A stretch of DNA of 64,000 bases, from NCBI RefSeq assembly GCF_000347635.1, contig NC_020514.1:3844001-3908000 (forward strand). The letters are read 5' to 3'. Each line of letters begins with the position of its first letter. Within the stretch, counting starts at the first letter, position 1. Shown in pieces: positions 1 to 64,000 of this stretch. Origin of the DNA: Paraglaciecola psychrophila 170 (lineage in GTDB: Bacteria > Pseudomonadota > Gammaproteobacteria > Enterobacterales > Alteromonadaceae). The translations under genes were made by a program, and so were the position numbers. The notes under the pieces are model-generated. The model made no database searches. It was not told the origin of the DNA and saw nothing but the letters and a program-made list of their open reading frames with translations.

Positions 1-1
1 T

Positions 2-1291
2 GTACTTGCTCTGCTTATTTTTATTCCTCTTACAGCGGTAACCCTAGAGCAAGCTTTCAACGGTAGTTTGAGTCAATCAATGTTGCAGCAGTTAAGGGTT
101 CAAGGTTTAACTTTAATTTCTGAATTTGAATTAGATAGCACGGGTAGCCAAGCCCAGATGCCTGAGCAGCTATACAATGACCAATTCAATATTCCTGGCT
201 CTGGTTTGTACGCTTTTATTCAATCTCATGACGGCGTGCTATGGCAGTCACTCTCTACACTCAATTGGCAGCAACAACCTAAATTTGTGGCACCAGACAT
301 AGGCGCTGAAGTCTTTATTGAAGATTTCTCAATGCAAAATAATTATTTTTTATATGCCTATACCGCTGAATTTGAATCATCTGAAGGTTACCAACCAGTC
401 AGCTTTTATATCCTACAAGACAAACAGGTGTTTAATACTGAGAAGAGCAAATTTGCTAATACCCTATGGAATTGGTTAGGGCTAATTGCACTGTTGTTGT
501 TGATTTTATTATTGTTCAGCCTTAACGCGGCTTTGTTGCCCATAAGTAGGCTAAATAAACAAATACGCCAGGCTGAAAGTGGCCAACTCAAACGTATCGA
601 TCAACGCTATCCACCCGAACTGGAAAAGCTCAAAAATAGCATTAACAATTTATTAGATACCGAAAAACTCCAGCGTAGTCGCTACAAAAATAGCCTAAGC
701 GACTTGGCCCATAGTCTTAAAACGCCATTAGCCGTGTTAGCTGGAACAGCAGGCTTACCAGAGCAAGCTAAAGAGCCTATCAGTCAAATTAATCTACAAA
801 TACAGAGACAGTTGAAACGCGCCGTAGCAGGAACCACAAGTACATTTGAACAAGCTGTAGCCATCGAACCAGTAGTAGATAAATTATTTAATGCTATGCA
901 CAAAGTCTATGCAGACAAAAATTTAACACTTACCCATGTTATTCAACAGCGTGAATTAGGATTTAACGGCGACATCACCGACTTGATGGAAATATTAGGT
1001 AATGTGATAGACAACGCTTGTAAAGCGGCGATTAAGCAAGTCACAGTGACAGCGTTAGCTAACGTAAATGAATTACTGATCCATATCGAAGACGACGGCC
1101 CTGGCATACCCAAAGACAAGCGCGAACAGTTATTAGAAAGAGGCACCCGCTTAGACAGTTATAAAGAAGGCCAAGGCATAGGTATGGCTGTGGTGGCAGA
1201 CTTAGTATCAGCTTACCAAGGACAACTCGAAATCAAACAGAGTGATTTCGGAGGGGCTAAACTCACTTTGATATTTCCTATTAAAGTGTGA
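2..1291 (+). CDS. phoQ: PhoQ-type sensor histidine kinase (5' end outside window)
   Basis: Inner-membrane sensor kinase of a two-component system, probably the partner of a PhoP-type regulator upstream of the window. The reading frame is open from base 2, so the true start lies further left; the TTG at 68 is only an internal codon. The end of TM1 is visible at the left edge, then a periplasmic sensor of about 130 residues, TM2 near 460-545, a HAMP-like linker, and the kinase core. The H-box DLAHSLKTPLAVL has its His codon at 710-712, the N-box NVIDNACKAA follows, and the G-boxes EDDGPGIP and GQGIGMAV close the ATP site. These blocks match PhoQ closely. The ligand (divalent cations or peptides in known PhoQ) cannot be read from the sequence. 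Confidence 0.8.
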   Translation, partial: VLALLIFIPLTAVTLEQAFNGSLSQSMLQQLRVQGLTLISEFELDSTGSQAQMPEQLYNDQFNIPGSGLYAFIQSHDGVLWQSLSTLNWQQQPKFVAPDIGAEVFIEDFSMQNNYFLYAYTAEFESSEGYQPVSFYILQDKQVFNTEKSKFANTLWNWLGLIALLLLILLLFSLNAALLPISRLNKQIRQAESGQLKRIDQRYPPELEKLKNSINNLLDTEKLQRSRYKNSLSDLAHSLKTPLAVLAGTAGLPEQAKEPISQINLQIQRQLKRAVAGTTSTFEQAVAIEPVVDKLFNAMHKVYADKNLTLTHVIQQRELGFNGDITDLMEILGNVIDNACKAAIKQVTVTALANVNELLIHIEDDGPGIPKDKREQLLERGTRLDSYKEGQGIGMAVVADLVSAYQGQLEIKQSDFGGAKLTLIFPIKV

Positions 1292-1430
1292 AAATCACTA
1301 AAATGTATCTAATTCGTCATATTTATACATGTGCTAAAGTGCTAATCCATTGATATAAAACATATTTTCAACTGGCATGGTATCTGCTTTATTTATAAAA
1401 ATAATAATGACTACACTTTAGGGAAGCAAC

Positions 1431-2081
1431 ATGACCGTAATACTCGAAGACAGACCGATTGAAAACGTACGTGAAGAAGTTATCGATACACTGATTTATA
1501 ATTACAGTCATGGTGTGATTTCTAGTGAAGCTTTTGAACGTAGATTAGATCAAGCGATGGCAAGTCAAAACCATCAGGAAATATTCAACTTAGCTGCCGA
1601 CCTAGACAAAACCACAGACTCAGAATTCAATTCGCAAAAAGAGCGAAAATTCAACGTCAACTATGCAGCCAGTGACAACGACGAAACCGAGACCATAGTC
1701 AATATTCTTGGAGGTTCATGTCGCAGCGGTCAGTGGACAGTGCCGCGAGAAATAAGAATAATTACCTTATTCGGAGGTGCTGATATTGATTTTAGCGACG
1801 CTATATTTACCACCCCCAACGTCACCATAAAAATATTATGTTTATTTGGCGGTACCGATATCTCCGTACCTGAAGACATCAATATTGTTTCAAAAGCTTT
1901 TTGTATCTTAGGTGGCATTGATAATTCAGCACCCTCGATTGCCTCGAGACAAGCTCCTACCCTCACAATTGAAGGATTAGTGATGTTTGGTGGGTTGGAC
2001 ATCAAAATAAAACGTACGATTAAAGAAAAATTCATTGCCTTCGCCAATCAGATGAAAACTATATTTAACAACCGTGTTTAA
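1431..2081 (+). CDS. DUF1707/LiaF-like cell-envelope response protein
   Basis: A 216-residue cytosolic protein with no membrane segment. Residues 1-60 form a short helical DUF1707/SHOCT-like domain (YNYSHGVISSEAFERRLDQA). Residues 80-195 carry repeated beta segments of the type LFGGADIDF, LFGGTDISVP, ILGGIDNSAP and MFGGLDIKI, typical of the LiaF-like C-terminal fold found in cell-wall-antibiotic response proteins. The ATG is preceded by gggaag with good spacing. It follows the PhoQ-like kinase by 139 bp on the same strand, so a role in envelope stress is an inference only. The end of the gene is a tandem 13-bp repeat that supplies the stop codon. Confidence 0.7.
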   Translation: MTVILEDRPIENVREEVIDTLIYNYSHGVISSEAFERRLDQAMASQNHQEIFNLAADLDKTTDSEFNSQKERKFNVNYAASDNDETETIVNILGGSCRSGQWTVPREIRIITLFGGADIDFSDAIFTTPNVTIKILCLFGGTDISVPEDINIVSKAFCILGGIDNSAPSIASRQAPTLTIEGLVMFGGLDIKIKRTIKEKFIAFANQMKTIFNNRV

Positions 2082-2096
2082 CAACCGTGTTTAACA
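2064..2096. repeat. 13-bp tandem repeat at a gene end
   Basis: The unit tttaacaaccgtg occurs at 2064-2076 and 2077-2089, followed by a half copy to 2096. The first copy is in frame and encodes the last residues of the LiaF-like protein; the stop codon falls in the second. It looks like recent slippage and is harmless to the reading frame. Confidence 0.85.
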
Positions 2097-2375
2097 TTTA
2101 GCCTAAGAGTGTCTTAGGGTAACTAAGATAAGTTGCGACAAAGTCACTGGGAATTAACAATACATTGATTAATGTTTATCATAAAGCTATACAAATTAGC
2201 TTTATGACGTTTGTTACATTATTAGTTTTAACGGATACTGTGCATCAAAAGTGTCAATAATTTTATCTTTGATCCCAACGCACGTTATATTTTAATACAT
2301 TAAAATCAGGAATACCCACATTCTGGCCCTAGAGTCTTGTACAATTAAACAACTGAAGCGCATAGGTAGCTCATT

Positions 2376-2816
2376 TTGAAGCACTATATTATTAGGATTA
2401 CTCAGTCCATTAAGCGCCAGAACTCTGCGGTAAAAAACAAGGCGCTTATTCCGCTAAAGCGCGGTTTAATGACTGTAAAGCGAGGACTAGCGCAAGAATC
2501 TAGAGAGACGAAGATTATGCTGATCACCTATCAGCGATTCACTAGAGGCCAAGCAAGCAAACTTGAAATGGAGGAAGCGAATAAACAGTTTGTTGATGTT
2601 ATTCGTGGTCTAGGATTAGGCGTACTCGCTATTTTACCTTTTTCGCCCATCACTTTACCGTTTGTAGTCAAGTTGGGAGAAAAAATAGGAGTCAACGTAT
2701 TGCCCAGCGCATTCATGTTAGGTTTGAAGGAAGATGAAATTATAGACATTCAACAAGAAATTGAAGTAATAGTTGAGTCTGACATTGTGGCCCACCCTAA
2801 TGACGATAACCTATAA
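2376..2816 (+). CDS. LETM1-like domain protein
   Basis: A 146-residue protein with a basic N-terminus rich in Lys and Arg (about residues 12-60) and a hydrophobic middle (LGLGVLAILPFSPITLPFVV, about residues 79-98) leading into VNVLPSAFM. The arrangement of an amphipathic helix, then a proline-rich hydrophobic segment, then LLPSxF resembles the bacterial LETM1-related domain, known from a mitochondrial ion-transport and ribosome-binding protein. The start is uncertain: the TTG at 2376 has aggtag upstream, and the internal ATG at 2469 would give 115 residues. It stands alone, with spacers of 294 and 332 bp. Function in bacteria is unknown. Confidence 0.55.
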   Translation: MKHYIIRITQSIKRQNSAVKNKALIPLKRGLMTVKRGLAQESRETKIMLITYQRFTRGQASKLEMEEANKQFVDVIRGLGLGVLAILPFSPITLPFVVKLGEKIGVNVLPSAFMLGLKEDEIIDIQQEIEVIVESDIVAHPNDDNL

Positions 2817-3148
2817 CCACTCTGACTTAACAACAGCACTAAAATTGACGCAAGTAATGCTTTCAATAAACCTCATTCTTTTTTGTCAAAATTTTTTACA
2901 CTTTCCATTGTTAAATATAACTGATTGTAAAAAAGAGATTAAATAAATATGGAGCAGGTTTTGCCTGAAAAATTGCTTTAACAACATCGTCAATCACAAA
3001 CCGCCCCTGAAAGTGAAATTAGTCAAATCAACCTGAATCAAAGAATGGCGACTAATAAACATCTTTAAAATTGGACTCATTATCTAACTAGTCAGGCAGC
3101 CAAATATTAACGATCACCACTGAGTCCTTTTCCTATCTTAGCTTTAAG
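2817..3148. other. Intergenic spacer, nothing recognised
   Basis: About 330 bp of AT-rich sequence between two convergent genes. No RNA gene, repeat or clear rho-independent terminator is visible on either strand. Confidence 0.6.
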
Positions 3149-4222
3149 CTACTGTTCTTTACTCTCAGCCAAAGCCTCACCCTCATGAACCACAGGTTCA
3201 TCACTATCACTGGCTAACAATAACGCGACCCAACGAGTATCTGGACTAGATTCCAAAGCTATTTTAACAATCATAGTAAGAGGTACTGATAACAACATAC
3301 CTACCGTGCCTAACAACCACCCCCAAAAAATTAAAGATAAAAAAACCACTAAAGTAGATAGACCTAAACCTCGCCCCATATAACGTGGCTCGATAACATT
3401 ACCCATCACCATATTCGACACCACAAAGCCCAATGCGGTAAAACCTGCAGTAGCAGGTCCCAATTGTACAAAAGCTAATAACACAGCGGGTACAGCGGCA
3501 ATGATAGAGCCGATGTTGGGTATGTAGTTAAATAAAAAAGCTAAAACTGCCCAAAGTAAAAAGTGATCAACACCCAGTACATACAACCAGACGCCAATAA
3601 TAAGTCCAGTGCCTAAACTAACCAGGGTTTTAATCGCCAAGTAGTTTTTCACTGACAGTAAAAATTTATCAATTTGTTGTATTTTCATGTTGGGATCATC
3701 AAGAGCGATATGAATTTTTTTGGGTACTGATTCCGCCTCAAACAACATAAACACCACGATCAGCAATATCAGTAAAAAGTTTGTCAGCACGCCGCCTAAA
3801 CTCGATAACAAGTTAGTTGCCATGTTCATTGCAGCACCGGGGTCCAGATAAGAAATCAAGGCTTCTTTGTTAACAATAATATTGACTTTATCTAACTGAC
3901 CGATCACCCAAGCAAACTCTTCGACCAATTGTTCTCTATATTTGGGTACGTTTTGACTAAACTCATTCATCGATTGACCCACTAATGCAGCCAAAATCAA
4001 TCCAAATACCACTATAATCAGTATTACCAGTACAACCGCTATGGCTCTGGGCAACTTATATTGGTTTGCCCAAGTAATGATAGGGCTGCAAGCCATAGCA
4101 ATAAACACTGACAGTAAAAAAGGTACTACTATCGCACTAGCCGCTTTAACGCCGGCCAATATAATCACTATTGATGCCATTATTAACAATGTCTTGACGG
4201 ATCTTTGAGATTTAATTTGCAT
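3149..4222 (-). CDS. AI-2E family transporter (PerM/TqsA type)
   Basis: An integral inner-membrane protein of 357 residues with seven to eight hydrophobic segments, beginning LLIMASIVIILAGVKAASAI near residue 12. The block PNIGSIIAAVPAVLLAF and the C-terminal GNVIEPRYMGRGLGLSTLV are hallmark regions of the AI-2E exporter family (Pfam AI-2E_transport). Family members export autoinducer-2, sodium/protons or other small solutes, and the substrate cannot be told from sequence. Length is normal for the family. The gene is monocistronic on the minus strand, with ATG at 4222. Confidence 0.85.
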   Translation of the reverse strand: MQIKSQRSVKTLLIMASIVIILAGVKAASAIVVPFLLSVFIAMACSPIITWANQYKLPRAIAVVLVILIIVVFGLILAALVGQSMNEFSQNVPKYREQLVEEFAWVIGQLDKVNIIVNKEALISYLDPGAAMNMATNLLSSLGGVLTNFLLILLIVVFMLFEAESVPKKIHIALDDPNMKIQQIDKFLLSVKNYLAIKTLVSLGTGLIIGVWLYVLGVDHFLLWAVLAFLFNYIPNIGSIIAAVPAVLLAFVQLGPATAGFTALGFVVSNMVMGNVIEPRYMGRGLGLSTLVVFLSLIFWGWLLGTVGMLLSVPLTMIVKIALESSPDTRWVALLLASDSDEPVVHEGEALAESKEQ

Positions 4223-4570
4223 ATGAGGTTTCTGAACGAATATCTTGAGAGCAAACTATCAGATCCATATGCTATTTTATAGCGCATAATAAAAATGTAG
4301 CTTGAATTGGAACTTCAAACGTAAAAAGAATTCTTCAAAATGTTCTCAATCACGGCAAAATCAGTGAAGTTTGCTCATGTAGATAAGCTACTTTTAATCC
4401 CGAGTGAGAGTGTTTTGAAGAAATCCCTTTGGACTGGGGCATCTATTCGGTTACCTTGGCTGCTGATATATTGCTTAGAATAGCTAAACTTAAGCATGAG
4501 CACCTTGGTATACAAATAAATGACCTCAGTCGAGGATACTTATGAAAGCCCAACAGACCCTAGGACAAGT
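4223..4570. other. Divergent intergenic region, nothing recognised
   Basis: About 350 bp between the divergent AI-2E transporter and folX. It must carry promoters for both, but no box close enough to consensus stands out. An in-frame upstream ATG for folX lies at 4520. Confidence 0.5.
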
Positions 4571-4936
4571 ATGAAGTTAAACCCAGCCACTATCAGGATT
4601 AAAAACTTACGCCTGCGTACTTTTATTGGCATTAACGAGGACGAAATTGTCAATATGCAGGATGTCGTCATCAACGTTAAGATACAATACCGCGCTGACC
4701 AGGCAACAGATTCAGATGAGATGGACGATGCCCTGAATTACAAAACTATTACTAAAAGAATTATTAAATTGGTTGAAAACAATCGATTTTTTTTACTTGA
4801 AAAACTTACCGCTGATGTACTTGCTATTGCAGCAGAACACCCGAGGGTTAACTATGCTGAAGCAGAAGTGGATAAACCTCACGCCCTGCGGTTCGCAGAT
4901 TCCGTATCTTTATGTTTATCATGCAGTAAACCTTAA
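4571..4936 (+). CDS. folX: Dihydroneopterin triphosphate 2'-epimerase
   Basis: Cytosolic pterin enzyme that epimerises 7,8-dihydroneopterin triphosphate at C2'; paralogue of the aldolase FolB. The sequence shows the FolX pattern [14 protein letters not shown] at the start, [16 protein letters not shown] in the middle, and [15 protein letters not shown] near the end. The ATG at 4571 gives 121 residues, matching the family length of about 120, and has taggac six bases upstream. An upstream in-frame ATG at 4520 would add 17 unsupported residues. The epimerase gene follows after 18 bp, so the two are probably one transcript. nudB at 58.9 kb acts on the same pterin triphosphate. Confidence 0.88.
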
Positions 4937-4954
4937 TTGCATTCTGAGGACGTT

Positions 4955-5851
4955 ATGAAAATACTTATTACCGGTGGTTCAGGCTTAATTGGTTCAAACC
5001 TTATCCCTATTTTACGTCCTTGCGACGTGTCGGTTTATACTCGAAATGTAGCCATGGCTGAACAAATACTTGGTCATAACATTCACTTTTTATCCACACT
5101 CGCACATCTTAGCAACCTAGACGATTATGACGTAGTGATCAATCTAGCCGGTGAACCCATTGCAGACAAAAAATGGACTGATGAACAAAAAAGTAAAATT
5201 GAACAAAGCCGATGGTCAATCACAGAAGACATAGTGGCACTTATCAACGCAGGAGAAAATCCACCTAAGCTATTAATAAGTGGTTCAGCAATAGGATTTT
5301 ATGGTCGTCAAGGTGAGCAAATCATTGATGAAAATTTTTCAACACCTCACGATGAATTCAGCCATCAACTTTGCGATCGCTGGGAGTTTCTAGCCAGACA
5401 AGCAGAATCGGATAAAACCCGAGTATGTATTGTCCGTACGGGCGTAGTTATCACCAAAAGAGGTGGTGCATTACAAAAAATGCTATTGCCATTTAAACTA
5501 GGTTTAGGTGGACCAATTGGTGACGGTAGTCAATATATGTCTTGGATACACCTTGAAGACATGCTGCAAGGCATGGCACATTTAATAAAAAATGAAAGTT
5601 GTGAAGGTGTTTATAATTTTACTGCACCTAATCCTGTTACCAATCTAGAATTTAGTCGTGAACTTGCCTCATCCCTTTCGCGACCTTGTATATTTAAAGT
5701 GCCTGAATTTGTGTTAAGAATGATGATGGGAGAAATGGCTGATTTAGTGATATATGGTCAAAGAGTCGTGCCTAAACGCTTACAAGAAAGTGGCTATGAA
5801 TTTAAATACCCTAAAATATCCCAAGCTTTTGACAGTTTACGTAAAAATTAA
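4955..5851 (+). CDS. TIGR01777 family epimerase (YfcH-like, NAD-binding)
   Basis: A 298-residue extended SDR/epimerase-like protein. The N-terminal Rossmann motif MKILITGGSGLIGSNL gives the dinucleotide-binding loop, NLAGEPIADKKW is the family signature, and residues near 205-220 (YMSWIHLEDM) and the DUF1731 C-terminal part (VPKRLQESGYEFKYP) complete the match to TIGR01777. The ATG at 4955 has gagga upstream; an earlier TTG at 4937 is less likely. Substrate unknown. It is probably co-transcribed with folX and ends at a strong hairpin shared with the convergent ybbP-like gene. Confidence 0.85.
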   Translation: MKILITGGSGLIGSNLIPILRPCDVSVYTRNVAMAEQILGHNIHFLSTLAHLSNLDDYDVVINLAGEPIADKKWTDEQKSKIEQSRWSITEDIVALINAGENPPKLLISGSAIGFYGRQGEQIIDENFSTPHDEFSHQLCDRWEFLARQAESDKTRVCIVRTGVVITKRGGALQKMLLPFKLGLGGPIGDGSQYMSWIHLEDMLQGMAHLIKNESCEGVYNFTAPNPVTNLEFSRELASSLSRPCIFKVPEFVLRMMMGEMADLVIYGQRVVPKRLQESGYEFKYPKISQAFDSLRKN

Positions 5852-5880
5852 TGGCCTATATTTAAGCAAGTAGTCAATTA

Positions 5881-5922
5881 AAACCAGCAGGGTGTCACCT
5901 CAAAAGGTTTGCCTGCTGGTTT
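5881..5922. terminator. Bidirectional terminator hairpin
   Basis: A perfect 11-bp stem, aaaccagcagg at 5881-5891 with cctgctggttt at 5912-5922, encloses a loop that itself contains acct/aggt. It sits between two convergent stop codons (5851 and 5929). The T/A ends make it usable from both sides. Confidence 0.75.
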
Positions 5923-5928
5923 CTGGAG

Positions 5929-8463
5929 TTAGACCATCTGACGCAACAGTTGGCTAGTATTGAGTGACAACAGTCGCCAGCAGCCTAAAGCGCCAAGGAC
6001 ACCCACCACCAGCGCACCCGCTACCGGAGCAATAATCCAATACTCTAAATGCAAACTAGCAGGCATTTGAAATATTTGAGTCTGTAACATATATAAACTG
6101 AACTCATTCGCCGCCGCGGCCATAATACCCGCTACGGACCCAATGATGATAAATTCAAAGACTACACTGGCTCTAATTAATCGACCTTTGGCACCAAGGG
6201 TGCGCAAAATAGCTAATTCTTGTTGACGTTCATCCATACTAGCCTGTACTTGGGCAATCAACACCAATGCGCCTGCAGCTAAGACCAAGATCAATATAAA
6301 CTCAACAGCCATCGAAACTTGGTCCACGATATTCCGCAGTTGATTAATGCGTGCATCCACATCAATCAAAGTGACGTTAGCATAAGGCTGCATCAATTTA
6401 GTGATATCAGCTTTACGCTCAGTGGGTAAATTAAAACTAGAAATATAGGTAGGAATAAAGTTTTGTAGCGCACGTGGCTCAATCACAAAGAAGAAATTTG
6501 GCTGCATAGATTGCCAGTTTACATCTCTGATACTGGTCACTTTAAGATCCACAATTTCGCTACCAATATTAAAGGTCAGCTTATCACCTAAGCCCAGTTG
6601 CATCCGCTCTGATATGCCTTTTTCAATAGACACTTCATATGGCCTTTGAGATGCGGTATCACTATCATTTAGCTCACCAAACCATTGACCTTCAACCACT
6701 TCACTGCCCTTTTGCAGCGTCGTACTCCAAGTTAAATTAGCTTCTCTGCCCAAACCATCACGGCCATTGCTTAGTTCGTCTGGATCTTCTTTGGATACCG
6801 CAGTGCGCACCTTTTCATCGTTAACGGAAACAAATCGGCCGCGAACAACAGGGTAAAACTTATCAACCTCAACTTGATTAGTGACAAAATGTTGTTGCAA
6901 CTTAGGTTGCTGTACTTGGCTAATATTCACTAAGAAATAATTAGGAGTACCTTGAGGTAACTGGCTTTGCCATTGCTGTACCATGTCGTTACGCATCACC
7001 AAGACAATCAACAGCAGCATGATCGTCACAGCAAAACTTATTAACTGCACACTGTTATCCATTGCTCGGCGATGAATTCTAGCCCAAGCCAACTGCCAAG
7101 CACCCATTTTACCTTGGCCGAATTTACGCCCCATCCAAATCAATCCGTAGGTCACACCCAACAAACTGACGACCAAAATAATACCTGAAATGAACAGGAT
7201 AGCGCTGACCTTAATATTTTGGCTATATGCCCACATCAACAAAAATATAGCACCGCCGGAAGCCACAAACTGGATCAATCTAGAACTTAGATTAGCACCT
7301 AAGTCACGGCGTAATACCCGCAGTGGCGATACCGAAAATAGTTTCATCAGAGGGTATAAAGAAAACAATACCGCACATACCGTACCGGTAAAAACAGCAA
7401 TAATAAGCGGGCGCCAATGCCATACATCTATCGACACATCCACTTTTCCAGCAATAGCCGCAACCACCAGTTGTTGAATAAGAAAGCCCAATACCACACC
7501 AATGGTGATACCCAATGCGGTAATAAACAAAATCTGCAATAAATAAATTTGTTGCACCATTTTTTTGGGTGCACCTAAGGTTTTCATGATCGCGACGGGG
7601 TCATAATGGCGCAGACTGTAACGCTGGGCTGCAACAGCAATAGAAACAGCAGCTAACACAATGGCCAACAGGCTCGCTAATAAAAAGTATTGCCCTGCCC
7701 TGCCTACCGCTCTGCCGATACCAGACTCATCATCTTCGATGGATTCCCAGTCATGGATTTCGCTGTCGAGTTGTGGTTCAAGCCAATCGTAATAATCATC
7801 TAAATCACCGCTATCACCGGTAAAGAAATAGCTGTAATCAATTCTACTGCCCGGGCCTTCAACCTTAGTTGCGGCTAAATCTACTTTTGAGATCAATACT
7901 TTTGGATCACCACCAAATACACTAAAACCAGCGTCAGGCACTTCAGTCAACACTTTACTGACCTTAAATATTTTGTCACCTACTTCAATGCTGTCGCCTA
8001 CTTTAATCGCTAGGGTTTGGAATAATTGAGATTCAATCCAAGCCTCTCCTGATGCTGGCAATCGGTCTATCGCCACACCATGCACAAAGGGTTCATCAGC
8101 TACTTTGACTGAACCTTTCAGGGGATAACCTATGTCTGCAGCTCTTAAATCTACTAAGTCCATTTGATCGTTAGCAAAAACCATTGAGCGAGCATACGTT
8201 TGATGAGCCGTGTTTAACCCCATCTCTTTGGCTTTTTCAATCCAAGCCATATCTACAGGTTTATTTGACTCAAGCACTCTATCTGCAGCAATAAATTCTG
8301 CACTTTTTTCTGTTAAAGCATATTTTAGTCGTTCACTAAATAATGACAGAGATAACACCGACGCAACCGATAAGATTATCGCCAGTAATATAATGGTTAA
8401 CTCGCCACGTTTTGTCTCATGACGAAACAGCCGCCAAGCTAAACTCAAAGTATGATTGGTCAT
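5929..8463 (-). CDS. ybbP: ABC exporter permease, FtsX/MacB-like (YbbP family)
   Basis: Inner-membrane permease of 844 residues, the partner of the ATPase next to it. It has one N-terminal TM (about residues 22-42), a long periplasmic MacB-core-like domain, a first FtsX block (ASLLAIVLAAVSIAVAAQRY, PVAIMKTLGAPKKMV), a central TM cluster, a second periplasmic domain, and a C-terminal FtsX block with AILRTLGAKGRLI. Two FtsX domains and about 800 residues are typical of YbbP. The start ATG at 8463 has aggtgg upstream and lies 4 bp after the ATPase stop; the TTG at 8496 is less likely. The physiological substrate of this family is not established. Confidence 0.88.
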   Translation of the reverse strand: MTNHTLSLAWRLFRHETKRGELTIILLAIILSVASVLSLSLFSERLKYALTEKSAEFIAADRVLESNKPVDMAWIEKAKEMGLNTAHQTYARSMVFANDQMDLVDLRAADIGYPLKGSVKVADEPFVHGVAIDRLPASGEAWIESQLFQTLAIKVGDSIEVGDKIFKVSKVLTEVPDAGFSVFGGDPKVLISKVDLAATKVEGPGSRIDYSYFFTGDSGDLDDYYDWLEPQLDSEIHDWESIEDDESGIGRAVGRAGQYFLLASLLAIVLAAVSIAVAAQRYSLRHYDPVAIMKTLGAPKKMVQQIYLLQILFITALGITIGVVLGFLIQQLVVAAIAGKVDVSIDVWHWRPLIIAVFTGTVCAVLFSLYPLMKLFSVSPLRVLRRDLGANLSSRLIQFVASGGAIFLLMWAYSQNIKVSAILFISGIILVVSLLGVTYGLIWMGRKFGQGKMGAWQLAWARIHRRAMDNSVQLISFAVTIMLLLIVLVMRNDMVQQWQSQLPQGTPNYFLVNISQVQQPKLQQHFVTNQVEVDKFYPVVRGRFVSVNDEKVRTAVSKEDPDELSNGRDGLGREANLTWSTTLQKGSEVVEGQWFGELNDSDTASQRPYEVSIEKGISERMQLGLGDKLTFNIGSEIVDLKVTSIRDVNWQSMQPNFFFVIEPRALQNFIPTYISSFNLPTERKADITKLMQPYANVTLIDVDARINQLRNIVDQVSMAVEFILILVLAAGALVLIAQVQASMDERQQELAILRTLGAKGRLIRASVVFEFIIIGSVAGIMAAAANEFSLYMLQTQIFQMPASLHLEYWIIAPVAGALVVGVLGALGCWRLLSLNTSQLLRQMV

Positions 8464-8467
8464 AGCA

Positions 8468-9187
8468 CTAACCCACCTGTAGAGCAGCTTGCTCAACAGC
8501 TGTGCTTGAGAAAACCTCTGTTAACTCACCCGCTTGCATGTGTAATTGACGCTGACATCTACCTGCCAACACCGGGTCGTGAGTCACTAATACCAGAGTA
8601 GTATTAGAATTTTGATTTAACTCAAACAATAACTTTTCAATTTTGTCGCTGTTGGCTGCATCCAAATTACCTGTGGGTTCATCTGCGAATAAGATTTTAG
8701 GTTCAGAAATAAACGCTCGCGCTATCGCGACACGTTGTTGTTCACCGCCAGATAACTGATTTGGATAGTGACTTGCTCTATGATCGAGCCCCACCAGTTG
8801 TAGAATGTCCAAGGCTCTTTTTTTCGCATCATCGTGGCCAGCTATCTCGGCTGGTAACATAATATTTTCTAATGCCGTTAAACTTTGAACCAACATAAAA
8901 CTTTGAAAAATAAAGCCCACTTTAGCCCCTCTTAATTGGGCTCGCTGTTCCTCATCCATGTTTTGCATGGCTTGACCATCTATAAATATTTCTCCCTCAC
9001 TCACCTCATCGAGTCCCGCCAACAAGCTAAGCAAAGTGGATTTACCTGAGCCTGACGCGCCAACTATTGCAATCGACTCACCCGCCTTGACTTCAAAGCT
9101 AATTGGCTTGAGGATCTGTAATTGACCTTGCGTCGTAGTAACTGTTTTACTAATACCGTTTGTCTTAATCATAGTTGTTGGAGTCAT
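8468..9187 (-). CDS. ybbA: ABC exporter ATP-binding protein (YbbA family)
   Basis: A 239-residue ATPase of the MacB/LolD class that energises the YbbP-like permease. Walker A is [10 protein letters not shown], the signature is [15 protein letters not shown], and Walker B is [12 protein letters not shown] followed by the H-loop VLVTHD. The ATG at 9187 gives the same N-terminal length as E. coli YbbA; an ATG at 9172 and a TTG at 9208 also exist. The start codon is one base from the divergent tesA start, so the two 5' regions overlap antisense. Operon: ybbA then ybbP. Confidence 0.9.
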
Positions 9188-9188
9188 A

Positions 9189-9857
9189 GTGCTGTTTCTT
9201 AATATCAATTCGTTACGAAATAAAATATATATATTATTGATCCTTATACCCTTATTACTGATTTCAGATCAGTTACAGGCTAAAGAAACCAAATTGCTTA
9301 TCTTAGGTGATAGCCTAAGTGCTGCCTATGGTTTAAAGCAAGAGCAAGGCTGGGTAAGTTTGTTACAAGATGCGTGGCAAGACAAAGATATTATTATTAT
9401 TAATGCTGCGATTAGCGGAGAAACTACAGACGGCGCCCTAGCTAGATTACCAAGATTGTTAAAACAACATAGTCCAACACATATTTTTGTTGAACTTGGT
9501 GGCAACGATGGTTTGCAAGGCCACCCTGTGAGTAAAATGCGCAACAATTTAGAGGAAATCATTCAATTATCGCAAGCAAGTCAGGTTAAAGTCATATTAC
9601 AACAAATGCAAATACCGACTAATTATGGTAAAAGATACACCCAAATGTTTACCGGCAGTTACGCACAACTAGCTGAGCAATATGCTCTAACAATGCTTCC
9701 TTTCTTTTTAGAAAACATTGCTTTAGATAAAAATTTGATGCAACGAGATGGCATTCACCCAACTGCTGAAGCACAAATTATCATAGCCAAAGATATGCAA
9801 AAAAGACTAGGCGATATATTTTCCCCTAGCAGAATAAAAAACAACCAACTAGAATAG
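9189..9857 (+). CDS. tesA: Arylesterase / acyl-CoA thioesterase I (TesA, SGNH hydrolase)
   Basis: Periplasmic multifunctional esterase, thioesterase and lysophospholipase. Residues 1-31 are a signal peptide with hydrophobic core ILLILIPLLLI. Block I GDSLSAAYG carries the nucleophile Ser42, block III GGND has Asn106, and the C-terminal DGIHP has Asp187 and His190, so the catalytic set is complete. The start is a GTG with ggag five bases upstream; no in-frame ATG would keep the signal peptide. It is divergent from ybbA, as in E. coli. Length of 222 residues is normal. Confidence 0.92.
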   Translation: MLFLNINSLRNKIYILLILIPLLLISDQLQAKETKLLILGDSLSAAYGLKQEQGWVSLLQDAWQDKDIIIINAAISGETTDGALARLPRLLKQHSPTHIFVELGGNDGLQGHPVSKMRNNLEEIIQLSQASQVKVILQQMQIPTNYGKRYTQMFTGSYAQLAEQYALTMLPFFLENIALDKNLMQRDGIHPTAEAQIIIAKDMQKRLGDIFSPSRIKNNQLE

Positions 9858-9905
9858 ATGCTATCCTTGGTTAGGAAATCATCCTGTTTAAAATAGGAGT
9901 ACAGT

Positions 9906-10091
9906 GTGGAAATAAGTTCATCAGGTGCTGGTTCACTCGCACAGATTGCACCCACTCAAACAGGCTCTCTACAGCAGGTCAAGGTTGCTGAACAACAAGC
10001 CACATTAGAAACGCCAGCAGTGCAAGAAAGTCAGTCGCCATCTCCGGCGCAAGACCAGCGAGTAGGCTCTTTGGTTGATGTTAGTGTTTAA
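9906..10091 (+). CDS. Small YjfB-like putative motility protein
   Basis: A 61-residue Gln/Ser-rich protein with no membrane segment. A strong aggag lies six bases before the GTG start and a terminator follows directly, which supports a real gene. The N-terminal MEISS and the C-terminal VGSLVDVSV resemble the ends of the short YjfB (putative motility) proteins, which start MDISS and end with a Gly-x-x-x-Asp segment. This is a weak similarity over a short sequence. It is 48 bp downstream of tesA and may be read from its own promoter. Confidence 0.5.
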   Translation: MEISSSGAGSLAQIAPTQTGSLQQVKVAEQQATLETPAVQESQSPSPAQDQRVGSLVDVSV

Positions 10092-10103
10092 AAACACAAA
10101 TTA

Positions 10104-10133
10104 AAAAAACCGAGTTAATTAACTCGGTTTTTT
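10104..10133. terminator. Bidirectional rho-independent terminator
   Basis: A perfect palindrome, aaaccgagttaa joined to ttaactcggttt, centred at 10118/10119 and flanked by A and T tracts on both sides. It serves the small plus-strand gene and the convergent amidohydrolase gene. Confidence 0.88.
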
Positions 10134-10165
10134 ATTGTCTATAAATCGAATTGTTCTAGCTTTAT

Positions 10166-11446
10166 CTAAGGGCGAACATACTGCATTGGTTTATTGGTTT
10201 GTAATGTTAAGTAACGGTCTCTCAGTTTACTCTGCCTTGACTGCATATCGACTTTTTCACCTGCTATCAATACCACCTCCGCTGCCTCAGTAACCTCAAG
10301 CGGATCACCAGACCAAATAACTACATCCGCTAACTTCCCGGCTTCGAGGCTACCCAGCTTATCATCGATACCATAAAGCTTAGCCACGTTAATAGTTAAA
10401 GCAGCCAGGCCTTGATCCCAACTTAGTCCATTGGCCACCGCGTTACCCGCGTGTTGCCTTGCCAGACGAATATTATGGGTTTCTATTCCAATACTCACTT
10501 TGACACCGGCAGCGGATAATCTACCTGCATTTTTAAGGGTTGAACCTAACTGGTCAAACCCAAAAGGCAGGTTTGCTTCGGGATCAAGGATCACTGGGAT
10601 ATCATTATCTGCCAACACTTTAGCCACTCGCCAACCTTCAGTTGCATACGTAATAACAATATTCAATTGGGGTTGACGTTGTTTTAAAGCAATAACCTGA
10701 CGAATATCGGCCGCTCTGCGGGCATCAATTAGAAGTGGCATTTCACCTTTAACCAAAGGTATTAATGCCGCAATATCCGCCCTACTCAATTCACCATGCC
10801 ATTCATCAATAGGTGTCAACGGTTTACCAATCGCAAACTTAGCTTCAGCAAGGGCTTTTTCTAGACTAACCCAAAGTACACTTCGAGAGCCTCCCATTGT
10901 GTCGGCACCACTATTACCTACTCTAGTGCTGATAAATGCCTTTGCTTGGATAACTGGATCGCTGACGTTGCCTAAAGAAATCATCGCACCTTGACCGTTA
11001 AACAGTTGCCCAGTTCGCCCCATTGAGCTAGCGGCAGACGTTACCCCTTCAATCCGTGCAATCGCCATTAATGACGAATCCGAGTTGATAGCATAAGACA
11101 CATCGAATGCTGCGCCAGTCTTAGAAATACTGGTCAAACTAGAATTACTGTCATTGGTACCTGCAGAAAAGCCCACGTCAACTAACCCTAGCGACGTACT
11201 TGCGCCAATTAAACCGGGCGTCACAACTTTTCCTTTAGCGTCAATAATCTCGTATCCCGCTAATGCAGGCTCACCTTGCATCACTTTTTGGATCTTGCCA
11301 TCTTTTATTAACACAGTGGCATTATCAATAGTGCCTTGCGACGACATGGTATGCACCTTCGCCCCCACAATAGCGATGCTCTTCGCAGCAACGACTTGAG
11401 TCAACAACATACTGCCAAGCAATGAATACTTAATTAATTTGTTCAT
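10166..11446 (-). CDS. Amidohydrolase-fold protein lacking metal ligands
   Basis: A 426-residue exported protein with a signal peptide ending LTQVVAAKS. The amidohydrolase frame is clear: the N-terminal beta sandwich, TPGLIGASTSLG at the position of strand 1, and the C-terminal LGSLEAGKLADVVIWSGDP. The metal sites are gone: the HxH of strand 1 is absent (GASTS), and PLLIDARRAADI has Asp where the family has His. It is probably not a metallohydrolase by itself. It overlaps the upstream intact paralogue by 4 bp (ATGA), so the two are translationally coupled, and a pseudo-subunit role is inferred. Confidence 0.8.
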   Translation of the reverse strand: MNKLIKYSLLGSMLLTQVVAAKSIAIVGAKVHTMSSQGTIDNATVLIKDGKIQKVMQGEPALAGYEIIDAKGKVVTPGLIGASTSLGLVDVGFSAGTNDSNSSLTSISKTGAAFDVSYAINSDSSLMAIARIEGVTSAASSMGRTGQLFNGQGAMISLGNVSDPVIQAKAFISTRVGNSGADTMGGSRSVLWVSLEKALAEAKFAIGKPLTPIDEWHGELSRADIAALIPLVKGEMPLLIDARRAADIRQVIALKQRQPQLNIVITYATEGWRVAKVLADNDIPVILDPEANLPFGFDQLGSTLKNAGRLSAAGVKVSIGIETHNIRLARQHAGNAVANGLSWDQGLAALTINVAKLYGIDDKLGSLEAGKLADVVIWSGDPLEVTEAAEVVLIAGEKVDMQSRQSKLRDRYLTLQTNKPMQYVRP

Positions 11447-12867
11447 TTGCTGTCTCCTTCACCGGGTTGTCCTAGCTCAAAATCACTGACAGGCCATGAT
11501 GCGGGAACGTTGCGGTCATAGATTAATGCTCCGTCTAAATAAACGTGTTCTGCTTGAGCATAAGTCGAAAACGGATCAGCGCTCCAAATCACCACATCAG
11601 CATTTTTGCCCTTTTCCAAAGAGCCCGTTTGCTCAAATATACCCAACGATTTCGCAGGGTTAGCGGATAACCATTGCCATGCGTCAGCTTGGCTAATGTC
11701 GATACCTGCACGGCGACCGTTGGCCCACGCTTTGGCTGCTTCTTGGTTTAATCGTTGAATACCCAAATCACTATCAGAATGTACTATCGCGCAGGCATTG
11801 GCTGCATGAACCATCGGTATATTTTCTTGAATTCCATCATAAGCTTCTAACTTAAAGCCCCACCAATCAGCCCACATTGCCGAACACACACCAGCTTCTG
11901 CTAGTTGGTCAGCTATTTTGTATGACTCAACCGCATGATGAAACGCTGCAATTTTGTAATTAAACTCTTTCATTACATCCAGCATAGTGCCCATATCATC
12001 AGCCCGATAACAATGCATATGCACTAAAATTTCGCCTTTTAATGCTAAGGCTAAAGTTTCCAGTTTTAGGTCACGTTTAGGGACTTTAGCGTCTTTTTTA
12101 CCTGCTTCATGATCAGCATAATATTTATCCCAGCTGCGCTGATAGTTTTGTGCATCGGCCCAAGCTTGTCTGTAACCAGCCACATTACCCATACGTGTAG
12201 AAGGTCCACCTTTTTGACCATATACTCTTTTAGGGTTTTCACCGCAGGCCATTTTCATACCGTAAGGCGCATTAGGAAATTTCATATCTTGCACGGTTGC
12301 ACTAGGCAAGTTTTTGACGGTTACGCCTCGCCCGCCAACTAAATTCGCAGAGCCTGGTAAAATTTGCATCACAGTGACGCCACCCGCTAAGGCTCGTTGA
12401 AAGCCAGCATCTTGAGGCCAAATAGAATGTTCAGCCCACACCTCCGCTGTTACAGGGTTGGTTGCCTCGTTACCATCAGAATGTGCGGTACCACCGGGAG
12501 CAGGATATACCCCTAAATGGCTATGCACATCAATAATACCAGGGGTAACCCATTTACCTTTAGCATCAACAATCACACCATCATCCGGCACAGACAAATC
12601 GTTACCTATGGCAACAATCTTGCCATCTTGTAACAACACCGAACTGTCATTAAAAACACCACCGATGCCATCTAAAACCGTGGCATGAGTAATTAAAACA
12701 CTTTTGCTGACAATAGGTTTGTAGGTACTTGGAAAAGGGTTTTGATTGATTTGAAATGCAGGCCCTTTGGCCTTATCTTCGCCTGATTCAGAACACCCCA
12801 CCAAAGCAAAAAAGCTTGTAACAGCAGCTAATTTAAACAGCTGTCGCTTGTTGTCTAAAATTTTCAT
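11443..12867 (-). CDS. Exported amidohydrolase (imidazolonepropionase-like), lipoprotein
   Basis: A 474-residue metal-dependent amidohydrolase. The N-terminus has a lipoprotein signal with FFALVGC, so it is probably anchored in the envelope. Metal ligands are visible in order: TPGIIDVHSHLG (HxH), ILVHMHCYRADDM, AFHHAVE, and CAIVHSDSD with the strand-8 Asp. The C-terminal SLEKGKNADVVIWSADP is standard. Substrate is unknown; relatives cleave amide bonds, including dipeptides. It is the first gene of a two-gene operon with the degenerate paralogue. Confidence 0.85.
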   Translation of the reverse strand: MKILDNKRQLFKLAAVTSFFALVGCSESGEDKAKGPAFQINQNPFPSTYKPIVSKSVLITHATVLDGIGGVFNDSSVLLQDGKIVAIGNDLSVPDDGVIVDAKGKWVTPGIIDVHSHLGVYPAPGGTAHSDGNEATNPVTAEVWAEHSIWPQDAGFQRALAGGVTVMQILPGSANLVGGRGVTVKNLPSATVQDMKFPNAPYGMKMACGENPKRVYGQKGGPSTRMGNVAGYRQAWADAQNYQRSWDKYYADHEAGKKDAKVPKRDLKLETLALALKGEILVHMHCYRADDMGTMLDVMKEFNYKIAAFHHAVESYKIADQLAEAGVCSAMWADWWGFKLEAYDGIQENIPMVHAANACAIVHSDSDLGIQRLNQEAAKAWANGRRAGIDISQADAWQWLSANPAKSLGIFEQTGSLEKGKNADVVIWSADPFSTYAQAEHVYLDGALIYDRNVPASWPVSDFELGQPGEGDSK

Positions 12868-12955
12868 GTTTTTCCCTGAGTTTCTATCGTTATTGTGGGT
12901 ATACGCAGCAATCTTTGTTGCTCATGCATTATCCTATAACAATAATAGGATTTTA

Positions 12956-13882
12956 CTAGGATTGAATATGCTGCAAAATTTCGTCCGCACTTTTCAGTCT
13001 TCGGATACTCATAAACAAATCCTCAGCTTGTGGGTATTGACGACTCAAGTAACCCAACCATTGTTTCACCCGGTTAGGATAATATTTGCCTTTATCCCCA
13101 AATAATTCATAACCAGAATATTGTACCAATAATGCCTTTACTTGCTCCCATGGCATATGTTGCTGGGTGTTTTTTATCACCTGAGCCAAATTAGGCATCG
13201 CCAAAGCACCGCGGCCCAACATGATATTTTCACAAGCAGATTGCTGTTGGCAATTTACCGCGTCTTGCGCGTTCCAAATCTCACCATTAGCGACGATCGG
13301 AATATTCACATGTTGTTTTATTTTCGCAATCCAGTCCCAATAGGCAGGCGGTTTATAACCATCGACTTTGGTTCGGGCATGAATAACTAATGAGGTAGCC
13401 CCTGCATCAGCAATGGCCTGTGCATTGGCTATCGCCAAAGAAGTATCATCAAACCCCAAACGCATTTTGGCACTCACGGTGTGGTCTTTAGGCACGGCTT
13501 GGCGCACGGCACTGACTATTTTGTAAATAGTTTCAGGCTCGCGAAGTAGTATTGCACCACCTTTGCTCTTGTTAACTGTTTTAGCCGGACAACCAAAGTT
13601 AAGATCAACTCCATGGGATCCCAACTCGATGGCTCGATAAGCATTTTCTGCCAACCAATCTGCGTGTTGACCTAACAACTGGACTTTGACAGGCACACCG
13701 TTAGGTGTAAAACCTTGATTATTTAATTCAGGGCATATCCTATAAAACACATGTTTAGGCATGAGCTGTTCTACAATCCTAACAAACTCGGTCACGCACA
13801 GGTCAAATCCGCCCACTTGGGTCAACATGTCCCGCATTAGGTGATCAACGACCCCTTCCATCGGGGCTAAAGTAATATGCAT
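12956..13882 (-). CDS. dusC: tRNA-dihydrouridine(16) synthase
   Basis: FMN enzyme that reduces U16 of tRNA. The start MHITLAPMEGVVDHLMRDML, then DLCVTEFVRI, RICPELNN and NFGCPAKTVNKSKGGA (catalytic Cys in GCP) follow DusC closely and differ from DusA and DusB. The C-terminal KQWLGYL and the length of 308 residues also fit DusC. The ATG at 13882 overlaps the stop of the upstream DUF1289 gene by one base (TAATG), which indicates translational coupling. Confidence 0.93.
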   Translation of the reverse strand: MHITLAPMEGVVDHLMRDMLTQVGGFDLCVTEFVRIVEQLMPKHVFYRICPELNNQGFTPNGVPVKVQLLGQHADWLAENAYRAIELGSHGVDLNFGCPAKTVNKSKGGAILLREPETIYKIVSAVRQAVPKDHTVSAKMRLGFDDTSLAIANAQAIADAGATSLVIHARTKVDGYKPPAYWDWIAKIKQHVNIPIVANGEIWNAQDAVNCQQQSACENIMLGRGALAMPNLAQVIKNTQQHMPWEQVKALLVQYSGYELFGDKGKYYPNRVKQWLGYLSRQYPQAEDLFMSIRRLKSADEILQHIQS

Positions 13883-14079
13883 TAGCGCGACTCGTTTTGT
13901 GATTTTTGCTGCCTACGAGTGCCACATGCCAGCACAATATCAAGCTGCTGTTTTGAGCTCGCGGTGCTCCAAATTAATATTTCATCTAACATTCTAAAAC
14001 ATCCCAAACACATATCTTGGTCATCAAGACAGCAATTTTGGACACAAGGAGATTCGACGGTTGATGGTGTATTGGTCAT
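13882..14079 (-). CDS. DUF1289 domain protein
   Basis: A 65-residue protein with four closely spaced cysteines in SPCVQNCCLDDQDMCLGCFR and the following EILIWS, the DUF1289 signature. The Cys pattern suggests a metal or Fe-S site, but no function is known. It sits directly before dusC with one base of overlap. The ATG at 14079 is the only plausible start. Confidence 0.85.
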   Translation of the reverse strand: MTNTPSTVESPCVQNCCLDDQDMCLGCFRMLDEILIWSTASSKQQLDIVLACGTRRQQKSQNESR

Positions 14080-14275
14080 GACTTATTCATTCAAAATAGA
14101 TTACGCGTATTCTATCAATAAGCTTGAAGGAAGACCAAAGTTTGCTATGAATCAAAATCGACAAACACATTTATATGTTACGCAATTGTAAATACTTACA
14201 GACTAGTGGTTGGACCAATAGGCTGTTGCGCCATACTCTACAAAGTTTATTAAAAAAACTATCTTGAAGTTCTAC

Positions 14276-14855
14276 TATGTTGCAATACAAAGCGCCAGTC
14301 ATGATATGCAAGTATGTGGTGGCCATGGTTATATTAAAGAATGGGGTATGGAGCAGATTTATCGTGACGTGCGTATTGCGACTATGTTCGAAGGTACAAC
14401 CGGCATTCAGACATTAGATTTATTGGGTCATAAAATATTACTCACCCGTAGTAAATCTTTAAAAGCTTTCAGTAAAGATGTACTCGTTTTCAGCAAAGAC
14501 AAAAGCATGACTTCTGGTAACCCCCATAACGTCAAATGAATAAATTTATCTGGGCATTAAGCAAAAGTGTGGCGAACTGGCAACAATACTCAATACGTTT
14601 AGCCTTAAAAGCTAAAAAGGACAGAGACATAAAAGGCTCATCCTCAGTAGATTATTTAATGTACTCAGGATATATAATGGGTTATTTCTGGGCACAAATG
14701 GCTCAAACAGCCTATGTAAAGTGGCTGGAGAGTTTAAAAATCAAGACTTTTATCGTCCTAGAATTAAAACTGCTGAATTTTATTTTAAAAGTTTATTATC
14801 TTGAACAAAGTCTTTGGCTAAAACCGTGATGGCCGATCCAAAAACCTTAATGTAA
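14276..14855 (+). pseudogene. Acyl-CoA dehydrogenase C-terminal remnant
   Basis: Only about the last 190 residues of a roughly 600-residue acyl-CoA dehydrogenase remain. Frame 1 gives QVCGGHGYIKEWGMEQIYRD and TMFEGTTGIQTLDLLG. Near 14535 the frame changes and reads FIWALSKSVANWQQYS and SSVDYLMYSGYIMGYFWAQM. Near 14735 it changes again to KNQDFYRPRIKTAEFYFKSL, meets a TGA at 14802-14804 where the family has Arg, and continues to the natural end TVMADPKTLM with TAA at 14853-14855. Two frame changes, one nonsense codon and a missing N-terminal two-thirds mark it as a dead gene. Confidence 0.85.
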
Positions 14856-15688
14856 CTAGACCAAGACTTGTTGTCTTTTTTTTAGGTAAGTGTTCGTTGA
14901 GGTAATGAGTATTAAACATATAAGAAATTCAGTACCCTATTATTTTCTTAATCCTATGAAGTAAAATTGCAATTATACTTCACCGTAGAAGGCTTACAAA
15001 AATGATGGTTCATATTGAAAAAGCATCATGTAAAGCATTACCGATAATTTATCTTAACCAAACCACATCGACATTATGTGTTTCGGGTTTAATTACCTGA
15101 CTTATGGTTGCAGAAAACTATAATATTCACAAAAACCATTCAGTATATTCGTCGTAACAACTGATGATAGAATGTGACTCATTAATCGACTTATGACACT
15201 CTCACCACTGCTGTCAATAAAACCTGAAAGCAACATCAATAAATAAGCGAGTAACAAAACAGATAACATCACTAATGCGGTTTAAGTTTGCTCCCAAACA
15301 CTAAATATGGTTTTTTGTTAGTAGTACTGCGGCTAATATTGGTCCAAGACTTGCCATTTATCTATCCATTATAGAATGATCGCCATGTGGCCTATACACG
15401 AGATGTCAGTACTATAAAATGAATGTGTACATCAAGTCTGGTGATTTATTAACTCGCTATTTAGCGGGGAATAGGGATAGGCTTATTCATATAAAACCCT
15501 TTAACGTAGACGCCGCATAATACTTGGCAATCAATTCGGTCCCTAAAAATAAAATTGCGCCTATAGATAAATTTTTCTGTATTGTTAAATATTTTAGAGG
15601 CTTAACAACGTGGGTAATGCGATAAAATTAAGGCATAATTGTGTGATTCGGTCGAGGCAATGTAATCGACAAGAAGAAGAGGATATCA
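14856..15688. other. Long AT-rich spacer, no gene recognised
   Basis: About 830 bp without a convincing ORF, RNA gene or repeat. It follows the acyl-CoA dehydrogenase remnant and may be older decayed sequence, but no translated frame gives a recognisable family. Confidence 0.55.
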
Positions 15689-17061
15689 GTGAATAAAATT
15701 AGGCTCACCCAAGACGAAAATCTTTCCATAAAGGTCAGTTACCAGTTATTGCCTAGTGACCAGCAGCGCCTCGATTTATATTTCTCCTTACCGGATGAAA
15801 TGGGTATAAGCCCTAAAACCTTAGCAGAAGAGCATTATTTTCATAATAGTATACAAAGCCATAGCGCTTATTACTCAGACCAACTGCATTTACCTTTAGT
15901 ACGAAGTCGCTTTATCAGCCAACAAAAAGGTGAGCAAAGTGATTACCGCTTAAACCTTAATCTGTTTTCCTATCAAATTCGCATTGCCTTGGATACCGAT
16001 ATAAAACAAACCATTAAGCTTAAAGAGTGCGAGGATTTTTACCCGCAAGCTATATTGTTAGCAGAACAGATTTCTGGACTACTAAAAAAGCTAAGAAGAT
16101 ACGCGCCGCCTGACCGAAAACTACGTGCCTATTTTGAAAATGCAGACAACTATCTCAGTTGGCAAGTAGAACAATCATTTTTAAAACTGCTATCTAGAGC
16201 CCCAAAAAGCAGTGACTTTACCAGTGAGAGAAACTTCTTGTTAGCGCTGTGTCGAAGTGAAAATGAATACCGCGAAGAGAACCAATATAACTCACAAGTC
16301 ACCTTAGGTGACCCTAATCGCATCACCAATAAAATGCGCTTGCTGCAACGATTAATAGAGTATGGAGTGGTATTTCAAAAAGAAGTGAAAAACCTCAATA
16401 CCAGTTTAAACCGCATTGTACGTGGCACAGTCACAGCCGTTATTATGACTTTTGTTATGGTGCTAGTGTTAAATGCGCGAACTAACTTTACTGAAGTGAC
16501 AATTGCATTAGTCGGTATGTTAGGCGTTATTTATGGTTTAAGAGAAATATTTAAGGAAGATATTACGCGGATCATTTGGCGCAGAATTCAAAAAGGATTG
16601 CCAAAATGGAAAGTCATTTATAGTCAAAGTGTCAATAAAAGCCGTGTGGCGAGTCAAACTATTTGGCTTGAGTACATTCGTAACAAAGATTTACCCGAAC
16701 AAGTAGATAAATTATTTCAAACCCGGCGACAACAAAATAAACAAGCTGCACAATTACTGCATTTTCGCAGTGACACTAAAGTTAATGCAAAAGGTTTTTT
16801 ACCCGGCTACGATGAAATTCAGCAACGTATTTATTTTAATTTAACTCCCTTCATTCGTTTCTTAAAAAAGGGGAAGGCCGTTTATACGCACTTGATGGTA
16901 GTAAAATAACAAAACAAGCTGTTGAGCGGCGATATCAAATCAACGTGGTTTTAATGCATACTGATAAGCAGCAGCAACAACATAAGCAGCGCTTTAAAAT
17001 CACCCTGAACCGCTCTAACATCATTAACATCGAAGCAATACAGTCAGATAACACTGATTGA
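15689..17061 (+). CDS. Unrecognised two-TM membrane protein, frame break at A-AAA-AAG
   Basis: I do not recognise the family. The zero frame from the GTG at 15689 (gaagagga upstream) gives 406 residues and stops at 16909. It has a hydrophilic N-terminal domain, two TM helices near residues 252-270 and 275-292 (VTIALVGMLGVIYGLREIF), and a cytosolic C-terminal part. At 16864-16870 the codons tta-aaa-aag form the slippery heptamer A-AAA-AAG. Reading -1 from there gives ggg-gaa-ggc and GRLYALDGSKITKQAVERRY, continuing for 63 codons to TGA at 17059-17061. That extension looks like the true C-terminus, whereas the zero-frame tail does not. A homopolymer insertion or programmed frameshifting could explain it. 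Confidence 0.6.
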
Positions 17062-17200
17062 TAAAGAACGCGTCTTTGTTCTGCTTAATAATAATGGGAA
17101 AGTCGGACGAAGTGTATGTCGTTTGAGAAAAGGCATGATGCCACCACACGGGATAACGCATGCGCTACCATCAGAATGACATAGCTATACATTAGCCAAT

Positions 17201-17230
17201 AAAAAAGCCGCTTAATGAATTAAGCGGCTT
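17201..17230 (-). terminator. Terminator of the tRNA-Ala/Glu transcript
   Basis: The stem agccgcttaa (17206-17215) pairs with ttaagcggct (17220-17229) around a four-base loop. On the minus strand it is followed by a run of six T, directly after the last tRNA-Glu. Confidence 0.85.
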
Positions 17231-17237
17231 CGTCATA

Positions 17238-17313
17238 TGGCGTCCCCAAGGGGATTCGAACCCCTGTTACCGCCGTGAAAGGGCGGTGTCCTAGGCCTCT
17301 AGACGATGGGGAC
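17238..17313 (-). tRNA. tRNA-Glu (UUC)
   Basis: The complement folds as a 76-nt tRNA with acceptor GTCCCC/GGGGAC, anticodon stem-loop CCGCC-CTTTCAC-GGCGG giving anticodon TTC, T-arm with GTTCGAATC, and encoded CCA. Identical to the next copy. Confidence 0.97.
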
Positions 17314-17500
17314 AAAAACTTCGTTATCGAAACAGATTTCGATAAGTTTTTGTAAAGTAAGATAAACTCGCAAATTGCAGACTTAACTTTTAACACATTA
17401 CAAAAACGAAACTTCTATCAAACTACTTACTAACTGGCCTAGGCGGTAGTTAATAATCCTTGTTTTAATACTTAAACCACATCCTGCGGCTTAATCAATA

Positions 17501-17576
17501 TGGCGTCCCCAAGGGGATTCGAACCCCTGTTACCGCCGTGAAAGGGCGGTGTCCTAGGCCTCTAGACGATGGGGAC
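17501..17576 (-). tRNA. tRNA-Glu (UUC)
   Basis: Second copy, identical in sequence to the first including the encoded CCA, anticodon TTC. It lies between tRNA-Ala and the first tRNA-Glu on the same strand and is probably in one transcript with them. Confidence 0.97.
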
Positions 17577-17734
17577 AAAAACTTTTTTTACCGAAACAAA
17601 TCTCGATAACGCTCTTGTAAACTAAAAATGAACCGTAAATTTCACGGGACAACTTTATACGTTACAAAAACAAAATTCTTATCTTGTCTTATCTTTCATC
17701 TACTGGCCTAGGCGGTAGTAGACAATCCTTGATA

Positions 17735-17810
17735 TGGTGGAGCCAGGCGGGATCGAACCGCCGACCTCTTGCGTGCCACGCAAGCGCTCTCCCAGCTGAG
17801 CTATGGCCCC
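17735..17810 (-). tRNA. tRNA-Ala (GGC)
   Basis: The complement gives a complete cloverleaf: acceptor GGGGCCA/TGGCTCC, D-arm AGCTCAGCTGGGAGAGC, anticodon stem CTTGC/GCAAG with anticodon GGC, T-loop TTCGATC and CCA. Located 100 bp downstream of gltX on the same strand. Confidence 0.97.
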
Positions 17811-17913
17811 AAACCTATTAACATAAGTTTACGCTTTAACCCAACTAGTAGGTGTCGTTCCTTGACAGCGGGGCGCAGTTTAGGCATCTGCCCTTTTCAT
17901 GTCAACGCTTTTT

Positions 17914-19323
17914 TTAGGTATTTTCTCTGTTTGCTATATATTCCAGCGCTTTGTTTATACGTTGTTCAATTTGAGCCGGTTTAAGTAAATTTAATGTTAA
18001 ATCTAATGCCGGTGAATTACCAGCGCCGGTTACTGCAACTCGTAATGGCATGCCCACTTTCCCCATACCCACGTCTAACTCTTCAGCAGTTTGATTAATC
18101 GCGTTATGAATAGACTCAGTATTCCACTGTGTCAAAGCTGATAATTTACTTTGCACCAGCAGCAAAGCTTCTTTAGCGACAGGTCGTAAATGCTTTTTAG
18201 CCGCTTTTTCATCAAGGGCTTCATATTCTTGATAAAAATAACCACTAATTTGAGCAAGTTCTTTTAAGGTTTTAACCCTATCAGCCTGCACAGTAATCAC
18301 ATCTTCTAGTGCTGGGCCTTGATTAATATCAATACCTTGTTGAGCAAAATGCCATCTAGCATGTTCAGCCACTTCTTTGGCAGGCAGTGTTTTAATATAA
18401 TGTTGATTTAACCAAATAAGTTTATCTGTATTAAACGCAGAGGCAGACTGACCTATTGCATCTAAAGAAAATAACTCAATCATTTCTTCTACTGAGAATA
18501 TTTCTTGATCACCATGTGACCAACCAAGGCGCACCAAATAATTTAGTAATGCTTGTGGTAGATAACCTTCATCTCTAAATTCCATCACACCGACCGCATT
18601 GGTGCGTTTTGATAATTTTTTACCGTCGTCACCTAAAATCATAGATACGTGGGCATACTCTGGAATAGGTGCACCTAAGGCCTGTAATATATTAATTTGA
18701 CGGGGAGTGTTGTTTATATGATCTTCACCGCGAACTACATGGCTAATGCCCATATCCCAATCATCTACCACCACGCAAAAATTATAGGTCGGCGCCCCGT
18801 CACTGCGACGAATAATTAAGTCATCTAATTCGCTGTTAGCGATCTCGATATCACCACGGATATAATCTTTAATTATCACACTACCTTCTTGGGGCGTTTT
18901 AAAACGAATCGCAAAGGGCTTGTCTTGAGGATGATCAGTGCGCTCACGCCATGTACCCGGATAACGAGGCTTTTCGCCTTTAGCCATTTGTTCTTCACGA
19001 ATGGCATCCAATTCAGCAGATGGCATAAAGCACTTATAAGCTTTACCTTCGGCTAACAGTTGGTCGATAAATTGGTTATAGCGGTCAAAACGCTGAGTCT
19101 GATAAAACGGTCCTTCATCCCAATCTAAACCTAACCACTGCATACCTTCAAGGATTGCGTCGATAGCGGCTTGGGTGGAACGTTCAATATCAGTATCTTC
19201 GATACGTAACACAAATTTTCCGCCTTTACTTTTGGCGTATAACCAAGAGTAAAGTGCAGTACGTGCACCACCAACGTGAAGATAACCTGTGGGACTTGGA
19301 GCGAAACGGGTAACTGTTGTCAT
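17914..19323 (-). CDS. gltX: Glutamyl-tRNA synthetase
   Basis: Class I aminoacyl-tRNA synthetase that charges tRNA-Glu; its substrate tRNA is encoded just downstream. The start [20 protein letters not shown] holds the HIGH-equivalent motif HVGG, and [14 protein letters not shown] holds the KMSKS equivalent [20 protein letters not shown] is also characteristic. The ATG at 19323 gives 469 residues, the normal bacterial length, and begins exactly at the conserved N-terminus; an upstream ATG at 19368 would add 15 residues absent from the family. tRNA-Val lies divergently upstream, an arrangement resembling the E. coli gltX region. Confidence 0.96.
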
Positions 19324-19508
19324 GTGAAAAAAGCCTGAACTAAGAATTAATGTCATTTTACCAGTCAATTAAGGGAATTTATATCAGCAAAAAGTCATTT
19401 AGAATAAAGATTGAGGGAAAACTGTAGCTGTTTTTAACCAATATATTGGGGTTCACTTCGAAAATCGAACGCTTTTTATCCATTAGAACAATAATTTTCA
19501 TTTAGATG

Positions 19509-19536
19509 TTGACAGTGAATAACTCATACCTATAAT
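19509..19536 (+). promoter_or_regulatory. Sigma-70 promoter of tRNA-Val
   Basis: Perfect boxes TTGACA (19509-19514) and TATAAT (19531-19536) with a 16-bp spacer, followed by a GC-rich discriminator (gcgctcc) typical of stable-RNA promoters, about 42 bp before the mature tRNA-Val. Confidence 0.85.
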
Positions 19537-19578
19537 AGCGCTCCTCTTACCGGCCAAGGCTAGTAAGAAATATAAATT

Positions 19579-19654
19579 GGTCGCTTAGCTCAGTTGGGAG
19601 AGCATCGCCCTTACAAGGCGAGGGTCACTGGTTCAAGCCCAGTAGCGACCACCA
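19579..19654 (+). tRNA. tRNA-Val (UAC)
   Basis: A complete 76-nt tRNA: acceptor GGTCGCT/AGCGACC, anticodon stem TCGCC/GGCGA with loop CTTACAA (anticodon TAC), T-loop TTCAAGC and encoded CCA. Single copy with its own promoter and terminator, divergent from gltX. Confidence 0.97.
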
Positions 19655-19659
19655 CTTTA

Positions 19660-19700
19660 AAAAAGCCCGTAAAATATTACTTTTACAGGTCTTTTTTTTT
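19660..19700 (+). terminator. Terminator after tRNA-Val
   Basis: The segment cccgtaaaa pairs with ttttacagg across a short loop, with one mismatch, and is followed by nine T residues, starting 6 bp after the tRNA CCA. Confidence 0.75.
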
Positions 19701-19888
19701 GCTAGGAAAAAAATAGTTTTCTTAGCAACTTTTAAGGTAATACCCCTCCCCTACTTTACTTGAAATTCAACACCCCTTTTTTAATACCTTGTTTGAGTTA
19801 ATTAATTTCTCTATTTTCTGTGTTTAAGACTTATTATTGTAGCTTCAAATACGATAACCTTTAGGCATTATGTATATATTGGTTACCA

Positions 19889-21511
19889 ATGAATTCACAA
19901 CTGGCTAAACATACCAAAGTACTCATCGTAGATGATCAAGCCTTAGCTAAGGGATATATGAAATATTCCTTAGAGGAGCTAGGATTTAGCGACATTACTT
20001 ATGTGGATAAAATCAACCTTGCTCTAACCACATTACGAAATCAGCGATTTGATTTAATCATTTGTTCTTACAACTTAAAACACGAACAAGATGGTTATTA
20101 TTTTTATGATGAAATGAAAGCTAATGGAGAGCTGCCTTTAAGCACCGCTTTTGTATTTATTAGTGCCGATACTAACTCAGATCTAGTACAGAGTATTATT
20201 GAATTACAACCTGACGATTTTTTAGCTAAGCCTTTTACAGTTAAAGAGTTAGATCGAAGATTAAGCCGAGTATTGGCCCGCAAAAAAGCCTTAAATGATG
20301 TATATTTGTGTATCGATAAACAGCAATTTATTCGGGCTTTATCAGAGGTAGAGTTGTTTCTAGGTAACCCTAAACATTCAGAGTTTTTCCCGTTAGCATT
20401 AAAAATAAAAGGTGAGATGCTTACGGCATGCGGCAATTTTCAACAGGCCAAAGACTTCTATTTAGCTATATTAAAAGTGCAAATCTTCACATGGGCGCAA
20501 TTAGGATTAGTAAATAGTTATCTGCATCTCAATGAAGACGAGTTAGCAGAAAAACTGGTATTACGTTTAGCCTTCAAACCAGACTCGCAGCTTGCCGCAT
20601 ACGACCTGCTAACCGCTTTACAGATCAAACAAAATGACTTTGACACCGCACTGGAGTGCGTGATGATGGCCACCGAAATTTCTCCTCGGAGTATCCGTCG
20701 ACATAAGACAGCCCTAGATCTATCGCGTATTACTCATGATTATGAAACCCAATTCGAAGCAGCGAAAAAAATTGTTCGTTTTGCCAAAAACTCGATTCAT
20801 GATAACCCTGAAAATTATTTAAACGTTGCCAGAGCAGGAATCGACTATGCCATGACAACAGAGGCATCTGATACCGATAGATTAATCAAACAAGCAAAGG
20901 AATATGTTAGGCAGCTTAAACAGGCGTTTCCTAAAGCCGATGTGCAAGAGCAAATGAAAGTTGTCAATGCCAGGATAATGTATCTCGAAGATGAAAAAGA
21001 TAATGCTTTAGGCTTACTTAATAAGCTTGACGAAGACAGTTGGGACAACGAAGGCGTAGACGCATTGTTAGACAAAGCCAAAATATTTCATGATGTAGGC
21101 TTACATGAACGCTCACAGGCTGTATTACAACAAATAGAAGAACGTTGTAAGGACGATCCTAATCAAAGTCAAATATTTTTACATTACATTAATCAAGAAA
21201 AAGAAGAGAAGTCTGCGATTAAATTTAGTTCGAAGGACTTAAACAACACGGCAGTTGAGTATTTTCAAAAAGGAGAGATTGACAATGCCATGGAGGTCTT
21301 CACACAAGCATTTACCATAATGCCCAAAAACACTTCCATTGCCCTTAATCTGATGCAGGTAATTTCATCCCAGGCGGCAACATTAGGTGCAGTAAACCTA
21401 TCTGACCCTATACTCAAAAAGTGTATTAAAACGATTGAAAATACTAAATTAAATGATGTGCAACAAGAAAGATATCACAAAATCCGCACTATTTTAGATG
21501 CTTTGGAGTGA
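19889..21511 (+). CDS. Receiver-like domain plus TPR protein, phospho-acceptor Asp missing
   Basis: A 540-residue cytosolic protein. Residues 8-125 form a CheY-like receiver: the acidic pair Asp15-Asp16 and the conserved Lys114 (FLAKPF) are present, but the phospho-acceptor position reads DLIICSYNL, with Ser60 where relatives have Asp. Residues 140-530 are helical repeats of TPR type (FFPLALKIKGEMLTACGNFQ, NTAVEYFQKGEIDNAMEVF). It therefore looks like a pseudo-receiver that signals by binding rather than by phosphorylation at that site. The gene is monocistronic; the start ATG has only a weak ribosome site. No output domain is seen. Confidence 0.8.
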   Translation: MNSQLAKHTKVLIVDDQALAKGYMKYSLEELGFSDITYVDKINLALTTLRNQRFDLIICSYNLKHEQDGYYFYDEMKANGELPLSTAFVFISADTNSDLVQSIIELQPDDFLAKPFTVKELDRRLSRVLARKKALNDVYLCIDKQQFIRALSEVELFLGNPKHSEFFPLALKIKGEMLTACGNFQQAKDFYLAILKVQIFTWAQLGLVNSYLHLNEDELAEKLVLRLAFKPDSQLAAYDLLTALQIKQNDFDTALECVMMATEISPRSIRRHKTALDLSRITHDYETQFEAAKKIVRFAKNSIHDNPENYLNVARAGIDYAMTTEASDTDRLIKQAKEYVRQLKQAFPKADVQEQMKVVNARIMYLEDEKDNALGLLNKLDEDSWDNEGVDALLDKAKIFHDVGLHERSQAVLQQIEERCKDDPNQSQIFLHYINQEKEEKSAIKFSSKDLNNTAVEYFQKGEIDNAMEVFTQAFTIMPKNTSIALNLMQVISSQAATLGAVNLSDPILKKCIKTIENTKLNDVQQERYHKIRTILDALE

Positions 21512-21535
21512 GCCTATTCACTAGACATAAAGCGT

Positions 21536-22288
21536 TTACAAACCACCTGCAATATCGACGAAGCTCCCCGTCACAAATGAAGATTTTTCTGATGCTAACC
21601 AGTATATCGCCTCGGCAACTTCTGCAGGTTGACCGCCTCTTTGCATCGGTATTTTTGATTTAAGTCTCTCGATACGGCTTGGTTCGCCACCCGAAGTATG
21701 AATATCAGTATGAATAAGGCCTGGCCTCACGGCATTCACTCGAATAGCTTCATTTGCCACTTCCAGCGCTAAACCTTTGGTCAAACTATTAATTGCGCCC
21801 TTGGAAGCAGCATAATCTATATATTCGTTAGGAGAGCCACTTTTAGCCGCACCAGATGAAACGTTGATTATCGCTCCACCCTTGCCTCCATACTTACTGG
21901 AAATACGTTTAACGGCTTGTTTTGAACACAAAAAACAACTCATCACATTGGTGGTCAGCACTTGACTAAATCGTTGTTCATCGATTTCATCAAGACGACA
22001 TTGTTTTTTTAAAATCCCCACGTTATTAACCAGTACAGACAAGCAGCCTAACTCTTGGTCAACGGTATCGAATAGACGTTGTACTTCACAAGCTTTGGAA
22101 ACATCGGCTTTCACCGTGATACATTTAACATTGAATTGAAGAATTTCATTTTTTAACGGCTTAGCAGCAATTTCATCAGTTAAGAAGTTAATACACACGG
22201 CATAACCTTTTTGTGCAAAAAGTTTAGCTGTGGCTGCTCCAATTCCCCTACTTGCACCGGTAATAATCACTATTTTGTTAGTTGGCAT
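21536..22288 (-). CDS. SDR family oxidoreductase
   Basis: Classical short-chain dehydrogenase of 250 residues. The cofactor loop is TGASRGIG near residue 10. The NNAG motif appears as NNVG. The catalytic Ser is in INVSSGAA and the YxxxK pair in DYAASKGAI. The C-terminal SFVTGSFVDIAGGL is typical. An Asn rather than a basic residue at the end of strand 2 (CINFLTD) leaves NAD versus NADP preference open. It lies downstream of kynU on the same strand, 60 bp away, so it may share its transcript, but no link to kynurenine metabolism is established. Confidence 0.85.
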   Translation of the reverse strand: MPTNKIVIITGASRGIGAATAKLFAQKGYAVCINFLTDEIAAKPLKNEILQFNVKCITVKADVSKACEVQRLFDTVDQELGCLSVLVNNVGILKKQCRLDEIDEQRFSQVLTTNVMSCFLCSKQAVKRISSKYGGKGGAIINVSSGAAKSGSPNEYIDYAASKGAINSLTKGLALEVANEAIRVNAVRPGLIHTDIHTSGGEPSRIERLKSKIPMQRGGQPAEVAEAIYWLASEKSSFVTGSFVDIAGGL

Positions 22289-22348
22289 ATCATTCTCTAT
22301 CGATATTTCAATGGTTTCAAAAATAGTCCTTCAACTATCGCTTTAAAA

Positions 22349-23584
22349 CTAAGTCACCTTTAAAGCGACATTAAAACGTTGTTCCTTGTATTGCTCACTT
22401 TCTACAATACTGACCAAGGTTGTCACAGCCAGCCATATATCCTCAAACGAGGTATAAAGTGGTGTAAAACCAAAGCGCAATATATTGGGAGCACGAAAAT
22501 CGGCTATCACACTTTTTTCAATTAAGGCTTGGCAAATGGCAAACGCAGCATCATGAGAGAAAGCTAGTTGGCTACCTCTTAGCTTTACATCATCGGGCGA
22601 ACACAGAATCAATTCATGCAAACAGTGGTGCACTTTAACCAGATTGATAAATACATCCGCTAGCGCCTCAGACTTATTTCTGATGTGTAACATATCCACG
22701 TCTTGCCACACATCAAGCGCCGCATCCAAAACACTCATGGATATCACACTAGGTGTACCGCACTGAAACTGATTAATATTAGGTGAAGGCTGATAATTAG
22801 CGTCAAAAGCAAAGGGTTTTGCATGTCCCATCCAACCACATAATGGTTGTTTAACCGCTTCTTGGTGGCGTTTGGCTACGTATAAAAATGCCGGTGAACC
22901 AGGTCCACCATTCAAATATTTGTAACCACAACCCACAGCAAAATCCGCTTCACATGTATCTAGCTCCACAGGCAGAGCACCGGCGCTATGGGCTAAATCC
23001 CAAATGACCAAAATACCTTTTTCATGAGCAAGCTGAGTTAGCTTTGCCATATCCAATAACTTACCCGTTCGAAAATTTACTTGGGTAAGTAATAATACAG
23101 CTACAGACTCGGTTAAATTTTTCTGTATATCCTGCTCTTCAACCATTTGAAGTTGGCATAGGTCGGGTCCTAACAAGTCACTCAACCCTTGCACCATATA
23201 TAAGTCAGTCGGAAAGTTGTCTTTTGTCGACAGCACCACTGTTCGCTCAGAGTTAAGTTTAAGCGCACTGCATAACAGCTTAAATAAATTCACAGAAATA
23301 GAGTCACAACAAATTACTTGGCCTTGGGCCGCTCCAATCAGAGGCGCTATTTTTTCGCCAACCTTAATCGGCAAATCAATCCAGTTATGGCTATTCCAAC
23401 TTTTAATTAAGTCGTTTCCCCACTGTTGGCTAACGACCTCTGCCACCCTTGATTTGACCGATTTAGGCAACGCTCCTAATGAATTACCATCCAAGTAAAT
23501 AGTATTAGCCGGAAGATCGAATTCAAGGCGCTTTTTAGCCAAAGGATCGGCTTTATCTAAAGTAATAATCTCATCAAAATTCAT
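22349..23584 (-). CDS. kynU: Kynureninase
   Basis: PLP enzyme that cleaves kynurenine to anthranilate and alanine, or 3-hydroxykynurenine to 3-hydroxyanthranilate. The start region IYLDGNSLGALPK, the block DLAHSAGALPVEL and the PLP-lysine motif GCGYKYLNGGPGSPAF with Lys222 identify it clearly. GWMGH and the late IADFRAPNILRFGFTPLYTS also fit. Length of 411 residues is normal. The start overlaps the end of the broken kynurenine-formamidase-like gene by 4 bp, so the two once formed a coupled kynBU pair. Confidence 0.93.
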   Translation of the reverse strand: MNFDEIITLDKADPLAKKRLEFDLPANTIYLDGNSLGALPKSVKSRVAEVVSQQWGNDLIKSWNSHNWIDLPIKVGEKIAPLIGAAQGQVICCDSISVNLFKLLCSALKLNSERTVVLSTKDNFPTDLYMVQGLSDLLGPDLCQLQMVEEQDIQKNLTESVAVLLLTQVNFRTGKLLDMAKLTQLAHEKGILVIWDLAHSAGALPVELDTCEADFAVGCGYKYLNGGPGSPAFLYVAKRHQEAVKQPLCGWMGHAKPFAFDANYQPSPNINQFQCGTPSVISMSVLDAALDVWQDVDMLHIRNKSEALADVFINLVKVHHCLHELILCSPDDVKLRGSQLAFSHDAAFAICQALIEKSVIADFRAPNILRFGFTPLYTSFEDIWLAVTTLVSIVESEQYKEQRFNVALKVT

Positions 23585-24501
23585 TTCGCTAGTCCGTCTA
23601 ATTGTTGGGTCAATGTTTTAAAAGCTTCAGAGCCAGGATGTATCCAATCAAAACGCCCGCCTCCCTCTAACAGGATAACTCTTCGCTGCAGCTTGTCTAA
23701 CTCAAATACTGGTACAATATCGTCTTTATCGCCTTGTAAAATAGTGGTAATAGTGTGCGATGGCTGCTTACTTGGGTTGGCCAGATGGTATTCAGCGGTT
23801 TTGTCTTTGGGCATACCTTACATAAAATTATTTGTAACTTTCTGGCTACTATTTGAACCCATTGCGTATTCTGCAATATCCGTTATCGCAGCTAAACCGA
23901 TCACACCTTTTAACTGTTTAATTTCGCCACCAGCAAGCAAGGCCAAATGCCCACCAGCAGAATGCCCCACTAATACTGAGTGGCTTAAATCAAATTCGCC
24001 ACTCTTTAAAGAGCTGACGCGAGGATACCAGCCTTTACATCATCATAAGAGCTTGGCCAACCGCCGCCTATGTCGCCACTTCGACGATATTCTAATGACC
24101 ACACATTGAAGCCTGCTTGAGCCAACCCAATGTTTAAAGCAAATGTATGTTGAATATCGTATGCCCTTAACCAACAACCACCATGAATTAAAATAACCAG
24201 TGGGTTTGCGTGTTTATTTTCGAGATCTTTTATCTTGGTAACCTTTTGGCTCGCCACAGTAAGGCGTATTGCAAAGAGTCTGCATCATAGGAAATGCTTT
24301 CATCTGCAGCAGCAAATGGCAATGCTGCAACTTTTGAGTAGGCAACATTATTAGCAACGCTTGGGAACTTGATGGTGGTTTGTGAGCAACGGCAATGAAC
24401 GAGAGCATGCTAAGGAGAAATATTATCAACCAATTCAAAGTAATCAATTTCCTTAAACAAAAAAGCAGTATTAAAAATAACACTGCTTGCATACAACTCA
24501 A
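23581..24501 (-). pseudogene. Broken alpha/beta hydrolase (kynurenine formamidase-like)
   Basis: Pieces of one exported alpha/beta hydrolase lie in different frames. From the 5' end: a hydrophobic leader (about 24501-24370), a segment reading ESISYDADSLQYALLW, then NPLVILIHGGCWL with the oxyanion HGGxW (near 24190), then FDLSHSVLVGHSAGGHLALL with the nucleophile motif GHSAG (near 23960), then an in-frame TAA at 23818-23820, and the C-terminal part with GDKDDIVPV (Asp) and GRFDWIHPGS. The catalytic His site reads Arg (GRFDW where relatives have GHFDW). At least three frame changes and one stop make it non-functional. Its place before kynU suggests it once deformylated N-formylkynurenine. Confidence 0.8.
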
Positions 24502-24514
24502 ATTAAAATTTAGA

Positions 24515-25705
24515 TTACATCATTTCAATAGCTATAGCCGTAGCTTCCCCTCCGCCAATACATAATGATGCTACACCCTTTTTGAGGTTATTTTGTTTAA
24601 GCGCGTGTAACAAGGTAACAATAACCCTGGCACCAGATGCTCCAATTGGGTGTCCAAGGGCACAAGCACCACCTTTAATGTTAACTTTAGCTGGGTCTAA
24701 ACCCAGCTTTTTGATGGCTAACATGGTGACCATAGCAAAAGCTTCATTAATTTCGAACAAATCGACGTCTTCGTGTGACCAGCCGGTTTTATCGAATAAT
24801 TTTTGCATCGCGCCAACCGGGGCAACGGTGAAGTTTTCAGGTTCAATGGCATGCGAACTATGTGCAACAATTTTAGCGATTGGCGTTAAACCTAATGCCT
24901 TAGCTTTACTGGCTGACATAACCAACAGAGCAGCAGCACCATCAGAAATGGAACTTGAGTTGGCAGCAGTCACTGTTCCGTCTTTTTTAAATGCTGGACG
25001 TAATGTAGGTATTTTTTCTGGTTTAGCCTGTTTTGGGCCATCATCGCTATCAATTAACACGTCGCCTTTACGACTTTTAATAGTAACGGGTGTAATCTCG
25101 TCAACGAACAAACCTGCATCTTGAGCACTATTGGCCTTGTGTAAACTGGCTAAAGCAAATTCATCCATTTGTTCACGCGTAATGCCTTCAGCATCGGCTG
25201 TTGCTTGTGCAAAACACCCCATGGCTTGTCCATCGTAGGCGTTTTCTAAGCCATCAAGCATCATGTGATCGAGTATCTGCCCATGCCCCATGCGATAACC
25301 AGAACGGGCTTTTGGCAATAAGTAAGGTGCATTACTCATGCTTTCCATGCCCCCTGCCACTATTGCTTCTGCGGTGCCAGCTTTGATCAGATCATGGGCC
25401 AACATAAGGGCTTTCATACCTGAACCACAGACTTTATTAATGGTTGTAACGCCAGTTGCTAACGGTAGACCCGCTTTTAACGAAGCTTGTCTGGCTGGAG
25501 ATTGTCCTAGACCTGCTGGTAACACGCAGCCCATTATCACTTCATCAATATGTGACAATACCCCAGACGAGTCAGGCGTTTCTTGCAGTACAGCTTGAAT
25601 AGCGCTAGCTCCCATTTCTGTAGCCGTCATAGGTGACAAACTCCCCATAAACCCACCCATAGGTGTGCGTTTTGCGGATACTATTACAATTGTATTATCA
25701 GACAT
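24515..25705 (-). CDS. Acetyl-CoA C-acetyltransferase (thiolase II)
   Basis: Biosynthetic/degradative thiolase of 396 residues that interconverts two acetyl-CoA with acetoacetyl-CoA. The nucleophile Cys lies in INKVCGSGMKAL (about residue 93), the catalytic His in EINEAFA and GGACALGHPIGASGAR, and the second Cys in CIGGGEATA. aggag precedes the ATG. It is divergent from liuR, with an operator-like repeat between them, so it probably belongs to the LiuR regulon and takes acetoacetyl-CoA arising from leucine breakdown. Confidence 0.9.
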   Translation of the reverse strand: MSDNTIVIVSAKRTPMGGFMGSLSPMTATEMGASAIQAVLQETPDSSGVLSHIDEVIMGCVLPAGLGQSPARQASLKAGLPLATGVTTINKVCGSGMKALMLAHDLIKAGTAEAIVAGGMESMSNAPYLLPKARSGYRMGHGQILDHMMLDGLENAYDGQAMGCFAQATADAEGITREQMDEFALASLHKANSAQDAGLFVDEITPVTIKSRKGDVLIDSDDGPKQAKPEKIPTLRPAFKKDGTVTAANSSSISDGAAALLVMSASKAKALGLTPIAKIVAHSSHAIEPENFTVAPVGAMQKLFDKTGWSHEDVDLFEINEAFAMVTMLAIKKLGLDPAKVNIKGGACALGHPIGASGARVIVTLLHALKQNNLKKGVASLCIGGGEATAIAIEMM

Positions 25706-25857
25706 AAAAAACTCCTAGATTTTGCTTTATTTACTATTTTTTAATCACTGGCGTACAGGAATTTGCACGCTTTGTGTTTTATCAGAATAACTGACTTAGC
25801 CAATATCCGCTTTACAAGATTGATTTTAAAACCGTAACACTTTACATTCACTTTAAG

Positions 25858-25878
25858 TTTACGTAAACGTAAACGTAA
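25858..25878. promoter_or_regulatory. Putative LiuR operator
   Basis: The sequence tttacgtaaacgtaaacgta contains three overlapping acgta units forming palindromes centred on acgt. It lies in the 224-bp region between the divergent thiolase and liuR. MerR-family LiuR sites in gammaproteobacteria are known to be built on similar tacgt/acgta inverted repeats, so autoregulation and control of both directions is inferred. Confidence 0.55.
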
Positions 25879-25929
25879 GCTTTGATAACGGCTAACAACA
25901 AATATTGATCATCCACACATGAGTAAATA

Positions 25930-26340
25930 ATGAGTGAACAGACTTTCAGCATAGGCGAACTAGCCAAATCAATGGACATTACCCCGCGTTCAATTCGATT
26001 TTATGAAGAGCAGGGGTTATTAAACCCGACTCGAATTGGCCAGAATCGTATTTATACGAAAAAAGATCAGGTTCGCTTAAAGCTGATCTTACGGGGTAAA
26101 CGTTTAGGATTTTCCTTAGCAGAAACCAAAACCTTATTTGATTTGTATGACAGTAACCAGAATTCAAAGGTACAGCTTGAAGCTATGCTCAAAATGACAG
26201 ATGAAAAACGCGCTCATATGCAACAACAACTAGAAGACATTGAAATGCTAAAAGCTGAACTAGAAGACGTAGAAGCCCGCTGCCAAGAAGAACTCAATGC
26301 CTTAACGCTCCATACCTTAAAACAAGGACAAATCGCATGA
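25930..26340 (+). CDS. liuR: MerR-family regulator of leucine/isovalerate degradation
   Basis: A 136-residue transcription factor. Residues 5-75 are the MerR winged helix-turn-helix ([20 protein letters not shown], then [20 protein letters not shown]), followed by a coiled-coil dimer helix to about residue 125. There is no C-terminal metal-binding Cys cluster, which fits the LiuR branch. It is the first gene of the liu operon and overlaps liuA by 4 bp (ATGA). Confidence 0.88.
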
Positions 26341-27506
26341 ATGCCCCTTACCCAACTTTAAATTTCGGTCTCGGTGAAGATATTGATATGTTGCGTGACC
26401 ACGTATACAACTTCGCCCAAGGTGAAATAGCCCCCTTAGCAGACAAAGCAGACAAAGATAACAGTTTCCCCAATGAATTATGGCCGAAACTAGGCGAAAT
26501 GGGACTTTTAGGCGTAACAGTCGCCGAGCAATACGGAGGTTCTGATATGGGCTATTTAGCCCACGTCATTGCAATGGAAGAAGTGAGCCGTGCCTCTGCT
26601 GGAATTGGATTAAGTTATGGCGCCCATTCAAATTTATGCGTCAATCAAATCCACAAAAACGGCACCGATGCTCAGAAACAAACCTACTTACCTAAATTGG
26701 TTAGCGGCGAGCACATTGGTGCTTTAGCGATGAGTGAGCCAAACGCTGGTTCAGATGTAGTGAGCATGAAACTACGTGCAGACAAACGCGGCGATGTGTA
26801 TGTGTTAAATGGCAGCAAAATGTGGATCACCAATGGTCCTGATGCGCATACTTATGTGGTGTATGCTAAAACCGATGTAACAGCCGGTGCCAAAGGTATG
26901 ACAGCTTTTATTGTTGAGCGTGGCTCCAACGGTTTTACACAAGCACAAAAACTGGACAAATTAGGCATGCGTTCATCTAACACTTGCGAACTGGTATTCC
27001 AAGATTGTGAAGTCCCAGCAGAAAACATTCTTGGCCAAGAAGGCGGCGGTGCACGAGTGTTGATGAGTGGCTTAGATTACGAACGTGTCGTTCTATCCGG
27101 CGGACCGCTGGGTATTATGCAAGCTTGTATGGACTTAGTCGTGCCTTACATCCACGACCGTAAGCAATTTGGTCAATCTATTGGTGAGTTTCAATTAGTA
27201 CAAGGCAAAGTCGCTGATATGTACACTCAGATGAATGCTGCTAGAGCTTATGTGTATGCCGTCGCTCGTTCATGTGACAGAGGTGAAACCACTCGCAAAG
27301 ACTCAGCAGGAGCGATTCTTTATTCTGCAGAGCTGGCGACAAAAATGGCTTTAGACGCAATTCAGCTTTTAGGAGGCAATGGTTACATCAACGAATTCCC
27401 AGCGGGTCGATTGTTACGAGATGCCAAGTTATATGAAATAGGTGCAGGTACTTCTGAAATTCGCAGAATGTTGATTGGTCGAGAGTTGTTTAAAGAGTCC
27501 GCTTAA
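26337..27506 (+). CDS. liuA: Isovaleryl-CoA dehydrogenase
   Basis: FAD enzyme oxidising isovaleryl-CoA to 3-methylcrotonyl-CoA, the first committed step of leucine degradation after the keto-acid dehydrogenase. It has 389 residues with [63 protein letters not shown] and the C-terminal [13 protein letters not shown] and [19 protein letters not shown] contains the Glu that acts as catalytic base in this family. Electrons go to ETF. It is coupled to liuR by overlap and followed 84 bp later by liuB. Confidence 0.94.
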
Positions 27507-27590
27507 ATAGCTTTTATAAATAGCTGTTATAAAGAGCTTGTTTAAACAGCCCGTTTAAAACCTCATTTAACAAACAACCGGAGCAATACT

Positions 27591-29198
27591 GTGCCAAAAA
27601 TCATCAGTAAGCTAAACACCAAAAGCCAGGAATTCTTGGCTAATGCGCTGCACATGAAAGTGCAGGTGGACGACCTAAAAGATAAAATTACCATAATCAA
27701 AAACGGTGGCGGCGAAAAGGCGAATCAAAGGCATCTTGATCGAGGTAAACTGCTTCCTAGAGAGCGTATTAATACCCTACTCGACTCAGGCTCACCTTTT
27801 CTTGAATTATCACAACTTGCGGCATATGAAGTGTATGAAGACAACGTACCTGCTGCTGGTCTGATAGCGGGTATAGGCCGAGTGTCGGGCACTGAATGTA
27901 TGATTGTGGCCAACGATGCAACTGTGAAAGGCGGAAGTTATTACCCGTTAACCGTTAAAAAACATTTGCGGGCACAAACTATAGCTGAACAAAATAATTT
28001 GCCTTGTATCTATCTAGTCGACTCAGGTGGAGCAAACTTACCACGTCAAGATGAGGTGTTTCCAGACAGAGAACATTTTGGTCGCATATTCTTTAACCAA
28101 GCTAACTTGTCAGCACAAAACATTCCCCAAATTGCTGTGGTAATGGGATCATGTACCGCAGGAGGCGCTTACGTGCCGGCTATGGCTGACGAATCTATTA
28201 TTGTGAAAGACCAAGGCACCATTTTTCTTGGCGGTCCTCCTTTAGTGAAAGCGGCCACAGGTGAAGTGGTCAGTGCACAAGACTTAGGTGGAGGCGATGT
28301 GCATTGTCGTACATCAGGTGTGGTCGATCATTTAGCTAACAACGACCATCACGCATTAAAAATTGCTAGAGACGCAATCGCCAGATTAAACCGTAAGAAA
28401 TCGATTGAACTTGATGCGCGCGAGCCTGTTGATCCAGCTTATGCAATTGATGAAATTTATGGGGTTATCCCAAAAGATAAACGCCAACCCTATGATGTAA
28501 GAGAAGTCATAGCTCGGGTAGTGGATGACTCAGAATTTGACGAGTTTAAAGCTTTGTATGGTCAAACATTGATCTGTGGATTTGCCAGGATTTTTGGTTA
28601 TCCAGTAGGCATTGTCGCCAACAACGGTATTTTATTTTCAGAGTCGGCACAAAAAGGCGCACATTTTATTGAGCTCTGCGCGCAGCGTAAAATCCCTTTA
28701 GTGTTTCTACAAAACATTACTGGTTTTATGGTCGGCAAACAATACGAAGCAGGTGGCATAGCAAAACATGGCGCAAAAATGGTGACCGCTGTAGCGTGCG
28801 CCAAAGTACCTAAATTTACCATCTTGATTGGAGGTAGTTTTGGTGCAGGTAATTACGGCATGTGCGGACGCGCCTATGATCCACGTTTTATGTTTATGTG
28901 GCCAAACGCCCGAATCTCAGTGATGGGCGGCGAACAAGCTGCAGGTGTGCTGGCACAAGTCAAACGCGAACAAAAAGAGCGCATTAACGAGCAATGGACT
29001 GCAGAGCAAGAAACACAGTTCAAACAACCTATTATTGATACCTACGAAACTCAAGGTCATCCATATTATGCTTCAGCACGTTTGTGGGACGACGGTGTAA
29101 TAGACCCAGCTGACACGCGTCAGGTGTTAGGTTTGTGTATATCAGCTAGTTTAAATAAACCTATAGAAGACACCCGGTTTGGCGTCTTTAGAATGTAA
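27591..29198 (+). CDS. liuB: Methylcrotonyl-CoA carboxylase, carboxyltransferase (beta) subunit
   Basis: Transfers the carboxyl group from biotin to 3-methylcrotonyl-CoA. The 535-residue protein shows the [14 protein letters not shown] start, [36 protein letters not shown], and [20 protein letters not shown], all typical of the MCC beta family. The start codon is GTG at 27591 with ggag upstream. It works with LiuD, encoded two genes downstream. Confidence 0.95.
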
Positions 29199-29211
29199 GG
29201 ATGAGAATATA

Positions 29212-30006
29212 ATGAATCAAACCGATAACGTTTTATTTGAAATAGATACAAGAGGTGTCGCTACCGTCACCTTAAATCAGCCTGAGATCCATAATGCTTT
29301 TGACGATAAGTTGATTCTGCAACTAACCGACATCTTTACAAGCGTTAGTAGTAATCAAGATATTCGGGTCATGGTATTGGCAGCAGCGGGAAAAAGCTTT
29401 AGTGCTGGGGCTGATTTAAACTGGATGCAGCGCATGGCAACGTATAGCTATGAGCAGAACTTAGCTGATGCCGATGCCTTAGCCAAGATGTTTTTCATTC
29501 TTAATACGATCGATAAACCCACTATAGCGAAAGTGCAAGGTGCGGCTTTTGGCGGTGCGGTGGGTCTTGTCGCCTGTTGTGATATGGCAATTGGTAGTAA
29601 ATTAAGTAAGTTTTGTTTAAGTGAAGTGAAGCTTGGGTTGGCCCCGGCCACCATCAGTCCATATGTGATTGATGCCATAGGCGCTAGAGTCGCTAAGCGT
29701 TATTTTACCACCGCCGAAGTGTTTTCTGCGCGCCGTGCCAGACGTCTAGGGTTACTTAGCGAAGCCGTGGTAGAAGAAGAGCTAGACAGTACCGTTGAGA
29801 ACTTAATTGAGCATATTCTTAAAAACTCGCCTGCAGCAATTCGAGCAGCTAAACAGCTTATTTTTGACGTTCAGAATAAACCTCTATCTGATGCACTTTT
29901 AGCTACGACTAGCGAGAAAATTGCCGAGCTTAGAGTGTCTGACGAAGGTCAAGAAGGCCTCAATGCGTTTTTACAAAAACGCCGAGCCAACTGGATAAAA
30001 GAATAA
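29212..30006 (+). CDS. liuC: Methylglutaconyl-CoA hydratase
   Basis: Crotonase-fold enzyme converting 3-methylglutaconyl-CoA to HMG-CoA. The oxyanion-hole segments are SFSAGADLNWM and GAAFGGAVGLVACCDM, and the catalytic-site region is SEVKLGLAPATISPYV. The ATG at 29212 gives 264 residues, normal for the family; an upstream ATG at 29179 overlaps liuB and lacks support. Placement between liuB and liuD supports the function over other crotonases. Confidence 0.9.
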   Translation: MNQTDNVLFEIDTRGVATVTLNQPEIHNAFDDKLILQLTDIFTSVSSNQDIRVMVLAAAGKSFSAGADLNWMQRMATYSYEQNLADADALAKMFFILNTIDKPTIAKVQGAAFGGAVGLVACCDMAIGSKLSKFCLSEVKLGLAPATISPYVIDAIGARVAKRYFTTAEVFSARRARRLGLLSEAVVEEELDSTVENLIEHILKNSPAAIRAAKQLIFDVQNKPLSDALLATTSEKIAELRVSDEGQEGLNAFLQKRRANWIKE

Positions 30007-30017
30007 CGGAGTAAACC

Positions 30018-32063
30018 ATGTTCACTAAATTATTGATTGCTAATCGCGGAGAGATTAGTTGCCGCATCATCAAAACAGCCAAACGTATGGGCATACTAAC
30101 CGTTGCTTTATATTCGGACGCTGACCAACATGCATTACATGTGGAGATGGCTGACGAAGCAGTGCATGTCGGCCCATCTCCCTCTAAAGACAGTTACCTG
30201 CAAGCCGAAAAAATTATTCAGATCGCCCTTAAAGTGGGTGCTGATGCGATCCATCCTGGTTATGGATTTTTATCAGAAAACGCCACATTTGCCAATTTGT
30301 GCGAACAAAATAATATTATATTTATCGGCCCTCCTGTCAGTGCTATTGAGGCTATGGGTTCAAAATCGGCAGCCAAAAATATAATGGAGCTTGCTAAGGT
30401 GCCATTAGTACCGGGTTACCATGGTAACGACCAAAGTGTCGATGGCTTAAAATCTCACGCAGACAAAATGGGCTACCCTGTATTGCTTAAAGCGGCTGCC
30501 GGCGGCGGCGGTAAAGGTATGCGCCAAGTATGGAAAAGTAGCGAATTTAATGATGCGTTAGCAGCCGCAAAACGTGAGGCGATGTCGAGCTTTAACGATG
30601 ATTTGATGTTAGTCGAAAAATACCTCACCGAACCTCGTCACGTTGAAATCCAAGTGTTCTGTGATAACTTTGGCGATGGAGTCTATTTGTTTGAGCGCGA
30701 TTGTTCAGTACAACGTCGCCATCAAAAAATCATTGAAGAAGCCCCTGCATTTGGAATGACCCCAGCACTTCGCAAGCAAATGGGCGAAACCGCATTAAAA
30801 GCGGCTAAAGCCATCAATTACGCCGGAGCTGGCACAGTAGAGTTTTTGTTAGACAGTGATGGGCAATTCTATTTTATGGAAATGAATACCCGTTTACAGG
30901 TCGAGCATCCCGTCACTGAAATGATCACTGGACAGGATTTAGTTGAATGGCAACTGCGAGTCGCCAACAACGAACCTTTACCATTGGCTCAGGATGCCCT
31001 AAAAATTAATGGTCATGCTTTTGAAGCAAGAATTTATGCTGAAGACCCAAGTAATGACTTTTTGCCCGCGACCGGCAGATTATCTCTTCTGCAACCACCG
31101 ATTGAGTCGAGGCATGTTCGCGTAGATACGGGTGTGGTTCAAGGTGATGAAGTATCTGTTTTTTATGATCCCATGATCGCAAAATTAATTGTTTGGGACG
31201 AAAACCGCGACAAAGCCCTAGCAAGATTAACCAAAGCATTAACCGAGTATCATATTGACGGTGTTGTCACTAATATTGAATTTTTATATAACTTAGCCAG
31301 CAGTGCCCCCTTTAAGGCTGAGCAAATTGACACTGGCTTTATAGAAAAAAATCATGACTTGTTACTGCTTAATGATAAACAAGATATTAAGGATTTATTA
31401 CCCATAGCTGTATTGTATTTGATGCTCAGTAGTCAACAAAACAGCGCGTCAGATGTTCAAGACCAATATTCACCTTGGTCGCTGAGTAATGCGTGGCGAG
31501 CGAATGAACAATACCTTCAAAACTTAGAATTGATGGTGGCAGACAAAACTTTCTCTGTACAAGTAAGTCAATCAGGAGCCGTCAGCCAATTAAAAGCTGG
31601 AAGTCAAACGGTGTTCCATATCAACGTCGACCAGCAATACTATCAGTGCGCAGGTGTGATTGAAAAAAACCAGCTCATATCCACCGTCAATGGTCACAAA
31701 ACTATCGCCAATGTTAACGCCCATCAAGATGGCCACTCGGTATTTTGTAATGGTAAGGTCATCCGTTTTAAATCATTACAGGCTGATATAGGTGCCACCC
31801 AAGACAATAATGCCGACGCGGGGTTTATCGCGCCTATGAACGGCACCGTTGTCGCTATTTTAGTCGAACCAGGCGAGCAAGTTGAGCTAGGTCAAACCTT
31901 GATGGTGATGGAAGCCATGAAAATGGAACACAGTCTAAAAGCCCCTGCCGCTGGAAGCGTCAGTGAATTTTATTTTAAGGCAGGTGAATTGGTAGATGGC
32001 GGTACCGAATTACTGGCTTTTCAAGCTGTTCAACCTAACAAAATTAAAAATGAGTCAGCCTAA
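30018..32063 (+). CDS. liuD: Methylcrotonyl-CoA carboxylase, biotin-carboxylase (alpha) subunit
   Basis: A 681-residue biotin-dependent subunit: biotin carboxylase domain (residues 1-450; LIANRGEISCRIIKTAKRMG, KAAAGGGGKGMRQVW, FMEMNTRLQVEHPVTEMITG), a middle BT-like domain, and a C-terminal biotinyl domain with MVMEAMKMEH, where the Lys carries biotin. It begins 12 bp after liuC with gga upstream, and its end overlaps liuE by 14 bp if the first liuE ATG is used. Confidence 0.95.
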   Translation: MFTKLLIANRGEISCRIIKTAKRMGILTVALYSDADQHALHVEMADEAVHVGPSPSKDSYLQAEKIIQIALKVGADAIHPGYGFLSENATFANLCEQNNIIFIGPPVSAIEAMGSKSAAKNIMELAKVPLVPGYHGNDQSVDGLKSHADKMGYPVLLKAAAGGGGKGMRQVWKSSEFNDALAAAKREAMSSFNDDLMLVEKYLTEPRHVEIQVFCDNFGDGVYLFERDCSVQRRHQKIIEEAPAFGMTPALRKQMGETALKAAKAINYAGAGTVEFLLDSDGQFYFMEMNTRLQVEHPVTEMITGQDLVEWQLRVANNEPLPLAQDALKINGHAFEARIYAEDPSNDFLPATGRLSLLQPPIESRHVRVDTGVVQGDEVSVFYDPMIAKLIVWDENRDKALARLTKALTEYHIDGVVTNIEFLYNLASSAPFKAEQIDTGFIEKNHDLLLLNDKQDIKDLLPIAVLYLMLSSQQNSASDVQDQYSPWSLSNAWRANEQYLQNLELMVADKTFSVQVSQSGAVSQLKAGSQTVFHINVDQQYYQCAGVIEKNQLISTVNGHKTIANVNAHQDGHSVFCNGKVIRFKSLQADIGATQDNNADAGFIAPMNGTVVAILVEPGEQVELGQTLMVMEAMKMEHSLKAPAAGSVSEFYFKAGELVDGGTELLAFQAVQPNKIKNESA

Positions 32064-32958
32064 AATGTTACCTAAGTCAGTCAAAGTAGTCGAGGTAGGC
32101 CCAAGAGATGGCCTCCAAAATGAGTCAGGGATAGTGCCCCTTGCCGCTAAAGTTGCGTTGGTCGAACAGTTAGCTGACGCAGGTTGTAGCGTAATAGAAA
32201 CCGGTAGTTTTGTCTCGCCTAAGTGGGTGCCACAAATGGCTGATAGCGCTGCCGTGTTTCAGCAAATTAAACGGCAAACTAAAGTTCGTTATACTGCGCT
32301 AACTCCAAATTTACGTGGTTTAGAGGCCGCAATCGAAGTACAAGTTGACGAAGTGGCTATTTTTGGTGCCGCATCAGAAACCTTCTCGCAAAAGAATATC
32401 AACTGCTCTATCGCCGAAAGTCTTGAGCGCTTTATGCCTGTGATGGAGTTAGCACAAAAACATCAACTTCCGGTTCGAGGTTATGTATCTTGTGTCTTAG
32501 GTTGTCCTTATGAGGGCTATATTGATCCTCAAAAAGTTGCACAAGTGAGTCAACAGTTAATAGCAATGGGTTGCTATGAAATATCCCTAGGCGATACTAT
32601 TGGTACTGGTACTCCAGTAAAAACCCAACAGATGTTAGAAGCCGTATTAGAAAATATCCCAGAAGGTAAACTAGCTGTGCATTTTCATGATACCTTCGGC
32701 CAAGCGTTGGTGAATATATTGATTGCCCTGCAACAAGGTATCTCTGTGGTAGATAGCGCAGTCTCGGGTTTAGGTGGTTGTCCTTATGCAAAAGGTGCTT
32801 CTGGCAATGTCGCCACGGAAGATTTAATCTATATGCTTGATGGTATGAACATCGAAACGGGCATTGATCTTAAAAAGCTTACTCATGCTGGACTCAACAT
32901 GATGCAAGTTTTAGGCAGACAATCAAACTCCAAGGTAGCTCTGGCCATAACAGCATAA
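32050..32958 (+). CDS. liuE: Hydroxymethylglutaryl-CoA lyase
   Basis: TIM-barrel lyase that splits HMG-CoA to acetoacetate and acetyl-CoA, ending the pathway. VVEVGPRDGLQNE holds the catalytic Arg and metal Asp, HFHDTFGQALVNI the metal His residues, and GLGGCPYAKGASGNVATED the flexible loop with the catalytic Cys. Start candidates are ATG at 32050 (302 residues) and at 32065; neither has a strong ribosome site, consistent with coupling to liuD. Confidence 0.94.
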   Translation: MSQPKMLPKSVKVVEVGPRDGLQNESGIVPLAAKVALVEQLADAGCSVIETGSFVSPKWVPQMADSAAVFQQIKRQTKVRYTALTPNLRGLEAAIEVQVDEVAIFGAASETFSQKNINCSIAESLERFMPVMELAQKHQLPVRGYVSCVLGCPYEGYIDPQKVAQVSQQLIAMGCYEISLGDTIGTGTPVKTQQMLEAVLENIPEGKLAVHFHDTFGQALVNILIALQQGISVVDSAVSGLGGCPYAKGASGNVATEDLIYMLDGMNIETGIDLKKLTHAGLNMMQVLGRQSNSKVALAITA

Positions 32959-32968
32959 GGAAAATTTT

Positions 32969-33226
32969 TTGACTCAACGAAACGCATCTCGTCCCCCACT
33001 ACCTGCAAATGTCAGAGTGATGATTGCATTAACCGCATCACCTACTCTGCTGGTGGTGGGTATGTTACTTTACACCTTATTTTTTGATGGTTGGCGCAGT
33101 GTTTCTGTCAGCATGATCATCTTTTCAATGCTCAGCGTTTTAGCTTACTACGTGGTTATCAGTGGTCACCCACCGCGCCTTTCTATAAAAAAGCGTGATA
33201 AAAAAGATGATAAAACAATAAACTAG
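32969..33226 (+). CDS. Small two-TM membrane protein
   Basis: An 85-residue protein with two TM helices (about residues 17-38 and 45-66) and a Lys-rich C-terminal tail. The start is a TTG with taagga seven bases upstream. It is 10 bp after liuE, so it is likely read from the liu operon, but no family is recognised and a metabolic role is doubtful. A frame-broken lgt homologue follows. Confidence 0.6.
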   Translation: MTQRNASRPPLPANVRVMIALTASPTLLVVGMLLYTLFFDGWRSVSVSMIIFSMLSVLAYYVVISGHPPRLSIKKRDKKDDKTIN

Positions 33227-33301
33227 CACCTGTTTGAAAAATCATTCGGGTACAATATAGGTACCTCTTTAAGTAACACAAATAGCAGTAAGGTAGGTTG
33301 A

Positions 33302-34085
33302 ATGGAATTTTTTACTTGGGACGTTAACCCAGTATTAATTGAATTTTTTTGGATTAAAAATACATTGGTACGGCGCCCTATTTGCGACGGCTATTTTAGC
33401 CGGTTTGCAAGTCATGAAATGGATATTCCAACAAGAAAAAATCAAACTAGAATTACTTGATTCACTTCTTATGTATTGTGTTTTCGGCATCATTGTAGGT
33501 GCCAGACTCGGACATTGTTTATTTTATGACCCAGAATTTTACCTCAGTAATCCACTGAAAATATTAGCTATATGGGAGGGAGGTCTTGCCAGCCATGGTG
33601 GTGGTTTAGGGGTGATCCTGGCGGTATATTTTTTCCAAAGAAAATATAAAGTTGGGTACTTGTGGTTATTAGACAGGCTCGCCATTGCGACAGCATTATT
33701 TGGTTTCTTTGTCCGTTTTGCTAATTTTATGAATTCTGAGATTATTGGTATTCAGACTAATGTGCCTTGGGCTGTGGTTTTTGCGAGGATTGACCTAATG
33801 CCAAGGCATCCAGCTCAGCTTTATGAGTCCTTGTCTTACTTGAGCATATTTATAGCTTTACTATTATTGTATCGCTTTTCAAACATCAAAAATCAAGCAG
33901 GCGCACTATTTGGTGCATTTTTATGTTTGGTCTTTACCGCAAGATTTGGTATTGAGTTCATAAAAGTAAAACAATCCGCATACACGGGTGAGCTTTGGTT
34001 AAATACGGGACAAGCTTTGAGTATTCCGTTTTTTGTAGTAGGCATAGTACTGTTGTTACAAGCTTGGAAGAAAGGTCGCAGTTAA
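33302..34085 (+). CDS. lgt: Prolipoprotein diacylglyceryl transferase, frame broken near the start
   Basis: Inner-membrane enzyme that adds diacylglycerol to the lipobox Cys. The ATG at 33302 (aggtagg upstream) begins MEFFTWDVNPVLIEFF; the homologous continuation GLKIHWYGALFA lies in another frame, from about 33350 on. The change occurs in the T7 run 33344-33350, and one T fewer would join the frames. Key motifs follow intact: GARLGHCLFYDP, EGGLASHGGGLG, RFANFMNSEIIG and RHPAQLYE, then RFGIEF. The total is about 260 residues, as in Lgt. It is not beside thyA, so it could be a second copy; a sequencing error is the simplest explanation of the break. Confidence 0.8.
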
Positions 34086-34258
34086 ATTGCAACCATCCCG
34101 TTGATTATCTGCAGATGAATGGGTGTGCACTTTATGCCGCCTGTGCTTGAGTTTAAACTGAAGCAGCAACAAATTAATTGTTAAGCCTTATCATGCATTT
34201 CATTTTTGACTAACATCGAAAAGGTATGGATTGCTGATATTGCTTGCAAGCTATTAGT

Positions 34259-34672
34259 TTACCTAATTTGGGCGGCGCTGAGTTTTTGTTCTAACCACCA
34301 AGTTGCTTCTTTTTTATCGGAGAAAAAGCAGAAAGTGTCACCCGCGTTAGTATGTATCTCACCCAAATGGCGTTTAGCAAACTCTGGTGAGTTAGACTCG
34401 CCAACTAAAATGGCACTAGCAACACTAACGTTGCGGCGCTCATTTTTGATTGTTTCTACTATATAGCTTGCAGCATCTGGAACATAAATAGGGTCACCGT
34501 GTAATATAATTAACACAGCCCAAGGGCTACCATATAATGTGTTAATGAAAGGCTCAAAACACCCATACGCGTCTTTAACTGCTTCTATATTCCAAGGTCC
34601 ACAACCTTCAATTAATAGAATTCTATCTTGAACATGTAAATCAAGACTTCCATGCACTGTAAAATGTCCCAT
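34259..34672 (-). CDS. Conserved small protein, STAS-like fold suspected
   Basis: A 137-residue soluble protein beginning MGHFTVHGSLDL. The pattern of a short N-terminal strand pair, then LLIEGCGPWNIEAVKDAY and GSPWAVLIILHGDPIYVPDA, resembles small SpoIIAA/STAS-like proteins in marine gammaproteobacteria, but no named family is certain. The ATG at 34672 has ggtggtgaa directly upstream; a GTG at 34687 is possible. No operon partner: flanked by lgt (convergent) and a 505-bp spacer. Confidence 0.55.
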   Translation of the reverse strand: MGHFTVHGSLDLHVQDRILLIEGCGPWNIEAVKDAYGCFEPFINTLYGSPWAVLIILHGDPIYVPDAASYIVETIKNERRNVSVASAILVGESNSPEFAKRHLGEIHTNAGDTFCFFSDKKEATWWLEQKLSAAQIR

Positions 34673-35177
34673 TTCACCACCCTTCACATCATCTACTGAT
34701 ATCTTATGATTTTTATGACCGTTAAATTGCTATAATCAACATTATATTTAACTCATAAACGGCAGATAATTCAAGTCGTATGGTAAAATATTTTACTCGT
34801 TATTAAACAAGAATTTTTTAATATGTGCTATTAACTAACCTTAAACTTATACTGAGATTATCGGTATATTCGAAATAGAGCATGTCTACTCAATACCCTC
34901 CTGTATATTCAGCATAGGTAAAGTAAACGTTTTAAGTGCATAGACCAACTCAATATGAAGATTTGCTTAAAGTCTGAAATAATAACTTTAAACGCTTATG
35001 CTTAACCAGCTTTGACCCATTATTGTATGCAACTTATAATTTCAACAAAATTTATATATCTGTATTCCCTCAAATAGTGCTGATTGAATTTACTTAACCA
35101 TCGTGTAAACTCGATCACATGGTGAGTGAAATTAAATACAATCTAACGTTATGTTAACTGGACAGGAGTAAGGATTT
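34673..35177. other. Spacer upstream of glgC
   Basis: About 500 bp, very AT-rich. It holds the glgC promoter near 35012-35040 and a leader of about 130 bases. Nothing else is recognised, and no known riboswitch pattern is visible in the leader. Confidence 0.6.
35012..35040 (+). promoter_or_regulatory. Sigma-70 promoter of glgC
   Basis: TTGACC (35012-35017) and TATAAT (35035-35040) are separated by 17 bp, placing the start of transcription near 35047 and giving an untranslated leader of about 130 bases. Confidence 0.6.
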
Positions 35178-36440
35178 ATGGCGAACCAACCGTCTCGTTA
35201 TATCAGTAATTTAACACGCAAAACCTACGCACTAATTTTGGCCGGGGGGAGAGGTTCAAGACTCTATGAACTAACTAATTGGCGAGCAAAACCGGCATTA
35301 TATTTTGGTGGTAAGTTTCGTATTATCGATTTTCCATTATCAAATTGTATTAATTCAGGGATCCGCAATGTGGGGGTGGTGACCCAGTACAAATCTCACT
35401 CACTGATCAGGCATTTGGTAAGAGGCTGGGGACATTTTAAGAAAGAATTAGGCGAGTCAGTTGAAATTCTTCCTGCATCACAACGCTTTTCAGATAATTG
35501 GTATGAAGGCACAGCGGATGCAGTTTTTCAAAACATCGATATTATCCGTGACGAATTGCCTAAATATGTATTGGTATTATCAGGTGACCATATCTATAAA
35601 ATGGACTATGGTAATTTAATTGCGCAACACGTCGAATCTGGAGCCAAAATGACAGTTAGCTGTATGCCAGTTCCGTTAGAAGAAGCCGCTGGGCAATTTG
35701 GCGTCATGTCAGTCGATGAAAATTTAAAAATTAATGGTTTTGAAGAAAAACCTGAGAATCCAACTCCTTTGCCTAACGATCCAACAAAATGTCTCGCTTC
35801 TATGGGTAATTATGTATTTGATACAGATTTTTTGTTTGATCAGTTAAAAACAGATTCCGAAACATCTGGATCAGATCGTGACTTTGGAAAAGACATTATT
35901 CCTTCCATCATTGAAGAAGGAGCAGTTTATGCTTACGAATTTAAAGGTGATGATGATACCGTGGCCTATTGGCGAGATGTAGGTACCTTAGATTCATTCT
36001 GGCAAGCCAATATGGAATTAGTGGAGCCAGTTCCTGCACTCAACTTATATGATAAAAAATGGCCCATTTGGACCTATCAAGAACAATTACCTCCTGCAAA
36101 GTTTGTATGGGAAGAAGATAATCGCAGAGGTACAGCCATTAATTCAGTGGTTTCTGGTGGCTGTATTATTTCTGGGGCAACGTTACGCCGTAGTCTATGC
36201 TTTTCTAATGTTAGGGTGCATTCATACAGCGAAGTAGAAGACTCTGTATTATTGCCAGACGTTGAAGTTGAGCGTCATTGCCGTATACGTAAAGCTATTA
36301 TTGACCGAGGCTGTGTGATATCCGAGGGCACAATTATAGGCCATAGTCGCGAAGATGATTTAGCAAGAGGTTTCAGAGTGACAGAGAAGGGCGTTGTGTT
36401 GGTGACACGGGAAATGTTGGGGTTAAAAGTAGGATACTAA
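35178..36440 (+). CDS. glgC: Glucose-1-phosphate adenylyltransferase
   Basis: Makes ADP-glucose for glycogen synthesis. The 420-residue protein shows [16 protein letters not shown] (nucleotide-binding loop), [42 protein letters not shown] and FEEKPENP, then the C-terminal left-handed beta-helix with RAxxxRGxxI-like repeats ([20 protein letters not shown]). aggag precedes the ATG. It stands alone, with no other glg gene in the window, and has its own promoter and terminator. Confidence 0.95.
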
Positions 36441-36468
36441 TTATCAACAACCTGCCTAGTTATTATAG

Positions 36469-36491
36469 AGCCGCTTAAACCGCGGCTTTTT
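36469..36491. terminator. Terminator between glgC and the convergent hydrolase
   Basis: agccgc (36469-36474) pairs with gcggct (36482-36487) over a seven-base loop and is followed by five T on the plus strand, 29 bp after the glgC stop. Confidence 0.8.
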
Positions 36492-37308
36492 ATTGTTCGG
36501 TGTTGAGTTTTTCCCATAGTCGTATTCTGTCAGTAATAATTTTTGCTACTAGCTGTGGCCTTTCCAAAGGGAACATATGCCCAGCATCTTCGATGATTTG
36601 ATGCTCAATATTAACCTTTTTAACAAAGGTACCCAAAAGTGATGGAATACAGACATCACTACGATTCCCTGTAACCAATAAGCCAGGCACCGACAGGCGA
36701 TTATAGTATTGATTGATATTATGCGGCACATTGCGATAAATACTGGCTTCAATCTGCGCATCAAAATTAAGTTGTAATTTTCCATCCAGCTCATCAATGG
36801 CAGCTGACACGTAATCTTGGATACATTCCAATTGAAAGTTTTTAAATAACGCTTTTGCTTTAAAATAAGCGACTAAGTCAGTGCCTAAAGGCCAGCTTTG
36901 GCATCGTACTTTGGCTTTACCCGCGGGTGAAAATTTATCAATTAATGGGGAATATTTGAGGAGTTTGAATACGATCCTAGACAGACCAGAAGCAATGGGA
37001 GGATCAAGCATTATGACCCCTTTGATGATATCAGGCCTTTCACAGGCAGCGATAAAAGAAATTACAGCCCCCATTGAATGCCCCACTAAATAAATAGGTT
37101 CCGCTACCTTGTAGGCTAAATGATCGATTAGCTCTGCAACTTGATTGCTTAAGTTTGCATTAACTGGATAGCGTTCTGAGTGTGCAAACTTAGTTAATGC
37201 ATGTAACTCAAAGTCATCAGGGAAATGCTTGAACAGCTGATGATAACTGGCGGCAGGAAACCCATTAGCATGAGCAAAGTGAAGCTTGATTTTTGTTGGT
37301 ATCGTCAT
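36490..37308 (-). CDS. Alpha/beta hydrolase
   Basis: A 272-residue cytosolic alpha/beta hydrolase. FAHANGFPAASY is the oxyanion-loop region, YLVGHSMGAVISF holds the nucleophile Ser (about residue 98), LLVTGNRSDVCIP the acid region, and IEDAGHMFPLERP the catalytic His. Between strands 6 and 7 there is a helical cap. The HANGFP start is shared with a group of serine hydrolases of unknown substrate. It is monocistronic with ATG at 37308. Confidence 0.82.
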   Translation of the reverse strand: MTIPTKIKLHFAHANGFPAASYHQLFKHFPDDFELHALTKFAHSERYPVNANLSNQVAELIDHLAYKVAEPIYLVGHSMGAVISFIAACERPDIIKGVIMLDPPIASGLSRIVFKLLKYSPLIDKFSPAGKAKVRCQSWPLGTDLVAYFKAKALFKNFQLECIQDYVSAAIDELDGKLQLNFDAQIEASIYRNVPHNINQYYNRLSVPGLLVTGNRSDVCIPSLLGTFVKKVNIEHQIIEDAGHMFPLERPQLVAKIITDRIRLWEKLNTEQ

Positions 37309-37653
37309 CTTAAACCTGTTGTTTGGGTTGAAATGCGGGCATACATAGGTGTGTATTTACCTTGGGTATGTTTTTGCGGGCATCATGCTCTGCCAACCTT
37401 TAAATACGAGTTAAAATAAGTGAGGTTACTTTGCAAAGACGCGAAAACCATCCTATGAACAACACACACCACACGCTAACTCCTAATAAATTGAACCAAA
37501 TACCTTAAATCCTAAATAATTGACCGTTCTATAGCTACCATTTAAGGATTATTTATATAATTTTAGTCTCGCTACTATGATTTATATATCAAAATTCAAG
37601 CATTGGGACCCAATATACATAACAAAACAGCAACTTATATTGACTCGTAATGA
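37309..37653. other. Spacer between two minus-strand genes
   Basis: About 345 bp, AT-rich, upstream of the alpha/beta hydrolase and downstream of the MFS gene. No RNA gene or terminator was recognised. A 64-codon plus-strand frame at 37225-37419 has no ribosome site or homology and is discounted. Confidence 0.5.
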
Positions 37654-38976
37654 CTAGCCGTTGCGGATTTCAGCGTCTTTCCAATCTCTTGGTATGTGCT
37701 TTGCCGTCCAGAAGAAAGCAATAATCGACATTATATAAGGTACTGCTAGCCAAGATAATGACAATCTTAACGATTCAACTTCACCGTGCTGCTCGGTGTA
37801 AAAGTTACTCAACACGCCAATAAAAGTGGGACCGCCACCTAAAGCTATAATATTCAATACAAAGAAGAATAGCGCGGTAGACATCGCTCTTACTTTTACC
37901 GGTGCTAAAGTTTGTGCCAGTGCGAAAGAAGGTCCTAAATAGAATCCACTGGTAAACAATAAAATAGTCACTAACGTTATTGAAAATTCAAGTGATTCGA
38001 CTTGCAATGAAAAGTAATAAGCAGGGGCACCTACAACTAAGGCTAATGCAGGTACTAACCCATAAGCCCTTCTGTTAGTTTTACCCCATTTGTCGACTAA
38101 TACCCCACCAAGCCAAACACCGCCAGCGTATGCAGTACCATTTATGACGCCTAATATAATGAGAAATTGTGTGATGTCTAAACCTGCATGAGCGCGCACA
38201 TAAAAGTCGATCATCCAAGTAGATATGGCGTAGTTGCCAAAAGAACCAAAGGAAATAGCAAAACACATTCCCCACCACGATTTAATCGATAACAATGCTT
38301 TAATAGATTGCCATGATTTGCCTTGAGCCGAGGTTGTTTGCATATTACCGCTACGTGCAGGCTCTTTAACCGTAAGCTTGAGTAAAATCGCTAATCCCAC
38401 TCCTGGTAAACCCACCGCAATCATAACGATGCGCCAGTCTGCATCACCACCTTTGAGAAAAAATGCGGACGCAAAAAACGCCAACATAATACCAAAAGGG
38501 ATACCCAAAGAATAAATAGCTAAGGCTCCTGCACGTTTTTCCTTAGGAAATAAATCAGAAATTATCGAGTGTGAAGGAGGGCTGCCACCAGCCTCACCAA
38601 TACCCACACCGATGCGAGCTAGAGCAAGTTGCGTGAAACTGCCAGCTAACCCTGATGCAGCTGTAAAACCACTCCAGAGAGTAAGAGAGATGGCGACTAT
38701 ATTGATCCGACTGTAGCGGTCAGCGAGCCAAGCGATTGGAATTCCGAGTACAGTATATAACAACGCAAAGTATATGCCTTTGAGCCAGCCTAACTGCGCA
38801 TCATCTAATCCCAAATCAGCCTTAATAAAAGGTGACAGAATACCAATTATTTGACGATCAATAAAATTAAATGCATAAATCAGGGTTAATACGAACAACA
38901 CATAATTTCGATAGCCATTCGATACGGCTGGAGGAACGTCTACGGATTCACTACTTTTTGTGTCGCAACTTGCCAT
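37654..38976 (-). CDS. MFS transporter, spinster-like
   Basis: A 440-residue inner-membrane carrier with 12 predicted TM helices. The start YRNYVLFVLTLIYAFNFIDR, the loop LADRYSRINIVAISLTLWS (motif A), the block RIGVGIGEAGGSPPSHSIIS and KEKRAGALAIYSLGIPFG are typical of the spinster-like MFS group found beside catabolic genes in marine and sphingomonad bacteria. The substrate is unknown. The hotdog thioesterase gene starts divergently 215 bp away. Confidence 0.85.
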   Translation of the reverse strand: MASCDTKSSESVDVPPAVSNGYRNYVLFVLTLIYAFNFIDRQIIGILSPFIKADLGLDDAQLGWLKGIYFALLYTVLGIPIAWLADRYSRINIVAISLTLWSGFTAASGLAGSFTQLALARIGVGIGEAGGSPPSHSIISDLFPKEKRAGALAIYSLGIPFGIMLAFFASAFFLKGGDADWRIVMIAVGLPGVGLAILLKLTVKEPARSGNMQTTSAQGKSWQSIKALLSIKSWWGMCFAISFGSFGNYAISTWMIDFYVRAHAGLDITQFLIILGVINGTAYAGGVWLGGVLVDKWGKTNRRAYGLVPALALVVGAPAYYFSLQVESLEFSITLVTILLFTSGFYLGPSFALAQTLAPVKVRAMSTALFFFVLNIIALGGGPTFIGVLSNFYTEQHGEVESLRLSLSWLAVPYIMSIIAFFWTAKHIPRDWKDAEIRNG

Positions 38977-39191
38977 ATGTCAATCCTAGGAAATACCATT
39001 CTAATTGGCTTATGTTACGGCTGCAAACTTGGTATTTACAAGCTAAACTGTAAATCTTTTGTAATTATAACAGATAGTTATGACAAACCATAAAGACATG
39101 AAATCATCTAATGACTCGCAAACATTATGATCGGAAATTAAGTGCAGACTTATTATCTAGTCATAATCAATTAAACGGAGCCACAGTAATT

Positions 39192-40001
39192 ATGCATATT
39201 GATACGTTGCTAAATTCAGTCAAACAGCAAGCAGAATTAAATATTAACGATATCAAGCTATCAGTCTCTAGCGGTTGGGAACAAGGCCGAACACTTTATG
39301 GTGGTATTTCAGCCTCTTTAGTCTATCAAGCAATGCGTGAAGCTGTTGACTCTGAAAAGGTAATGCGTTCGCTTAGCACCAACTTTATAGGTCCTATAGA
39401 AGCAGGTTCAGATTTCAGCATCATTGTTGAGGTTCTAAGGGAAGGTAAAAATGTGACTCAGGTGGTTGGACGAGTTTTGCAAGACAACAAAGTGGCACTG
39501 ATGAGCCAAGCAAGCTTTGGTATTCCGCGGCAGTCTAAAGTTAATGTGTCAGATCCACTACAACACAAAATGGACTATCCAGAAAAGCCTAATTTCATGC
39601 CACAGATCCCTAAAGTGACACCTAAATTTTTAGGTCATTTTGATTTATCAAAAAATAAAGGGGGATGGCCATTTACGGGTACAAAGGAAAGTGCCGTACA
39701 CGGATGGATGCGTTTTAAAGAACAGCCAAGTGTCTTTTCTGACGCGCATTTAATTGCTTTAATTGATATCTGGCCCCCCACAGTGTTACAAATATTATGC
39801 TCGCCTGCCATGGCCAGTACTATGAGTTGGAATTTAGAATTTATTCATCCGCATCAGAAAGTCTCGGGAGTTGATTGGTTTGCTTATCAAGCACAAACTA
39901 GACAGGCAGCTGATGGATATGCGCATACAGAAGCCAATATCTGGGATAAGAATGGTACGTTAGTCGCTATTAGTAGGCAGGTAGTCGCAGTATTTGCCTA
40001 A
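39192..40001 (+). CDS. Acyl-CoA thioesterase family protein (double hotdog)
   Basis: A 269-residue protein resembling TesB-type double-hotdog thioesterases. The first hotdog contains WEQGRTLYGGISASLVYQAM and SLSTNFIGPIEAG; the second contains LALIDIWPPTVLQ-like sequence (LIALIDIWPPTVLQILCSPA) and ends GTLVAISRQVVAVFA. The ATG at 39192 begins at the usual N-terminus, with cggag 12 bases upstream; an ATG at 39111 would add 27 residues. The substrate is probably a short or medium acyl-CoA. Divergent from the MFS gene. Confidence 0.75.
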   Translation: MHIDTLLNSVKQQAELNINDIKLSVSSGWEQGRTLYGGISASLVYQAMREAVDSEKVMRSLSTNFIGPIEAGSDFSIIVEVLREGKNVTQVVGRVLQDNKVALMSQASFGIPRQSKVNVSDPLQHKMDYPEKPNFMPQIPKVTPKFLGHFDLSKNKGGWPFTGTKESAVHGWMRFKEQPSVFSDAHLIALIDIWPPTVLQILCSPAMASTMSWNLEFIHPHQKVSGVDWFAYQAQTRQAADGYAHTEANIWDKNGTLVAISRQVVAVFA

Positions 40002-40042
40002 TTTCAACGGCTAAGATACCAAACAGATAACCTGGAAACTCT

Positions 40043-40887
40043 TTAGAACACTGCGAAAGTCGATGGGCTAAATAATGCTAATGTACTCATTAACTGTAAA
40101 TTACTAAAATCGAGTGCATTATCAACACATTCTAAATCGATTCCTAGACTTTCATACATATCCTCTGTTATGCCGTCATGGGATGCATAAAGTTCACGGT
40201 TAATATTATTCAGAGCTAATAAGTAAGCGAGTTGAATAATATTTTCTTCTTGGCTCTGGGCAGTATGTTCACTTACATGTGTTTTTGAGACTATTTTCGA
40301 GATATCTGAGGGTATACCCCAGAGTTCTAACAGTTCAAAAGAAATATCAGCGTAAGAAAAACCCAGATGCTTTTTTTGTAATACTAAAGGAGTATCTTCG
40401 CGAGAGATAGATGAGCATTTATTCGCTTCAATTGGATTTAATTGCACCAAAACTAGTTCACCAAGATTGTGTAACAAACCACACACAAACATCTTTCAGG
40501 CTCATTCAGCCCTACTCGTTCGGCTAAATTTTTACATAACAAAGCACAACTTACACTTTGTTCCCAAAACCTATTTAAATCTACAATATCAGGATTAATC
40601 TCTTTAAAAGCACTTGCAACACCATAAGCGAGCACAAGGTCATAGATTGAGCGCGTACCAATTACCTGAATTGCTTTGGTAACTGTGGAGATAGTGTTCG
40701 GAAATTTATACAAGGCACTATTAGAAATCTTCAACACTTTTGACATGACGGCAGGATCATAATTAATCACCTCTGCAATATCATCTATAGAAGTAGCATC
40801 ATCATTAATTAACTGTTTAATTTTTATCACCGATTCCGGTAACACAAAAACATCACCAGCGTTTACTGCATAGTCTCGTACATTCAT
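40043..40887 (-). CDS. HDOD domain protein, frame broken
   Basis: HDOD domain of a signalling output family (HD-related, usually without phosphodiesterase activity). The first part reads LPESVIKIKQLINDD, EVINYDPAVMSKVLKISNSA, KAIQVIGTRSIYDLVLAYG and FWEQSVSCALLCKNLAERVG. Near 40491-40496 (tctttc) the frame changes by one base and continues MFVCGLLHNLGELVLVQ, then the helical C-terminal part to 40043. One missing base restores a protein of about 281 residues. The ATG at 40887 has ggag eight bases upstream; one at 40935 has none. An assembly error or a recent mutation could explain the break. Confidence 0.75.
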
Positions 40888-41230
40888 TAAACTGCTCCAG
40901 CATAAGTGTCCATTGTACTGAGCGTAATCTATCATCGATTACAGTTCATGATGTCTCACATCAAACTTTAAAAATATAGTTTGAGCAACGAAAGGATATA
41001 TATAACGGGTTATTTATGAATAGCGCCCAGCTAGATTAATTTTCAAGACGTCAGGCTAAACCCAACCTTCATAATCAAAAATAAAATGAGATTCTGTAGT
41101 AACGCAGTTATGCTCTCTTAAAACAGTTGATGCTCAATGTAAAATCAGGTTTGCATGATTGAAGTGAATATTTAACGACTAAAATATTATTGCAGGGATA
41201 AAACTATTTGGAGCTGAAACTAAGTGAAGA
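40888..41230. other. Spacer before the tRNA-Lys genes
   Basis: About 340 bp with no recognised gene. It receives the minus-strand tRNA-Lys transcript, but no clear T-tailed hairpin is visible downstream of the last tRNA. Confidence 0.5.
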
Positions 41231-41306
41231 TGGTGGGTCGTGCTGGATTCGAACCAGCGACCAATTGATTAAAAGTCAACTGCTCTACCAGCTGAGCTAA
41301 CGACCC
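41231..41306 (-). tRNA. tRNA-Lys (UUU)
   Basis: The complement gives a 76-nt tRNA: acceptor GGGTCGT/ACGACCC, anticodon loop CTTTTAA (anticodon TTT), T-loop TTCGAAT, encoded CCA. Last of three identical copies in the direction of transcription. Confidence 0.97.
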
Positions 41307-41519
41307 ATCGTTTTACTTTATGTCTTTTAAGCTAACTATGAATTAAAATGAAGTTCAACGTTAGTCAGAGTCTTTAACTGATCCTTACCTTAGAAACAAC
41401 TCGGTAAAGAAATCTTGTTTGTTACTCTATACGTATGCCTATCATCACTGAGGTATAAATAACCACAATAAAGAATTTCAGTTAAGTATATATACTTAAA
41501 CCTGAGTTCAAATAAAAGA

Positions 41520-41595
41520 TGGTGGGTCGTGCTGGATTCGAACCAGCGACCAATTGATTAAAAGTCAACTGCTCTACCAGCTGAGCTAACGACCC
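41520..41595 (-). tRNA. tRNA-Lys (UUU)
   Basis: Second of three identical tRNA-Lys genes, anticodon TTT, encoded CCA. The spacers to its neighbours are 213 and 49 bp. Confidence 0.97.
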
Positions 41596-41644
41596 ATCGA
41601 TTACTCTTTATGTAGTTCCACTGTACCTGTGAATTAAGAAAAAA

Positions 41645-41720
41645 TGGTGGGTCGTGCTGGATTCGAACCAGCGACCAATTGATTAAAAGTCAACTGCTCT
41701 ACCAGCTGAGCTAACGACCC
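41645..41720 (-). tRNA. tRNA-Lys (UUU)
   Basis: First of the three identical tRNA-Lys genes, anticodon TTT, encoded CCA. Lysine tRNA genes follow the tol-pal-cpoB cluster in E. coli as well, so this order is ancestral. Confidence 0.97.
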
Positions 41721-41760
41721 ACTTTTCATTTTTCTTTCCGCCTCACTGCGAAGGCGGCAT

Positions 41761-41788
41761 ATAATACTCAATTGAGACTTCAGCGCAA
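41761..41788 (-). promoter_or_regulatory. Probable promoter of the tRNA-Lys genes
   Basis: On the minus strand TTGCGC (complement of 41783-41788) and TATTAT (complement of 41761-41766) are 16 bp apart and are followed by a GC-rich discriminator (gccgcc), about 40 bp before the first tRNA-Lys. Confidence 0.5.
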
Positions 41789-41951
41789 CCCAAATGCCAT
41801 TATTATTTCAATAATTTAAACTGTTTGCTGAAAAACCGAACGATAGTGAATTTAATAAGCCATCAAGGTTAAAATAAACCACATAAATCGCCTATAAAAA
41901 TCTAATTTAAGTTTTAGCAACACTATGAAAACCATACAGTCATATTATTCT

Positions 41952-42698
41952 TTAAAGCCCTTTGAGTCGCTTTTCAGCTAATTTAGCTGAGGACGAATCA
42001 GGAAATTCAGCAACAACTTGCTCCCAAAGTTGTTTAGCTCGGGCAGCATTTGAACGTTCCATCTCACTTATACCTAACTTCAAAGTAGCATCTGCTCTTT
42101 TACTCGAATCAGGATAATTTTTGATTAACAACTGAAATTGTTCACCTGCACCAGCCCAATCTTGTTTATTAAACAATAACTGCCCTAACCAATAATGCGC
42201 ATTTGGCACATAACTAGAATTTGGGAAGTTTTGTAAAAAGGTTTGAAACTCAGGGATAGCCTGTTCATACAATCTATCTTTAAGGATCAGATTTACAGCT
42301 TTATCATAAGCTTCGTTTTCATTTTCTGATAACGGCGCCTCTTGAGTCTTAACGGGGAGATTAACCGCTGCTATTGGCATGGTGGAAGAATCAGTCCTAA
42401 CCGCTTGGATACGTTTATCTATTTCGAAATAAAGCTCTCTTTGTCGTTCCAGAATCTTTTCTAATTGATAGTTTTGCACTTCAATTGAGCCACGAAGTTG
42501 ATTGACTTCGTTTTGCATCGTATCCAGCTGTTCTTGCTGACGATGTTGAGCTTCAGTGCGGCTTGAAAACTTTCTTTCCAATTCAGTAATACGTTGGTCG
42601 CTACTACCGCTGGTTACATCTGTCACAGGCGCAGGAGCCGCATTCACAGCAGCTCCATATAGCCCTAGCAAACTTATCGCTAAGGTGCGTTTTATCAT
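41952..42698 (-). CDS. cpoB: Cell division coordinator CpoB (YbgF)
   Basis: A 248-residue periplasmic protein that links peptidoglycan synthesis with Tol-Pal constriction. Signal peptide LAISLLGLYGAAVNAA, an N-terminal trimerising coiled coil (about residues 35-95), and three TPRs at the C-terminus (YDKAVNLILKDRLYEQAIPE, PNAHYWLGQLLFNKQDWAGA, DATLKLGISEMERS). Last gene of the tol-pal operon, 12 bp after pal. Confidence 0.93.
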   Translation of the reverse strand: MIKRTLAISLLGLYGAAVNAAPAPVTDVTSGSSDQRITELERKFSSRTEAQHRQQEQLDTMQNEVNQLRGSIEVQNYQLEKILERQRELYFEIDKRIQAVRTDSSTMPIAAVNLPVKTQEAPLSENENEAYDKAVNLILKDRLYEQAIPEFQTFLQNFPNSSYVPNAHYWLGQLLFNKQDWAGAGEQFQLLIKNYPDSSKRADATLKLGISEMERSNAARAKQLWEQVVAEFPDSSSAKLAEKRLKGL

Positions 42699-42710
42699 AT
42701 TAAGCTTCTA

Positions 42711-43280
42711 TTATTGGTAAACTAAAACACCGCGACGGTTTTCAGCAAAAGCCGCTTCAGATGAATCATTGTTAACCGGCTTTTCTTCACCGTAGGACAC
42801 AACAGAAATTTGTGATGCACTCACACCTGCATTTAATAAATAAGTTTGTACTGATTTAGCACGAGACTCACCTAATGCAATATTATATTCGGGTGTGCCA
42901 CGGCTATCACAGTGACCTTCAATCACAATTGACTGGCCAATATTTTTCACCAAAAACGCTGCATGTTGATCTAATATGTTATAAAAATCAGAGCTGATGC
43001 TGGCGCGATCAAAATCAAAATAAACTAACTGATTATTTTCTAACGCATTTAGCTGTTGCTGCATTTCTTCTGCTGGGGTCATCACAGGATTAACAGTACC
43101 AGTTTCAACCATTGAATCACGTGCTTCTTGCGCTTTACGATCTGCTTGTGCTTGCTCTTGGGCAATTCTTGATTCTTCTGAAGCTGCTTTTGCAGCCGTT
43201 TCATCAGTTGATGAACATGCCATCATAGTCAAAACTGGAAGAGCAATAACCAACCCTTTAAAAATTTTATTTAGTTGCAT
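42711..43280 (-). CDS. pal: Peptidoglycan-associated lipoprotein Pal
   Basis: Outer-membrane lipoprotein that binds peptidoglycan. Residues 1-21 are a lipoprotein signal ending TMMAC, followed by a Ser/Ala/Glu-rich linker and an OmpA-like domain with VYFDFDRASISSDF, IEGHCDSRGTPEYNIALGES and SYGEEKPVNN. The ATG at 43280 gives 189 residues; a longer frame from 43343 reaches into tolB and lacks a signal-compatible start. It lies 41 bp after tolB. Confidence 0.94.
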   Translation of the reverse strand: MQLNKIFKGLVIALPVLTMMACSSTDETAAKAASEESRIAQEQAQADRKAQEARDSMVETGTVNPVMTPAEEMQQQLNALENNQLVYFDFDRASISSDFYNILDQHAAFLVKNIGQSIVIEGHCDSRGTPEYNIALGESRAKSVQTYLLNAGVSASQISVVSYGEEKPVNNDSSEAAFAENRRGVLVYQ

Positions 43281-43321
43281 TTTTTTATCCTGTTCTATCG
43301 AATTTAATTGAAAATATAAGT

Positions 43322-44692
43322 TTAACGCAAAAATGGTGACCAAGTTGGAGCCTTCACTTGTCCATCGGCCGCTGGCAAAAGTGCTTTAAATCTGCCATCC
43401 AAAGACACCAAAGACAAAACTTGCTTTCCTTGATGCAATGTACTGTAAATAATCATACTGCCGTTAGGTGCAATACTGGGTGATTCATCTAAATAGGTTT
43501 TAGTTAAAACCTGTAGATTGCCGTTTGTCAAATCTTGTCGTGATATATGGTAATTACCACGAGTACGATTGACCATCACCATCTGTTTACCATCTGGAGT
43601 AATCGTTCCCCCTAAGTTCATTTCGCCTTCAAAAGTCAAGCGACGAACTTTACCCGATTCTAAATTTACGCGATATATCTGAGGTTTACCACCCCGTTCT
43701 GAACTAAATATTAAGCTCTGACTATCTGGAGTCCAACTTGGTTCAGTATCAATTGCTCTGTTTTTAGTTACTCTGCGCAGCTGCTTACTCGCAATATTCA
43801 TCACATATATTTCAGGATTACCATCTTTTGATAAAACCAAAGCTAGGGTTTTACCATCAGGCGAGAACTTGGGTGAACCATTTATACCTGAGAAACTGGT
43901 CATTTGGGTTCTACTCATGGTGTAGATATCTTGAATAAATATTTGTGGACGTTTATTTTCAAAACTCACATAAGCTAATTTTGTTCCATCTGGAGACCAA
44001 GATGGAGACATTAACGGCTCACGCGAACGCAGTAACGTGGTTTCGTTGGCGCCATCATAATCCGCCACAACTAATTGAAAAGGTAATTCATGAACTTCTC
44101 TATCACGCACAATGACATAGGCGATACGAGTCAAAAAGGCACCTCTTTCACCGGTTAACTTTTCGTACACCACATCGCTTATTCGATGAGAATGTCGTCT
44201 AAAGTCATTGCCCGAAATAGTCATTTTACTCACGGCTAATACATGATCATTGCTGGCAATTAGTCTACCACCACTTAAAACTTGCGACTGGCCACCGGTA
44301 ATCTGTCCGCGCAAGACATCAATTAATTCATAAGACACGGTGTATCTATCAATACCAGACGGTTCAACTTTACCCACCAATATAGCTTCAATACCTTTTG
44401 ATGCCCAAGCACTGTAATCAACATCATTATCGGTTGAAGGATATTGCGGCATATCACTAGCATCAATAGGGTTAAATTTGCCACTACGGCGTAAGTCAGC
44501 AGCAATAACGTTAGTGAGTTTTTCTGGCATCACACCTTCACCAATCCACTGGAACGGCACCACACCTATTGGCCTGGAGGTATCAATACCTTCGGTAATG
44601 ACAATTTCAAGAGCTGCAAAACCTCGAAGACTGACTGATAAAATAAAAATTGTAACCAATAGTTGCTTAGTTATGGATAGTTTTTTAAACAT
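43322..44692 (-). CDS. tolB: Tol-Pal system periplasmic protein TolB
   Basis: A 456-residue periplasmic protein with a signal peptide ending RGFAALEI, an N-terminal domain beginning [18 protein letters not shown], and a C-terminal six-bladed propeller built from repeats such as [37 protein letters not shown] and [20 protein letters not shown]. It binds Pal and TolA. The start overlaps the tolA stop by one base (TAATG). Confidence 0.95.
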
Positions 44693-45585
44693 TATAATTC
44701 TGGCTCAACGGTTAAATTAATTTCACGTAATTGTTGGTAAACATCAGCTTCTTTTGACACCGGCAATGTATCTGATTTAAATACCGCTGCCTTGGCGGCT
44801 CGACATAAAATAGTATTCCCCCCTAATTCTTTTACTTGGGTCACTAGCCCATTTGATGCTAAGCGAATATTTAAACGACAAGACTTACCTTTCATCGAAT
44901 CATCGACAATCAAGTTGCGTTGAATAGTTTGTTTGATGAGCGCTTGATATTTTTGCACCTCGGTCAATACTTGTTTATTTCTTTTTTGTTGTCGAACGGC
45001 TTGTTCTGCTTGAAGCTGTTCTTCTAGCATCTTTTCTTGTTCAGCTTTATCCTTCTCATCTTGGCGCTTGCGCTCCGCTTCTTGCAGAGCCTTTACTTCT
45101 TTATCGCGTTTTGCCTTAGCTTGCTTAGCTTGTTCTTCGGCTTGTTCCTTTTCTAGTTCTTTACGCTTGCGATCATTTTCTAATTGTTTAGCTTTGGCCT
45201 TTTCTTGCTTTTGTTTTTCTCGTGCAGCTACTGCCGCTTGCTCGGCTTTTTTCTTTTCTAGTTGCTGGCTCTTAGTTTGCTCTTTTAATTTAGAGACTTC
45301 TATCTCTTGTTGCTGACGTTTCTTTTCTGCATTTTCAGCTCGTCGCTCGAGCTCTTTAACCCGATTTTCTTCTTTTATACGTTTATCTTGTTGCTCATCT
45401 TTCACTTTTTGCACTTGTTTTTGCAATTGACTCTCATCAATAACTGTCGCTTCGATAATTGGCTCAAATTGAGACAGTTCAGGTGACACTTTGGACTGAG
45501 AAAAATGCCCGTTAATCAGCAAAGCAGCAATCACAGCTATATGTAAAAACAACGAAATGGAAAATGCGATACGCAACCTAGACAT
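44692..45585 (-). CDS. tolA: Tol-Pal system protein TolA
   Basis: A 297-residue inner-membrane protein spanning the periplasm. Residues 7-27 are the single TM anchor ([17 protein letters not shown]), residues 55-205 a long charged helix rich in Lys, Glu, Gln and Ala, and residues 205-297 the C-terminal domain that contacts TolB and Pal ([20 protein letters not shown] with a paired Cys at [10 protein letters not shown]). Ends one base into the tolB start. Confidence 0.93.
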
Positions 45586-45593
45586 ATTGACAG

Positions 45594-46022
45594 TTAACCT
45601 TCAGGGGGCGTGGTCATTAGGCCAACAGATGGCGCACCAGCTCTTTGTAATAAGACCATCAGCTGAACTACTTGACTGTAAGCGACGGCTCCGTCACCTT
45701 TAACAACAACCGGAGTACCTGGTTCGACTTGAAGATGCGCGGCCACTAACGTCGCCAAATCTACTGCAGACATTGGCTCCTGTTGGCTATCACCCACATT
45801 CAAAAAGTATTGGCCTTTGGCATCAACTGACGCAACCAAGGGAGGTTTTGACTCTTCTTCTAAAGGCTGAGCTTCAGCTTTAGGTAAATCGACTTTTACA
45901 CCTTGCGTAACAAGTGGTGCCGTAACCATAAAGATGATCAACAGAACTAACATAACGTCGATATATGGAACCACGTTAATTTCTGAAACAGGACGTCTGC
46001 GTTTTCTCACATACATAATCAA
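45594..46022 (-). CDS. tolR: Tol-Pal system protein TolR (ExbD family)
   Basis: A 142-residue inner-membrane protein. The N-terminal RRRPVSEINVVPYIDVMLVL holds the conserved Asp in the TM that is part of the proton path shared with TolQ, followed by a periplasmic domain ending SVGLMTTPP. It lies 5 bp after tolQ and 8 bp before tolA. Confidence 0.95.
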   Translation of the reverse strand: MIMYVRKRRRPVSEINVVPYIDVMLVLLIIFMVTAPLVTQGVKVDLPKAEAQPLEEESKPPLVASVDAKGQYFLNVGDSQQEPMSAVDLATLVAAHLQVEPGTPVVVKGDGAVAYSQVVQLMVLLQRAGAPSVGLMTTPPEG

Positions 46023-46027
46023 TCAGC

Positions 46028-46756
46028 CTAAACAGTTGATTGAGCTGAACGGGGAGGATGTGCAGAATCCGCTGCTTCCGCACCTGATGATAGCGCTTGC
46101 CTGTGCAAAATGCTGGAAAACTCCTCCATAAAATTACCGTAGCTATTTTCAAGTTTTTCTACTTGATGACTAAATCGGTTGTAGGCGATAACAGCAGGTA
46201 TGGCGGCAAATAAACCCATTGCAGTGGCGATTAGTGCTTCGGCAATACCAGGCGCAACCATTGATAACGTAGCTTGTTGCTGCCCGCCTAGAGCGATAAA
46301 CGAATTCATTATCCCCCACACAGTGCCAAACAAACCAATGTAAGGACTAATAGAACCAGTGGTAGCTAAAAACGGCAAACGACTTTCCAAACGATCAATT
46401 TCGCGAGACATAGACACACGCATTGCTCTTGAAGCCCCTTCCATAACAGCTTCTGCTGGAGTAGAAACGTTCTTCCGAGAGCGAACGAATTCTTTAAAAC
46501 CGGCACAAAATACACTGGCCATGCCTTCCAAGGATTGACGAGCTGCCAATTCTTGATAAAAGCGATTAAGGTCGACACCAGACCAAAATTTATCTTCAAA
46601 CTTTTTCATTTCAGAACGTGCAAAATTTAATGCCCGACTTCGTTCAAAAATAAATGCCCATGAAGCAACCGATGCCCCAAGCAACAACAACATAACTAGT
46701 TGCACCAACAAACTAGCTTCTAAAATAAGATCTATGAAAGATATCTCAGATGACAC
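46028..46756 (-). CDS. tolQ: Tol-Pal system protein TolQ (ExbB family)
   Basis: A 242-residue inner-membrane proton-channel subunit with three TM helices (about residues 15-37, 135-157 and 170-192). [22 protein letters not shown] and [23 protein letters not shown] are the conserved TM2/TM3 blocks. The start is GTG at 46756 with aggggaa upstream, and it overlaps the ybgC end by 11 bp. Confidence 0.95.
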
Positions 46757-47142
46757 GTGAAAATTCCCCTAAAATTTTATCAGGAATAGCTTGTGGTTTC
46801 ATATTGGATAAGTCGACACAAACTACTTTGATTAACGCACTGACCAAACGCTGTTCATTTGGACTTATTATTATTTGCTTGAATATTAAACTAGCACGCT
46901 TTAATTCTACTATTTCAGACTGAATACACAACAATTCATTGAAACGAGCAGGCGCGTGATTGTCCATTTCAACCCGTTTGACGACAAAACCCACGGAACG
47001 TTCCAAAAGAATATCTTGTTCTGTGCCCATTTGCCTTAACCACTCGGTTCTGGCACAACTTCAGATAGTTAGCATAATATACTATGCCACCAGCGTCTGT
47101 GTCTTCGTAATACACTCGTACATTGTGACTATGTTTGCTCAT
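46746..47142 (-). CDS. ybgC: Acyl-CoA thioesterase YbgC, frame broken
   Basis: Hotdog thioesterase at the head of the tol-pal operon. From the ATG at 47142 the frame reads [20 protein letters not shown] and VYYANYLK, the active-site region with the catalytic Asp. Near 47060 the frame changes: the family sequence [14 protein letters not shown] continues in another frame and runs intact to 46746 ([20 protein letters not shown]). One missing base would give an uninterrupted protein of about 132 residues, the usual length. Sequencing error or a recent mutation; YbgC is dispensable in E. coli. Confidence 0.85.
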
Positions 47143-47559
47143 TGTATGAATACTTTTTATGTGACTATGAAAAATAGGAAACATTGTTAACACTTGGCCG
47201 AGGTACAAATATTCTAACTTGTGAATGTTTATGCTATCAAACAATATGTAATCGTGAACTGATTTTTTTTCACAAACCAATTAAAAGCAATGTTTTTCAT
47301 ACCTTTAGTGACAAAAATAAGAAGTAACATAGACGTTATCGATAATTTACAAGTGAATTGTTATTCAAATAAACCAAACTAACATTTAGATAACAAACCA
47401 ATAACAAGCAACAGAAATAGTAATAGCTAAAAAAAATAACAATTTGAAAATCACATATAATTCATAACGTTACACACAAAAAAAAATTAAAGCTAATTTA
47501 AATTGGAATAATACATAATATGCATTAGTTTTTATAATCCGAAGATTAATTTAATTCAA
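47143..47559. other. AT-rich spacer upstream of the Tol operon
   Basis: About 420 bp of AT-rich sequence that must include the tol-pal promoter on the minus strand. No gene or repeat is recognised. The right part of the ybgC-ruvB gap holds a candidate small RNA. Confidence 0.5.
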
Positions 47560-47587
47560 TTGTGCATTTCATTAATCTGGCTAGAAT
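47560..47587 (+). promoter_or_regulatory. Promoter of a candidate small RNA
   Basis: TTGTGC (47560-47565) and TAGAAT (47582-47587) with a 16-bp spacer on the plus strand, pointing at the orphan terminator 112 bp downstream. No coding sequence lies between. Confidence 0.45.
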
Positions 47588-47593
47588 TAACCT

Positions 47594-47727
47594 TGTTTCC
47601 TGAACTGCACATTGTTTACCTTTTTTAAGTTAGATGATGCTGTAACTAGTTTATTTGACATGTTCCCTGGATTTATTTCCTTTAACACTAGTTGTTTGGC
47701 CCACATTTAATATGTGGGCTTTTTTTT
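47594..47727 (+). ncRNA. Candidate small RNA between ybgC and ruvB
   Basis: A promoter-like pair of boxes and a strong terminator bracket about 134 bases of plus-strand sequence with no ORF. The flanking genes ybgC and ruvB are both on the minus strand, so the terminator cannot serve them. The length and T-tailed hairpin are typical of Hfq-type sRNAs. I cannot match it to a known family. Confidence 0.45.
47699..47727 (+). terminator. Orphan plus-strand terminator
   Basis: gcccacat (47699-47706) pairs perfectly with atgtgggc (47712-47719), five-base loop, followed by eight T. On the minus strand there is no T-tract after the hairpin, so it acts only on plus-strand transcription. Confidence 0.85.
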
Positions 47728-47760
47728 GTCTGAAATTTACAGCTCAATCCCTAAAAATAA

Positions 47761-48768
47761 TTATTGAGGAGAGAAATCTTTACCAAAGTGCAAAAAAGCT
47801 CGTTGTGACGCAATGCGTCCCCTCGGGGTGCGCTGTAAAAAACCTTGCTGGATCAAAAATGGCTCAATCACATCTTCGATGGTTTCCCTTTCTTCACCTA
47901 TAGCTGCGGCTAGATTATCCAGCCCCACAGGGCCCCCCATAAAAGTTTCAATGATGGCTAACAATAGTTTTCGGTCCATATAGTCAAGACCTTCTTTATC
48001 CACGTCCAATATGTCCAACGCTTGACTAGCCACATCTAAAGTAATATTACCGTCGGCTCTGACTTCGGCGAAATCTCTTACTCGACGCAATAAACGGTTA
48101 CTAATACGCGGAGTACCCCTAGATCTTCTAGCTATTTCAAGAGCCCCTTCATCTTGCAACGTTAAATTTAAGTAACTGGCCGAGCGTTTTACAATTTGAG
48201 TAAGATCTTTAATATTATAAAATTCAAGGCGCTGCACAATACCAAAACGATCTCTAAGAGGGGAAGTAAGTGAACCTGCTCTAGTAGTAGCACCTATCAA
48301 AGTAAAAGGAGGCAATTCTAATTTGATTGAACGTGCTGCAGGGCCTTCACCAATCATAATATCCAGCTGGTAATCTTCCATTGCAGGATAAAGAATTTCT
48401 TCTACTACAGGACTAAGACGATGGATTTCATCAATAAATAACACATCATTTTCTTCAAGATTAGTCAAAAGTGCAGCTAAATCACCGGCTTTTTCAAGTA
48501 CTGGGCCAGAAGTTGTTTTGATATTGACACCCATTTCATTCGCTACAATATAGGCTAACGTAGTTTTACCTAAACCCGGAGGGCCAAAAATGAGTAAGTG
48601 GTCTAAGGCATCACTACGTTTTCGTGCTGCCTCAATAAAAATTTCCATTTGCGAACAAACATGATTTTGCCCCGTGTAATCTGCCAGCATTTTAGGTCGA
48701 ATGGCGCGGTCAACCATTTCATCTTCATGGCTAGCGGTGGGTTTTATTATGCGGTCTGCTTCAATCAT
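47761..48768 (-). CDS. ruvB: Holliday junction branch migration ATPase RuvB
   Basis: AAA+ motor of the RuvABC resolvasome, 335 residues. Walker [13 protein letters not shown], Walker [13 protein letters not shown], sensor 1 [19 protein letters not shown] with the arginine finger region, and the C-terminal winged helix ending [13 protein letters not shown]. It lies 114 bp after ruvA with an SOS-like box in the gap. Confidence 0.96.
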
Positions 48769-48797
48769 GATTTATTTTGCTAATATTTAAATGAACA

Positions 48798-48813
48798 GTG
48801 TATTTTTATACAG
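48798..48813 (-). promoter_or_regulatory. Possible LexA (SOS) box before ruvB
   Basis: On the minus strand the sequence reads CTGTATAAAAATACAC, one mismatch from CTGT-N8-ACAG, 30 bp before the ruvB start. The ruv genes are SOS-regulated in many gammaproteobacteria. The location between ruvA and ruvB rather than before ruvA is less usual. Confidence 0.35.
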
Positions 48814-48882
48814 TAACAAAATTATTGTAAGCCGTCTTTAAAAAAGCCGGCTTTAAAAGACTTATTACTTTGACGGATTTTG

Positions 48883-49506
48883 TTAAGCCATTGCTCGGAG
48901 AGCTTCTCGGATCAAGGCTTCGCTGCTGATATCTTGTTTATACACCGCGTTAATCACTCTCATCGCCTGTGGGGGTTTGTATCCTAAAGCAATCAATGCG
49001 CTTAAGGCTTCTTCTTTCGCATCAGTACGTTGTACAAAGGTGTTCTCAACAGGTAAATCGGGCGTCAGATGCACGGTTTGCGCATAGCCCTGATCTTTGG
49101 CTAATTTGCTTAATCTATCGCGCATTTCAATGACTAAGCGTTCCGCTGTTTTTTTGCCGACACCAGGTAGCTTGGTTAAACCGGTAACATCTTCCAGACT
49201 GACACATTGCATAAATTGTTGTGCGTTCATACCTGACAATATAGTGAGTGCTAACTTTGGACCTACTCCGCTGGCTTTGATTAGTTCACGAAATACGGCA
49301 CGTTCTTGTTTATTGGCAAAACCAAACAACAGCTGTGCATCTTCACGCACTACAAAATGAATACATAGATTGGCTTCTTGACCGATTTCGGGTAATTGAT
49401 AAAAACTGGTCATAGGTACCTGCACTTCGTAACCCACGCCCCCCGCTTCTATCAGAATCTCAGGTGGCTGCTTTTCAATTAATATGCCACGAATATTACC
49501 TATCAT
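48883..49506 (-). CDS. ruvA: Holliday junction DNA helicase subunit RuvA
   Basis: Tetrameric junction-binding subunit of 207 residues. [20 protein letters not shown] opens the OB-fold domain I, helix-hairpin-helix motifs follow ([15 protein letters not shown] and [16 protein letters not shown]), and the C-terminal domain III ([18 protein letters not shown]) contacts RuvB. The ATG at 49506 has aagga upstream and matches the family start; the frame extends to 49629 without support. ruvC, normally directly upstream, is 8.8 kb away here. Confidence 0.95.
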
Positions 49507-49768
49507 TTTGTTTCCTTGTATTTTCATCGATGTGTGGAGGTTGTCGAGCATGGCGGTATGATTTTCAAGCGACAAATGAGGAAACGTAATCACTTTGACC
49601 GTAAATGAACCAGAAGCCAATTTGCTCAAGTAATGCTAACAGACTTTCAATTATAATAACTATCCCGGCGAATGTCTTTAAATGGAGTATTTTATAAAAG
49701 ACATCCATCATTATTATGCTGATTGAATTACAAATAGATTAGGGGCTAATATTTAGACGACGACACAC

Positions 49769-49792
49769 ATGGTCTTTATTGCTAAAGACCAT
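49769..49792. repeat. Perfect inverted repeat with four-base loop
   Basis: atggtcttta joins taaagaccat over ttgc. There is no T-tract on either side, so it is not a simple terminator. The first three bases are also the ATG of a 51-codon frame (49769-49924) with no recognised homology. Confidence 0.7.
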
Positions 49793-49985
49793 ATCGAATT
49801 TGAAATGTTACTCCGTCAGGAAAACATCAACATATCGCCCACCTTCTCCATCCTCAGTTATCTGAGCTTAAAAGAGGATTTGTTGCAGTTGCTATCTTTA
49901 TTACTCAAATATCTATATCAGTGAGGCTTATTTTTCATCATTCATACTGTATTGATTTACCCCGTTCAAAGTTGTTATTCACATT

Positions 49986-50030
49986 ATCAATTGATTCCAT
50001 ATATACTCAGTTGATTCTTTATGGAATCAA
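49986..50030. promoter_or_regulatory. Inverted-repeat upstream activator site
   Basis: ttgattccat (49991-50000) and atggaatcaa (50021-50030) form a perfect 10-bp inverted repeat with 20 bp between arms. A third half-site ttgattc lies at 50011-50017, and atcaattgat (49986-49995) is itself palindromic. The centre is about 130 bp upstream of the inferred transcription start, the usual place for a sigma-54 activator. The likely binder is the PAS/AAA+ regulator encoded in the same cluster. Confidence 0.6.
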
Positions 50031-50114
50031 CATGTCACATCATCTAGTATTAATAATTATTCAATATTACCTGCAAGCCTTGTTAACTTAACGTTTATAA
50101 AACATTTCAACTTG

Positions 50115-50130
50115 TGGCACTCTTGTTGCA
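50115..50130 (+). promoter_or_regulatory. Sigma-54 promoter (-24/-12)
   Basis: TGGCAC at 50115-50120, five bases, then TTGCA at 50126-50130, with the GG and GC dinucleotides exactly spaced as in TGGCAC-N5-TTGCW. Transcription should start near 50141, giving a leader of about 45 bases before the ATG at 50187. Confidence 0.85.
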
Positions 50131-50186
50131 AAGTTGCTTTTATATTGTAACTTTCCACGAAATAACGCAGCGAGCAAAATTGTAAA

Positions 50187-51338
50187 ATGCAAATTTCATC
50201 ATTTAAGTCAGCCCAAAAACTTATCACAGGCCAAGGTTGTTCTTCTTCTCTTATCGAACATTTAAAATCGTTTAGAATAAAATTTCCATTAATCGTTACT
50301 GATAAAGGTGTAAGAAAATCAGGCACCCTAGAGTTAATAACAAGCCAGCTGTTTGACTATGAGTTTTCGATTTTTGATGATGTTAAGCCAGAACCTGATG
50401 ACGAAGTCGTTAAGCATTGTTTTAGTGTTTATCAAACAAAACCTCATGACGCGATCATTAGTGTTGGTGGTGGTAGCGCAATAGATATAGCAAAGTGCAT
50501 TGCCGTTATGGCTGGAAACAACCAAGATTTAAACAGCATGTTTGGTGAAGATAAAGTGTTAGGTAAAGGCATACCGCATATTGCGATACCTACAACCGCA
50601 GGAACAGGTTCTGAAGTCACCAATATCGCCATTTTAGCGGTACCGTCTGAACACACAAAAAAAGGCATTGTCAGTGACTTCTTGCTCCCTAATTTAGCCA
50701 TTGTTGCGCCTGAGATGACTGTAAGTTGCCCAGCTAACATTACGGCAGCAAGTGGCGTGGATGCTTTAGTGCATTGTATTGAAGCTTACTTATCCAATTT
50801 TGCCAGTCCAATTACCAATGCATTAGCGATTAAAGCGATGGGTATGATAATGACCAATTTACCCATTGCTTATCAATCACCAGAAGACTTAACTGCTCGC
50901 GAAAATATGGCTACTGCAAGCTTAATGGCGGGTCTATCTTTTGGTAATGCAGGGGTTGGGGCTGTGCACGCTTTAGCGTATCCGCTGGGCGCTAAATTTC
51001 ATATTCCTCATGGGGTCAGTAATGCTTTGTTACTGCCTTTTGTAATGAAGTGGAATAAACCTTTTTGTCTAGATCGTTTTGTCGAAATGGCAATCGCTCT
51101 ATCGACCCCTATCTCACATAATGACGATGCAGAAGTGATAGCGGATAAGGTCATTCAGCAATTGCATGATTTGTGCGCGACTGTCGGTATTCCCAAGGGT
51201 TTACATTCTTTAGGTATCAATACACAAGACATACCTGACTTAGCTACTGAAGCGATTAAAGTTGAGCGTTTACTTAGAAATAACCCTAGAAGATTATCAG
51301 TATCAGATATTGAACAGATCTATCAAGAAGCATATTAA
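50187..51338 (+). CDS. Iron-containing alcohol dehydrogenase, possibly 4-hydroxybutyrate dehydrogenase
   Basis: Group III NAD-dependent alcohol dehydrogenase of 383 residues. The cofactor motif is ISVGGGSAIDIAK (GGGS 94-97), then PTTAGTGSEVTNIAI. The metal ligands Asp192, His196, His261 and His275 are all present (GVDALVHCIEAY, GAVHALAYPLGAKFHIPHG). It is the first gene after the sigma-54 promoter. Presence of a GabD-like enzyme in the same operon suggests the substrate is 4-hydroxybutyrate, since some 4-hydroxybutyrate dehydrogenases belong to this family, but 1,3-propanediol or other alcohols are not excluded. Confidence 0.85.
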   Translation: MQISSFKSAQKLITGQGCSSSLIEHLKSFRIKFPLIVTDKGVRKSGTLELITSQLFDYEFSIFDDVKPEPDDEVVKHCFSVYQTKPHDAIISVGGGSAIDIAKCIAVMAGNNQDLNSMFGEDKVLGKGIPHIAIPTTAGTGSEVTNIAILAVPSEHTKKGIVSDFLLPNLAIVAPEMTVSCPANITAASGVDALVHCIEAYLSNFASPITNALAIKAMGMIMTNLPIAYQSPEDLTARENMATASLMAGLSFGNAGVGAVHALAYPLGAKFHIPHGVSNALLLPFVMKWNKPFCLDRFVEMAIALSTPISHNDDAEVIADKVIQQLHDLCATVGIPKGLHSLGINTQDIPDLATEAIKVERLLRNNPRRLSVSDIEQIYQEAY

Positions 51339-51386
51339 TTTCGATACATAATAATATTAATACATAATAATTTGGAATACTGACGC

Positions 51387-52770
51387 ATGAAATGGAAAAA
51401 CCATAAATATGGAACTGAAACTTCTTTTTATCCGCTAGGGCCGTTTAAAGTTCGGCTACCTTTCTTGCATTATAGATTCGAGTTTCCTGACTACTTGCAA
51501 GGGTTATTGATGTGTGCAGTTGATCTGGCAGCTATCCCCCTTATGGTCGAATTGCTGGGCATGCCATTTGAAGCGGCAATAGCAATAGTAATGATCAATG
51601 GCTTTTTGTATTTATTCCACCATATCTTAGGTGACCCTGTTATTCCCGGATGGATAACACCTGCGGTACCCTTGTTAATCGCCTATGTACAAACTTTTGA
51701 CCCTGGGCCGGATAGAGTGCATGCACTCATTGCATTTCAAATGACGCTTGGCATGCTTGCAATTGTATTAGGACAAACCAAACTCGCTTCTAAAGTAGTC
51801 AAGCTGATCCCTTCTGCCATTAAAGCAGGTGTCATAATAGGAGCAGGTTTGGCAGCCATTGTGGTGGTATTTAAAGAGGGGGGTAGGTTTGAACAATTTC
51901 CGATTACGATAACCATCGCAGTTGGTCTTGCATTCTATTTAATTTTCTCACCACATTTTGCCGAACTTAAATTGCGTAACAAATTTTGGGCTAATTTTGG
52001 AAAACTAGGCATCTTTCCTATCATTATTTTAGCGGTGGTTTTAGCTCCTCTGGTATCAGAAGCCAACTGGCCTGATATCGAATGGGGACTAACCCAACCA
52101 AATTTCGCGCTAATGTTCAATGAATATACTGTTTTTGGTGTCGGTCTTCCTGACACTTCAATGTTCTTAACGGCCATTCCAACAGCACTTGCAGCTTACA
52201 TCGTATTGTTTGGTGACATTCTGCAATCAAAAGCTATTTTAGATGAAGCGGACGAAATAAGAGCTGATGAAAAAGTTGACTACGATGCGAATCGCTCTCA
52301 CTTAATTTTTGGTGGAAGAAACGTACTCATGAGTATCTTTGGTCCAGATGTCGTTATGTGTGGTCCGCTTTGGGCAGCAATGCAAGTGGTTATAGTTGAG
52401 CGCTATAAACAAGGTAGAGAAGCCATGCAATCGATATTTGGTGGCTCGGGATCATTCAGATGGGGGCACAAACACAGGGTTATTACTCCTTCCAGTGGTT
52501 AGTTTAGTACAGCCTATACTTGGTGTTGCGCTAGCCTTAACGTTACTAATACAAGGGTTTGTAAGCTTTCGGATAGGTGTTATGGAGGCCAAAAGTCAAA
52601 GAGATTTAGGTATTGCAGGCATCATCGCCGCCATCCTCGTGACAAAAGGGGCAACCTGGGCGTTTGCCGTAGGAATATTACTTGTGTTGTTAATCTACGG
52701 CAAAAACTTTTTCAAAGGTGAGCCTGATAAAATAGCAATAGCGCAAAAACCAAGTGACGGTGATGAATGA
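51387..52770 (+). CDS. NCS2/SLC23-like permease, frame broken in a G run
   Basis: Multi-TM inner-membrane carrier, about 460 residues after joining two frames. The first frame, from ATG at 51387, gives most TMs (FPDYLQGLLMCAVDLAAIPL, DPVIPGWITPAVPLLIAYV, IPTALAAYIVLFGDILQSKA). In the G5 run 52462-52466 the frame breaks; with one G less, FGGSGSFRWG is followed by TNTGLLLLPVVSLVQPILGV and the last TMs to 52770. The fold resembles xanthine/uracil permeases, but the branch is distant and a carboxylate substrate is possible from context. The last four bases overlap the regulator start. The indel may be a sequencing error. Confidence 0.65.
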
Positions 52771-54143
52771 AAATTTTTAATGAAAAATTTCTTCAACCCG
52801 TTCTAGATGCATTACCAGACGGTGTATACATCACCGATGGTAATGGTGTTACGGTCGGTGTTAACAGTGCTTACGAACGCATTACTGGGCTACAAAGACA
52901 TCGTATTCTTGGTAAACATATGCAGGATTTAGTGAGGGATGGATATATTTCTAATTCTGTCTCACTAGAGGTCATACGTGAACGACAACCCATTACCAGG
53001 GTACAAACCATTAAAGGAAACCGTAAAATTGTCGTCAGCGGTAATCCAATGTTTGATGAAAATGGCACGCTTGAATATGTCATCAGTTCTGTTCGAGATG
53101 TGACAGCGCTTTTACGTGCCAAACATGCCGAAGAACAATTAGAGCGAATACTCACAGTTAGAAAAGAATATTTTATTGATGTTGATGTGCATACGGATAA
53201 AGCCGGTGTATTAACGGGTACTAATACGCGTCAATGTTACAGGTTGGCTGAAAAAGTTGCCGCCACTGACGTTAAAATACTGATACAGGGTGAAACCGGA
53301 ACAGGTAAGACACTACTTGCTCAGTTTATTCATGACAATAGCCTTCGTTCGGCCGCTCCGTTTATTTCACTAAACTGTGCTGCAATGCCTGAAGGGTTAA
53401 TCGAGGCTGAGCTTTTTGGTTATACGCCAGGAGCATTTACTGGTGCATCCTCCAGAGGAAAAGAAGGCCTGTTAGATATTGCCAATGGCGGCACTCTTTT
53501 TCTAGATGAAATTGGCGACTTACCGCTTTCGCTGCAAGCAAAATTGCTAAAAGTCATCGAAGAAAACAAGTTTTTACCCTTAGGCGGAACCCGCTTCAAA
53601 AATACCAATATACGGCTTATTACAGCTACCCATCATGACCTTAAACAAGCGATTGCTGATGGTAAATTTAGAGAAGACTTGTATTATCGATTACAGGTTA
53701 TGCCACTTGATTTACCCCCTCTACGTAAGCGTCAAGACGAGATCTCGCCGTTGCTTACCCATTACTTAAACCACTATGCCAAGCGCTATAATACTGAAAA
53801 GGCCCTGCATCCAGAAACATTAGAAGTGCTTATACACTACAAATGGCCAGGTAATATTCGTGAATTAATGAACTTGGTAGAACGACTCGTGCTCATTACC
53901 GAACGGTCAGAAATCCTTCCCAATGACTTACCTGAATCTATTAGACCCCTAGTAGCGCACAGCGACCCTTATTCTTCAGGAAGTTTAAAACAGCAAGTAG
54001 GAGATTTGGAGCGAGAGCTCATCTCTAATGCACTCAGTTTGTACGGCTCCACTAGAGCCGCTGCAGCCTCACTAGGTATTAATCAATCGACGTTGGTTAA
54101 AAAACGTCAAAGCTTTCAATCTATTAACAAGGACAAAATGTGA
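52767..54143 (+). CDS. Sigma-54-dependent transcriptional activator (PAS, AAA+, Fis-type HTH)
   Basis: A 458-residue enhancer-binding protein. Residues 8-115 are a PAS domain (ALPDGVYITDGNGVTVGVNS), residues 150-380 the AAA+ domain with Walker A GETGTGKT (175-182), the sigma-54 contact GAFTGA (222-227) and Walker B GGTLFLDEIGD, and residues 425-455 a Fis-type helix-turn-helix (STRAAAASLGINQSTLVKKR). No receiver domain: a small molecule sensed by PAS is likely, perhaps the pathway substrate. Overlaps of 4 bp with the permease upstream and the dehydrogenase downstream place it in the operon it should activate. Confidence 0.92.
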   Translation: MKIFNEKFLQPVLDALPDGVYITDGNGVTVGVNSAYERITGLQRHRILGKHMQDLVRDGYISNSVSLEVIRERQPITRVQTIKGNRKIVVSGNPMFDENGTLEYVISSVRDVTALLRAKHAEEQLERILTVRKEYFIDVDVHTDKAGVLTGTNTRQCYRLAEKVAATDVKILIQGETGTGKTLLAQFIHDNSLRSAAPFISLNCAAMPEGLIEAELFGYTPGAFTGASSRGKEGLLDIANGGTLFLDEIGDLPLSLQAKLLKVIEENKFLPLGGTRFKNTNIRLITATHHDLKQAIADGKFREDLYYRLQVMPLDLPPLRKRQDEISPLLTHYLNHYAKRYNTEKALHPETLEVLIHYKWPGNIRELMNLVERLVLITERSEILPNDLPESIRPLVAHSDPYSSGSLKQQVGDLERELISNALSLYGSTRAAAASLGINQSTLVKKRQSFQSINKDKM

Positions 54144-55591
54144 ACCTGCAAGACTTATCTATTTTCAAAAATCAATGCCTTATCAACGGACAATGGTCAT
54201 CGCACTCTGAATTAATAGATGTACGTAACCCTGCTGATGGCAAAATCCTGACTCAAGTACCCTATATGGATGGTATCGAAACCAGATTGGCAATTAACGC
54301 AGCTAACCACGCATTGAGTTCATGGAAATCATTAACCGCTTACAAACGAGCTGAGATACTCATGAAATGGCATGATCTAGTGGTCGCACGAGCCAATGAT
54401 CTAGCCACAATTATGACGCTTGAACAAGGTAAGCCACTTAATGAAGCAAAAGGAGAAGTATTATATGCAGCAAGTTATATTAAGTGGTTTGCAGAAGAGG
54501 CACGTCGTGCATACGGCGAAATTATACCCAGTGAAGACAATACCAAAAAGATCCACGTTACCAAAGAGCCCATAGGGGTATGTGCTGCAATCACACCTTG
54601 GAATTTCCCTGCCGCAATGATCACTAGAAAAGTGGCGCCAGCACTGGCTGCTGGCTGTACGATTGTTGTAAAACCAGCCATGGAAACACCATTGACTGCC
54701 TTTGCACTGCTAGGCTTAGCACAAGACGCAGGCGTACCAGATGGTGTGATCAACGTATTAACCGGTGACGCTAAAAAGATTGGTGCCGAAATGACATCTA
54801 ATCCTATTGTCCGCAAGCTCAGCTTCACAGGCTCTACATCAGTAGGCGCGAAGCTAATGGCAGATTGTGCTCCGTCTATCAAAAAATTATCGCTTGAGCT
54901 TGGTGGCAATGCGCCATTCATTGTATTTGATGATGCCAACTTAGAGCTTGCTGCATCTGAATTAATCAAGAGTAAATTCAGAAATGCTGGCCAAACGTGC
55001 GTATGTGCGAACCGTATTTACATTCAAAAAGGGGTGTATAAACAATTTTCTGAAGTATTTTTAGAGAAAGTCAAACAACTTAAAGTGGGAAATGGGCTTG
55101 AAGCTGGCACTAATATCGGCCCACTAATTGACCAAAAAGCAGTACGCAAAGTACGTCAGCACATCGAAGACGCGTTATGCAAAGGCGCATCTATTTTGAT
55201 TGGCGGTGAACCCCACAGCAATAGCGACAACTGGTTTCCACCCACAGTTTTACTCAATGCAAACCAAACTATGCAATGCGCCAACGAAGAAACGTTTGGT
55301 CCACTTGCTCCACTAATTTGCTTCGACACCATTGATGCAGCCATTCAAATGGCAAATAGCACAGAGTTTGGTCTCGCTGCTTATATGTTCTCAGAAAACC
55401 ACCGTACCATTGAAAAAGTGAGTAGTCGCTTGGAAGTGGGCATGGTCGGGGTTAACACCGGCATCATATCTACTGCCGTTGCGCCTTTTGGAGGCGTTAA
55501 ATCAAGTGGTATTGGTAGAGAGGGCGCACGTGCCGGATTAGATGAATATTTAGAAATAAAATACGTTTGTTATGGTATGGGATTAAGTTAA
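54140..55591 (+). CDS. gabD: Succinate-semialdehyde dehydrogenase-like aldehyde dehydrogenase
   Basis: NAD(P) aldehyde dehydrogenase of 483 residues. Cofactor and catalytic motifs: ITPWNFPAAM, FTGSTSVGAKLM, LELGGNAPF (Glu253) and NAGQTCVCANR with catalytic Cys287 and a second Cys289, the pair that forms a redox switch in known SSADH. The end VGVNTGIISTAVAPFGGVKS and YLEIKYVCYG is characteristic of GabD. It starts at a GTG overlapping the regulator stop by 4 bp. It should oxidise succinic semialdehyde to succinate, feeding the TCA cycle. Confidence 0.88.
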   Translation: MNLQDLSIFKNQCLINGQWSSHSELIDVRNPADGKILTQVPYMDGIETRLAINAANHALSSWKSLTAYKRAEILMKWHDLVVARANDLATIMTLEQGKPLNEAKGEVLYAASYIKWFAEEARRAYGEIIPSEDNTKKIHVTKEPIGVCAAITPWNFPAAMITRKVAPALAAGCTIVVKPAMETPLTAFALLGLAQDAGVPDGVINVLTGDAKKIGAEMTSNPIVRKLSFTGSTSVGAKLMADCAPSIKKLSLELGGNAPFIVFDDANLELAASELIKSKFRNAGQTCVCANRIYIQKGVYKQFSEVFLEKVKQLKVGNGLEAGTNIGPLIDQKAVRKVRQHIEDALCKGASILIGGEPHSNSDNWFPPTVLLNANQTMQCANEETFGPLAPLICFDTIDAAIQMANSTEFGLAAYMFSENHRTIEKVSSRLEVGMVGVNTGIISTAVAPFGGVKSSGIGREGARAGLDEYLEIKYVCYGMGLS

Positions 55592-55672
55592 CGCCACGGA
55601 TGAATTTCAAACCATTGTCTAAAAGCTCCAAGAAATAAAACGCCAGTAATGGCAAAACAAAAAAGGTAAAAC

Positions 55673-56728
55673 ATGTCACATATAACTAATAAAATATTAA
55701 AAACCACTATTTCAGCGCTATTTATCGGTATCACAGTAGCGTGTAGTTCATTTGCTGCGATTGCCGCTGAAAAAACGGAGATAGAGAAATTATTGGCTGA
55801 TACGCCAAGTAATTGGGGTAAATGGGGAAACGATGATCAGATTGGTGCGCTAAATTACTTAGATGAAAATGAAGTAAAACGTGGTGTAAAAGCAATCCAG
55901 TCAGGTGAGCGTTTTACTTTGCAACTTCCTATGATCCATGGAGTAGGTCCCGTTTTTCCTGGCAGGATCCCAGTCCAACATTTTATGTCTCAAGATGAAA
56001 GTGTTTATTCAGCAAACAAACAGCAGCCTGCAAGCGGTGGAATGAAATATTCTGACGATGCAGTCTTCATGTATTTACAAGGCACAACACACATTGATGC
56101 GCTCGGTCACGCTTGGTATTCAGATAAGATTTATAATGGAAAATCCGCAGATACAACTGTACATGGCCACGATTTTGTAGATATTGCACAGCTAGGCGAT
56201 GTGGGTATTGCAGGTCGAGGGGTATTAGTCGATATAGGTCGTTTACGCGGTGACAGTAACCATCGATTGGCCCCAGGCAACTGTGTCACATTAGACGATA
56301 TTAAAAGTGCGGCTAAAAAACAGAAACTTGAGATAAAAAAGAGAGATATTTTAATGATCCGTACTGGATCTATGGGACGATTTTATGACGAAGCGGATAA
56401 TAAAAATTGGAATGCATTAACGGAGCCGGGCCTTTGTTACAGTAAGGCGCTAGTTAAGTGGATAGACGATATGGAAATCCCTGTAATAGCTGCAGATAAC
56501 TTAGCAATTGAGTTAGCGGCGCAAGAAATCAATGGTTCAACCATGGTCATTCCTCTTCATGGTGCTTTGATCAGAGATTTGGGGGTGGTATTAACGGAAC
56601 TATACTGGCTTGATGATCTAGCTGACGATTCAGCAAAAGATGGTCAATACAGTTTCTTTTTCACCGCAGCCCCCCTAAAAATGAAAGGTGGGTCAGGCTC
56701 ACCCGTTAATCCAATGGTCATCAAATAA
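55673..56728 (+). CDS. Exported cyclase-family metal hydrolase
   Basis: A 351-residue protein of the cyclase family (Pfam PF04199), whose members hydrolyse N-formylkynurenine, isatin and other cyclic or acylated compounds. The signature HxxxDxxxH-type site is YLQGTTHIDALGHAW with His140, Asp142 and His146, and the late HGALIRDLG also fits. A signal peptide of about 32 residues, ending AAIAAE, sends it to the periplasm, which is unusual for the family. aaggt precedes the ATG. It lies 81 bp after the dehydrogenase gene and is probably part of the same transcript. Confidence 0.82.
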   Translation: MSHITNKILKTTISALFIGITVACSSFAAIAAEKTEIEKLLADTPSNWGKWGNDDQIGALNYLDENEVKRGVKAIQSGERFTLQLPMIHGVGPVFPGRIPVQHFMSQDESVYSANKQQPASGGMKYSDDAVFMYLQGTTHIDALGHAWYSDKIYNGKSADTTVHGHDFVDIAQLGDVGIAGRGVLVDIGRLRGDSNHRLAPGNCVTLDDIKSAAKKQKLEIKKRDILMIRTGSMGRFYDEADNKNWNALTEPGLCYSKALVKWIDDMEIPVIAADNLAIELAAQEINGSTMVIPLHGALIRDLGVVLTELYWLDDLADDSAKDGQYSFFFTAAPLKMKGGSGSPVNPMVIK

Positions 56729-56741
56729 TAAGGTAGTTATC

Positions 56742-56757
56742 GGGGCGGTTCCGCCCC
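56742..56757. other. GC-rich hairpin between hydrolase and porin genes
   Basis: ggggcgg and ccgcccc are directly adjacent, giving a six-base-pair stem with a four-base loop, 14 bp after the hydrolase stop. There is no T-tract on the plus strand. It could protect mRNA ends or partly attenuate transcription into the porin gene. Confidence 0.5.
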
Positions 56758-56889
56758 AAAAAGCAATTTTCTCCTCAATTTTGAACTGTGAAAATCAGTG
56801 TGGGGATCATTGTGTCTAAATTTTATGATCAAGCACTTTAACTTTCATTAAAAACTAATTATTTGACTACAAAAATAAAAGAGAACAAC

Positions 56890-58053
56890 ATGAAAAACAA
56901 AAAAACATTTAAGTTATCTGCCGCCGCAATGATAATAATTGCAACCACGCATACCCAAGCTGTCGAAATTGAAAATGATGGTTATACGTTTGGGTTTAAT
57001 GGCTATGTCAACACCCATGCGGTATTCGTCAGTTGCGATGATAACCCAGATATCGTTGCTGGAAATGCGTTGTTGTGTGCGGGTGATGATGCGACATCGG
57101 TTTCTAATGGCTACAGTCCCTCGAGCTTTGAATTCAGCGCGACAACTGAAAAAAACGGAATTAATATAAAAGCCGTCTTTGCATATGAGCCGGGCAATAC
57201 CGACAACAGTGCCTTTAACGGTAGTGGCGACAACAAAGCCTATCGCGCTTTTTTTACCTTTGGTAACGATGAGCTTGGAACATTCAAAGCAGGTCGAGAC
57301 TATGGTGTATTTGGTATCGACATTGTGCTTCAAGATATATCGTTAGGAGGCGTAGGTGCGCCAGCATTGGTTACCAGTCCGCTAAATACCAGTCTTGGCG
57401 GTGCAGGTTACGGCTATATATTTGCAGACCGTTTATCACAACTAACCTACTCTTTTGCAAAAGATGGCATGAGCGGTGCAATCGGCGTATTTCAGCCCTT
57501 AGATCCCGTTTCATTTGGGGGTAACGGATTTGTTGGCGATAGCGGCTCTAGAACGCCTGGGGTTCACGGTAAACTCAGATATGACTTTGATACTGGGTTT
57601 ATTTCTACAACCTTTTTATCTCAAAGCGTAGACACCACTTTTAATGATTATGACGCGACCGGTATCGATTTAACATTTGTGTATAATATGGGTAATATTA
57701 GCTTGTTGGCGTCAGGATTTTCAGCTGACGGTTTGGGCCACTATGGCTTATTAATTGATGGCTCTGATAACGCAGCTAACCCGAGAAACAGCGACGGGTA
57801 TTTTATACAAGCTACACACAAACTTGATAACACCAAATTGGGTATTAATTACGGTATTTCAAATGTTGATTTAGCGCCCCAAGATACGGCAATACAAGTT
57901 AAACAACAAAGTAAAATGACGGTAGGTGTGTACCATACGTTATGGAGTTTGGTTACCATTTCTGCCGAATACTCAAATATTAAAGCAGAAAACCATCAAG
58001 CTGGTGAAATTAAGAATCAGGCGTTTAGCGTTGGCGCAGCCATACGTTTTTAG
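56890..58053 (+). CDS. Outer-membrane porin-like beta-barrel
   Basis: A 387-residue protein with a signal peptide ending THTQA, then alternating beta strands starting YTFGFNGYVNTHAVF, including FKAGRDYGVFGIDIVLQD, a loop-3-like constriction region as in general porins, and ending in the aromatic terminus GAAIRF required for barrel assembly. Two Cys (SCDDNPDIVAGNALLC) could form a disulfide in an outer loop. The ATG at 56890 is chosen because it begins the signal peptide; the frame opens at 56863. It closes the catabolic cluster, so it probably admits the substrate. Confidence 0.78.
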   Translation: MKNKKTFKLSAAAMIIIATTHTQAVEIENDGYTFGFNGYVNTHAVFVSCDDNPDIVAGNALLCAGDDATSVSNGYSPSSFEFSATTEKNGINIKAVFAYEPGNTDNSAFNGSGDNKAYRAFFTFGNDELGTFKAGRDYGVFGIDIVLQDISLGGVGAPALVTSPLNTSLGGAGYGYIFADRLSQLTYSFAKDGMSGAIGVFQPLDPVSFGGNGFVGDSGSRTPGVHGKLRYDFDTGFISTTFLSQSVDTTFNDYDATGIDLTFVYNMGNISLLASGFSADGLGHYGLLIDGSDNAANPRNSDGYFIQATHKLDNTKLGINYGISNVDLAPQDTAIQVKQQSKMTVGVYHTLWSLVTISAEYSNIKAENHQAGEIKNQAFSVGAAIRF

Positions 58054-58071
58054 CTACTACTTTTAGTTACC

Positions 58072-58096
58072 AAAGGGGGCGTTTCGACGCTCTCTT
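58072..58096 (+). terminator. Terminator at the end of the catabolic cluster
   Basis: gggggcgt and acgctctc pair across a ttcg loop (two G-T pairs), followed by a short T-rich tail, 20 bp after the porin stop. Confidence 0.6.
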
Positions 58097-58320
58097 GTTG
58101 ATTTAGCAAGGAAAACTTAGTTTTGCTAATTAAATGCTTAAAGATAGTTCTCGGTAAGAATAAATTTATTCCGAGAATAAACAATACTGTAATGGTTATA
58201 TCATTCAAAATATCGTAAATATTTGAATTGATTTATCCCTATAATTTGAATACTTAAACTAACATTCTGAACAACTAATACAGGCTCTTTCCAAAGTAGT
58301 CAAAGAGCATAGCAGGCGAG

Positions 58321-58842
58321 TTATCGCAACCGCCCACGCACAGTTTTTGTGGCTTGGCCGGACATTTTTATTAAGCTTTGTTGGGTGTGATTGTGACACA
58401 GGGCAACAGCAAGGGCATCTGCTGCATCGGCTTGGGGTTTTGAGGCCAGCCCTAACAAGTACGTCACCATATGCTGAACTTGAGATTTGTCGGCATTACC
58501 GTTACCCACAACTGATTGTTTGATTTGCCGCGCTGAATATTCAGCAACGGGTAAATCAAAAGTCGTTGCAGCTACTATCGCCGCGCCTCTGGCTTGACCA
58601 AGCTTTAATGCTGAATCAGGATTTTTCGCCATAAAGACTTGTTCAATCGCAAACTGGGTAGGTTGGAATTGGTGAATAATTTCTCTCACACCATCGAAGA
58701 TTTGTTTTAGCCTAGGAGCGAGTTCAGTGCCTTGCAAACGAATACAACCGCTGCCGATATATTCAGACTTCTGACCGACTTTTTTTATGACTCCATAACC
58801 AGTAATACGAGAGCCGGGATCAATTCCCAAGATAATCGCCAT
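58321..58842 (-). CDS. ruvC: Holliday junction resolvase RuvC
   Basis: Endonuclease of the RuvABC complex, 173 residues. The four acidic residues are in place: [13 protein letters not shown] (Asp7), [20 protein letters not shown] (Glu), and [14 protein letters not shown] (two Asp). It normally lies directly before ruvA; here the catabolic cluster separates the two. nudB and aspS are upstream on the same strand. Confidence 0.96.
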
Positions 58843-58887
58843 TAGTTTATGACTCGCACTGTCATAGCTGACAGCATCGGGTAAAGT

Positions 58888-59343
58888 TTAAATTGATGAA
58901 TTGGCATCTGGCACATATAAAGATATTGCTTCACGATTAGTATACGACCACACTTTTTGCATTGCTAAAGCTTTGTCTAACCATAAATAAGCAGAATGTT
59001 CGGTTAACACTATGGCTTGATCGTTAGCGACTTCAACTACAAATACATGTTCGGTGTTGTAAGGGGTGTCCGGTGGGTAGCGGTATTTCCATCTATCGCG
59101 GATTTCATAGGTATTGATTTTTTGGCAATCAATCAGCTGATAAGCAGATTGTGTAATATCAATACTGGTTTCTTCTAAGACCTCACGCCTCGCCGTCTCG
59201 ATTGGCTTTTCACCTTGCTCTAAGGTGCCTGTCACTGATTGCCAAAATTCGGGATCATCATTGCGCTGCATCACCAACACCTGCCCAGCACAGTTATATA
59301 CAACTGTGAGGGCAGATTGAGGGATACGATAGTGTAATGTCAT
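58888..59343 (-). CDS. nudB: Dihydroneopterin triphosphate diphosphatase
   Basis: Nudix hydrolase of folate synthesis that removes pyrophosphate from dihydroneopterin triphosphate. The Nudix box is GTLEQGEKPIETARREVLEE followed by TSI, with Ser at the usual Gly position, as is common in NudB. FWQSVTG and NTEHVFVVEV are other NudB-like segments. 151 residues. It lies 12 bp after aspS, the same neighbour as in other gammaproteobacteria. Confidence 0.88.
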   Translation of the reverse strand: MTLHYRIPQSALTVVYNCAGQVLVMQRNDDPEFWQSVTGTLEQGEKPIETARREVLEETSIDITQSAYQLIDCQKINTYEIRDRWKYRYPPDTPYNTEHVFVVEVANDQAIVLTEHSAYLWLDKALAMQKVWSYTNREAISLYVPDANSSI

Positions 59344-59355
59344 TGATAATTTAAA

Positions 59356-61122
59356 TCAGTCAGTTTTCTTTTCTATTACAGTTTGAATTGACAGCTCTTT
59401 GAGTTGCTCTGGGTTGGCTTCACCCGGTGCGTTGGTCAAAGGACAGGCAGCAGTGTTAGTTTTAGGAAACGCCATCACATCACGAATCGACGTTGCACCT
59501 GTCATCAGCATCACCAAACGGTCTAAACCAAAAGCTAAACCGGCATGAGGCGGCGCACCAAACTTCAATGCTTCAAGTAAGAAACCAAATTTCACTTCGG
59601 CTTCTTCATCACTGATACCTAACAATGAAAACACTTTGGCTTGCATATCTTGTTGATGAATACGTACCGAGCCGCCACCTAACTCACAACCGTTTAAGAC
59701 CATGTCGTAAGCATTTGACAAAGCACCTGCAGGGTTAGCCGCTAATTCATCTGGGGTCATATCTCTGGGTGCTGTAAACGGATGATGCAATGCATGGAAC
59801 TGGCCATCAAATTCTTCAAACATAGGAAAGTCGACTACCCAAAGAGGTTTCCACTTTCCTTCTAACAAATCTAAATCTTCGCCTAATTTTAGTCTGAGGG
59901 CTCCTAATGCTTCTGTCACCACGGTGTTGTTGTCAGCACCGAACAAAAGAATGTCGCCACTTTGTGCGCCACTGCGTTCTAAAATACCTTTGGCCACGTC
60001 TTCCGTTAAAAACTTAAGGATAGGTGATTGCAATCCTTCCATTCCAGCATCAATGTCGTTGACTTTCATCCATGCCAAACCCTTAGCACCGTAAATACCC
60101 ACAAATTTACCGTAGTCGTCAATCTGCTTGCGAGATAACTTAGCACCGCCCGGCACGCGGATAACGGCAACACGTCCTTTAGCGTCATTGGCTGGGCCAG
60201 AGAACACTTTAAATTCAACGTCTTTTAGTAAATCCGCTATATCTGTCAATTCTAATGGGTTACGTAAATCAGGTTTGTCGCTACCGTAACGACGCATGGC
60301 ATCGGCGTAAGTCATGCTTGGGAAGTCACCTAAATCTACCGACAACATTTTTTGAAATAAATTACGTATTAGACCTTCAGTGATCGCCATCACACCACCA
60401 GCATCTAAGAAGGTAGTTTCAATATCAATCTGGGTAAATTCAGGTTGGCGATCGGCTCGTAAATCTTCGTCTCGGAAACATTTTACGATTTGATAATATT
60501 TATCCATGCCCGACATCATCAATAACTGTTTAAACAATTGTGGTGACTGTGGCAAAGCAAAAAACTGACCTTTATGGGTGCGGCTTGGCACCAAATAATC
60601 ACGAGCACCTTCGGGTGTCGCTTTGGTCAGAATAGGCGTTTCGATATCTAAGAAACCATCGTTTTCAAGATAACTGCGCACTGTGCTGGTCACTTTGGCT
60701 CTAAATTTTAAACGATCACTCATTAATGGACGTCGTAAGTCTAAATAACGGTATTTTAACCGCTGCTCTTCGGAATTTTCTTGATTCCAATCTAGCGGTA
60801 ACGGAGCTGCTTTGTTTAGTATAGTCAAAGACTTACCAAGCATTTCAATTTCGCCAGTAGACATATCTTTGTTGACTTGGCCTGATGGCCTGGCGCGCAC
60901 TTCACCACTTAACTGCACACAAAATTCATTCCGTAAACTATTTGCAGTATTAAAGACTTCGACTAAATCAGGGTCAAACACCACCTGCACCACACCTTCT
61001 CGGTCACGTAGGTCGAGAAAAATAACCCCACCTAAATCGCGACTTCGATTAACCCAGCCACACAGAGTGACGGTTTGTCCGATATAAGATGAATTGATGT
61101 TGCCACAATAGTCCGTGCGCAT
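59356..61122 (-). CDS. aspS: Aspartyl-tRNA synthetase
   Basis: Class II synthetase of 588 residues, bacterial type: N-terminal OB fold ([20 protein letters not shown]), motif 2 [18 protein letters not shown], the GAD insertion domain (about residues 290-410), and motif 3 [12 protein letters not shown]. Full length for the bacterial D-type enzyme. First gene of the aspS-nudB-ruvC run on the minus strand. Confidence 0.97.
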
Positions 61123-61299
61123 GAAAACCGCCTTTAAAACGTAAACTTTGATGAAAAATTAAGGCCGCAGAGTATATACCGGATCAGCAGTCTCCTAAAT
61201 TAAATTCTCGGATTTCGTAAGAAAATGTTGCTTCTATAGACTATTAAAAATGAATTCTGCATATTTACATCAATAAAAACTAAAAACAGGGATTGAACA

Positions 61300-62205
61300 A
61301 TGTTAAAAATTGAAAATATAACAAAAACTTACGACAACGGCGTAAAAGCTCTTAACAGCGTCAACTTAGATATACCTAAAGGCCTATTTGGTTTACTTGG
61401 CCCTAACGGTGCAGGTAAATCCAGTTTGATGCGTACCATTGCCACGTTGCAACAACCCGATACCGGCAGTATTTACTTTGACGAAATCAATGTGCTCACA
61501 CAGCCCAATGAATTACGTCAACGTTTAGGTTATTTGCCACAAGATTTTGGTGTGTATCCCCGAGTCAGTGCTTACGATTTATTAGATCATTTAGCTATTC
61601 TAAAAGGCATTGCTAACAAAGGTGAACGTAAAGAAGCCGTTAACGGCTTATTGGCTCACACTAATTTGTTTCAACACCGTAAAAAAGCAGTCAGTGGTTT
61701 TTCAGGTGGCATGCGTCAGCGTTTTGGTATTGCGCAAGCCTTGTTAGGCGACCCTGACTTATTAATTGTAGACGAACCCACAGCCGGCCTTGATCCAGAA
61801 GAACGTAATCGTTTCCATAACCTACTTGTGACGTTAGGTGAAGAAAAAGTCATTATTTTATCAACGCATATTGTCGATGACGTATCTGAGCTTTGCCCGA
61901 ATATGGCGGTATTAGGTAACGGCCAAATATTGTTACAAGGTAATCCATTAGACATCACCGCCGACTTAAACGGACAAATTTGGCGTAAAACGGTATCTAT
62001 CGATGAAGCCGCGGTATTAGAAAATACTCTGCCTGTTATTTCAAAACGTCTATTCGCGGGTCGCACGGTATTACACGTACTGGCGCCTGATGCACCTGAA
62101 GGTTTTGAAAGCACCCCTGCGACATTAGAAGATGTGTATTTCTCTACTTTACACAACTCTCGACAGACCCCTCAACATAACTCTCATTTAACCCAAGCAG
62201 CATAA
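61300..62205 (+). CDS. ABC transporter ATP-binding protein
   Basis: A 301-residue ATPase of an ABC-2 type exporter. Walker A is LLGPNGAGKSSLMR, the signature VSGFSGGMRQRFGIAQALLG, Walker B LLIVDEPTAGLDPEER, and the H-loop IILSTHIVDDV. An extra C-terminal domain of about 80 residues follows. It begins after a 177-bp divergent gap from aspS and is followed 12 bp later by its permease. Confidence 0.92.
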   Translation: MLKIENITKTYDNGVKALNSVNLDIPKGLFGLLGPNGAGKSSLMRTIATLQQPDTGSIYFDEINVLTQPNELRQRLGYLPQDFGVYPRVSAYDLLDHLAILKGIANKGERKEAVNGLLAHTNLFQHRKKAVSGFSGGMRQRFGIAQALLGDPDLLIVDEPTAGLDPEERNRFHNLLVTLGEEKVIILSTHIVDDVSELCPNMAVLGNGQILLQGNPLDITADLNGQIWRKTVSIDEAAVLENTLPVISKRLFAGRTVLHVLAPDAPEGFESTPATLEDVYFSTLHNSRQTPQHNSHLTQAA

Positions 62206-62217
62206 GGAAGCTCAGTT

Positions 62218-64000
62218 ATGTTTACTCAAATGTTAGGGTTTGAATGGCGCTATTTTACTCGCCAGCCCTCTTTTATTGTGACTTGTTTAGTTTTTTTCTT
62301 ATTGCCATTCCTAGCCATCACCATTGATGGCGTGCAGATTGGTTCAGGTGGCAATGTATTGTTTAACAGTCCCTTTGCTATTAGCCAAACCATGCTGGTT
62401 TTTGGCCTGTTTGGCATGTTTATGGTGGTCAATTTTGTAGCCAGTACTGCCACACGAAACCATACATCTTTCATGTCAGAGATTATTTATACCAAACCTA
62501 TTAAACCTTTAAGTTACAACCTTGGACGTTTTTTGGGCGCTTATTTAATATGCCTAGCCGTATTTGCCATGGTGCCATTGGGTTTATTTATAGGCAGCTT
62601 AATGCCTTGGATCGATGGTGAAAGAGTTGGCCCAAATAGCTTGATGATGTATGTGCAACCCTTCTTGATTTTTTCCACTACGACCATTCTTGTTCTTGCT
62701 ACTTTATTCTATGGCGTCACCAATTTTTTTAAAAGTGTGATGGCTGGTTACATCTGTGCCTTAGGTTTGTTTATTTTGTATTTCGTTTCTGGGCAAGTCT
62801 TTAATGAACCCGAGCAACGTACGATTAGAGCATTACTTGACCCCTTTGCCCTAGGTTCATTTCGTGAATATACCCGCTATTGGACAACCTTTGAAAAGAA
62901 CGCATTATTACCCGTTCTTGAGGGTGCTATCTTACATAATCGATTATTGTGGCTGGCGGTAGGTAGTTTAATTTTGTTGACAGCAGGCGGGCTATCTAAG
63001 CCATTAAATTTCACGACAAACAAAGCCGGTAAAAAAACAAAGAAAGAAAAAATAGATGTTATTCCCGCCAACAGCAATATTGCGATTAAAGCTTCAGACA
63101 ATAACAGTTTTGCGCAATTTATCTTGCGTACCAAGTTTGAAATAAAGCAAGTCGTGTTAAGCCCTGCATTCCCTATTTTATTGCTATTTTCGGCCTTTCA
63201 ACTTATTGCCGGTTTTCTTAACATAAATGGTGCTTTTGGCGCCCCAAACTGGCCACTCACCCAAACTTTAGTGCAAATCATTATGGCTGCTTTTGGCCTA
63301 ATGACGATTATTGTCATTACTTATTACACAGCAGAAGTGGTTTGGCGTGAACGTACTGTGGGTATGGGCGATATTGTCGATAGTATGCCGGTGGGCAATG
63401 TCACTTTTTGGTTATCAAAATTACTTGCAGTGATGTTAGTGATTGTATCGTTACATTTTGTCGGTTTGGTGATGGCTATTGTCAAACAATTGCTTTCGGG
63501 TTATGAAAACATTGAATTCGGGCAATATTTGATCAGCTTATTGTATTTTGGTGTATTGCCCTTTTGCCTACTTATAGTATTGGCATTTTTACTCCAAGTA
63601 TTAAGCCCTAATAAATACGTGGGCATGTTAATTTTTGTTGGCTACATAATTGTATCCAGTGTGTTTGGTCAAATAGGCATTGAACACAACATGTTTAATT
63701 TTGGTGGCGCTCCTATTTTGCAATACTCAGACTTGAATGGCTACGGCTGGTTTATTCAGACTCAAAGCTGGTACATGCTTTATTGGAGTGCTCTGTCAGT
63801 CGTGCTGGGTGTGATGAGTTATGGAATGTGGCAACGAGGCCCTCAGGCGTCGCTTAAACAACGTTTTAATTTATTAAGTTATCAGCTAGGTAAACCAGGT
63901 AAAAGTATTGCCGCAGCAGCCATGCTGATATTTCTAGCAACAGGTGGTTATATTCATTACAACACCAAAGTGTTGAATAAATTTTATGGCCAAGAAGAGA
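62218..64000 (+). CDS. ABC-2 type permease, 3' end outside window (possible M1 peptidase fusion)
   Basis: Open from the ATG at 62218 (aagga upstream) to the right edge, at least 594 codons with no stop. It has about 12 hydrophobic segments: FIVTCLVFFLLPFLAITI near the start, a second set from FPILLLFSAFQLIAGFL, and a last TM AAAMLIFLATGGYIHYN ending at the window. A permease this long whose last TM leads into NTKVLNKFYG resembles the ABC-permease/M1-aminopeptidase fusions of Alteromonadales, in which a zinc aminopeptidase follows. The peptidase part lies outside the window, so this is inferred. Confidence 0.75.
   Translation, partial: MFTQMLGFEWRYFTRQPSFIVTCLVFFLLPFLAITIDGVQIGSGGNVLFNSPFAISQTMLVFGLFGMFMVVNFVASTATRNHTSFMSEIIYTKPIKPLSYNLGRFLGAYLICLAVFAMVPLGLFIGSLMPWIDGERVGPNSLMMYVQPFLIFSTTTILVLATLFYGVTNFFKSVMAGYICALGLFILYFVSGQVFNEPEQRTIRALLDPFALGSFREYTRYWTTFEKNALLPVLEGAILHNRLLWLAVGSLILLTAGGLSKPLNFTTNKAGKKTKKEKIDVIPANSNIAIKASDNNSFAQFILRTKFEIKQVVLSPAFPILLLFSAFQLIAGFLNINGAFGAPNWPLTQTLVQIIMAAFGLMTIIVITYYTAEVVWRERTVGMGDIVDSMPVGNVTFWLSKLLAVMLVIVSLHFVGLVMAIVKQLLSGYENIEFGQYLISLLYFGVLPFCLLIVLAFLLQVLSPNKYVGMLIFVGYIIVSSVFGQIGIEHNMFNFGGAPILQYSDLNGYGWFIQTQSWYMLYWSALSVVLGVMSYGMWQRGPQASLKQRFNLLSYQLGKPGKSIAAAAMLIFLATGGYIHYNTKVLNKFYGQEE

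Follow-up and report, generated by a model that had tools for sequence, protein, structure and literature searches.

The segment inserted between ruvA and ruvC of Paraglaciecola psychrophila 170 is best explained as a horizontally moving catabolic operon for gamma-butyrolactone (GBL) and gamma-hydroxybutyrate (GHB, 4-hydroxybutyrate), a parallel version of the blcABC operon of Agrobacterium. From sequence and gene context, we put the probability of this reading at roughly 0.7. The window, a 64,000-nucleotide stretch of contig NC_020514.1, has six plus-strand genes (50187–58053) downstream of a sigma-54 promoter, and the gene types given in the initial annotation are confirmed by open reading frames, Pfam, and NCBIfam, with corrections to the frame of the permease and to the extent of the transcript. 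The features of the locus are:

48883..49506, minus strand: ruvA, left flank; start at 49506 taken from alignment to relatives.
49525..58312, no strand: inserted segment, from alignment against the empty ruvC-ruvA site of relatives.
50010..50031, plus strand: palindrome GTTGATTC-N6-GAATCAAC (inverted repeats), candidate activator binding site.
50115..50130, plus strand: sigma-54 promoter TGGCAC-N5-TTGCA, an exact −24/−12 site.
50187..51338, plus strand: iron-containing alcohol dehydrogenase (Fe-ADH; PF00465/PF25137), proposed gamma-hydroxybutyrate dehydrogenase.
51387..52770, plus strand: NCS2/PurT-like permease, proposed GHB importer; 97% identical to the intact relative P0001.
52767..54143, plus strand: sigma-54 activator with PAS, AAA+ (GAFTGA), and HTH parts (PF00989, PF00158, PF18024).
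54140..55591, plus strand: succinate-semialdehyde dehydrogenase (SSADH; TIGR01780), 58% identical to BlcA.
55673..56728, plus strand: apparently exported PF04199 metal-dependent hydrolase ("cyclase"; PF04199 63.5 vs 23.1), proposed lactonase/esterase.
56863..58053, plus strand: porin-like outer-membrane protein; barrel in a low-confidence model.
58073..58096, plus strand: terminator-like hairpin; 9 such sites found vs a shuffle mean of 7.2, no enrichment.
58321..58842, minus strand: ruvC, right flank (PF02075).

In the proposed route, the porin would let a small lactone or GHB ester through, and the exported PF04199 metal hydrolase would hydrolyze it in the periplasm, yielding the hydroxy acid. 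GHB would then enter via the NCS2-like permease, be oxidized to succinate semialdehyde by the Fe-ADH, and reach succinate through the SSADH. The PAS/AAA+ activator would sense a pathway compound, bind the upstream palindrome, and open the sigma-54 promoter. The reaction assigned to the PF04199 enzyme, lactone or ester opening, is the weakest of these steps, about an even call, and we infer both that GHB is the substrate and that transport is inward.

The initial annotation described a six-gene insertion between ruvA and ruvC, and comparison of this gap in 20 relatives, together with empty-site alignments, bears it out. The ruvC-ruvA gap is ∼8.8 kb in the window, with the cluster between the two genes, and −4 to 94 bp in 19 of the 20 other genus genomes examined. 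The sole exception, G020 (locus L114), has a gap of 1507 bp with an unrelated open reading frame inside. In G016 (L111), the two flanks, up to 49524 on the left and from 58313 on the right, match stretches with only 87 bp between them, and the empty-site alignments of eight other relatives give similar end points. None of the 20 genomes carries the cluster at this site; the two that have all or part of it (G019 and G021) have it elsewhere, and the ruv location looks incidental. The different gene in the G020 gap might suggest an insertion-tolerant site at which unrelated genes were gathered by chance, a notion contradicted by the recurrence of the set in other genera and phyla and one to which we give almost no weight.

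Insertion by a recognizable mobile element was considered and rejected. Neither of the two edge segments occurs again in its own genome or at all in five relatives (E ≤ 0.001), no transposase was recognized at the edges among open reading frames of at least 90 residues, and no target duplication was seen there by eye. GC content is 0.39–0.44 within the cluster and 0.33–0.45 around it and does not set the cluster apart.

The evidence for a pathway comes from the company that the permease keeps. Counting two unrelated ADH families, iron-type and zinc-type, one type is present in 78 of 80 permease loci (Fe-ADH in 57, Zn-ADH in 21, both in none; L005 and L060 have neither), with the caveat that kinship among genomes inflates these locus counts. 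The two families thus exchange for one another beside a conserved permease, a linkage that supports the earlier description of a self-contained uptake-and-oxidation route. An SSADH lies near the permease in 42 of 80 loci by clustering of open reading frames and in 37 of 80 by tblastn (≥45%). Among the 21 Zn-ADH loci, just 3 have one, and most of these loci therefore do not encode the complete route locally. When the 57 Fe-ADHs found close to the permease are compared pairwise, 12 resemble BlcB more (56–71% identity to it in the 80-locus set) and 45 resemble the window enzyme more.

The window's Fe-ADH is 38% identical to BlcB and is not assigned as its ortholog, and it occupies the position held by BlcB-type enzymes in those 12 permease loci. 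It scores 277.8 against a cut-off of 500 with the 4-hydroxybutyrate dehydrogenase model NF058672, which is not decisive here because BlcB itself scores just 228.3. The SSADH passes the TIGR01780 subfamily cut-off (674.2 vs 646.35 bits), as does BlcA.

The permease family is large (of 7999 candidates scored, 1628 are homologs at E ≤ 0.001), and the names among 120 listed homologs are mostly "hypothetical protein" or "permease." The only solved relative found by sequence is PurT (7tak), to which the relative P0003, an intact homolog from Paraglaciecola arctica, is 41% identical over 434 residues (E 1.4e-111). PurT is a purine transporter, and its resemblance raises the idea that the permease is a nucleobase transporter that merely neighbors an alcohol-oxidation operon. 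The Pfam cut-off for PF00860 (NCS2/NAT) is missed, with no match for P0003 and 26.1 vs 27 for P0078. A nucleobase transporter would sit poorly with the finding of an ADH of one type or the other in 78 of the 80 loci, which span several phyla, and with a permease homolog inside a blc locus; moreover, no purine gene was recognized by eye among 18 neighbor proteins, a small part of all neighbors. We consider this explanation improbable. That the NCS2/PurT-related family is a dedicated GHB importer, paired with an extracytoplasmic PF04199 lactonase in marine bacteria and Bacteroidota, is a tentative proposal whose chances we rate a little below even.

In the window, the permease gene is split over two frames, 51387–52502 and 52396–52770, which meet at a G run near 52462–52466. 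The protein is ∼460 residues in relatives, and all 18 aligned relatives are unbroken. Two of 15 neighboring genes besides the permease are also frame-broken, and assembly indels fit better because 3 of 21 genes compared between the window and relatives are broken here, a ybgC-like gene among them. The break is likely an assembly indel but may instead be recent decay. Programmed frameshifting was rejected, as the 18 aligned relatives are intact and other genes are frame-broken too.

The initial annotation could match the route to no named pathway; it does, in fact, parallel the blcABC (attKLM) GBL operon of Agrobacterium, whose products break down GBL, giving GHB and succinate semialdehyde (PMC5924552). 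Plasmid CP129670.1 of Agrobacterium MWF001 carries a permease homolog, 68% identical over 346 of the first 355 residues of the window permease, which lies 31 bp behind a BlcA homolog (71%) and adjoins homologs of BlcR (62%), BlcB (85%), and BlcC (94%). In Thioclava, the order is IclR-SSADH-FeADH-permease, with the SSADH 72% identical to BlcA and the Fe-ADH 67% identical to BlcB. Between the permease and the Zn-ADH of a Kushneria locus (L057) lies a lactonase of the AttM/BlcC family (461 bits vs a cut-off of 390), and a second AttM-type lactonase (59%) is found in the genome of L058, outside that locus. The guess of 4-hydroxybutyrate or butyrolactone as substrate is well supported by the MWF001 blc locus, the 12 BlcB-type loci, and the L057 lactonase.

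The hydrolase has an apparent signal peptide (by eye) and gives no BLAST match to BlcC. Its nearest structure is 5ibz (MGS0169), and the first 13 VIA rows of the structure comparison comprise 5ibz, isatin hydrolases, kynurenine formamidases, and related hydrolases. According to PMC5341072, MGS0169 is a metal-dependent carboxylesterase that shares a motif with trans-dienelactone hydrolase, a lactonase, and amidohydrolases are among the PF04199 enzymes. Residues Arg98, Gln136, Asp142, His146, His296, and Glu309, which match the catalytic ones of MGS0169, do not vary among the 19 cluster members compared. All 19 also have Gln136-x3-His140-x-Asp142-x3-His146 and not the Gln-x3-Gln-x-Asp-x3-His of MGS0169 and trans-dienelactone hydrolase.

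An SSADH is present in 16 of 18 hydrolase loci. In four Bacteroidota loci, a GABA-transaminase-like gene adjoins the hydrolase, which points to the same succinate-semialdehyde node; the one such protein scored, that of L019, reaches 500.2 bits, slightly below the cut-off of 506.65. The permease and cluster ADH are absent around the five best class-level hydrolase matches that follow the window's own (59% for G260 and 45–46% for the other four), and weaker matches show no cluster within the ∼4-kb stretches examined. The linkage in reverse, from hydrolase to cluster, is thus incomplete.

The same architecture could serve another substrate, either an omega-hydroxy acid or diol (5-hydroxyvalerate/delta-valerolactone, 1,4-butanediol) or an amide or lactam (2-pyrrolidinone to GABA and GHB). 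The amidohydrolases of PF04199, the adjoining GABA-transaminase-like gene, and the pairing of the permease with two quite different ADHs would all be compatible with this; an SSADH above its subfamily cut-off and a permease that occurs with blcA, blcB, and blcC homologs and with an AttM-type lactonase speak against it, and we regard it as unlikely, if the most credible of the alternatives. More doubtful still is a hydrolase that chiefly degrades lactone signals or polyester and ester debris, with catabolism secondary. Apparent export of the enzyme and its esterase relative MGS0169 would suit such a role, as would the cleavage of AHLs as well as GBL by BlcC (PMC5924552); the linkage, however, is to uptake and oxidation genes, including the SSADH.

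Sigma-54 control of the cluster is supported. Searching the window at ≤1 mismatch yields three promoter matches against 3.00 expected by chance, the site at 50115 being the sole exact one, so its support comes from conservation across loci and not from the match alone: where the regulator is present, a sigma-54 promoter lies 5′ of the Fe-ADH in 32 of 35 loci, and where it is absent, in 0 of 22. The regulator scores 219.8 vs a cut-off of 20.2 with PF00158, shows GAFTGA in its translation, and has this cognate −24/−12 promoter. The palindrome lies ∼85 bp 5′ of the promoter, with a half copy at 49991–49998, and palindromes of the same kind are found ∼168–194 bp upstream in 3 of 10 scanned loci (L003, L004, and L018). 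Sigma-70-type sites in the region are not enriched (20 vs a shuffle mean of 23.5).

The four-nucleotide overlaps at 52767–52770 (permease-regulator) and 54140–54143 (regulator-SSADH) are real and suggest that these three genes form one transcriptional unit. The earlier claim of a single unit stands to that extent; the porin is only a putative member, as a GC hairpin (56742–56757, by eye) separates it from the hydrolase, and its gene is on the opposite strand in two relatives, L013 and L077. The porin-like protein has no Pfam match, and relatives share a start at 56890. Its model (pLDDT 66.2, low-confidence) has 16 long strands and one short one and matches general-porin folds. The porin recurs in 9 of 80 loci.

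If the proposal holds, a largely unnamed, widespread permease family gains a testable substrate in GHB, and a PF04199 branch is tied to lactone/ester catabolism. The GHB pathway would have parts that can be swapped, with two families of dehydrogenase, two folds of lactonase, and regulation of either the sigma-54 or the IclR type. Lactone opening would be moved to the periplasm, with the charged hydroxy acid, and not the neutral lactone, taken up. No description of this operon was seen among the openly licensed papers listed in searches on the GBL/GHB pathway.

The permease is related to PurT (NCS2/NAT, 7tak) but differs in its ADH/SSADH gene context and proposed substrate, GHB. The hydrolase differs from MGS0169 and trans-dienelactone hydrolase in its apparent signal peptide and in His140, which replaces the second Gln of the motif. 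The regulator shares PAS, AAA+, HTH, and GAFTGA with PAS-sensor sigma-54 enhancer-binding proteins, with a PrdR-like model as the best match; it misses the PrdR equivalog cut-off (370.9 of 795), and its regulon differs. The nearest system is blcRABC (attJKLM) on pAt of Agrobacterium C58 (L136), which has in common with the cluster the SSADH (58% identical to BlcA), the Fe-ADH family for the GHB step, and the logic of hydrolase, ADH, and SSADH. In blcRABC, the lactonase BlcC is a metallo-beta-lactamase enzyme and control is by the IclR repressor BlcR, whereas in the cluster an exported PF04199 hydrolase and a sigma-54 PAS activator would take these places, and a permease and a porin are added.

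The ruvC-ruvA interval of the window holds six plus-strand genes, identified from ORFs and from Pfam and NCBIfam models: an iron-type alcohol dehydrogenase (Fe-ADH), a permease, a PAS/sigma-54 activator, a succinate-semialdehyde dehydrogenase (SSADH), a PF04199 hydrolase that appears to carry a signal peptide, and a porin-like protein.

Start near 49506, minus: ruvA, left flank of the cluster
50010–50031: palindrome (inverted-repeat search)
50115–50130: exact −24/−12 sigma-54 site, upstream of the Fe-ADH
58073–58096: terminator-like hairpin
58321–58842, minus: ruvC, right flank of the cluster

The longest ruvA ORF carries 41 extra N-terminal residues (49507–49629, minus), nearly all encoded by inserted DNA; these are probably spurious, and the start common to relatives is at 49506. 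A GC-rich hairpin between the hydrolase and porin genes (56742–56757), noted by eye and absent from the terminator-scan list, may separate their transcription.

The cluster is a catabolic operon at a site where all 20 other genus genomes examined lack it. RuvC was located in 22 of 22 genus genomes, that of the window being a single contig of 5.41 Mb, and the interval was compared in 20 of the 21 others (G011, with a fragmentary match to residues 2–116, was omitted). In 19 of the 20, RuvC and RuvA are separated by −4 to 94 bp, and in the remaining one by 1507 bp. By alignment, the window flanks (to 49524 and from 58313) match sequence just 87 bp apart in G016, another genome of the genus, and therefore ∼8.8 kb is inserted in the window, an insertion having been proposed in the initial annotation; no recognizable mobile element was found at the edges of this DNA. 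The 1507-bp gap belongs to a related species (G020, locus L114), which has a separate insertion there, an unrelated 341-residue ORF (2619–3644, minus) that by eye resembles a metallo-beta-lactamase-fold lipoprotein. The junction may be tolerant of insertions.

The window's permease and hydrolase have their nearest named relatives in Paraglaciecola. Of the 22 genus genomes, 3 encode close orthologues of these two proteins, the window's own included; four others carry permease paralogues only (31–41% identity) and two carry distant hydrolases only (29–31%). The two other carriers, G019 (locus L003) and G021 (locus L005, uncultured Paraglaciecola), have their cluster genes outside the ruv interval compared for each. 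At L005, just the permease and hydrolase are near one another, the Fe-ADH, activator, and SSADH being absent within the 6 kb examined. This pair is bracketed by two related copies of a 307-residue gene (8624–9547 and downstream), acid-phosphatase-like by eye.

The window permease is split into two frames at a G run. Among 21 window genes compared with relatives (15 with G016, 6 with G019), two more are broken. A gene at 40046–40887 (minus) spans two frames and is an unbroken 281 residues in G016 and G017; a ybgC-like thioesterase gene (about 46749–47142, minus), named by eye and adjoined by tolQ/tolR-like ORFs, is likewise in two frames, with an intact 134-residue ORF in both genomes. The ybgC-like break suggests indel errors in the assembly. 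Because this usually conserved gene is also broken, the permease break is likely an assembly error.

The six genes also keep company elsewhere. Neighbors within 6 kb and on the permease strand were counted by tblastn in 80 named loci from the permease-family alignment (the best 80 of at least 536 encoding a relative), which, going by record titles, span Gammaproteobacteria, Alphaproteobacteria, Bacteroidota, and Bacillota. An Fe-ADH was found in 57 of these 80, a zinc-type enzyme (Zn-ADH; nearest model NDMA-dependent ADH, below cut-off) in 21, both in none, and neither in two (L005 and L060), counts that are not independent events because many loci are close relatives. That two unrelated dehydrogenases substitute for one another beside one permease argues that its cargo is an alcohol. 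The hydrolase is present in 18 loci, 16 of them with SSADH and 17 with an ADH; SSADH is near the permease in just 3 of the 21 Zn-ADH loci. The porin-like gene recurs with the cluster in 9 of the 80 loci; in two of them it is on the opposite strand. Its product is modelled, with low confidence (pLDDT 66.2), as a barrel with 16 long strands plus a short one, and this model has structure matches to general porins.

Sites of the −24/−12 type with at most one mismatch occur in the window at chance frequency (3 versus 3.00 expected). Across loci, a site (score ≥9 of 12 plus both invariant pairs) stands in front of the Fe-ADH ORF in 32 of the 35 that have the activator and in 0 of the 22 that lack it (Fisher P = 7e-13, relatedness ignored), tying the activator to the operon in Pseudomonadota and Bacillota alike. 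In Bacillota loci with a same-strand activator, its gene is upstream of the dehydrogenase, not behind the permease. With the exact site in the window, this coupling supports the sigma-54 control first proposed.

An intact permease relative from Paraglaciecola arctica (P0003) is 41% identical to PurT (7tak), a purine transporter. The NAT family also includes ascorbate carriers, and small acids are thus within reach of the permease fold.

The strongest evidence on substrate comes from plasmids, where the permease search returned 8 records at E ≤ 1e-40, three of which were read in context. On the Agrobacterium MWF001 plasmid, the permease homologue, which carries only a hypothetical-protein label, follows a BlcA homologue (71%) at a distance of 31 bp; BlcA is the SSADH encoded by the gamma-butyrolactone (blc) operon of Agrobacterium. 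This plasmid locus also encodes homologues of BlcR (62%), BlcB (85%), and BlcC (94%). A Thioclava plasmid has the row IclR, SSADH, Fe-ADH, permease. On a Fusobacteria plasmid, an Fe-ADH is two genes upstream of the permease homologue, with no annotated SSADH within 6 kb. The window SSADH passes the SSADH subfamily cut-off and is 58% identical to BlcA. Of the 57 Fe-ADHs, 12 are nearer BlcB (56–71%) and 45 nearer the window's enzyme. One AttM/BlcC-family lactonase (461 bits versus a cut-off of 390) was found in the 80 loci, between the permease and Zn-ADH of Kushneria phyllosphaerae, and a GABA-transaminase-like gene sits beside the hydrolase in four Bacteroidota loci (one was scored, just under cut-off). 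Together, these matches point to succinate semialdehyde as the metabolic node and to gamma-hydroxybutyrate (GHB) as the imported hydroxy acid. By eye, a class II fumarase-like gene follows the permease and Zn-ADH genes in Kushneria (L057, 13529–14908; also L059 and L066), which fits a pathway ending at succinate.

Two parts of the cluster stand out most: the permease, whose family probably transports GHB, and the exported PF04199 hydrolase, a candidate lactonase. The blc operon, as described in PMC5924552, takes gamma-butyrolactone to GHB and succinate semialdehyde. The initial annotation had matched the cluster to no named pathway, a view that the evidence does not support. Gene by gene, three of four tests for blc fail at the orthology level, and judged by its genes the cluster is not a blc operon. 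In its working, however, it is very probably blc-like.
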